From the NCBI GenBank assembly GCA_027622315.1, contig JAQBZW010000007.1, positions 1 to 33,055 of the forward strand: a stretch of DNA of 33,055 bases. Reading direction: 5' to 3'. The notes below the pieces were generated by a model, which made no database searches, had not been told where the DNA came from, and worked only from the letters and a program-made list of their open reading frames with translations. Shown here piece by piece: positions 1 to 33,055 of this stretch (positions are counted from its first letter, which is position 1; the number at the start of each line of letters is the position of its first letter). A program made the position numbers and the translations under genes. Origin of the DNA: Chloroflexota bacterium. Its GTDB lineage: Bacteria > Chloroflexota > Dehalococcoidia > UBA2979.

Positions 1-14
1 CCGCCTTCCGGCGG
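1..14 (-). terminator. Possible hairpin downstream of the thioredoxin-like gene
   Basis: The first 14 bases form a 5-bp GC-only inverted repeat (CCGCC/GGCGG) around a 4-nt loop, 35 nt past the minus-strand stop codon at 49. No T-run is visible on the minus side, and the window edge hides any further sequence. It may be a weak terminator or chance in GC-rich DNA. Confidence 0.25.
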
Positions 15-48
15 CCCGTCTTGCTGTGCGACGTAGCGAACAGAGCGG

Positions 49-672
49 TTAGCTCAGCGCCTCGCGCAACAGCGCGATCACCTCGCGCACTTGCGCCTGA
101 CGCCAGCCCTCCGCGAGCTCCCACGTCTTCTCGGTGTACTTCGCGCGCGCCGCCTCCCAGGCGGGGGTGTCGCGCTCAACGCCCGCGAGGATCTCCCGAA
201 GCGGGCCCATTTCCTCGTTCGCCTGGTCCGCGCGCTCGATCCAGTGGCCGAGGTAGCGGTGATCGCGGTCGTACAGGACGAGCGTCGGAATCGACTCGAA
301 CTCACCCTGCTTCAGGAACTCGGACATCATGTCCTTGTTCTGATCGCGGAGGAAGAGCCGCACTTCCATGCCGGACTGCTCACCGATCTTGGAGGCGACT
401 GGGAGACCTCGCCAGACATCCGGGCACCAGTCCTCGCCGAGCACCAGCATCTTCACGCCGTGCTCTTCGACGTAGCGCTTCAACGTGGCGATGTCGGTCG
501 CGTCCGGCGTGAACTCATCGTAGTGACGCTGGAATGAGTCCTTGTTCTTCTCGATCGCGGCCATCCACGTCTTGAACTCGGTCATGCCCTGCGCAAAACG
601 CTCGGGCGTGACCGCAGAATCCAGTCGTGCCTCAGCTGCCTTGCGCGTAATCGTCGAAGTCGCCGTCGTCAT
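49..672 (-). CDS. Thioredoxin-like protein with a single active-site cysteine (Thioredoxin_9-like)
   Basis: This is a 207-aa cytoplasmic protein with no signal peptide. Residues 75-145 look like a thioredoxin fold: a strand ending in W82-C83-P84-D85, a helix, and the cis-proline motif S-I-P129-T before the next strand. The position of the second catalytic cysteine is V86, so no C-x-x-C is present. In the Thioredoxin_9 group a lone Cys in a WCxD context is, as I recall, common, so this need not be decay. The residues on both sides (1-70 and 150-207) are helical and charged. The ATG at 672 follows GGAGGA with 6-7 nt spacing, which fixes the start. Its substrate is unknown: monothiol reductase, peroxide sensor or thiol carrier are all possible. 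It lies 83 nt downstream of mazG on the same strand and may share its transcript or use the possible -10 at 747-752. Confidence 0.8.
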   Translation of the reverse strand: MTTATSTITRKAAEARLDSAVTPERFAQGMTEFKTWMAAIEKNKDSFQRHYDEFTPDATDIATLKRYVEEHGVKMLVLGEDWCPDVWRGLPVASKIGEQSGMEVRLFLRDQNKDMMSEFLKQGEFESIPTLVLYDRDHRYLGHWIERADQANEEMGPLREILAGVERDTPAWEAARAKYTEKTWELAEGWRQAQVREVIALLREALS

Positions 673-746
673 CGTCGCTCCTCCACTCCGTCATCGCCGT
701 CGCTCGCGGCGACGTGCCTTGCGGCACCTTGTATGTGCGAGGGTGA

Positions 747-752
747 ATTGTA
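747..752 (-). promoter_or_regulatory. Possible -10 box for the thioredoxin-like gene
   Basis: On the minus strand this reads TACAAT, a good -10 hexamer, just after the mazG stop codon and about 75 nt before the ATG at 672. I find no convincing -35 at 16-18 nt. It sits inside a GGTG...CACC inverted repeat (741-756) that could be an operator. Weak call. Confidence 0.35.
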
Positions 753-755
753 CAC

Positions 756-1847
756 CTAGCTGGTTTTTTTACTCTGCTTTACTGCGACCGGTGCCCACAC
801 CGCGGCCCATGTCGCAGCGCGCGACGCAGGCGGGAGTGACGGCGCATCGATCATGCGCTCACGTGCCTCGTGCTCGAGCGCCGCGACCGCGGTCGCGAAG
901 CGGGCACACGCTTCGCGCAGCGCCTCTTCCGCGTCTACATCCACCTCGCGCGCCAGCCGCACGACGCTCCAGAGCAGGCCGCCCAGCGCATCGGCGTCCG
1001 GCGACGGCGGCAGCGCGGCCGCGAGCGCTGCGACCTGGCCGTGTGCGGAAGCGGGCGGATCGGTCACGCCCGCGCGCAGGGCTCGGCCGATCAGCGCGGA
1101 CGCTCGCTGCAGCGCGGGCGCCGCGCGAGGGACAGCATCGAGGGCGCCCTCCGCCGCCTCGGCGCCGGGGGCCTCGTCGCGCTCCGCTCGTTCCGCAGCC
1201 TTGATCTGATCCCAGCGTTCGAGCAACGCCTCCTGCGAACCGGCCTGCTCGTCCCCGAAGACGTGGGGATGACGGCGCACGAACTTCGCAGACGCGTGTG
1301 CCACGACGTCCTCGACGGTGAACGCGCCGGCTTCCTGAGCGAGCGCCGCCTGCATGAAGAGGTGCGCGAGTACATCGCCGATCTCCTCCTCGAGCGCGCG
1401 CATGTCCCCGCGATCGATCGCCTCCACGAGCTCGTACGCCTCTTCGAGAAAGTACCGACGGAGCGTCTCGTGGGTTTGCTCACGGTCCCATGGACAGCCG
1501 TCGGGCCCGTAGAGGCGCTCCATCACGCCGCGCAGGCCGGCGAGCGCATGGCCGTCTTGCTCGGGCGCGAGCGCCGGCAACAACCACGCGGCGGCGGCGG
1601 CGGGGAGCTCCGCGACCATCACCGTCGTGGCCACGCCGCCGATCACGGTGCGCGCCTCGGCACGCGGCGGGTAGCGGGCCGTGACCAGCGGTCGTGCGCT
1701 CGCGAACTGCTCGCGGAGCACGATCAGCGGTCGCTGCGCGTCGAAGCGGGGATACCGGGGGTCGAACGTCTGTAGCTCGTGCGGCTCGAGCCGGAGCGCG
1801 GCGATCACGGCGATCAGCGGGGATGTGCCCGGCGGGCGGTCAGCCAT
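756..1847 (-). CDS. mazG: MazG-family nucleoside triphosphate pyrophosphohydrolase
   Basis: A 363-aa protein that should hydrolyse (d)NTPs to NMP and pyrophosphate, cleaning the nucleotide pool. The MazG domain spans about 104-220: CPWD at 118-121, then the metal-binding E135-E136, E139, E155 and D158 of the EExxE...ExxD signature, then an RRHPHVF segment at 191-197. Residues 1-100 are not a complete tetrapyrrole methylase domain, though they may be a remnant of the linker seen in YabN-type fusions. A second, degenerate helical half (about 240-345) lacks the acidic cluster, as in two-domain MazG proteins. I chose the ATG at 1847 because a TATACT -10 box on the minus strand ends 6 nt before it; the longer reading frame upstream is Arg-rich and overlaps the divergent gene. 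The mRNA is then leaderless. A run of seven A's encodes the last lysines. Confidence 0.9.
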   Translation of the reverse strand: MADRPPGTSPLIAVIAALRLEPHELQTFDPRYPRFDAQRPLIVLREQFASARPLVTARYPPRAEARTVIGGVATTVMVAELPAAAAAWLLPALAPEQDGHALAGLRGVMERLYGPDGCPWDREQTHETLRRYFLEEAYELVEAIDRGDMRALEEEIGDVLAHLFMQAALAQEAGAFTVEDVVAHASAKFVRRHPHVFGDEQAGSQEALLERWDQIKAAERAERDEAPGAEAAEGALDAVPRAAPALQRASALIGRALRAGVTDPPASAHGQVAALAAALPPSPDADALGGLLWSVVRLAREVDVDAEEALREACARFATAVAALEHEARERMIDAPSLPPASRAATWAAVWAPVAVKQSKKTS

Positions 1848-1853
1848 GGCCCG

Positions 1854-1861
1854 AGTATAAT
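1854..1861. promoter_or_regulatory. Overlapping divergent -10 boxes of mazG and the DUF1461 gene
   Basis: On the plus strand TATAAT occupies 1856-1861 and is followed by 6 nt and the GTG at 1868. On the minus strand TATACT occupies 1859-1854 and is followed by 6 nt and the mazG ATG at 1847. The two hexamers share four base pairs, and the arrangement is symmetric to the base. Neither side has a recognisable -35 or a TG extended -10. With a start site about 6-7 nt after the -10, both transcripts would begin at or next to the start codon, so both would be leaderless and initiation would be mutually exclusive. Confidence 0.7.
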
Positions 1862-1867
1862 CGCGAC

Positions 1868-2605
1868 GTGCTCGCACTCCGCTGGTTCGCCGCCGCCCTC
1901 TTCGTGGTTTCGATCCCCGTGTTTCTCGTCCTGAGCAACGTGCGCATCGCCACGACCGACAGCCATGTCTACGACTACGCGTTCTCCCAGTACGACGTGC
2001 CCGCACGCACGGGCATCGATCGTCCCGAACTCGATCGGGCGGCGCGCGAGATCGTGGACTACTTCCAAACGAGCGAGCGCGGTTCGCTCCTCGACATCCG
2101 CGTCACGGTGAACGACGTGCAGGAGCCGCTCTTCAGCGAGCGCGAGGTGCTGCACATGAGCGACGTGCGCGACCTCTTCCGGCTCGTCTTCCGCATCCAC
2201 GAGCTCGCGTTCGTGTACGCCGCCGGCTACATCGCGGCCGTGTTCCTGTGGAGCCGCGAGCGCTCGATGCTGCGCCTCGCACGTCAGGTGGCGACGGCCG
2301 GCGCCCTCACGGCGGGCCTGTTCGCCATCGCGGCGGTCGCTGTGCTGGTGGGCTTCGACACGCTGTTCACGGAGTTCCACCTGTTGTCGTTCTCGAACGA
2401 CTTCTGGCAGCTGGACCCGGCACGGGACCATCTGATCCAAATGTTCCCGGAAGGGTTCTGGTTCGACGTCACGCTCGGCGTCGGTGTGATGTCAATCCTC
2501 GAGGGCGGCGCCCTGACGGCGCTCGGGCTGGGCTACCTCACGTGGCTCGATCGCGACCGTGCGCGCTGGCGCGCGGGCTGGCCGCTGCCGGTCCCGCGCT
2601 GGTAA
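1868..2605 (+). CDS. TIGR01906/DUF1461 integral membrane protein
   Basis: A 245-aa membrane protein of unknown function. I see four hydrophobic segments: about 5-23, 108-128, 139-162 and 205-227. Between the first two is an extracytoplasmic stretch rich in Asp/Glu. The family-typical segment FHLLSF...W.LDP...LIQMFP...W.D sits before the last membrane span, and this identifies TIGR01906. The start is a GTG at 1868, placed directly after the first predicted transcribed base and immediately before the first membrane segment. Earlier in-frame codons would run antisense through mazG and give an Arg-rich extension. The gene is alone on the plus strand and ends before two hairpins (2651-2706). Its family occurs in Firmicutes, Chloroflexota and Actinobacteria, but I know of no tested role. 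Confidence 0.85.
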   Translation: MLALRWFAAALFVVSIPVFLVLSNVRIATTDSHVYDYAFSQYDVPARTGIDRPELDRAAREIVDYFQTSERGSLLDIRVTVNDVQEPLFSEREVLHMSDVRDLFRLVFRIHELAFVYAAGYIAAVFLWSRERSMLRLARQVATAGALTAGLFAIAAVAVLVGFDTLFTEFHLLSFSNDFWQLDPARDHLIQMFPEGFWFDVTLGVGVMSILEGGALTALGLGYLTWLDRDRARWRAGWPLPVPRW

Positions 2606-2650
2606 CGCCCCGCCAGACACCGCCCGGATATCGACGGCCCGGACGTGCAA

Positions 2651-2673
2651 AGGGCAGGCTCGAGGCCTGCCCT
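2651..2673. terminator. GC-rich hairpin between convergent genes (1 of 2)
   Basis: A perfect 9-bp stem (AGGGCAGGC/GCCTGCCCT) with a 5-nt loop, 46 nt past the DUF1461 stop. No T-run follows on either strand. Its position between convergent genes and perfect pairing suggest a bidirectional terminator or transcript-end stabiliser. Confidence 0.55.
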
Positions 2674-2682
2674 CGCTTCATC

Positions 2683-2706
2683 TCCGGCGGCGCTCAGGCC
2701 GCCGGA
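2683..2706. terminator. GC-rich hairpin between convergent genes (2 of 2)
   Basis: A second perfect 9-bp stem (TCCGGCGGC/GCCGCCGGA) with a 6-nt loop, 9 nt after the first hairpin and 22 nt beyond the fmdB stop codon as read on the minus strand. The pair could serve one gene each: the first for the plus-strand membrane-protein gene, the second for the minus-strand zinc-ribbon gene. Confidence 0.55.
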
Positions 2707-2727
2707 CCGCCGCTCGCGCGCCGCTGA

Positions 2728-2994
2728 CTAGAAGTCGAAGTCGTCCCCCATGTCGAACCCACCACCGTGATCGTGGCCGTGGCCGTCGTCGCCCATGAAG
2801 TCCTCGGACTCACCCTCGCCCATCCCGGCGTTGGGTGAGCTTCCGCCCAGCACGGCGAAGGCGGTGACCGTCGACCGCACTGTGCGTTTCGACCCGCACT
2901 CTGTGCACGTCGCCGGATTGTCCCGATCGCCGAGGCGACGCATCAACTCGAAGCGCTGTTCACACTTCTTGCAGCGGTATTCGTAGATCGGCAC
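2728..2994 (-). CDS. FmdB-family zinc-ribbon protein with His/Asp-rich tail
   Basis: An 88-aa protein. The N-terminus PIYEYRC is the hallmark of the FmdB/CxxC_CxxC_SSSS regulator family, and C8-x2-C11 with C30-x2-C33 form one zinc ribbon. Residues 52-88 are a low-complexity tail rich in Gly, Asp, Glu, Met and His (for example GHGHDHGGG), which could bind metal. I chose the GTG at 2994 because it gives the usual xPIYEYRC start and has GGGAGA about 8 nt upstream; another in-frame GTG two codons earlier is too near that site. The family was first linked to regulation of formamidase genes, but in most genomes the function is unknown. It lies downstream of rpoD but is separated from it by a large hairpin, so it is probably transcribed on its own. 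Confidence 0.85.
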   Translation of the reverse strand: MPIYEYRCKKCEQRFELMRRLGDRDNPATCTECGSKRTVRSTVTAFAVLGGSSPNAGMGEGESEDFMGDDGHGHDHGGGFDMGDDFDF

Positions 2995-3111
2995 TTGCAC
3001 TTCTCCCGCAGCTTGAAGGTGACCGGTCCGCTGTTCGGTCCGGTCTGGTGTCAGAGTGTCGCATACGGCGCCGCGTGGGCGAAGGGTGTCACCGGGCAGC
3101 TCCGGGCCGGA

Positions 3112-3147
3112 CGCAACGAGAGCGCCCCGGCGGGCGCCCTCGTTGCG
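3112..3147 (-). terminator. Strong hairpin after rpoD
   Basis: A long stem-loop begins 20 nt past the rpoD stop as read on the minus strand: nine base pairs (CGCAACGAG/CTCGTTGCG), one A/C mismatch, six more pairs (GCGCCC/GGGCGC) and a 4-nt loop. There is no T-run after it. Its strength and position support a transcript end for dnaG-rpoD. Confidence 0.65.
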
Positions 3148-3167
3148 AGTCTCTGCCAGGCGTCCGC

Positions 3168-4700
3168 CTAGTCGAGGTAGTCCTTCAGCTTCTTCGAGCG
3201 CGTCGGGTGCCGCAGCTTGCGCAGCGCCTTCGCCTCGATCTGGCGGATACGCTCGCGCGTCACATTGAACTCGCGACCGACCTCCTCCAGCGTCCGCGAA
3301 CGCCCGTCCTCGAGCCCGAATCGGAGCTCGAGCACCTTGCGCTCGCGGGGCGTGAGCGAGGAGAGCACGTCCATCACCTGCTCCTTGAGGAGCTGGTGAG
3401 ACGCCGCGTCGGACGGCGCGAGCGCGGACGGATCCTCGAGGAAGTCCCCGAGGTGCGAGTCTTCCTCTTCGCCGATCGGCGTCTCCAACGAGACCGGCTC
3501 CTGCGAAACCTTCATGATCTCGCGCACGCGGTCGGCCGGCAGCTCGAGTTCGCGGCCGATCTCCTCTGAGGTCGGCTCGCGGCCGAACTCCTGGACCAGC
3601 CGGCGCTGAATGCGCACGAGCTTGTTGATCGTCTCCACCATGTGCACCGGGATGCGGATCGTGCGTGCCTGGTCCGCGATCGCACGCGTGATCGCCTGCC
3701 GGATCCACCACGTCGCGTAGGTCGAGAACTTGAAGCCCTTGCGGTAGTCGAACTTCTCGACCGCCCGGATCAGGCCGATGTTGCCCTCCTGGATGAGGTC
3801 CAGCAGGGACATGCCGCGGCCGATGTACTTCTTCGCGACGGAGACGACGAGCCGGAGGTTCGCCTCTGTCAGCTGCCGCTCGGAGCGCTTGCCGTCGAAG
3901 ATGATCTTCTCGAAGTAGTACTGGAGCGCGCCGCCGTGCTCCGCGTCGAGCTTCTCGTAGAGGTTCTTCGGCGGCGGCGTGAGCTTGGATTCCGCGCCCA
4001 CGAACTCGCCCGCCCAACGCACGTGCTCAGGCCGCATGATGTGGGTGATGATCGAGAGCCGGATCAGCGCCTTGTGCGCACGACCCTCTTCCCACTTCAG
4101 ATCCTTCATCAGCCGTCGATGGGCGCCTTCATCGAGGTCACCGTCGATGCAGCCGCGGAAGCGCCGATCGGCGATGCGATCCGAGATCGATTGCCGCGGG
4201 AGCTTCAGGTACTTGCTGACAGACTGATAGACCTGCCGGTCCTGGTGGAACTGCCGGAGCAGCTCAGCGAAGACCTGACCCCACGACGGGGCATCGCCGC
4301 TCTCTTCGCGGTAGTCCTCGACGATCTGCTCGATGTGAATCCACTCCTCGATCGCTCGGGAGAGGCGCTTCTCATCGTCGGCGGTGAGCAGCGGGACCTT
4401 GCCGATCTCGCGCAGGTACATGCGGACCGGGTCGTCGATGCCCGCCGCTTCGTCCACGATGCGGCGGGCGGCGTCGACCACGGTCGTCGCCTCGCGGCCG
4501 GCGACCGCGTCCACGCGCACCGAGATGCCGTTTTCGGACAGCTGGGAGATCACCGTCGCCAGCCGCTCGCGGCTCGCCTCGGCCTCGGGGATCGCTTCGA
4601 GCACGTCCTCTGCGCTGACGACGCCGGAGCGCCGTCCCTTCGCGAGCAACGCCTCGACCCCCGCCTCCGCAATGGTGGCGTCGTCGAAGGTCTGGGTCAT
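3168..4700 (-). CDS. rpoD: RNA polymerase primary sigma factor (sigma-70, RpoD/SigA)
   Basis: A 510-aa housekeeping sigma factor. Region 1.2 is about 90-122 ([11 protein letters not shown]). Region 2 is about 276-348, with the full [15 protein letters not shown] and [13 protein letters not shown] motifs for core binding and -10 melting. Region 3 is about 358-435. Region 4 is about 444-505, with the helix-turn-helix [19 protein letters not shown] for the -35 box. Between 1.2 and 2.1 lies a spacer of about 150 residues (123-275), much longer than in Bacillus SigA and unlike E. coli sequence as far as I can tell. Residues 1-89 replace region 1.1. The ATG at 4700 overlaps the dnaG stop by 4 bp, so the two genes are translationally coupled, as in the macromolecular-synthesis operon (rpsU absent here). 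The -10 boxes found in this window fit its consensus. Confidence 0.97.
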
Positions 4701-6649
4701 CGTGCCTCCTCTACCAGGTCCGGTGCGGCGTCTGCCGAAGTCGGATGCCGGCCTGCAATGCGCTGATACTCACGCGTCAGCTCTCGCTGTCGCACGGTGG
4801 TTTCTTCGAACTGTTCCCGCATGTCATCGTCTTCCGAGGACTGCGCGGGACCGCGGCGGAGCGCGCGCACCGCCTCGGCCTGTTCCACGGCCACGGACAG
4901 CAGCCGCTTCTGCGTGCGCATCAGGCGCACGCGCCCGGCGATATCGCGCACCATGTCATCGACGTGGCGCGGGTCGAACGGGGGCAGCGTGGCCGCGTAG
5001 AGCTCGTCGTACCGATCGTGAAGATCCTGGTCGAGCTCCTCCAGCCGATCCTCGACGTCTGGCGACTGCGCCCACCACTCGAAGAGCGCGCGGTTGAGCG
5101 AGTCTTCGAACGTGTCGGGCGCGACGCCGAGACCGGCACCGCGCGCGTCCCGACGCTGCACGAGCACGCGCAACAGCTGTGTCTCGCCGTCCGCCGTCAC
5201 GGCCGCAGCCGCGCGTCGTGGCGCTGTCGAGCCCGTTGCCGAGGCGGCTGCGCCCGGCGCCTGTACCGGACGCGGCCGTCCGCCGCGCGCGATCATGCGC
5301 ATCACGACGTGCTCGTCGACCTGACCGATGCGTGCGAGCTTCTGTACATAATGCGATCGAATAACCGGATTCTCCATCGCGGCGACAAATGGGGCGAGAG
5401 CCTCCAAGACGCCGGCACGTGCTCGCGGATCATCCAGGTCAAGGCCATCCGTCGCCGCGTCAAACACGAAGTCCATCGCCGGCGAGGCGGAGTCAACTAT
5501 GCCCTTGAAGAGATCAGGATCCTTCCTAACCAGAGAATCTGGATCCTCTCCCTTGGGCAGGCGAGATACGCGCACATCAGCACGGGCCAAATCTCTGACC
5601 TTGAGCGATCGCTGCCACGCTTGTCGGTCAGTCGCGTTTCGATCCGCGACCACGCCGAGCCGCTCTCTGTCTGCCGGACCGAGCGCCGTCTCCGCGAGCG
5701 GACCCCCTCGCCGAGCGGCCTCGCTCCCTGCGGCATCGGCATCCAGCACAAGAACAACGCTGTTGGTGAATCGCGCGAGCAATCCGATCTGCTTCTCGGT
5801 AATCGCGGTGCCGTTCGACGCGACGACGTTCTCGATGCCGAACTGGTGCGCGGCGATCACGTCCATGTAGCCCTCGACGATGATCGCGCGGTCGGCGCGA
5901 CGGATCGCCTCGGCGCCGCGATCGAGGCCGTAGAGCGTGCCGCTCTTGTCGAACAAGGGTGTCTGCGGCGTGTTCAGGTACTTCGGCTCGTCGTCTGGCC
6001 GCAACGCGCGCGCACCGAAGCCGATCAGGCGCCGGCGCGCGTCGCGCGTGGGGAAGATCACGCGGTCGCGGAAGCGGTCGTATGCACCGCGATCGCCTTC
6101 GATCGCGAGGCCGGACGCGACGAGATCCGGTTCGGCGAAGCCACGCGCGGAGAGGTGATCGATCAACCCGCGCCAGCCCTCCGGTGCGTAGCCGAGCTGC
6201 CACGTCTCGAGCGCCTCGGCATCGAGCCCGCGGCCTTCGAGGTACGCGCGGGCGTCGCCGCCCTGCGGGCCGCGGAGCGCCGCCTGGAAGTACACCGCAG
6301 CGGCCTCGTTCGCCTGCAGCAAGCGCTCGTGCTGCTCGCGCTCCTCGATGTCGCGCTTTGATGGCGGCCGCAGTTCGATGCCCGCCCGGTCGGCACAGGT
6401 GCGCAGCGCCTCTTTGAAGTCGAGACCCTCGACGCGGCGCACGAACTCGATCACGTCGCCGCCGGTCGAGCACGCGCCGAAGCAGTGCCACGTGCCGCGG
6501 TCCGAGTCGACGACGAACGACGGCGTGCGTTCCTGGTGGAAGGGGCAGCGCGCCTTATAGGTGCGTCCGCTCTTCTTCAGGTCGGGGACGTACTGTCCCA
6601 CGGTCTCGACGATGTCGAGGCGGGCTTTGACTTCGTCGATCGTGCTCAT
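4697..6649 (-). CDS. dnaG: DNA primase DnaG
   Basis: A 650-aa primase that makes RNA primers at the replication fork. The CHC2 zinc finger uses C35, H38, C56 and C60; the last pair is spaced C-x3-C rather than the C-x2-C of E. coli. The catalytic core runs to about 305 with the TOPRIM motifs E259-G-Y-M-D and D303-A-D305. After the second TOPRIM motif an extra segment of roughly 30 residues (about 320-358) comes before LPKGEDPD; I recall a similar extension in Dehalococcoidia primases. A Pro/Ala linker (455-482) leads to a C-terminal DnaB-binding-like helical domain (485-640). Bases 5335-5790 are clearly lower in G+C than the rest of the gene. The ATG at 6649 has no strong ribosome-binding site and I could not identify a clear promoter upstream. 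Confidence 0.96.
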
Positions 6650-6702
6650 GCTCTATCTGGTTAGACACCAGAACAGCCGTTTGGTTACGGGTTGACCCGC
6701 AT

Positions 6703-6727
6703 TGATCGGGCAAATCGCCCGCAATCA
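6703..6727 (-). terminator. Hairpin between the DinB-like gene and dnaG
   Basis: A stem of TGAT/ATCA plus CGGGC/GCCCG, separated by a 2-nt bulge, with a 5-nt loop. It lies 57 nt past the stop of the DinB-like gene and about 55 nt before dnaG. The 134-bp gap (6650-6783) holds no gene that I can see. It may end the SH3-CARDB operon; there is no T-run. Confidence 0.4.
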
Positions 6728-6783
6728 GCCCGACGGCGGCTCGCACAGGCCTGCGTCAGGCGTGAATTGCAGTCCTGCCGCGG

Positions 6784-7200
6784 TCACCCGCGCGGACGTG
6801 CCGCGATCCGTGCCGCAATCGCCAGCTCGCGGTCGGCGATTGCGTCGACGAGCGCGCTCACCCGCTCCGCGGTGAGCGTCGCGTCCGCCCCATCGCCGGC
6901 GGCCGAGTCGGCGAGCAGCCGCTCGATCTGGTAGCGCGCGCCGGCGAGGTCGTGGATCACCTGGGGCGCGAGCGGCTTCTCCGGCACCTTCGCCGTGCTC
7001 TCGCCGCCGCGCACGCGCGCGACGGCGGCGCGTTCGTGCATGGCGAGTTCGGCGAGCGCCACCACGAGGCTGCGGTCGTCATCGAACGCGGCCTCGAAGT
7101 CACGCTCGGTCACACCTTCGAGCGCGCGCAAGAGCGCCGCGCGCGACGCCGCGAGACGCGCGCGCCAGCCCTCCGCGGCCGACGCCGCCTGCTCCGTCAT
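6784..7200 (-). CDS. DinB-like four-helix protein, function unknown
   Basis: A 138-aa soluble, mostly helical protein. Four amphipathic helices are predicted by eye: about 9-30, 42-63, 78-98 and 108-135. A His in the second helix (H55) and one in the third (H83) are placed roughly as in DinB/DUF664-type metal-binding bundles, but I do not see a clear third histidine, so the family call is tentative. Its ATG overlaps the stop of the upstream SH3-CARDB gene by 4 bp (ATGA), showing translational coupling, so its job is probably linked to those anchored proteins. DinB-fold proteins include bacillithiol and mycothiol transferases and damage-induced proteins of unknown activity. It is the last gene of this operon. 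Confidence 0.65.
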   Translation of the reverse strand: MTEQAASAAEGWRARLAASRAALLRALEGVTERDFEAAFDDDRSLVVALAELAMHERAAVARVRGGESTAKVPEKPLAPQVIHDLAGARYQIERLLADSAAGDGADATLTAERVSALVDAIADRELAIAARIAARPRG

Positions 7201-8267
7201 CGCGGGAAGACGTCGTTGAGCGCGACCGCATCGTTGATCGACTCGGTCACGAGCAAAAGCTGCACGCGTGTGAAGTCGGCGTTCACGATCACCGAGAAGT
7301 CGACCGTCATCGTCCCTCCCGCCGCGAGGTTGAGCGCCACGTCGCGACGGCCGAGCAGCGCGCTCGTGCCGTCCGTGCTGCGCACGGTGAGGGTGACCGG
7401 GCCGACGATCGGGATCGGGCTGTTGTTGCGGATGACCGCCTGCAGATGCTGGTCCGGCGGCACGTTCCTGGCGTCGACGATCTCGATGTCGTTCGGCAGG
7501 TCCGGCGCCACGATCGCCTCGAGCCGGTTGTTCGCGAGTGTCTCCTCCGTGATCGGGGGGTCGGTGGTCACCGTGACCAGCGCGACCGCTCGTCGCTGGA
7601 CGTACTCCAGCGACAGCACCCACTCGATGCGACCGCCGGCCCGCAGCGGCTCGCCCGGCTTCGCGCCCACCACCTGCGGCGCGGCGCCGTTCACACTCAC
7701 GAGCACCCGCGCGGTGACATCCCCCGCGCCGAGATTCGCGATCGAAACGACGAGGCGGTTATCGCGCGCAGAGACGGCCTCCAGCGCGAGATCCGGGAGG
7801 TCGGGTGTGAAGGTCGGGCCACTGGACGGTGTCCCGGCAGGGGCCGCTGCTCCGGAAGTGGGCGAGCCACCGGCCGCCACGACCGTCAGGTTCGATGTGT
7901 CGCCGGTGCCGCCGACCGCATCCGCGGGCAGCCAGCCCACGCGCTCCGGTTCGTCCACCGGAGTCACCACCAGCCACCGGCCGTCGGTCGAGCGGCCGAT
8001 CAGCGTGACCAACATTCCGGCGGACAGCCGATCGAGCACGGCGTCGCCCGCCGCCGGTCCCGCCCGCAGCGTTGCGTCACGAAGCAGCGTGGGACGATCC
8101 GGCTGCGCGATGTCGGCGATCGGTGCATTGACGTCGTAGCGAAAGAGGAAAAACGCGCCCACCGCGATCGCGGCTGCGATTGCGAGCACGATCGCAGCCG
8201 CGCCGGCCCAGACCATCGGTGCCGGGCGCCCCGGGGGCGCCGTCCGGCCAATCGCGCGGCGCCGCAT
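7197..8267 (-). CDS. Membrane-anchored SH3-CARDB protein (second of tandem pair)
   Basis: A 356-aa protein. A basic N-terminus is followed by one transmembrane helix (18-42), with the rest outside the membrane. Residues 57-118 form a bacterial SH3 domain (LRAGPAAGDAVLDRL ... DGRWLVV ... GWLPADAV). A Ser/Thr/Pro/Gly linker (120-155) leads to two CARDB-like beta domains, about 157-253 and 258-355; the first contains LANNRLE and the second ends with NDAVALNDVFP, like the N-x-NN ends of CARDB repeats. It begins 1 nt after the stop of the gene before it and has no Shine-Dalgarno, so it relies on reinitiation. SH3b domains often bind cell-wall or protein ligands, and CARDB domains act as adhesion or spacer modules. 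The target is unknown. It is probably a diverged duplicate of its neighbour. Confidence 0.75.
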   Translation of the reverse strand: MRRRAIGRTAPPGRPAPMVWAGAAAIVLAIAAAIAVGAFFLFRYDVNAPIADIAQPDRPTLLRDATLRAGPAAGDAVLDRLSAGMLVTLIGRSTDGRWLVVTPVDEPERVGWLPADAVGGTGDTSNLTVVAAGGSPTSGAAAPAGTPSSGPTFTPDLPDLALEAVSARDNRLVVSIANLGAGDVTARVLVSVNGAAPQVVGAKPGEPLRAGGRIEWVLSLEYVQRRAVALVTVTTDPPITEETLANNRLEAIVAPDLPNDIEIVDARNVPPDQHLQAVIRNNSPIPIVGPVTLTVRSTDGTSALLGRRDVALNLAAGGTMTVDFSVIVNADFTRVQLLLVTESINDAVALNDVFPR

Positions 8268-8268
8268 C

Positions 8269-9021
8269 TCAGGGCGTCACGGACACGAGCAGTGTGCGCA
8301 GCGTGTTGTTGAACTCGTTCGACTCCGTCACTTCGTCCAGCCAGTCCGCTTCCAGCACGTACTCACCCGTGCGTTCGATCGCGATCTGCGTGTTCACGGT
8401 CGCGCTCCGGCCCGGCCGCAGCAGGGTGCGCTCGATGTCGACGACCCCGATCACGGCTCCCGCCGCGCTCGTCACGCGCAGGCTCGTCGCCGCATCGAAG
8501 GCGCCGCGTCCGACGTTCGCGAAGCGAATCGTCAGCGTCCCGTTGGGAGCGACGAACGCGTTCGTGACCTGCAGATCGGGCTCCGCGCCGCCCGCTGCGA
8601 CGGGCGTCCCGGTCGTCGACGCGGGCGACGCGTCGCTGCTCGAGGCGACGTCGATCACCGGCACGGTGGCCGGGTCACCCGTGCGCGGTATGACGTTCGC
8701 TGCGGGCACCCAGCCCTCCAGCCGTGACCCGATCGGATAGACGACCAGCAGCCACGCGCCGTCCGCGCTCTGGCCCGTGACCTGGGCGGCGCGGCCGCCG
8801 GGGATGATCGCCACGAGCTCGGCGAGGCGGTCCGGCGCGGTGCGCATGTTCGTTGTGAGTGCGGGTTCCACGGTCACGCCCTCTGCGGCAGCGTCCGCGA
8901 TCGCCGTCGCGACTGCTGCCGTTCCGCCTACCCCGCCCGCTCGATCGATCAGCAGAATCGCCGCGAGCGCGGCGGCGGCGATCAGCACGATCGCCAGCCC
9001 GACCAGCGTGGGCGCGCGCAC
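8269..9021 (-). CDS. Membrane-anchored SH3-CARDB protein (first of tandem pair)
   Basis: A 250-aa protein with a single N-terminal membrane segment (6-25), an Ala-rich stretch, an SH3b domain at about 53-112 (NMRTAPDRLAELV ... DGAWLLVVYP ... EGWVPAANVI), a Ser/Thr/Pro linker (113-147) and one CARDB domain (148-248) ending in ESNEFNNTLRTLLV, a classic CARDB end. The start is a GTG at 9021; the open frame continues upstream but I found no better start codon there. A promoter lies at 9063-9090. The domain order matches that of the next gene, which has one more CARDB domain. Probable location is the outer face of the membrane. There is no LPxTG signal or lipobox. Confidence 0.75.
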   Translation of the reverse strand: MRAPTLVGLAIVLIAAAALAAILLIDRAGGVGGTAAVATAIADAAAEGVTVEPALTTNMRTAPDRLAELVAIIPGGRAAQVTGQSADGAWLLVVYPIGSRLEGWVPAANVIPRTGDPATVPVIDVASSSDASPASTTGTPVAAGGAEPDLQVTNAFVAPNGTLTIRFANVGRGAFDAATSLRVTSAAGAVIGVVDIERTLLRPGRSATVNTQIAIERTGEYVLEADWLDEVTESNEFNNTLRTLLVSVTP

Positions 9022-9062
9022 GTAGCGTCTCGTGGGCGGCTCCAGACCCTCCCCGCTCGGCG

Positions 9063-9090
9063 ATTGTAGCGACGGCGTGGGGGACGTCAG
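9063..9090 (-). promoter_or_regulatory. Promoter of the SH3-CARDB operon
   Basis: On the minus strand CTGACG (9090-9085), a 16-nt spacer and TACAAT (9068-9063) match the -35/-10 consensus well. The -35 touches the last codons of dgt. Transcription would start near 9056, giving a leader of about 35 nt before the GTG at 9021. Confidence 0.6.
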
Positions 9091-10175
9091 AGTGCGGCTC
9101 CGAGCTCACGCGCGCGCCGGAGCGCGAAGCCATCCGTCATGCCCGACACGTAATCCGCTGCCCGGCGCCACGGCGGATCGTCCGGGCGCGACCAGCCGCG
9201 AATCTCATCGGGATGTGCCTCGTAATGGGCGAAGAGGAATGACACGACCTCCTGCCCGCGCAGGGCCTCGCGGAGCGTGGATTCGTGGAGGTAGACGCGT
9301 TCGAACATGAACTCGCGCAGCTCATCCGTGGCCGCGAGCACAGCGTCGCTGAGCACGACCCGCGGTGCGCCGCCCGCGAACGTGGCGAGCGAGCTCACCA
9401 CGCAGTCGGTGACCAGCGTATCGACGCGCGTGGAGTGTTCGTCGCCGAGCGTGCGGCGGGCGCCAGCGGGGAGTTCACGTTCAGTGATCAGGCCGGCCCG
9501 GATCGCGTCCTGGATATCGTGGTTCAGATAGGCGATTGAGTCGGCCAGCTTGACGATCTGGCCCTCGAGCGTCGACGCCGTGCCCCATGCCTCCGCCGCC
9601 ACCGAATCGCGCACCTTGGAGTGCTTCAGTACGCCCTCGCGGGTCTCCGAGGTGAGGTTCAATCCCGCGCCGTCGTGCTCCAGCAGATCGACGATGCGGA
9701 GCGACTGCTCATTGTGCCGGAAGCCGTCCGGGAGCAGCGAGGCGAGCCGCTCTTCGCCGGCGTGTCCGAACGGCGTGTGACCGAGGTCGTGCGCGAGCGC
9801 GACCGCTTCGGTCAGGTCCTCGTTCAGGTTGAGCGCTCGCGCGATCGTGCGTGCGATCTGCTGGACCTCGATCGTGTGCGTCATGCGGGTGACGACGTGA
9901 TCGGAATCCGGGGCGACGAACACCTGCGTCTTGTGCTTCAGCCGCCGAAAGGCGCGCGTGTGAATGATGCGATCACGGTCGACCTGATAGGCGAGCCGGA
10001 TCCATGAGCGAGTCTCGGGGCGCGCGCGGCCGGCTGAGGTCGTTTCGCGGGCGGCGAGCGGGTGCAACACCAGCTCGCGCGCCTCGAGCATCGCGCGCAC
10101 CGCGGCAAGCGCCGGGTGCTCGCGGACACGATCCGGCGCCGCGTCCGGAACCGGGGCGGGAGGTGGTTCGGACAT
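9087..10175 (-). CDS. dgt: Deoxyguanosinetriphosphate triphosphohydrolase-like HD protein
   Basis: A 362-aa HD-domain phosphohydrolase that should cleave dNTPs to nucleoside and triphosphate. Metal-binding residues are visible: H100 (RMTHTIEV), H129-D130 (ALAHDLGHTPFGHAGE) and a later Asp in the SIAYLNHDIQDAI segment. RAFRRLKHKTQVF before the HD motif is typical of the family. The C-terminal helical domain is complete. I chose the ATG at 10175 (SEPPPAPVPD...): an ATG 16 codons earlier would add a stretch with AT-rich codons unlike this genome. The gene diverges from ppdK. A TATACG/TTATAC sequence on the minus strand at 10243-10249 could be its -10. Together with mazG it fits control of nucleotide pools. 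Confidence 0.93.
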   Translation of the reverse strand: MSEPPPAPVPDAAPDRVREHPALAAVRAMLEARELVLHPLAARETTSAGRARPETRSWIRLAYQVDRDRIIHTRAFRRLKHKTQVFVAPDSDHVVTRMTHTIEVQQIARTIARALNLNEDLTEAVALAHDLGHTPFGHAGEERLASLLPDGFRHNEQSLRIVDLLEHDGAGLNLTSETREGVLKHSKVRDSVAAEAWGTASTLEGQIVKLADSIAYLNHDIQDAIRAGLITERELPAGARRTLGDEHSTRVDTLVTDCVVSSLATFAGGAPRVVLSDAVLAATDELREFMFERVYLHESTLREALRGQEVVSFLFAHYEAHPDEIRGWSRPDDPPWRRAADYVSGMTDGFALRRARELGAAL

Positions 10176-10223
10176 GCGCTCAGTGTCCGCGATCGTGGTC
10201 AATCCGTCTACTCGAATGATCAC

Positions 10224-10250
10224 TTGGGCACAGGAGCGTCTACGTATAAT
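10224..10250 (+). promoter_or_regulatory. Promoter of ppdK, with overlapping divergent -10 for dgt
   Basis: TATAAT at 10245-10250 is a perfect -10; TTGGGC at 10224-10229 could be the -35, though the spacer is short at 15 nt. Read on the minus strand the same site gives ATTATACG, a usable -10 for dgt. The core GTATAAT is identical to that between mazG and the DUF1461 gene. The ppdK leader would be about 135 nt, GC-rich, with no riboswitch that I recognise. Confidence 0.55.
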
Positions 10251-10391
10251 CTAACGTCGTCTACTGGCTAGCCGTCCCCAGCGGCCAGCAGCGAGCGCGC
10301 GCCGTTTTCCGACCGCACACCGGCGCCGCGACCGCGGCAGTCCCACCGCAGCCGGCCAGCGCACGGCGGGTGCGCAGCGAGAGGTTGCCCG

Positions 10392-13118
10392 ATGACGACC
10401 GTATCGAATCGGCCCGCGCCGGCTCCGCTCAGCCAGCTCGTCTACCGCTTCGGCGACGGGTCGGCCGAAGGCCAGGGCGACATGCGCGAGCTGCTCGGGG
10501 GCAAGGGCGCCGGGCTCGCGGAGATGAGTGATCTCGGCATTCCCGTGCCGCCCGGTTTCACGATCACCACAGAGGTCTGTAACGAGTTCTACCGGCTCGG
10601 CCGGCGCTACCCGGAGGGGCTCGAGACCCAGGTCCGCGACGGCATCGCGTACGTCGAACAGCTCGTCGGGACGCGCTTCGGCGATCCGGAGAATCCGCTG
10701 CTCGTGTCCGTCCGTTCCGGCGCACGCGTGTCCATGCCGGGAATGATGGACACGATCCTCAACCTCGGCCTGAACGACACCACCGTGGAGGGACTCGCGC
10801 GGCGCTCCGGGAGCGTGCGTTTCGCGTACGACTCGTACCGACGCTTCATCCAGATGTACGGCGATGTGGTGCTCGGCGTATCGCGCCGCTCCGAGACCGA
10901 CGGCGATCCGTTCGAGGAGCTGCTCACGGCGAAGAAGCGCGCGCACAGCGCGGCGCTCGACACGGGGCTCGATGGCGACGCGCTGCGTGAGCTCGTGCGC
11001 GAGTACAAGGCGCTGGTGCGCGAGCGCACGGGCGCCGACTTCCCGTCCGATCCCTGGGATCAGTTGTGGGGCGCGATCGGTGCCGTCTTCACGTCGTGGG
11101 AGAACCCCCGCGCGGTCGTCTACCGCGACATGCACGGGTACCCGGCGGACTGGGGCACGGCCGTCAACGTGCAGGCGATGGTCTTCGGCAACCTCGGCGA
11201 CGACTGCGCTACGGGCGTGCTCTTCACGCGCCACCCCTCCACCGGCGAGCGCCGCCTGTTCGGCGAGTTCCTGAATAACGCCCAGGGCGAGGACGTCGTC
11301 GCCGGTACACGCACCCCACAGCCCATCCTCGAGCGCTCGCGCAAGCCCGACGACCTCCCGTCGCTCGAGGGTGCGATGCCGGTGGTGTTCCTCGAGCTCG
11401 AGCGCGCGTGCGACACCCTCGAGCAGCACTTCCGCGACATGCAGGACATCGAGTTCACGATCCAGCAGTCGAAGCTCTGGATCCTGCAGACGCGCAGCGG
11501 CAAACGCTCCGGGCAGGCGATGGTGAAGATCGCGGTCGACATGGTCGACGAGGGCCTCGTCGAACAGACCGACGCGCTGATGCGCATCGACGCCGCGCAG
11601 CTCGAAGAGCTGCTGCACCCCGTCTTCGAGACGAGCGGCAAACGCGACGTGATCGCAACCGGCCTCGCGGCCTCGCCCGGGGCCGCCGTCGGACGCGTGG
11701 TGTTCACGCCGGCGGACGCCGTCGACTGGGCGAAGCGCGGCGAGAACGTGATCCTCGTGCGCGACGAGACCAGCCCCGAGGACATCGAGGGCATGAAAGA
11801 GGCGCGCGCGATTCTCACGGCGCGCGGCGGCATGACATCGCACGCGGCCGTGGTCGCGCGCGGCATGGGCAAGTGCTGCGTGACCGGCTGTTCCGCGCTC
11901 GAGGTGGATTACGCACGACGCCGCTTCACCGTGGCCTCCGGCGACGGCGAACCGATCATCGTCTCCGAGGGCGACGTGCTCTCAATCGACGGCACACGCG
12001 GCGAAGTCATCCGCGGGGAGCTGCCGCTCGCCGAAGCGGTGTTCCCGCCCGAGTACGACCGCCTCATGACGTGGGTAGACGCACACCGCCGCATGAAGGT
12101 GCGCGCGAACGCGGATACGCCGGAGGACGCCGAGCGCGCACGTGACTTTGGCGCGGAGGGCATCGGCCTGTGCCGCACCGAACACATGTTCTTCGGCCCG
12201 GACCGCATCCTCGCGGTACGGGAGATGATCCTGTCGCAGTCGGAGGAGGAGCGTCGCAAGGCGCTCGCGAAGATCCTCCCCATGCAGCGCGAGGACTTCA
12301 CCGGCATCCTGCAGGCGATGGCCGGCTTCCCGGTCACCATCCGGCTGCTCGATCCCCCGCTCCACGAGTTCCTCCCGCAGACGATCGAAGACGTGGCCGA
12401 GCTCGCACGCGCACTCGGCATGCGTGTCGCGGACGTCGAGCGGCGCCTGGAGTCGCTCCGCGAGTTCAACCCGATGCTCGGTCATCGCGGGGTGCGCCTG
12501 GCGATCACGTACCCCGAGATCTACGAGGTACAGGTCCAGGCGATCATCGAAGCCGCGTGCGATCTCGCCGACATGGGTATCGACGTCGAACCGGAAATCA
12601 TGATCCCGCTCGTCGGCATGGCGCTCGAGCTCGAGCGGCTGCGTGACCTGGTGGAACGCACCGTCGAGCGCGTGTTCGAAGCGCGCGGGCGTCGCCTCTC
12701 CTACACCGTGGGCACGATGATCGAGCTGCCGCGCGCGTGCGTCGTCGCGGATCGCATCGCCGAGCACGCGGACTTCTTCTCGTTCGGCACGAACGACCTC
12801 ACGCAAACGACCTTCGGACTCTCGCGTGACGACGCCGGGCGATTCCTGCCCACGTACCTGCGCGAGCGAGTGATGGAGCACGACCCGTTCGTGCGCCTCG
12901 ACCGTGACGGCGTCGGCGAACTCGTGCGCATTGGTATCGAGCGCGGCCGGCGTACCAAGCCGCAGCTCAAGGTCGGCATCTGCGGCGAGCACGGCGGAGA
13001 CCCGTCGTCCGTGATGTTCTGCGACGAGCTCGGCTTCGACTACGTGTCGTGCTCGCCGTATCGCGTGCCGATCGCGCGCGTCGCAGCGGCGCAGGCCACG
13101 CTCGCCGAACGGCGCTAG
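10392..13118 (+). CDS. ppdK: Pyruvate, phosphate dikinase
   Basis: A 908-aa PPDK that interconverts pyruvate + ATP + phosphate and PEP + AMP + pyrophosphate, joining glycolysis and gluconeogenesis. The N-terminal nucleotide-binding domain opens with GGKGAGLAEM and PPGFTI. The swivelling domain carries the phosphorylated His at H484 in GGMTSHAAV. The C-terminal PEP/pyruvate barrel ends with GICGEHGGDPS, whose C864 matches the proton-transfer cysteine of the Clostridium symbiosum enzyme, followed by YVSCSPYRVPIARLAAAQ-like sequence. Length is close to the usual 870-900. The ATG at 10392 has GAGAGG about 7 nt upstream. It is a single-gene plus-strand unit and ends only 9 bp before the stop of convergent glmS. 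I see no PPDK regulatory protein gene nearby. Confidence 0.97.
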   Translation: MTTVSNRPAPAPLSQLVYRFGDGSAEGQGDMRELLGGKGAGLAEMSDLGIPVPPGFTITTEVCNEFYRLGRRYPEGLETQVRDGIAYVEQLVGTRFGDPENPLLVSVRSGARVSMPGMMDTILNLGLNDTTVEGLARRSGSVRFAYDSYRRFIQMYGDVVLGVSRRSETDGDPFEELLTAKKRAHSAALDTGLDGDALRELVREYKALVRERTGADFPSDPWDQLWGAIGAVFTSWENPRAVVYRDMHGYPADWGTAVNVQAMVFGNLGDDCATGVLFTRHPSTGERRLFGEFLNNAQGEDVVAGTRTPQPILERSRKPDDLPSLEGAMPVVFLELERACDTLEQHFRDMQDIEFTIQQSKLWILQTRSGKRSGQAMVKIAVDMVDEGLVEQTDALMRIDAAQLEELLHPVFETSGKRDVIATGLAASPGAAVGRVVFTPADAVDWAKRGENVILVRDETSPEDIEGMKEARAILTARGGMTSHAAVVARGMGKCCVTGCSALEVDYARRRFTVASGDGEPIIVSEGDVLSIDGTRGEVIRGELPLAEAVFPPEYDRLMTWVDAHRRMKVRANADTPEDAERARDFGAEGIGLCRTEHMFFGPDRILAVREMILSQSEEERRKALAKILPMQREDFTGILQAMAGFPVTIRLLDPPLHEFLPQTIEDVAELARALGMRVADVERRLESLREFNPMLGHRGVRLAITYPEIYEVQVQAIIEAACDLADMGIDVEPEIMIPLVGMALELERLRDLVERTVERVFEARGRRLSYTVGTMIELPRACVVADRIAEHADFFSFGTNDLTQTTFGLSRDDAGRFLPTYLRERVMEHDPFVRLDRDGVGELVRIGIERGRRTKPQLKVGICGEHGGDPSSVMFCDELGFDYVSCSPYRVPIARVAAAQATLAERR

Positions 13119-13127
13119 CCTCGGCCC

Positions 13128-14969
13128 CTATTCGACCGTGACGGTCTTCGCGAGGTTGCGCGGCTGATCGACGTCGGCGCCGCGCTGCACGGCGATGTGG
13201 TACGCGAGCAGCTGCATCGGGACGACACCGACGAGCGGGAAGAGCGCCGGGTCGACCGCGGGCAACTCGACCACCTCGTTCGCCAGGCCGTCGACCGCGC
13301 GTTCGCCGTGTGAGACGAACGCGATCACGCTGCCGTGGCGCGCCCGCACCTGTTCGATGTTCGACAGCATCTTGTCGAAGACCTCGTCGTGTGGAGCGAT
13401 CGCGACGGTCGGCATGCGTTCGTCGATCAGCGCGATCGGGCCATGCTTCATCTCACCGGCGGCGTAGCCCTCGGCGTGGATGTACGAGACCTCTTTCAGC
13501 TTGAGCGCACCCTCGAGCGCCAGCGGGTAGCCCAGTCCGCGTCCGAGAAAGAGGAAGTCTTCGTAGCGGGAGTAGCGATCGGCGATCTCGGCCAGGCGCG
13601 GCTCCAGCTCGAGCGCCGCGCCCACGGCCGCCGGCACGTGCAGTGCCGCTTCGATCTGCTGGCGCGCGAGCGAGGGGTCGAGCGTGCCGCGCACGCGCCC
13701 GAGGTGCAGCGCGATGCCGTGCAGCAGCAGCATCGACGCGACCATCGTCTTCGTCGACGCGACGGCGATCTCCGGCCCGGTGCGCATGTACACGGTCCCG
13801 TGCGCGATCCGCGTCGCCTGCGCGCCGGGCGTGTTGCAGATCGTGACCTGCGGGCAACCGGCGCGGCGGGCCTCCTCCATGCCGGCGAGCGTGTCGACCG
13901 TCTCGCCCGATTGTGAGATCGAAATCACCAGCGTGTGCTCATCGAGCACGGGTCCGCGGTAGCGGAACTCCGCGGAATTATCGACCTCGGCCGGGATGCG
14001 CGCGAAGCGTTCGATGTAGTGGCGGCCGACCATGGCCGCGTGCATGGATGTGCCCATGCCGATCAGGACGACGCGCGTCAGCGCGCGTATCTCGGCGTCG
14101 CTGAAGGGCAGCCCGTCCATCACGACGCGCGGCGGGTCCGGCGAGTAGCCGTGGAGTGCGTACTGCACCGTCTCCGGCTGCTCGTGAATCTCCTTCAGCA
14201 TGAAGTGTCGAAAGCGGCCCTTCGCCGCCGCGACGACGTCGTAGGGCTGCACTGCCACGGTCTTCTCGATCGTCCGCCCGTCGGCGTCGACGAACGCGAG
14301 GCCGTCCGCACGCACGTCGGCGAACTCACCCGGCTCGAGGAAGGTGACCCGACGCGTGTGGGGGATCAGCGCGCCGAGATCGGAGGCGAGTAAATGCTCG
14401 CCATCGCCCAGGCCGATCACGATGCCGCCGGCGTTGCCGACGCGCGCCGCCACGATCCGCCCCGGTTCCTCGGCGTCGACGGCGAGCAGGGCGTATGCGC
14501 CCTGTGCCTCGCCCGCCACGCCACGGAGCGCGTCGAGCAGGTCCTCGCCGCGTTCCAGCCGCTCCGCCAGCAGGAAGGCGAGCACCTCGGTGTCGGTCTC
14601 GGAGAGAAAGACGGCGCCCCGCTCGAGGAAGCGCGCGCGGAGCGCGTGATAGTTCTCGATGATGCCGTTGTGGACCACCGCGACGCGTCCGCTCGGATCG
14701 AGGTGCGGGTGCGCGTTCTGATCGCTCGGTTCGCCGTGGGTCGCCCAACGGGTGTGACCGATGCCGGCCACGGCCGGAGGTAGCGTGCCTTCGACGCGCT
14801 GGATCAGGCGATCGAGCTTGCCCGTGGCGCGCGCGACGAACAGTCCGTGATCGCGGTCGAAGAGCGCGATGCCCGCGGAGTCGTATCCGCGATACTCCAG
14901 GCGCCGCAGGCCTTCGAGCACGATCGGACCGGCCGGGCGCGTACCCGTGTAGCCAACGATGCCGCACAT
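13128..14969 (-). CDS. glmS: Glutamine-fructose-6-phosphate aminotransferase (isomerizing)
   Basis: A 613-aa GlmS that makes glucosamine-6-phosphate from fructose-6-phosphate and glutamine, the first step to UDP-GlcNAc. After Met1, Cys2 begins the class II glutaminase domain (CGIVGYTG, then RRLEYRGYDSAGIA, GHTRWATHG, HNGIIENY). Two SIS sugar-binding domains follow (about 290-430 and 460-600), with the SQSGETVDT and KLKEVSYIHAEGYAAGEMKHGP motifs. The usual C-terminus LAKTVTVE is intact. The ATG at 14969 has GGAGG 9 nt upstream. It is the last gene of the long minus-strand run; the 33-nt gap from plsC is too short for a glmS ribozyme, so none is present. Confidence 0.97.
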   Translation of the reverse strand: MCGIVGYTGTRPAGPIVLEGLRRLEYRGYDSAGIALFDRDHGLFVARATGKLDRLIQRVEGTLPPAVAGIGHTRWATHGEPSDQNAHPHLDPSGRVAVVHNGIIENYHALRARFLERGAVFLSETDTEVLAFLLAERLERGEDLLDALRGVAGEAQGAYALLAVDAEEPGRIVAARVGNAGGIVIGLGDGEHLLASDLGALIPHTRRVTFLEPGEFADVRADGLAFVDADGRTIEKTVAVQPYDVVAAAKGRFRHFMLKEIHEQPETVQYALHGYSPDPPRVVMDGLPFSDAEIRALTRVVLIGMGTSMHAAMVGRHYIERFARIPAEVDNSAEFRYRGPVLDEHTLVISISQSGETVDTLAGMEEARRAGCPQVTICNTPGAQATRIAHGTVYMRTGPEIAVASTKTMVASMLLLHGIALHLGRVRGTLDPSLARQQIEAALHVPAAVGAALELEPRLAEIADRYSRYEDFLFLGRGLGYPLALEGALKLKEVSYIHAEGYAAGEMKHGPIALIDERMPTVAIAPHDEVFDKMLSNIEQVRARHGSVIAFVSHGERAVDGLANEVVELPAVDPALFPLVGVVPMQLLAYHIAVQRGADVDQPRNLAKTVTVE

Positions 14970-15002
14970 CTCTAGAAGCCTCCGGCCCCCACCGGTGCTG
15001 CC

Positions 15003-15731
15003 TCAGTCGGCGGCCGGCGGCTGCTCTCGCGACTGCCTCGCCACCACAATCGTACCTTCGGACGCGGCCCCGTACGCTCCCTGGTAGCGCTCCGGGAGCA
15101 GTTCTGCGACGCGGCGCATCATCATGTCCGTCACCTGCTCAGCCGAGCGCGCGTCCGTGGTCGCCGAGTCCAGTTCGGACTCCGGTGAGAACGGGTGCCC
15201 GAATTCGACGGTGAGGGTCGGCCGGCGTCGTAACAGCCACTGGAAGAAGATCGCCGGGATGCGCAGCTGATCGGTACCGGTGATCGCCACCGGCACGATC
15301 GGCGCCTTCGACATGAGCGCCACCATCGCCGCCCCCGGGAGCGCCGGGCGCATGCCATGACCGCGGGCGCGCGTGCCCTCCGGGAACATGAGCACGATCT
15401 CCTCGGTACGCAGATAGTTGCGCGCGACGCGCAACGCACCCATGTCCCCGGAGAAGCGGCGGACGGGGAACGCGCCGTACACCCAGAAGTACCAGCCGAT
15501 CAGCGGCGTCTCGAAGAGCTCGCGCTTCGCCATCGGATGCACGCGCCGCATGCAGGACGCGGCAACAAGCGGCGGGTCCAGCAGATGGTTGTGGTTGGCG
15601 ACCAGGATCACCGGCCCGGCCGCGGGTACGCGACCGGCGCCGCGCACATCCCAGCGCGCAAGGCCGTAGATCACGGCGCGCGAGAAGCGTGTCGTCAGGG
15701 CGTACGCGGCGCGGGAGATCAGCTGGTTCAC
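15003..15731 (-). CDS. plsC: 1-acyl-sn-glycerol-3-phosphate acyltransferase (PlsC family)
   Basis: A 242-aa acyltransferase that adds the second acyl chain to lysophosphatidic acid at the membrane. The numbering here counts the first GTG as 1. The catalytic NHNHLLD gives the HX4D motif (H48, D53); PVRR (90-93), FPEGTR (117-122) and IVPVAITG (146-153) are motifs II-IV. The hydrophobic N-terminus probably lies in the membrane interface. Two GTG codons are adjacent; GAAGGA lies 2 nt before the first (15734) and 5 nt before the second (15731), so I prefer the second. It lies 26 nt after cmk and 33 nt before glmS. cmk-plsC adjacency is common in bacteria. The C-terminal 30 residues are variable. 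Confidence 0.92.
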   Translation of the reverse strand: MNQLISRAAYALTTRFSRAVIYGLARWDVRGAGRVPAAGPVILVANHNHLLDPPLVAASCMRRVHPMAKRELFETPLIGWYFWVYGAFPVRRFSGDMGALRVARNYLRTEEIVLMFPEGTRARGHGMRPALPGAAMVALMSKAPIVPVAITGTDQLRIPAIFFQWLLRRRPTLTVEFGHPFSPESELDSATTDARSAEQVTDMMMRRVAELLPERYQGAYGAASEGTIVVARQSREQPPAAD

Positions 15732-15760
15732 CACGGTCCTTCCGAGACGGGACGCAGCAC

Positions 15761-16462
15761 TCAGACCGCGGGGTTGGCGACCCGGTAGGCCTCAACGCAA
15801 CGCTCGACGACGGCATCGATCCCGAGCGCGTCGGTGTCGACCACAATCGCGCCCGACGCCGCCTGCTCGCGGCGCACCGCACGATCGCCGGTGTCGTCGA
15901 GCTCGTCACGGCGGCGCGTCTGCAACAGCACGCGTTCAAACGACGTCGCGCGCCCGCGGTCGAGCTCCTCGCCCAGGCGGCGGCGCGCGCGGGTCTCCGT
16001 AGCGGCGTCGAGGAAGATCTTCGTGCGCGCCTCGACGAGCACACGGGTGCCGATGTCGCGACCGGCCATCACCACGGGTTCACGCGATGCGATCGTCCGC
16101 TGGCGGCGGACGAGTTCGTCGCGCACCTCCGGCACACGCGACACGAGCGAGACCGTCTGCTCGACCGCTGGGTCACGGAGACGGTCGGTCACGTCAGCGT
16201 CGTGAAGGAAGATTCGCGGCTGCGTCGGGTCCGCCCAGCGCATGTCGAGGTCGAGCGCACGCACGAGCGCGGTCACTGCCGATTCGTCGTCGGGGTCGAC
16301 GTCCGACTCGAGCACGGCGAGCGCGCACGCGCGGTACATGAGGCCGGTGTCGAAGAATCCAAGTCGAAGGCGATCCGCAACGGCGCGTCCGACCACGCTC
16401 TTCCCGGCGGCGGTGGGCCCATCGATGGCGACGCAGCGAGCGATCGAGTCGTCGGTGATCAG
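15761..16462 (-). CDS. cmk: Cytidylate kinase, apparently with a CTG start
   Basis: A CMP/dCMP kinase of about 233 aa, close to the family's usual 220-230. The P-loop GPTAAGKS is near the N-terminus, followed by FFDTGLMYRA, GRDIGTRV and a C-terminal RRRDELDD motif with VVDTDALGID. Between the stop of the upstream pseudouridine synthase gene (16536) and the P-loop there is no in-frame ATG, GTG or TTG. The only near-cognate choice giving a normal length is CTG at 16462; GGAGG lies just 2 nt before it, which is unusually close. A longer frame to 16807 exists but reads antisense-like Arg/Cys-rich sequence inside its neighbour, so I reject it. The catalytic protein is certain; the start is not. 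Confidence 0.88.
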   Translation of the reverse strand: MITDDSIARCVAIDGPTAAGKSVVGRAVADRLRLGFFDTGLMYRACALAVLESDVDPDDESAVTALVRALDLDMRWADPTQPRIFLHDADVTDRLRDPAVEQTVSLVSRVPEVRDELVRRQRTIASREPVVMAGRDIGTRVLVEARTKIFLDAATETRARRRLGEELDRGRATSFERVLLQTRRRDELDDTGDRAVRREQAASGAIVVDTDALGIDAVVERCVEAYRVANPAV

Positions 16463-16535
16463 GGCCTCCGCGTCTGCCTGGGGTCGCCCGATGATAGTGA
16501 GCGCCCGGATCGAGCGTCCACCGGCCGACCGTCGC

Positions 16536-17300
16536 TCAGTCGTGCAGGTCGACCGCGTCGCGGAGCGCGCGCAGCTCGGCCTGTGACAGCTCGCGAGCCT
16601 GGGCGCGAGGCAACCCCTCCAGCACGATCGGTCCGAAGGCCGTGCGCACGAGCCGCGTCGCGGGGCAACCGATCGCATCGAACATGCGCCGAACCTGTCG
16701 GTTTCTGCCCTCGTGGATGGCGATGCGCAGCACGCTCCGGTCGGCGCTCGATCGCACCACTTCGACGCGGGCCGGGGCGGTCGGCCCGTCGTCGAGTGCA
16801 ACCCCACGGCGGAGCTGCTCGAGCGCCGCCGCGTTCGGCACGCGGGAGACCGTTGCCTCGTACACCTTCTCCACGCCCCAGCGCGGATGCGTGAGCCGAT
16901 GCGCGAGCTCGCCGTCGGTGGTGAAGAGCAGCAGCCCTTCCGTTTGTTGATCGAGCCGGCCCACGTAGCGGAGGTTCGGCGGCGCGTCTGTGAGCAGGTG
17001 GTAGACCGTCGTGCGACCTTGCTCGTCGTTCGCGGTCACGACATAACCCGCAGGCTTGTGCAACGCGAGCGTGAGCTCCGTCGGGCGCAGCCGGATCGGT
17101 GTGCCGTCGACGGCGATGCGTTGTGCGTCCGGGTCGGCGCGGGTGCCGAGCGTGGCGACCACACCGTCCACGGTGACGCGACCGCTGGCGATCACACCTT
17201 CGGCAGCGCGGCGCGAGCCGAACCCGGCGCGAGCCAGGATCTTCTGGAGTCGTTCCGGCGCGGGGTGGGAGGAAGGGGAGTCGGTTGGCAGGCGGGTCAC
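16536..17300 (-). CDS. rluB: 23S rRNA pseudouridine synthase, RluB/RsuA family
   Basis: A 254-aa enzyme that isomerises uridine to pseudouridine in rRNA. The S4 RNA-binding domain is at about 16-62 (RLQKILARAGFGSRRAAE ... GRVTVDG). The catalytic domain contains HKPAGYVVT, the catalytic D117 in GRLDQQTEGLLLFT, and EGRNRQVRRMF, typical of the RluB/RluE/RluF/RsuA branch. I chose the GTG at 17300 because it overlaps the upstream stop by 4 bp (GTGA) and gives a short leader before the S4 domain. A longer frame to 17948 is spurious. RluB versus RsuA cannot be settled from sequence alone; length and motif pattern favour RluB. Confidence 0.9.
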   Translation of the reverse strand: MTRLPTDSPSSHPAPERLQKILARAGFGSRRAAEGVIASGRVTVDGVVATLGTRADPDAQRIAVDGTPIRLRPTELTLALHKPAGYVVTANDEQGRTTVYHLLTDAPPNLRYVGRLDQQTEGLLLFTTDGELAHRLTHPRWGVEKVYEATVSRVPNAAALEQLRRGVALDDGPTAPARVEVVRSSADRSVLRIAIHEGRNRQVRRMFDAIGCPATRLVRTAFGPIVLEGLPRAQARELSQAELRALRDAVDLHD

Positions 17301-17614
17301 CGGCGTCGGCGCATCCGTTCGATCACGACCGTCTCCGTCACGGAGAGCGTCGCCATGTACGGCCGCGGGGCCGGTTCCACGCGGCGCACGGGAAGCATGC
17401 GCGCCGAGGCGCCGTCTGCGAAGCGACGGAGCGCCTGTTCGACGGCGATCACGGCCATCCCCGCGGCCACCGAGCGCGCGACGATCGGCATCGCCTGCTG
17501 GGCGGCGCGCAACGCGAGCGCTCGGCCGGTCGACCGCGCGGGAAGTGCGGCACGCACGCGCTCGAGCGCGCGGCCCGCTTCGATCGTGTCGTGTGAGAGG
17601 GCGGAAGTAGTCAT
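17297..17614 (-). CDS. Small protein of unknown function, coupled to rluB
   Basis: A 105-aa protein that I do not recognise. Residues 8-30 and 35-67 are predicted helices, the second hydrophobic enough (MPIVARSVAAGMAVIAVEQAL) to be a membrane-associated or buried helix. Residues 70-105 look like a beta hairpin (ARMLPVRRVEPAP ... YMATLSVTETVVIERM) with an Arg-rich end. There is no cysteine and no signal peptide. It is supported as a real gene by GGAGA 7 nt before the ATG, by the 4-bp overlap of its stop with the rluB start, and by its place in a collinear gene run. Coupling suggests a role linked to rRNA modification or simply co-transcription. Confidence 0.65.
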   Translation of the reverse strand: MTTSALSHDTIEAGRALERVRAALPARSTGRALALRAAQQAMPIVARSVAAGMAVIAVEQALRRFADGASARMLPVRRVEPAPRPYMATLSVTETVVIERMRRRR

Positions 17615-17686
17615 GGCTGCGTCTCCGCGGAATGCGCCCGAGGGGCCGGGAACACGAGCCAGCGTACCGAGGCTGCCGAGCGGCGG

Positions 17687-18523
17687 CTAGGCGTCCGAGC
17701 GCGTCGAGGTCGCCGTCAGGCGCTTCGCGACGTCGGCGGTGAGATCGAGTGCCGCCGCGGGCATGCCTGCGGCGTCTATCAGCTGTCCGCCGGTGGCGCG
17801 CACGCGTGCGGCCGCGAAGGCAGCGAGGACGGCAACGAGGAACGGCGCCTCGACCGCCATCTGCGCCTCGCGAATGCGTGCGAACAGCGGCATCGCTTCC
17901 ACTGCGGCGTCGTCCGACTCGTCGATCTCGCCGTCGAGCTCTGACCACAGCGGATCGAACTCAGCGCCCACGATCGGGTAGCGGGTGAAGGCCGCGACCG
18001 GCCCGGCGTCCACCTGCGGGATCGCGAGGTGCACCATCACCCCGCTCTCGGGGGCGCGCGTGCGGATCAGCTCGCGAATGACCTCGCGCCAGGTGCCGAC
18101 CGGGCCTCCGGGAAGCGCCGGGTGCAGGTTGAGCAGCGGATGCTGTGCCACGAACTGCGGGGTGAGGATGAGCATGTAGCCGGCAAGCACGCCGATATCG
18201 AAGGGGTAGGGCGCGAGTCGTGCCCCGAGTTCCGTATCGAAGGCGGCGCGCCATTCCGGCAGCGGCGCACCGGCGCGCGATCGCTCGCCGCCGTGCTCAC
18301 CGCGATAGCGCACGGACGAAAGCGTCACGAGCGGTAGGGCGCGGTCTCGGATGGTCGCAAAGAACTGGTCGGTCACCGGATCTTCACCGGGTTCACGGTT
18401 CGAGCAGACGCAGGCGAAGTCCGCGTCGAGGGAGCCGTCGTCGACGGCGGCCCGGACCGCCTCGAACATGCCGCGTGAGCCGGCGCCACGAGCGGTCGTG
18501 AACCATCCGATGCGGAGCGTCAC
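17687..18523 (-). CDS. Formyltransferase family protein, PurN-like
   Basis: A 278-aa protein of the formyl-THF-dependent transferase fold. The catalytic triad is visible: N132 and H134 in LLNLHPALPGG, and D172 in QVDAGP, matching N106, H108 and D144 of E. coli PurN. H165 and the strand VMVHLA precede the Asp. Residues 1-60 give a Rossmann-like start (RIGWFTTARGAGSRGMF), though the loop differs from the SGxGSN of PurN. It is about 70 residues longer than E. coli PurN (212 aa), with an acidic insert near 195-212. It may be the glycinamide ribonucleotide transformylase of purine synthesis, or a relative with another amine substrate; no other pur genes are near. The GTG start overlaps the xseB stop by 4 bp. 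Confidence 0.75.
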   Translation of the reverse strand: MTLRIGWFTTARGAGSRGMFEAVRAAVDDGSLDADFACVCSNREPGEDPVTDQFFATIRDRALPLVTLSSVRYRGEHGGERSRAGAPLPEWRAAFDTELGARLAPYPFDIGVLAGYMLILTPQFVAQHPLLNLHPALPGGPVGTWREVIRELIRTRAPESGVMVHLAIPQVDAGPVAAFTRYPIVGAEFDPLWSELDGEIDESDDAAVEAMPLFARIREAQMAVEAPFLVAVLAAFAAARVRATGGQLIDAAGMPAAALDLTADVAKRLTATSTRSDA

Positions 18524-18801
18524 CGCCCGGCGTCTCCGCCCGCATCGCCCGCGCGCTGGCGCAGCGTCTCGATGCGCTGTTCGACGTTCGTGAGCAGATC
18601 CTGGCAGCGCGCGGCGAGGCGCATGCCCTCCTCGTACAGATCGACGGACCGTTCGAGCGACAGCCCGCCGGCTTCGAGCTGGTTCGAGATCTCCTCGAGC
18701 CGCTCGTACGCGGCCTCGAAGGTCTCGGGCGCGGAGGAATCATCGTCTGCGGACGGCGGGTCATTGCCGGCGGCGGAGGGCTTGGTGGAGCGAGTAGCCA
18801 T
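18520..18801 (-). CDS. xseB: Exodeoxyribonuclease VII small subunit
   Basis: A 93-aa XseB, the helical small subunit that wraps the XseA C-terminal region to form exonuclease VII. The family pattern FEAAYERLEEISNQLEAGGLSLERSVDLYEEG-like is read at about 28-56 and continues as MRLAARCQDLL. The acidic N-terminus is typical in variable length. Either GTG at 18804 (4-bp GTGA overlap with xseA) or ATG at 18801 (TGATG, 1-bp overlap) could start it; I prefer the ATG. It is between xseA and the formyltransferase gene and overlaps both, so the three are coupled. Confidence 0.93.
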   Translation of the reverse strand: MATRSTKPSAAGNDPPSADDDSSAPETFEAAYERLEEISNQLEAGGLSLERSVDLYEEGMRLAARCQDLLTNVEQRIETLRQRAGDAGGDAGR

Positions 18802-20003
18802 CACGGCGACTCTACACGCGCGGGACGGGCACCGTCCCGCCAGCGGATTTCGACGCGATCGCCCGGCGCGACCTCGGCGGCGGACGTGAGCAGTCGACCC
18901 CCGGCACCGGAGACGAGCGCGTAGCCACGATCGAGCGTGGCGAGCGGGGAGAGCGCCTGCAGCCGGCTGAGCGTGTGCGTCGTGCTCTGACGCGCACGCG
19001 TGGTCGCGGCGGCCGCCGCCGCGCGCATGCGGTCCGAGTGGATCACCAGCTCCCGCCGGAGCCGTGCGACGTCCGGCAGTGCATGTGCGAAGGCGCGCTG
19101 GTGGCGCGCCACGCGTTCGCGCGCGGCATCGAGGTCACGCGCGAGGCGCTGGTGATGCCGTGCACGCATGGAGGCGATTGCCTGCATGACCTCCACCCGG
19201 TCCGGCGCCACGAGTTCGGCGGCGGCGGATGGTGTGGGCGCACGCATGTCCGCGACGAGGTCTGCAAGCGAGATGTCGGTCTCGTGTCCGACCGCCGAGA
19301 CGACGGGCACCGGGCAGCCGAAGACGGCGCGAACCACCGGCTCCTCGTTGAACGCCCAGAGGTCCTCGGCGGAACCACCGCCGCGGCCGACGATCAGGAC
19401 ATCCGGCCACACTTCCGGGCGCTCGCGGGGCGCGATCGCACGGATCGCCTCCGCGATCGCGACCGCCGCATCGTCGCCCTGCACGGGCGTCGGCAGGAAG
19501 ACGATCGAGGCGAGCGGCCAGCGGCGCGCGAGCACCGTCTGAATGTCGTGAAACGCCGCACCCTGTGCCGAAGTGACCACGCCGATGCGGCGGGGGAAGC
19601 GCGGGAGCGGCCGCTTGCGCTCCGGGGCGAACAGCCCCTCCGCCTCGAAGCGTGCCTTCCGGCGCTCGTATTCCGCTGCGAGCGCACCCACCCCGGCGGG
19701 CTGCACGAAGTCCACGATCATCTGCAGTTCGCCGCGCTGCTCGTAGACGGAGATCCCGCCGTGCACGATCAGCGAGGCGCCCTGCTCCATGCGCTCGCGC
19801 TGTCCCATGTTCTTCTGGCGGAAGAACACGCAGCGGATCGCGCCGCCCGAGTCCTTGAGCGTGAAGTACATGTGCCCGGACGACGCGAGCGTGAGGTTGG
19901 ACACCTCGCCGCCGACCCAGATGTCGGAGAGCTGCCGGTCCTGCTCGACGAGCACCTTCAGGTACCGCAGCAGCTGCCAGACCGGTCGAACCTCAGGTGG
20001 CAT
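18801..20003 (-). CDS. xseA: Exodeoxyribonuclease VII large subunit
   Basis: A 400-aa XseA, the catalytic subunit that degrades single-stranded DNA to oligonucleotides. An N-terminal OB-fold (about 5-100) includes VGGEVSNLTLASSGHMYFTLKD. The catalytic domain has RIGVVTSAQGAAFHDI, the VGRGGGSAEDLWAFNEE block and AVGHETDISLADLVADMRAPTPSAAAE, all hallmarks. A long coiled coil (about 255-340) follows, then the short end motif LATLDRGYALV. The ATG at 20003 begins 2 nt after the efp stop and gives the normal N-terminus; a longer frame upstream runs antisense-like through efp. It works with xseB, which it overlaps, in repair and recombination. Confidence 0.96.
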   Translation of the reverse strand: MPPEVRPVWQLLRYLKVLVEQDRQLSDIWVGGEVSNLTLASSGHMYFTLKDSGGAIRCVFFRQKNMGQRERMEQGASLIVHGGISVYEQRGELQMIVDFVQPAGVGALAAEYERRKARFEAEGLFAPERKRPLPRFPRRIGVVTSAQGAAFHDIQTVLARRWPLASIVFLPTPVQGDDAAVAIAEAIRAIAPRERPEVWPDVLIVGRGGGSAEDLWAFNEEPVVRAVFGCPVPVVSAVGHETDISLADLVADMRAPTPSAAAELVAPDRVEVMQAIASMRARHHQRLARDLDAARERVARHQRAFAHALPDVARLRRELVIHSDRMRAAAAAATTRARQSTTHTLSRLQALSPLATLDRGYALVSGAGGRLLTSAAEVAPGDRVEIRWRDGARPARVESP

Positions 20004-20005
20004 GC

Positions 20006-20569
20006 TCAGCCGTTCGCGATCCGCTCGATATAGGTGCCGGTCGAGGTCGAGACCTTGATCAGGTCCCCCGGGTTGATGAAGAGCGGCACGTTCACGACGT
20101 GACCGGTCTCGAGCGTCGCCGGCTTTGTCGCGCCGGTGGCGGTGTCGCCCTTCACCCCCGGATCGGACTCCGTGATGCGCAGTTCGACCGCAGCCGGCAG
20201 CTCCAGCCCGAGCAGTTCCGTGCCGTAGAGCACCGCCTGCACCGTGTCGCCCTCCTTGAGGTACGGCAGCGAATCCGTGATCAGCGAATGCGAGACCTCC
20301 ATCTGTTCGAAGGTCTCGCTGTTCATGAATGTGCACATCTCGTCGTCGCCGAAGAGGTACTGCACGGGCCGTCGCTCGACGCGCGCGGCAGCCAGCTTTT
20401 CGCCAGCGTTGAACGAGCGCTCGATGATGTGGCCGCCGCGGAGGTCGCGCATCTTCACGCGGTAGACGGCGGACTTCTTCGTCTTGACGTGATGGACCTC
20501 GACGATCTGGTACAGCGTCCCATCCACTTCTACCGAGACGCCCTTCTTCAGGTCGGACGTTCCAATCAC
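20006..20569 (-). CDS. efp: Elongation factor P with an atypical modification loop
   Basis: A 187-aa EF-P, the tRNA-shaped factor that relieves ribosome stalling at polyproline. Three beta-barrel domains are complete: KOW-like (1-65), OB (68-125) and C-terminal (130-187, with KGDTATGATKPATLETG and VPLFINPGD). The loop that normally carries P-G-K/R-G with the modified Lys or Arg reads H-V-K-T-K-K-S-A (27-34); it seems one residue shorter and lacks both glycines and the proline, although Lys is still at the tip (K31/K32). The start is GTG at 20569, overlapping the peptidase stop by 4 bp. No epmA, epmB, earP or ymfI-like gene is in the window, so a modifier, if any, is elsewhere. Confidence 0.95.
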   Translation of the reverse strand: MIGTSDLKKGVSVEVDGTLYQIVEVHHVKTKKSAVYRVKMRDLRGGHIIERSFNAGEKLAAARVERRPVQYLFGDDEMCTFMNSETFEQMEVSHSLITDSLPYLKEGDTVQAVLYGTELLGLELPAAVELRITESDPGVKGDTATGATKPATLETGHVVNVPLFINPGDLIKVSTSTGTYIERIANG

Positions 20570-21666
20570 GGCGAAACCCCTATCTCCAGGTCGAGCTTTG
20601 GCGCCGTGGAGAGCGACCGCAGCCGCCCGTCTTCCATGACGCATTGGTCTTCGATGCGAACGCCACCCCACCCGGGGATGTAGATGCCGGGCTCGACGGT
20701 CACGATCTGGCCGTCGGCGAGGATGTGATCCGAGAAGGGCGAGAGCCGCGGATCCTCGTGAATCTCCAGACCCACGCCGTGGCCGAGGCCGTGGCCGAAG
20801 TACTCGCCGTAGCCGGCGTCGGCGATCACCTGGGCGGCGATCGCGTGCCCCTGTTTGCCGGTCATCCCGGCTTCGATGCGCTCTTCGGCCATGGTCTGGG
20901 CCGTGAGCACGATGTCGTAGATGCGCTTGAACTGCTCGTCCGGCTCGCCGAGGAAGATCGTGCGCGTGAGGTCTGAGCAATACCCGTCCACGATCACGCC
21001 CATGTCGATCACCACGCCGTGCCCCGCCTCGAGTGGCTCATCGGCCGCGCGCCAGTGCGGCAGCGAGCCGTGCGCGCCGCCGCCCACGATCGTGCCGAAG
21101 GACATCCCCTCCGCGCCGTGCTCGATCGCGAACTTTTCGATCTCCCACGCAAGCGCGTGCTCGGTCATGCCCGGCTCGACGACCGCGAGCCCGTAGCGCA
21201 TCGCGTCGTCGCCGAGGTGGACGGCGCGCGTGAGCGCATCGATCTCGGCCGGCTCCTTCACCATGCGCAGCGCCTCCACGGCACGTGGCGCGGGCACGAG
21301 CTGCGGACGCGAGTGCGCCGCCTGGTCGGCGGCTGCGCGGGTCCACTCCTCGTAGCCCGCGTACGAGAGATGCGCGGCCTCGAAGCCGACGCGCGTGCCG
21401 CCGGTGCCTTCGAGCAGCACGGGCGCGGTGCCCGTGGTCGCGCCGGCGACCTTCACGAGCGTGAACTCGGGAGACTCGCGGCCGACCTGCTCCCAGTACC
21501 GCGAGTCGGTCGCGAACAGCGCCTCGTCGCGCGAGACGCGAAGCACGCCGGCACTGCCCGTGAAGCCGGAGACCCAGCGGCGGCTCACCGGGTTTGTGAT
21601 CAACAGCGAATCGATACCGAGTTCGTCGAAGCGCGTGCGCAGGCGCTCGATGCGGGCGAGGCTCAT
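20566..21666 (-). CDS. Xaa-Pro peptidase (M24B, PepP/PepQ-like)
   Basis: A 366-aa metallopeptidase that should cleave N-terminal residues before proline, or Xaa-Pro dipeptides. The creatinase N-terminal domain (1-125) opens with [24 protein letters not shown]. The pita-bread domain carries the five metal ligands D221, D232, H296, E325 and E339 in [35 protein letters not shown] and GVRIEDQ. The length is that of the short aminopeptidase P/prolidase group. The ATG at 21666 overlaps the aroQ stop by 4 bp and the gene's own stop overlaps efp by 4 bp. Peptidase-efp pairs are frequent in bacteria. Aminopeptidase and prolidase cannot be told apart here. Confidence 0.93.
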
Positions 21667-22106
21667 CCGCTCGCCTCGTTGGTCAGCCGGCCGTAGAGCA
21701 GATCGAGCGCGGCGAGGTAGCCGCGGAAGCCGAAGCCGACGACCTGCCCCCACACGATCGGGGAGAGATACGAATGGTGGCGGACGGCCTCGCGCGCGTA
21801 CACGTTCGACAGGTGCACCTCGATCGCCGCGATGCCCACGGACGCGATCGCATCCGGAATCGCGAGCGAGGTGTGCGTGTACGCGCCGGCGTTGATGATC
21901 AGCCCATCCCAGTCTCGGTGCGACTGGATGGCATCCACCAGCTCGCCTTCGTGGTTCGACTGGAAGAACTCGAGATCGACACGGAGCTTGTCGGCCCGCG
22001 TGCGCATCAGCAGCTCGATGTCCGCGAGCGTCTCGAGGCCGTAGATCGCCGGCTCGCGGCTGCCGAGCAGGTTCAGGTTGGGGCCATTCAGGACAAAGAT
22101 GCGCAT
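21663..22106 (-). CDS. aroQ: Type II 3-dehydroquinate dehydratase
   Basis: A 147-aa enzyme of the shikimate pathway that dehydrates 3-dehydroquinate by an anti elimination in a dodecamer. The N-terminus [18 protein letters not shown] is diagnostic. Catalytic Y22 in the mobile loop (EPAIYG), R17, N72 in [12 protein letters not shown]78, E96 and H98 (IEVHLSN) are all present. Length is exactly that of the family. It comes 44 nt after the xer recombinase gene and starts with ATG. The aroQ-peptidase-efp order is seen in Bacillus (yqhS-yqhT-efp), which supports an ancient cluster. No other aro genes are in view. Confidence 0.96.
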
Positions 22107-22150
22107 GCCGCTCGCTCTCGGGTGTCTGTTAGCCCGCAGTCTACCGCCCG

Positions 22151-23134
22151 CTAATCGGCGTCGCGCGCTCGCCGTTGGACGTCGATCTCACGCGCGCGAC
22201 GCATCGCCGAGTCGATCAGGGACGCGTGCTGTCGCTGCGCGACGGATGTGTAGATCTGGGTGGTGTTGACCGAACTGTGGCCCAGCAGGTGCTGCACAAC
22301 GCGTAGGTCGGCCTCGCCTTCGAGCATATGGGTCGCGAACGTATGCCGCAGCAGGTGCGGGTGCACACCGCGAAGAATCCCGGCCTGGGTCCCGGCGCGC
22401 CGGACGACGTTCTGGATCGAGCGTGTGGACAGCCGGCCGCCGCTGCGGTTGACGAAGAGCGCCGGCTGAGCGCCCTGCACGAGCCGCGGCCGGCCGTGCT
22501 CGACGTAGCGGCGCAGCGCCGCCCGCGCCGGGTCCCCAAAGAGGCACACGCGCGCCTTGTCGCCCTTGCCTGTCACGGTCACGAGCCGGTTCACCGTATC
22601 GACGTCACGCAGATCGACGCCGGCGAGCTCGCTCACGCGCAGCCCGGCGGCGTAGAGCAGCTCGAGCATCGCGCGATCGCGGAGGCCGGCCGGCGTCTCC
22701 GCATCCGGTGCGTCGAGCAGTGCGGTCGTCTCCGTCGTCGAGAGGAAGTGCGGCAGCCGGAGTGGCGCCTTCGGATAGCGCAGGCGGAGGATCGAATCGC
22801 CGGGCCGCGCGCCGAGCGCGACCCCGCCCGCGTCGAGCCACCCGTAAAACGCGCGCACGGTCGTTGCGCGGCGTTTGATCGACGCCGGGGCGAGGCCGCG
22901 CTCCCGGATCTGCGCGAGGTACGCACGCCCGTCGCCGCGGCCGGCGTCGAGGTAGCGCACGCCGCGTTCCGCCAGGAACGCGAGGAAGTCGCCGATGTCG
23001 GTGCGGTAGTTGCGCAGCGTGTGCACCGAGCGGCGGCGCACGTCGCTGAGATGAGCGAGGTAGCGATCGAGCGCGGACTGCGAGTCGCCGTCAGGTGGTG
23101 TGGTGCGAACGGGCGAGTCTGGGCTGCGGGACAT
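22151..23134 (-). CDS. xerC: Tyrosine recombinase XerC/XerD family
   Basis: A 327-aa site-specific recombinase that should resolve chromosome dimers at dif with FtsK. The SAM-like core-binding domain is about 18-108. The catalytic domain has R166 (AAGLRVSEL), K190 or K193 (TGKGDKAR), H260-x2-R263 ([13 protein letters not shown]), H286 (LLGHSS) and nucleophile Y295 (TTQIYTSV), the full R-K-H-R-H-Y set. XerC and XerD cannot be told apart by eye; the position after dprA and topA recalls the dprA-topA-xerC (codV) order of Firmicutes, which is why I use xerC. No integrase-type attachment site or tRNA lies next to it, so it is a chromosomal Xer and not a phage integrase. The ATG at 23134 lacks a clear ribosome-binding site. 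Confidence 0.9.
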
Positions 23135-23221
23135 GGGGGCCGCCCGGGGAATCCCCGCCCTGGGTGACGCGATCAGCCTAGCAACGTTCGTGCTTGCGAG
23201 CGTGGCCCGACGATGCCTCCG

Positions 23222-23433
23222 CTACGCGGCGGGCCGCGGGCGCCGACGCGCGAGCCGCGCACGAAGCGCGCGCCAGCTGCCGGCCACCAGGAAGAGGATT
23301 GCCGCCATGAAAAGTGCGCCACCCAGCAGCCAGACGGCGAGCGCTCGGATCAGGCGCCGAATCGCGACCCGCAACGCCATGAGCGACAGCACGAAGCACA
23401 CCGCCGCGATCGCGAGCCGCACGGGCGCGACGT

Positions 23434-23437
<4 letters not shown>
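23222..23437 (-). CDS. Small two-helix membrane protein coupled to topA
   Basis: A 71-aa very hydrophobic protein that I cannot assign to a family. Two membrane segments are clear, about 6-24 and 34-53, separated by a short basic loop (RVAIRRLIR) and followed by an Arg/Pro-rich cytoplasmic tail (RARLARRRPRPAA); by the positive-inside rule, loop placement is ambiguous. The GTG start overlaps the topA stop by 4 bp (GTGA), which is the best evidence that it is translated. It lies between topA and xer in the dprA-topA-xer cluster. The basic tail could contact DNA or a partner at the membrane, but that is speculation. Confidence 0.6.
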
Positions 23438-26208
<2,771 letters not shown>

Positions 26209-26217
26209 ACAGGCCTC

Positions 26218-27396
26218 TCACTCCTGCCTCGTCGTCGCGCGCGGGGTGGGGTGCGCTGCGTACTCGGCGAGGGGCTCACGGACTCGAACGTAATGCATGG
26301 CCCCGACTTCGCGGACGAGGCCCTTCAATTCCAGCATGGCGAGCGTACCGGAGACGGTGGCTGCCGCCAAACCGCTGCGGCGGGCCACATCGTCGACGTG
26401 CCGCGGTTCACGACTGAGCGCGCCCATCAACGCGCGCTCGCGATCGTTCTCCGGCGGCGCCGCTCGGCCGAAGTCGAGCTGCGCCCCGATCATCGTCAGG
26501 TTGAGCGCTTCGAGTATGTCCTCCGCACCGGTGACCGGCGCCGCGCCGTCGCGCAAGAGCGCAAGCGGACCGCGCGACTGGGGGGAGAAGATCGAACCGG
26601 GGACGACAAACACGTCGCGTCCCTGCTCGAGCGCGAACTTCGCCGTGATCATCGCGCCGGAGGTGTGATCGCCCTCTACCACCAGCGTCCCGAGCGTGAG
26701 CCCGGAGAGAATGCGATTGCGCCGCGGGAAGAACTCGGCCCGCGGTTTCGTGCCGAGCGGGTAGTCGCTGATCAGGGCGCCGCGCTCCACGATCTCGTCC
26801 GCGAGACGCCGATTCTCCGGCGGATAGACGGTGTCGAGCCCGCTCGCGAACACGGCGACCGTGCGACCGCCGGCCTCGAGCGCCGCGCGGTGCGCAATCG
26901 TATCGACGCCGCGGGCGAGTCCCGACACGACCGTCACGCGGTTGGCGGCGAGGCCGCGCGCGAGCTCGCCGGTGGCCTGTCGCCCGTACGCGGTGGCGCG
27001 GCGCGTGCCCACGATCGCCACGCTCCACTCGTCGTCCGCCGTCCACGTGCCGCGGACGTACAGCACGGGCGGGGCGTCATCGATCGCGCGCAGGCGCTCG
27101 GGGTACTCCGGTGCCGGGCGTGCGAGCGCGCGGATGCCGGCGCGCTCCAGTCGCTCCAGCTCGGCGAACGGATCGCAATCGGCGCGCGCCTGGACGACGG
27201 CGCCGGCTGAGCGCTCATCGAGCCCGGCGGCCGTGAGCTCGCCGCGCGTGGCGGTCCAGGCGTCCGCGAGCGCGGGGAACGCCCGCTCGAGAATCGCGAA
27301 ACGCACGCTGCCGAGCCGGTGCACGCGATGGAGCGCGACCCGATAGGCGAGATCGTCGCTCGCCGGGAGTGGGGGCGGCGGGGCACAACCGGGCAT
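26218..27396 (-). CDS. dprA: DNA-processing protein DprA
   Basis: A 392-aa protein that binds incoming single-stranded DNA and loads RecA in natural transformation. An N-terminal SAM/HhH-like region (15-85) precedes the extended Rossmann domain (about 95-310), with [43 protein letters not shown] and the key [21 protein letters not shown], then [25 protein letters not shown]-terminal winged helix (about 325-380) matches DprA_WH. The ATG is at 27396. No other competence genes are in this window, and dprA is kept in many non-transformable bacteria, so its presence alone does not show competence. It begins a set with topA 9 nt downstream. Confidence 0.95.
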
Positions 27397-27442
27397 GACG
27401 CGCAGGCTAAGCGGGTGCGGATCACGACAGCGGCGTTGCGTG

Positions 27443-27459
27443 CCCGCAAAATCGGCGGG
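27443..27459 (-). terminator. Weak hairpin between the CBS transporter gene and dprA
   Basis: A 5-bp stem (CCCGC/GCGGG) with a 7-nt loop lies about 55 nt past the transporter stop. On the minus strand the loop contains four T's but none follow the stem. The 117-bp gap (27397-27513) shows no gene or convincing promoter. It may mark a transcript break in the long minus-strand run. Confidence 0.3.
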
Positions 27460-27513
27460 ATTGACCCGAGATCCTGCCGGTATGACGCGAGCCGCCGCCG
27501 GCCGGGCGAACCC

Positions 27514-28836
27514 TCAGCGCGCCGGCGAGGCCTCGGGCTCTCCGCTCGGCTCGTCGACGCCGTCGCTCGCGCGCGTGCGCGTGACGCGCACCTTCTTGAT
27601 GCGCCGGCCGAGGATCGAGAGCACGCGCAATGAGAGCGCCTCGTCGGGCTCACGGTCCTGTTCGTCCGTCGTCATGACCTCATCGCCGGGCATGGCGAGC
27701 CGGCCGAGCAGCGTGACCACGAGGCCGCCCACGGTGTCGAAGTCTTCGGAGTCGATGTCGGTGCCGAACAGGTCGTTGAGCTCGTCGATCGTGAGCCGCG
27801 CGTCCACGATTGCTTCGTCCGGCGACGTCTGTTGCACGTCGACCTCATCGACGTCGTACTCGTCGCTGATCTCGCCCACGATCTCTTCGAGCAGATCCTC
27901 GACCGTGACCACGCCAGCCGTGCCGCCGTACTCGTCAACGGCGATCGCCATATGCACCTGGTCGCGGCGCATGTCTGCGAGCAGTTCGTTCGCGCGCTTC
28001 GTTTCCGGCACGAAGTACGGCGGTCGCGCGATCTCCCTGAGGCTGGGCCGCACGTCGCCGGTGCGCAGGAACGCGAGCAGATCCTTCGCGTAGATCACGC
28101 CGACGATGCGGTCGAGCGACTCCTCATACAGCGGGATGCGGCTGAAGCCGGAGTCGGTGATCACCCGCATCACGTCTCCCACCGACGCGTCGACGGAGAC
28201 GGCGGTGAGGTCGGTGCGCGGCGTCATCAGTTCGCGCACGGTCTGTTCCGACATGTCGAGTACGCCGCGCATCATCCGCCGCTCTTCGGCGAGCGCGGTG
28301 TCGTCGCTCTCCAGCTCGAGCAACGCGGAGAGCTCCTCGCTCGGATCGCTGTCTTCGTTGGCGGAGCGCCCCATCAGCCGCAGGATCAGCTCCGCGGGGA
28401 GGTGGGCGAACCAGGCGAGGGGAGTAAAGAAGTACTGGAGGAAGCCGATCGGGCGGCCGAGGCGGCTGCCCCATCGCTCCGGCTCGAGCATCACGATCGC
28501 GCGCGTGGTCTGGCGCATCACGCTCACGGTGATTGCGGCCACCACGGCGATGCCGAGGCCCGCCAGCGGGTTCATCGCACGTCCGTCGAGCACGATGAAC
28601 GCGAGCGCGAGCGTGCCGGCCACGCTCACTGCACTCGACCCGACGCTCAGGTTGCGCAGGACGCGCTCGCGGTGATGCACATATCGGCGGAGCAGCATCG
28701 ACAGCCCGCTGGCGGACCCGTTGCGCATGCGCGCGCGACTGATCGCGGTCACGCCCGCCTCGGCGGCGGCGATCAGCACCAGCAGCACCGCGGTGAGCAG
28801 CAGAATGAGCAGCGCAATGATCGTCGAGAAGTCCAA
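27514..28836 (-). CDS. DUF21/CBS-domain transporter (CNNM/CorC family)
   Basis: A 440-aa membrane protein. The DUF21 (CNNM) transmembrane domain covers about 1-165, with hydrophobic segments near 5-27, 68-86, 92-108 and 140-155. Two CBS domains cover about 190-325 ([13 protein letters not shown] ... [23 protein letters not shown] and a second ending [23 protein letters not shown]). A CorC/HlyC associated domain (about 335-430) includes the expected GxL..ID.LN and TVGGLV motifs. The family is linked to magnesium or cobalt export and was once called haemolysin-like. The only in-frame start after the glmU stop is TTG at 28836; a later ATG would remove the first membrane segment. It is 24 nt after glmU and probably shares its transcript. 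Confidence 0.9.
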
Positions 28837-28860
28837 GGTCGCGTCGGCCCGGTCGGGGGA

Positions 28861-30285
28861 TTAGTCCCGGGCCGCAGGCCCCCCTTCTGGCGGGTGTTCC
28901 CGCGCCGGCATGCCCATGACCAGGGCGCCGGCGGGCACATCACGCGTCACGACCGCCCCCGCGGCCGTGCGAGCGCCCGCCCCAATCTCGACCGGCGCCA
29001 CGAGCACCGAGTCGCTGCCGATGAATGCACCGTCGCCGATCCGCGTGCGGTGCTTGGTCTCGCCGTCGTAGTTGGCCGTGATCGCGCCCGCACCCACGTT
29101 CACGCCGATGCCCACATCCGCGTCGCCGATGTATGAGAAGTGGCCGACCGCGGTACGCGCGCCGATGCGCGAGGCCTTCACTTCCGCGTAGTTGCCGAGG
29201 TGCACATCGTGCTCGAGCGTCGATCCCGGCCGCACATGGCAGTAGGGACCAACGGTGACGCCCTCCGCCAACGTCGAACCCTCGAGCGTGGAGCCACCGA
29301 TCTCGCAGCGATCGCCGATCGTCATGTCGCGGAGCACGGCGTTCGGCCCGATTCGACAGCCGCTGCCGATGCGGGTCTCGCCGATCAGGTGGCATCCCGG
29401 GAAGACGGTCGTATCCGGCGCGATCTGGACTCCTGCGTCGATGTATGTGGCGGCGGGATCGACCAGCGTCACGCCCGATTCCATGAGCGCACGACGGATG
29501 CGATCGCGCATCGCCTGCTCGACCTTTGCCAGCTCGACGCGCGTGTTGACCTGCTGAACCTCGATCGCCTCCTGAACCTGGTAGGGGTGCACACCCCCGT
29601 CACGCACGGCGGCGCCGATCAGGTCGGTGAGATAGCGCTCTCCACTCGCCCCAGGCGTGAGCGCGGCGAGCGCCGGCCAGAGCCACGCAGCTTCCGCCGC
29701 GTACAGGCCACCGTTCACCTCGGGTTCGCCACGGGTCGCGGCGTCGGCGTCCTGTTCCTCGACGATGCCGTCGACGCGACCGTTGCGCCGCACCACGCGT
29801 CCGTAACCGGTGGGATCGTCCAGGTAGGCGGTGAGGAAGCTCAGCACGGCGCCGCTGCCCAGGTGCCGCTCACTCATCTCGCGCAGCGTGCGCACGGAGA
29901 GCAGCGGCAGGTCGGCGTTGAGGATGAGCACATGCGAGGATTCGCCGGCCGCATCCCGCGCGGCGAGTGCCGCGTGCCCGGTGCCGAGCGGTTGATCCTG
30001 GACGGCGATGCGAATGTCGCGCCCGACCGCGTCCGCGATCTGGTCGCGGGCGTCGCCCGCGACGACGACGATGTGCCCGAAGCCGGCCGCATGGAGAGTG
30101 TTCGTTACCAGTCGCACCATCGGGATGCCGGCCACGGGATGGAGGACCTTCGGCAGCGCGGAACGCATGCGCGTGCCACGGCCGGCGGCAAGCACCACGG
30201 CTGCCCAGCCGTCGAAGGGCCGGGCGGCACCTGCCGCCTCGCCGCTCGTATGGGCATTGGGACTGTGGGAGGGGGAGGCGCTCAT
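28861..30285 (-). CDS. glmU: Bifunctional GlcNAc-1-P uridyltransferase / GlcN-1-P acetyltransferase
   Basis: A 474-aa GlmU that acetylates glucosamine-1-phosphate and then makes UDP-GlcNAc, the precursor of peptidoglycan. The N-terminal pyrophosphorylase has the signature LAAGRGTRMRSALPKVLHP, then GTGHAALAAR and NADLPLL. From about 270 a left-handed beta-helix of hexapeptide repeats follows, with GNYAEVKASRIG, HFSYIGDADVG, GAITANYDGETKHRTRIGDGAFIGS. The extra N-terminal 20 residues (Ser/Pro/Ala-rich) are not conserved. I prefer the ATG at 30285: a TATTGT -10 box ends 7 nt before it, so the message would be leaderless; an upstream ATG at 30315 would lie ahead of that promoter. glmS lies at the other end of the same collinear run. 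Confidence 0.95.
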   Translation of the reverse strand: MSASPSHSPNAHTSGEAAGAARPFDGWAAVVLAAGRGTRMRSALPKVLHPVAGIPMVRLVTNTLHAAGFGHIVVVAGDARDQIADAVGRDIRIAVQDQPLGTGHAALAARDAAGESSHVLILNADLPLLSVRTLREMSERHLGSGAVLSFLTAYLDDPTGYGRVVRRNGRVDGIVEEQDADAATRGEPEVNGGLYAAEAAWLWPALAALTPGASGERYLTDLIGAAVRDGGVHPYQVQEAIEVQQVNTRVELAKVEQAMRDRIRRALMESGVTLVDPAATYIDAGVQIAPDTTVFPGCHLIGETRIGSGCRIGPNAVLRDMTIGDRCEIGGSTLEGSTLAEGVTVGPYCHVRPGSTLEHDVHLGNYAEVKASRIGARTAVGHFSYIGDADVGIGVNVGAGAITANYDGETKHRTRIGDGAFIGSDSVLVAPVEIGAGARTAAGAVVTRDVPAGALVMGMPAREHPPEGGPAARD

Positions 30286-30292
30286 CGCAGGC

Positions 30293-30323
30293 ACAATACG
30301 GGCGCAGCGAACCAAGCGGGCAA
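30293..30323 (-). promoter_or_regulatory. Promoter of glmU (leaderless)
   Basis: On the minus strand TTGCCC (30323-30318) and TATTGT (30298-30293) are 19 nt apart. The -10 ends 7 nt before the ATG at 30285, so the mRNA should start at or beside the start codon. The spacing is longer than ideal. Confidence 0.45.
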
Positions 30324-30406
30324 CGAGCCGAAGGAATGGTCGCTGTCGATGATCGTTACCTCGCGCCAGTCGCTCACGACGGGGCGGCGTGCGTGAGCCG
30401 CGAAAA

Positions 30407-30436
30407 TTGACCGGCAGATCGGCCCCATTCTACACT
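30407..30436 (+). promoter_or_regulatory. Promoter of alaS
   Basis: TTGACC at 30407-30412 and TACACT at 30431-30436 are 18 nt apart and match the consensus well, in otherwise GC-rich DNA. Transcription would start near 30443, giving a leader of about 56 nt. I see no T-box or attenuator in so short a leader. This promoter and that of glmU do not overlap, being about 85 bp apart. Confidence 0.65.
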
Positions 30437-30498
30437 CCGCCCACGCCGCGACTCCAGCCGAACGACGACCCGGGCGACCCAGACAAGGACGACGACGC

Positions 30499-33055
30499 GT
30501 GACAGTCGACGAGCTGCGCCGCGCGTTCCTGGACTTCTTCGAGGCCCGCGGTCACCGCCGCATCCCCTCCTCGTCGCTGATTCCGCACGGCGATCCCACG
30601 CTGCTGTTCACCACGGCGGGCATGGTGCAGTTCAAGCCGTACTTCATGGGGCTCGAAGAGCCGCCGGCTTCCCGCCTCACCTCCATTCAACGCTGCTTCC
30701 GGACGGTCGACGTCGAGAACATCGGCGACGAGAGCCACCTCACGCTGTTCGAAATGCTGGGCAACTTCTCGGTGGGCGACTATTTCAAGCCGGAGGCGAT
30801 CGCCTGGGCGTGGGAGTTCCTGACGGGCGTGCTCGGGATCGATCGGGATCGGCTGTGGGCAACCGTGTACACAGACGACGATGAGGCGTTCGCGCTCTGG
30901 GAAGGCCAGGGCGTGCCCGTCGAGCGCATCCTCCGCTACAGCGCGGAGCAGGGGAACTGGTGGGGCCCTCCGGGCGACAGCGGGCCGTGCGGACCGTGCT
31001 CCGAGGTGCACTTCGACTGGGGCGAAACCGCGGGTTGCCCGCGCTGCGCCGACGGCTCGTGCCATCCGGATGTCGGCTGCGGCCGCTTCCTCGAGATCTG
31101 GAACCTCGTCTTCATGACGTACTACCAGGACGAGTCCGGCGAGCGCACGCCGCTGCCTGCGGCCAACATCGATACCGGCGCCGGGCTGGAGCGTGTGCAC
31201 TCCGTGATCGCCGGCGCCCGCAGCGTGTACGAGACTGGCGAGCTCCACGAGATCGTGGCGCGCGCGGAGAGCGTGACCGGCCGCCGCTACGACCCCGAAG
31301 AGAGCTACGAGGTCGCGCGGGCGCTGCGTTCGATCGCCGAGCACTCGCGGGCGATCGCCTTCCTCGTCACCGATGGCGTGCTGCCGAGCAACGACGGCCG
31401 CGGCTACGTGCTTCGGCGCGTGCTGCGCCGCGCGGTGTACTTCGGCCATCGCATTGGCATGCGCGAACCGTTCCTCGAACGGACCGTCGATGCCGCCATC
31501 GACGCCTCATTGCTCGCGAACCCGGAGATCGGCGCGCAACGCGACTTCATCCGCCGCGTGGCGGTGGTCGAAGAGGCTCGCTTCCAGGCCACGCTCACCC
31601 GCGGGCTGGAGCTGCTGGAGGCGGTGATCGGACGCGAAAGCGGTTCGCAGTTGATCCCAGGGCGCGAGATGTTCGTGCTCTACGACACGCACGGCCTGCC
31701 GCCGGAGCTCACGCGTGAAGTCGCCTCGTCGCGCGGGTTCAGCGTGGACGAGGAGGGCTTCGAGCGCGAAATGGCCGCGCAGCGTGAGCGCTCGCGCGGG
31801 CACTCCGAGTTCGGCGACGCCGGCGACGACGAGCGAGCGCTCCGTTACGCGGCGCTCGGCATCGAGTCGCGCTTCACCGGCTACGAGACGCTGACCGCGC
31901 GCTCACAGGTCTCGCACCTCGCCGTCGACGGCCGCCCGCTGGAGCGCCTCGAGGCCGGGGCGGAGGGCGAGCTCGTGCTCGCCGAGACGAGCTGTTACCC
32001 CGAGGGCGGCGGGCAGGTGGGCGACCACGGCGAGATCGTGACCGCGAACGGACGCTTCGCCGTGGAGGACACCCAGCGGCTCGGCGAGGCAATCGTGCAC
32101 GTCGGTCGCGTGACGGAGGGCGCGATCGCGCTCGACGATCCCGCCGAAAGTCGCGTCGACGCGGAGTGGCGAAACGGCTCCGCCCGCAACCACACCGGGA
32201 CCCACCTGCTCCACGCGGCGCTGCGCGAGGTCCTCGGCTCGCACGTGCGGCAGGCGGGCTCATACGTGGGACCGGACCGCCTGCGCTTCGACTACACCCA
32301 CCCCGAGGCGCCCACGGAGGACGAGCTGCGTGTGGTGCAGCGACTGGTCAACGGCAAGGTGCGCGAGGACATCGCCCGCGAGACGATCGTGATGTCGTAC
32401 GAGGAGGCGATGGAGCGCGGGGCGCTCGCGTTCTTTGAAGACCGATACACGAGCGAGGTCCGTGTGGTGGAGTACTGCGAGGCGCACGGCCATGGGCACG
32501 CGCACGCGCCGGGGTGCTTCAGCCGGGAGCTCTGCGGCGGCACTCATCTGCATTCGACCGGAGAGGTCGGCATGCTCCAGATCGTGAGCGATTCCAGCAT
32601 CGGCGCCGGACTGCGGCGGATCGAAGCCGTGACCGGCCCGGAGGCCGAGCGCTTCATCGAAGAGCGCCTCGACTCGCTGAACGCGCTTGCGCAGCGCTTC
32701 AAGGTGCCACCGCTGCAGGTGGCGGCGCGCGTTGAGGCGCTCGAGGGGCAGCTCACGGTGGAACGCAAGCGCGCGGAGGAGGCGGCCCGCCGCGCCTCGC
32801 TCGGCACGGCGGACGATCTCGCGTCGCAGGCGGAGGAGGTGGGTGGCACGCACCTGCTCGTCGCCCGGGTCGAGGTCGATTCCGCGGACGCGTTGCGTCC
32901 GATGGTCGACCGGCTGCGCACGACGCTCGGCAGCGCCTTCGTCGCGCTGGGCGCCGTGATCGACGGACGGCCCATGCTGATCGCCGCCGCCACCGACGAC
33001 GTGGTCGCACGCGGCCTGCGCGCCGACGAGATCGTGCGCGCGGCCGCACAGCTCA
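30499..33055 (+). CDS. alaS: Alanyl-tRNA synthetase (3' end beyond window)
   Basis: 852 codons are visible; bacterial AlaRS is usually about 870-890, so only a short C-terminal piece is missing. The class II catalytic domain starts at once (ELRRAFLDFFEARGHRRIPSSSLIP; TTAGMVQFKPYF; a Cys cluster C180, C183, C188, C194 before GRFLEIWNLVFM). The tRNA-binding helices include the EHSRAIAFLVTDGVLPSNDGRGYVLRR-type block. The editing domain has PEGGGQVGD and zinc ligands H565 and H569 (HTGTH) with C679 and H683 (CGGTH). Just before CGGTH is an insertion (660-673) of Cys, four His, Gly and Ala, not normal for the family. The DHHA1-type C-Ala domain begins but is cut. The GTG at 30499 has AAGGA about 9 nt upstream. 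Confidence 0.96.
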   Translation, partial: MTVDELRRAFLDFFEARGHRRIPSSSLIPHGDPTLLFTTAGMVQFKPYFMGLEEPPASRLTSIQRCFRTVDVENIGDESHLTLFEMLGNFSVGDYFKPEAIAWAWEFLTGVLGIDRDRLWATVYTDDDEAFALWEGQGVPVERILRYSAEQGNWWGPPGDSGPCGPCSEVHFDWGETAGCPRCADGSCHPDVGCGRFLEIWNLVFMTYYQDESGERTPLPAANIDTGAGLERVHSVIAGARSVYETGELHEIVARAESVTGRRYDPEESYEVARALRSIAEHSRAIAFLVTDGVLPSNDGRGYVLRRVLRRAVYFGHRIGMREPFLERTVDAAIDASLLANPEIGAQRDFIRRVAVVEEARFQATLTRGLELLEAVIGRESGSQLIPGREMFVLYDTHGLPPELTREVASSRGFSVDEEGFEREMAAQRERSRGHSEFGDAGDDERALRYAALGIESRFTGYETLTARSQVSHLAVDGRPLERLEAGAEGELVLAETSCYPEGGGQVGDHGEIVTANGRFAVEDTQRLGEAIVHVGRVTEGAIALDDPAESRVDAEWRNGSARNHTGTHLLHAALREVLGSHVRQAGSYVGPDRLRFDYTHPEAPTEDELRVVQRLVNGKVREDIARETIVMSYEEAMERGALAFFEDRYTSEVRVVEYCEAHGHGHAHAPGCFSRELCGGTHLHSTGEVGMLQIVSDSSIGAGLRRIEAVTGPEAERFIEERLDSLNALAQRFKVPPLQVAARVEALEGQLTVERKRAEEAARRASLGTADDLASQAEEVGGTHLLVARVEVDSADALRPMVDRLRTTLGSAFVALGAVIDGRPMLIAAATDDVVARGLRADEIVRAAAQL

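Follow-up and report, generated by a model that had tools for sequence, protein, structure and literature searches.

A putative −10 element shared by divergent, predicted leaderless mazG and lit-family genes in Dehalococcoidia

The genes mazG and lit of an uncultured member of the Dehalococcoidia lie head to head in the window (the whole stretch of DNA analysed, 33,055 nucleotides), and a single 8-base box in the short gap between them appears to launch both in opposite directions, with RNAs that would start at the start codons. Judged from sequence and comparative evidence, the arrangement is probably a symmetric −10 bidirectional promoter with both genes leaderless, compact in form and with little regulatory effect. 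The features of the window concerned are the following.

756-1847, minus strand: mazG, MazG-family NTP pyrophosphohydrolase, 363 aa, ATG start (TIGR00444 above cut-off)
1868-2605, plus strand: lit-family membrane protein, 245 aa, GTG start (PF07314, TIGR01906; formerly DUF1461)
1823-1825, plus strand: in-frame ATG within mazG, a rejected alternative start of lit (favoured by coding score)
1845-1847 and 1868-1870: start codons flanking the gap, CAT (mazG ATG, minus strand) and GTG (lit, plus strand)
1854-1861, both readings: putative shared near-palindromic −10 element AGTATAAT (direct reading; core kept in family relatives)
1856-1861, plus strand: putative −10 box TATAAT facing lit (direct reading, genome-wide spacing peak, lit homologues)
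1854-1859, minus strand: putative −10 box TATACT facing mazG (direct reading, genome-wide spacing peak, mazG homologues)
1862-1867, plus strand: spacer CGCGAC, 6 nt, from box to lit start (direct reading)
1848-1853, minus strand: spacer CGGGCC, 6 nt, from box to mazG start (direct reading)

Direct reading placed 20 bp between the ATG at 1847 (minus strand) and the GTG at 1868 (plus strand), and TATA at 1856-1859 was common to TATAAT on the plus strand and TATACT on the minus strand. The first-pass annotation had described two −10 boxes sharing four base pairs, each 6 nt from a start codon, in a 20-bp gap, and its coordinates were all confirmed. It had also called the promoter perfectly symmetric, which holds for the spacing (6/6) but not for the box; AGTATAAT is palindromic at seven of eight bases in this genome, and the perfect palindrome AGTATACT occurs in several relatives. 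From the box positions, transcription is predicted to start at 1847 (minus strand) and 1868 (plus strand), 21 bp apart. A search for a −35 element at a 15-19 bp spacer gave a best match of 2/6 on both sides, equal to background, in agreement with the earlier statement that neither side has one. No extended −10 was found on either side of the gap, and RNA folding at the two predicted 5′ ends showed nothing remarkable.

The lit product passed the Pfam model PF07314 (now named Lit) with 119 bits against a gathering cut-off of 24, and scored 42.7 bits against the NCBIfam Lit equivalog, far under the cut-off of 400. As the equivalog cut-off was missed, the protein was filed as a PF07314/TIGR01906 member, and the Lit enzyme name is tentative. 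The catalytic residues of Lit are His85, His153, and Phe157 (PMC8275575). In a weak match to the solved Lit structure 7b0o (E 3.2e-9), the equivalents of His153 (H171), Phe157 (F175), and Trp162 were retained; the alignment did not include the His85 region, and H96 is only a candidate equivalent. Named relatives of the protein were metagenome-assembled genomes of Dehalococcoidia and other Chloroflexi. The start at ATG 1823 was rejected on homology and on relatives without an upstream ATG or GTG: none is present in G001, G013, and G029, and G013 has a stop six codons upstream. GTG 1868 is thus probably the real lit start, and the ATG of the coding-score caller wrong.

Judged from the spacing of −10-like motifs, this genome has a genuine class of leaderless starts. 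The genome sample comprised 877 kb (28%), window included, in which an in-house hexamer caller called 883 genes with approximate starts. Among 826 genes, TANNNT before the start peaked at 6 nt (34 genes) and 7 nt (21 genes), with 2-10 at other spacings. Six nucleotides between the box and a start codon at +1 give the usual −7 to +1 geometry, which makes these genes leaderless candidates; after background subtraction they amount to ~5% of genes, and about 4.7% of Chloroflexi genes have been reported to carry a leaderless TANNNT signal (PMC3160421). As a class, their promoters showed no −35 above background and their starts were 40 ATG and 12 GTG, so the missing −35 is not peculiar to the mazG-lit pair. 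Further candidates in the window, all at 7-nt spacing, were the genes for the exonuclease VII small subunit (18520-18804), DprA (26218-27396), and a nucleotidyltransferase with hexapeptide repeats (28861-30285). A search for a stand-alone CarD gave a single CarD-domain match, which falls in an open frame of 1159 aa, a length like that of Mfd. Across the family, all 28 tabulated lit genes had the box at 6 nt (23) or 7 nt (5), whether or not mazG was nearby, and 18 of 27 mazG genes had an in-frame box at 6 or 7 nt; an extra mazG match in G039 was probably spurious. TATACT directly abuts the lit ATG in G021 (locus L085), where an in-frame ATA lies 6 nt past TATACT and the lit start codon is uncertain.

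TATA is self-complementary, which makes a second reading of such a box cheap: given TATAAT, one upstream A is enough. The informative part is therefore not the symmetry of the box but the 6-nt distance of each start codon from it. The 877 kb contained 129 divergent pairs, of which 26 had at least one leaderless start and two had both; only mazG-lit had a shared box. The other doubly leaderless pair in this sample (L154, 9267-9374) has separate boxes, 106 bp start to start. The pattern CATN6AGTATAMTN6RTG, with 6/6 spacing, occurred in five of 44 family genomes (G000, G001, G013, G029, and G030), and its reversed control in none. A 7/6 version added G006, G020, and G038, all eight being at mazG-lit. 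In GC-rich family members the symmetric pattern was found only there (five with 6/6, three with 7/6); the remaining 7/6 matches fell in genera g5, g7, and g9. G031, of the AT-rich genus g7, retains AGTATACT at mazG-lit with 6/5 spacing. The core AGTATA[AC]T was constant while the GC-rich spacers diverged between family genomes. The proposal of a shared −10 element without a −35 serving two predicted leaderless starts is thereby strengthened, by the genome-wide spacing signal and by conservation in several genera; compared across relatives, as the first-pass annotation had suggested, the gap showed both boxes and both spacings kept at mazG-lit in several genera. Such pairs were not in general excess: none was found for symmetric leaderless pairs in the genome's own 877 kb, for the 21-bp type across 393 genomes of the class (59 rows by hand count, 47 control matches), or for the 18-bp type within the family (61, control 76).

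Sharing of the box is patchy. The genes are still divergent, each with its own box, in g8 (G008 and G032), g12 (G042 and G012), and g14 (G014 and G028), and in these split genomes both boxes and both spacings are retained, one per gene. In G035, G027, and G040 of g12 another stretch intervenes between the two genes, and in g2 and others they lie apart, with lit still leaderless as judged by its box. The mazG-side boxes of split or separated genomes lack the T needed for a reading towards lit (AGTATAGG, AGTATACC, and AGTATACG), which is partly true by definition. At least six changes between the shared and not-shared states, counted in either direction, were required on the Lit tree, which was built quickly and has several weak nodes as well as long branches of AT-rich members. 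Relatives in which the motif is missing and the genes are not neighbours had been named beforehand as evidence against the promoter; those found here speak against the sharing only, as individual leaderless boxes persist in them. Outside the family, divergent mazG-lit adjacency is still common, but a −35 of the TTGACA type precedes several of the lit genes; on this evidence the compact form appears to be derived. Two side observations were made in g12. The ORF divergent from mazG in G035 and G027 (loci L164 and L165) is apparently leaderless too (TACGCT, 6 nt, ATG), with separate boxes. In G012, the first five codons of mazG are followed by a TGA (L168, near 2512) where the sister G042 has TCA; a nonsense change, a rearranged start, or an assembly error are the options.

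Genus g6 offers a different view of the mazG side. Here the ATG is out of the mazG frame and opens an ORF of 11, 11, and 7 codons in G006, G020, and G030, respectively; its stop codon TGA and the start of mazG overlap in GTGA, GTGA, and ATGA (sites: L178, 2508-2532; L179, 1427-1453; L184, 2319-2343). Read from the sequence, this is an apparent leaderless upstream ORF translationally coupled to mazG, and an mRNA start anywhere but at the mazG-side ATG would make it difficult to explain. Two of the three genomes are close relatives, so independent cases are few. RTGA-coupled short ORFs ride on leaderless mRNAs in mycobacteria (PMC4633059); the g6 case resembles them in being a 7-11 codon leaderless ORF ending in RTGA at mazG, but it belongs to another phylum and is a prediction from three genomes. 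In the genome of the window, RTGA-coupled leaderless short ORFs showed no clear enrichment (three at 7 nt, none at 6 nt, 0-5 at other spacings).

An independent case was found in another family of the class. In G249, AGTATAAT with 6/6 spacing joins divergent relA/spoT (TIGR00691, GTG start) and hisS (TIGR00442, ATG start) at L205, 1501-1526. Three sisters in its genus retain the relA TATAAT at 6 nt and lack the symmetric A, and in them hisS is divergent at wider gaps (~87 bp in G346). This is consistent with a deletion that put hisS onto the relA promoter in G249. L205 was the only class locus fetched with two convincing genes; at L190, two ORFs of more than 60 codons look like chance.

Under the proposed mechanism, RNA polymerase with the housekeeping sigma factor would engage the −35-less AGTATAAT in either orientation. 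Rightward, initiation would fall on G1868, the first base of the lit GTG, and leftward on the A of the mazG ATG at 1847; both mRNAs would be leaderless, and translation would begin by leaderless initiation. Only one polymerase could occupy the site at any time, and with low activity expected this should have little regulatory effect. Promoter strength may be low, as no −35, extended −10, or stand-alone CarD was found. Sharing would be the most compact layout for a divergent pair of leaderless genes; several genera would have kept it or formed it anew, and others would have given it up. The actual start sites, the use in both directions, and the slight competition are parts of this explanation that we infer. 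A bolder formulation, in which one 8-bp box, or 26 bp with both start codons, holds all start signals, arose independently at mazG-lit and relA/spoT-hisS at least, and sets the output ratio by polymerase orientation, is possible but, as a whole, more doubtful than probable.

Symmetric −10 bidirectional promoters are established in bacteria, in E. coli (Warman et al.; PMC12825309, PMC10268837), and the mazG-lit element resembles them in having a short −10 on both strands and no need of a −35. Divergent start sites of such promoters lie within 7-25 bp, with favoured spacings in E. coli of 18, 10, and 23 bp and some variation (PMC12825309); the predicted 21 bp falls within that range and is not among the favoured spacings, which are a preference and not a requirement. 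What differs is that both genes here code for proteins and that their mRNAs are predicted to be leaderless. The known leaderless genes that have TANNNT ~12 bp ahead of the start codon (PMC3160421) are alike in box, distance, and share of genes, but were treated singly, whereas here two appear to depend on one box. The EcoRV restriction-modification system (PMC5333194) and M. tuberculosis lysG-lysE (PMC5648196) have divergent promoters with overlapping polymerase sites, as here, and the second lysE promoter is leaderless, as is predicted for both genes here. However, these systems involve control by a C protein or LysG, not one −10 common to two leaderless genes, and lysG-lysE, which extends over 108 bp, has −35 motifs, unlike mazG-lit. 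No description of one shared −10 serving two leaderless genes was found in the open-access literature; we regard the element as a leaderless-leaderless variant of the known symmetric −10 promoter, and its novelty as modest.

The first-pass annotation had proposed that, since polymerase can serve only one gene at a time, the two genes would be expressed in a mutually exclusive or coordinated way. Exclusion at the level of binding is retained, but mutually exclusive expression does not follow from it. A selected regulatory switch, by which mutual exclusion of polymerases at the box would link mazG and lit expression inversely or hold their ratio constant, would fit the presence of the shared box in several genera, and in E. 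coli an activated direction can repress its opposite (PMC12825309). Yet relatives repeatedly have two separate boxes (G008, G032, G042, G012, G014, and G028) or have separated genes and a lit that remains leaderless, and the state has changed at least six times on the Lit tree; nor do we know of anything that connects lipoprotein transacylation functionally with nucleotide clean-up. At E. coli bidirectional promoters, polymerase competition is absent at basal activity and appears only under strong one-way activation (PMC12825309). Together, the patchy conservation and the lack of basal competition disfavour the switch, which we judge unlikely, and the mazG-lit box looks like an economical promoter instead.

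The box might also be used by one gene only, the start of the other lying within the adjacent gene; lit, for instance, could begin at ATG 1823 under a promoter further upstream. The coding score for that ATG and the cheapness of a second TATA reading lend this some appeal, but close relatives have no upstream ATG or GTG and each box keeps its spacing after splitting, which makes such one-sided use improbable. That the resemblance arose by chance in an AT-poor genome and marks no promoter at all is very improbable: similar patterns do occur at background level in AT-rich relatives, but the genome-wide 6/7-nt peak, the box on all 28 lit homologues, the empty reversed-pattern control in 44 genomes, and a core kept while its spacers diverged speak against it, and the conservation at mazG-lit already contradicts it.

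If the preferred reading of one economical promoter for two leaderless genes is true, symmetric −10 promoters and widespread leaderless mRNAs would be joined here in a near-smallest possible divergent promoter, in a phylum, the Chloroflexi, for which we found little transcript-start literature. The leaderless box would also give a handle for start-codon correction in the annotation of Dehalococcoidia, the lit start probably being miscalled here, and the family would provide a natural series of shared, split, and separated boxes for the study of polymerase competition.
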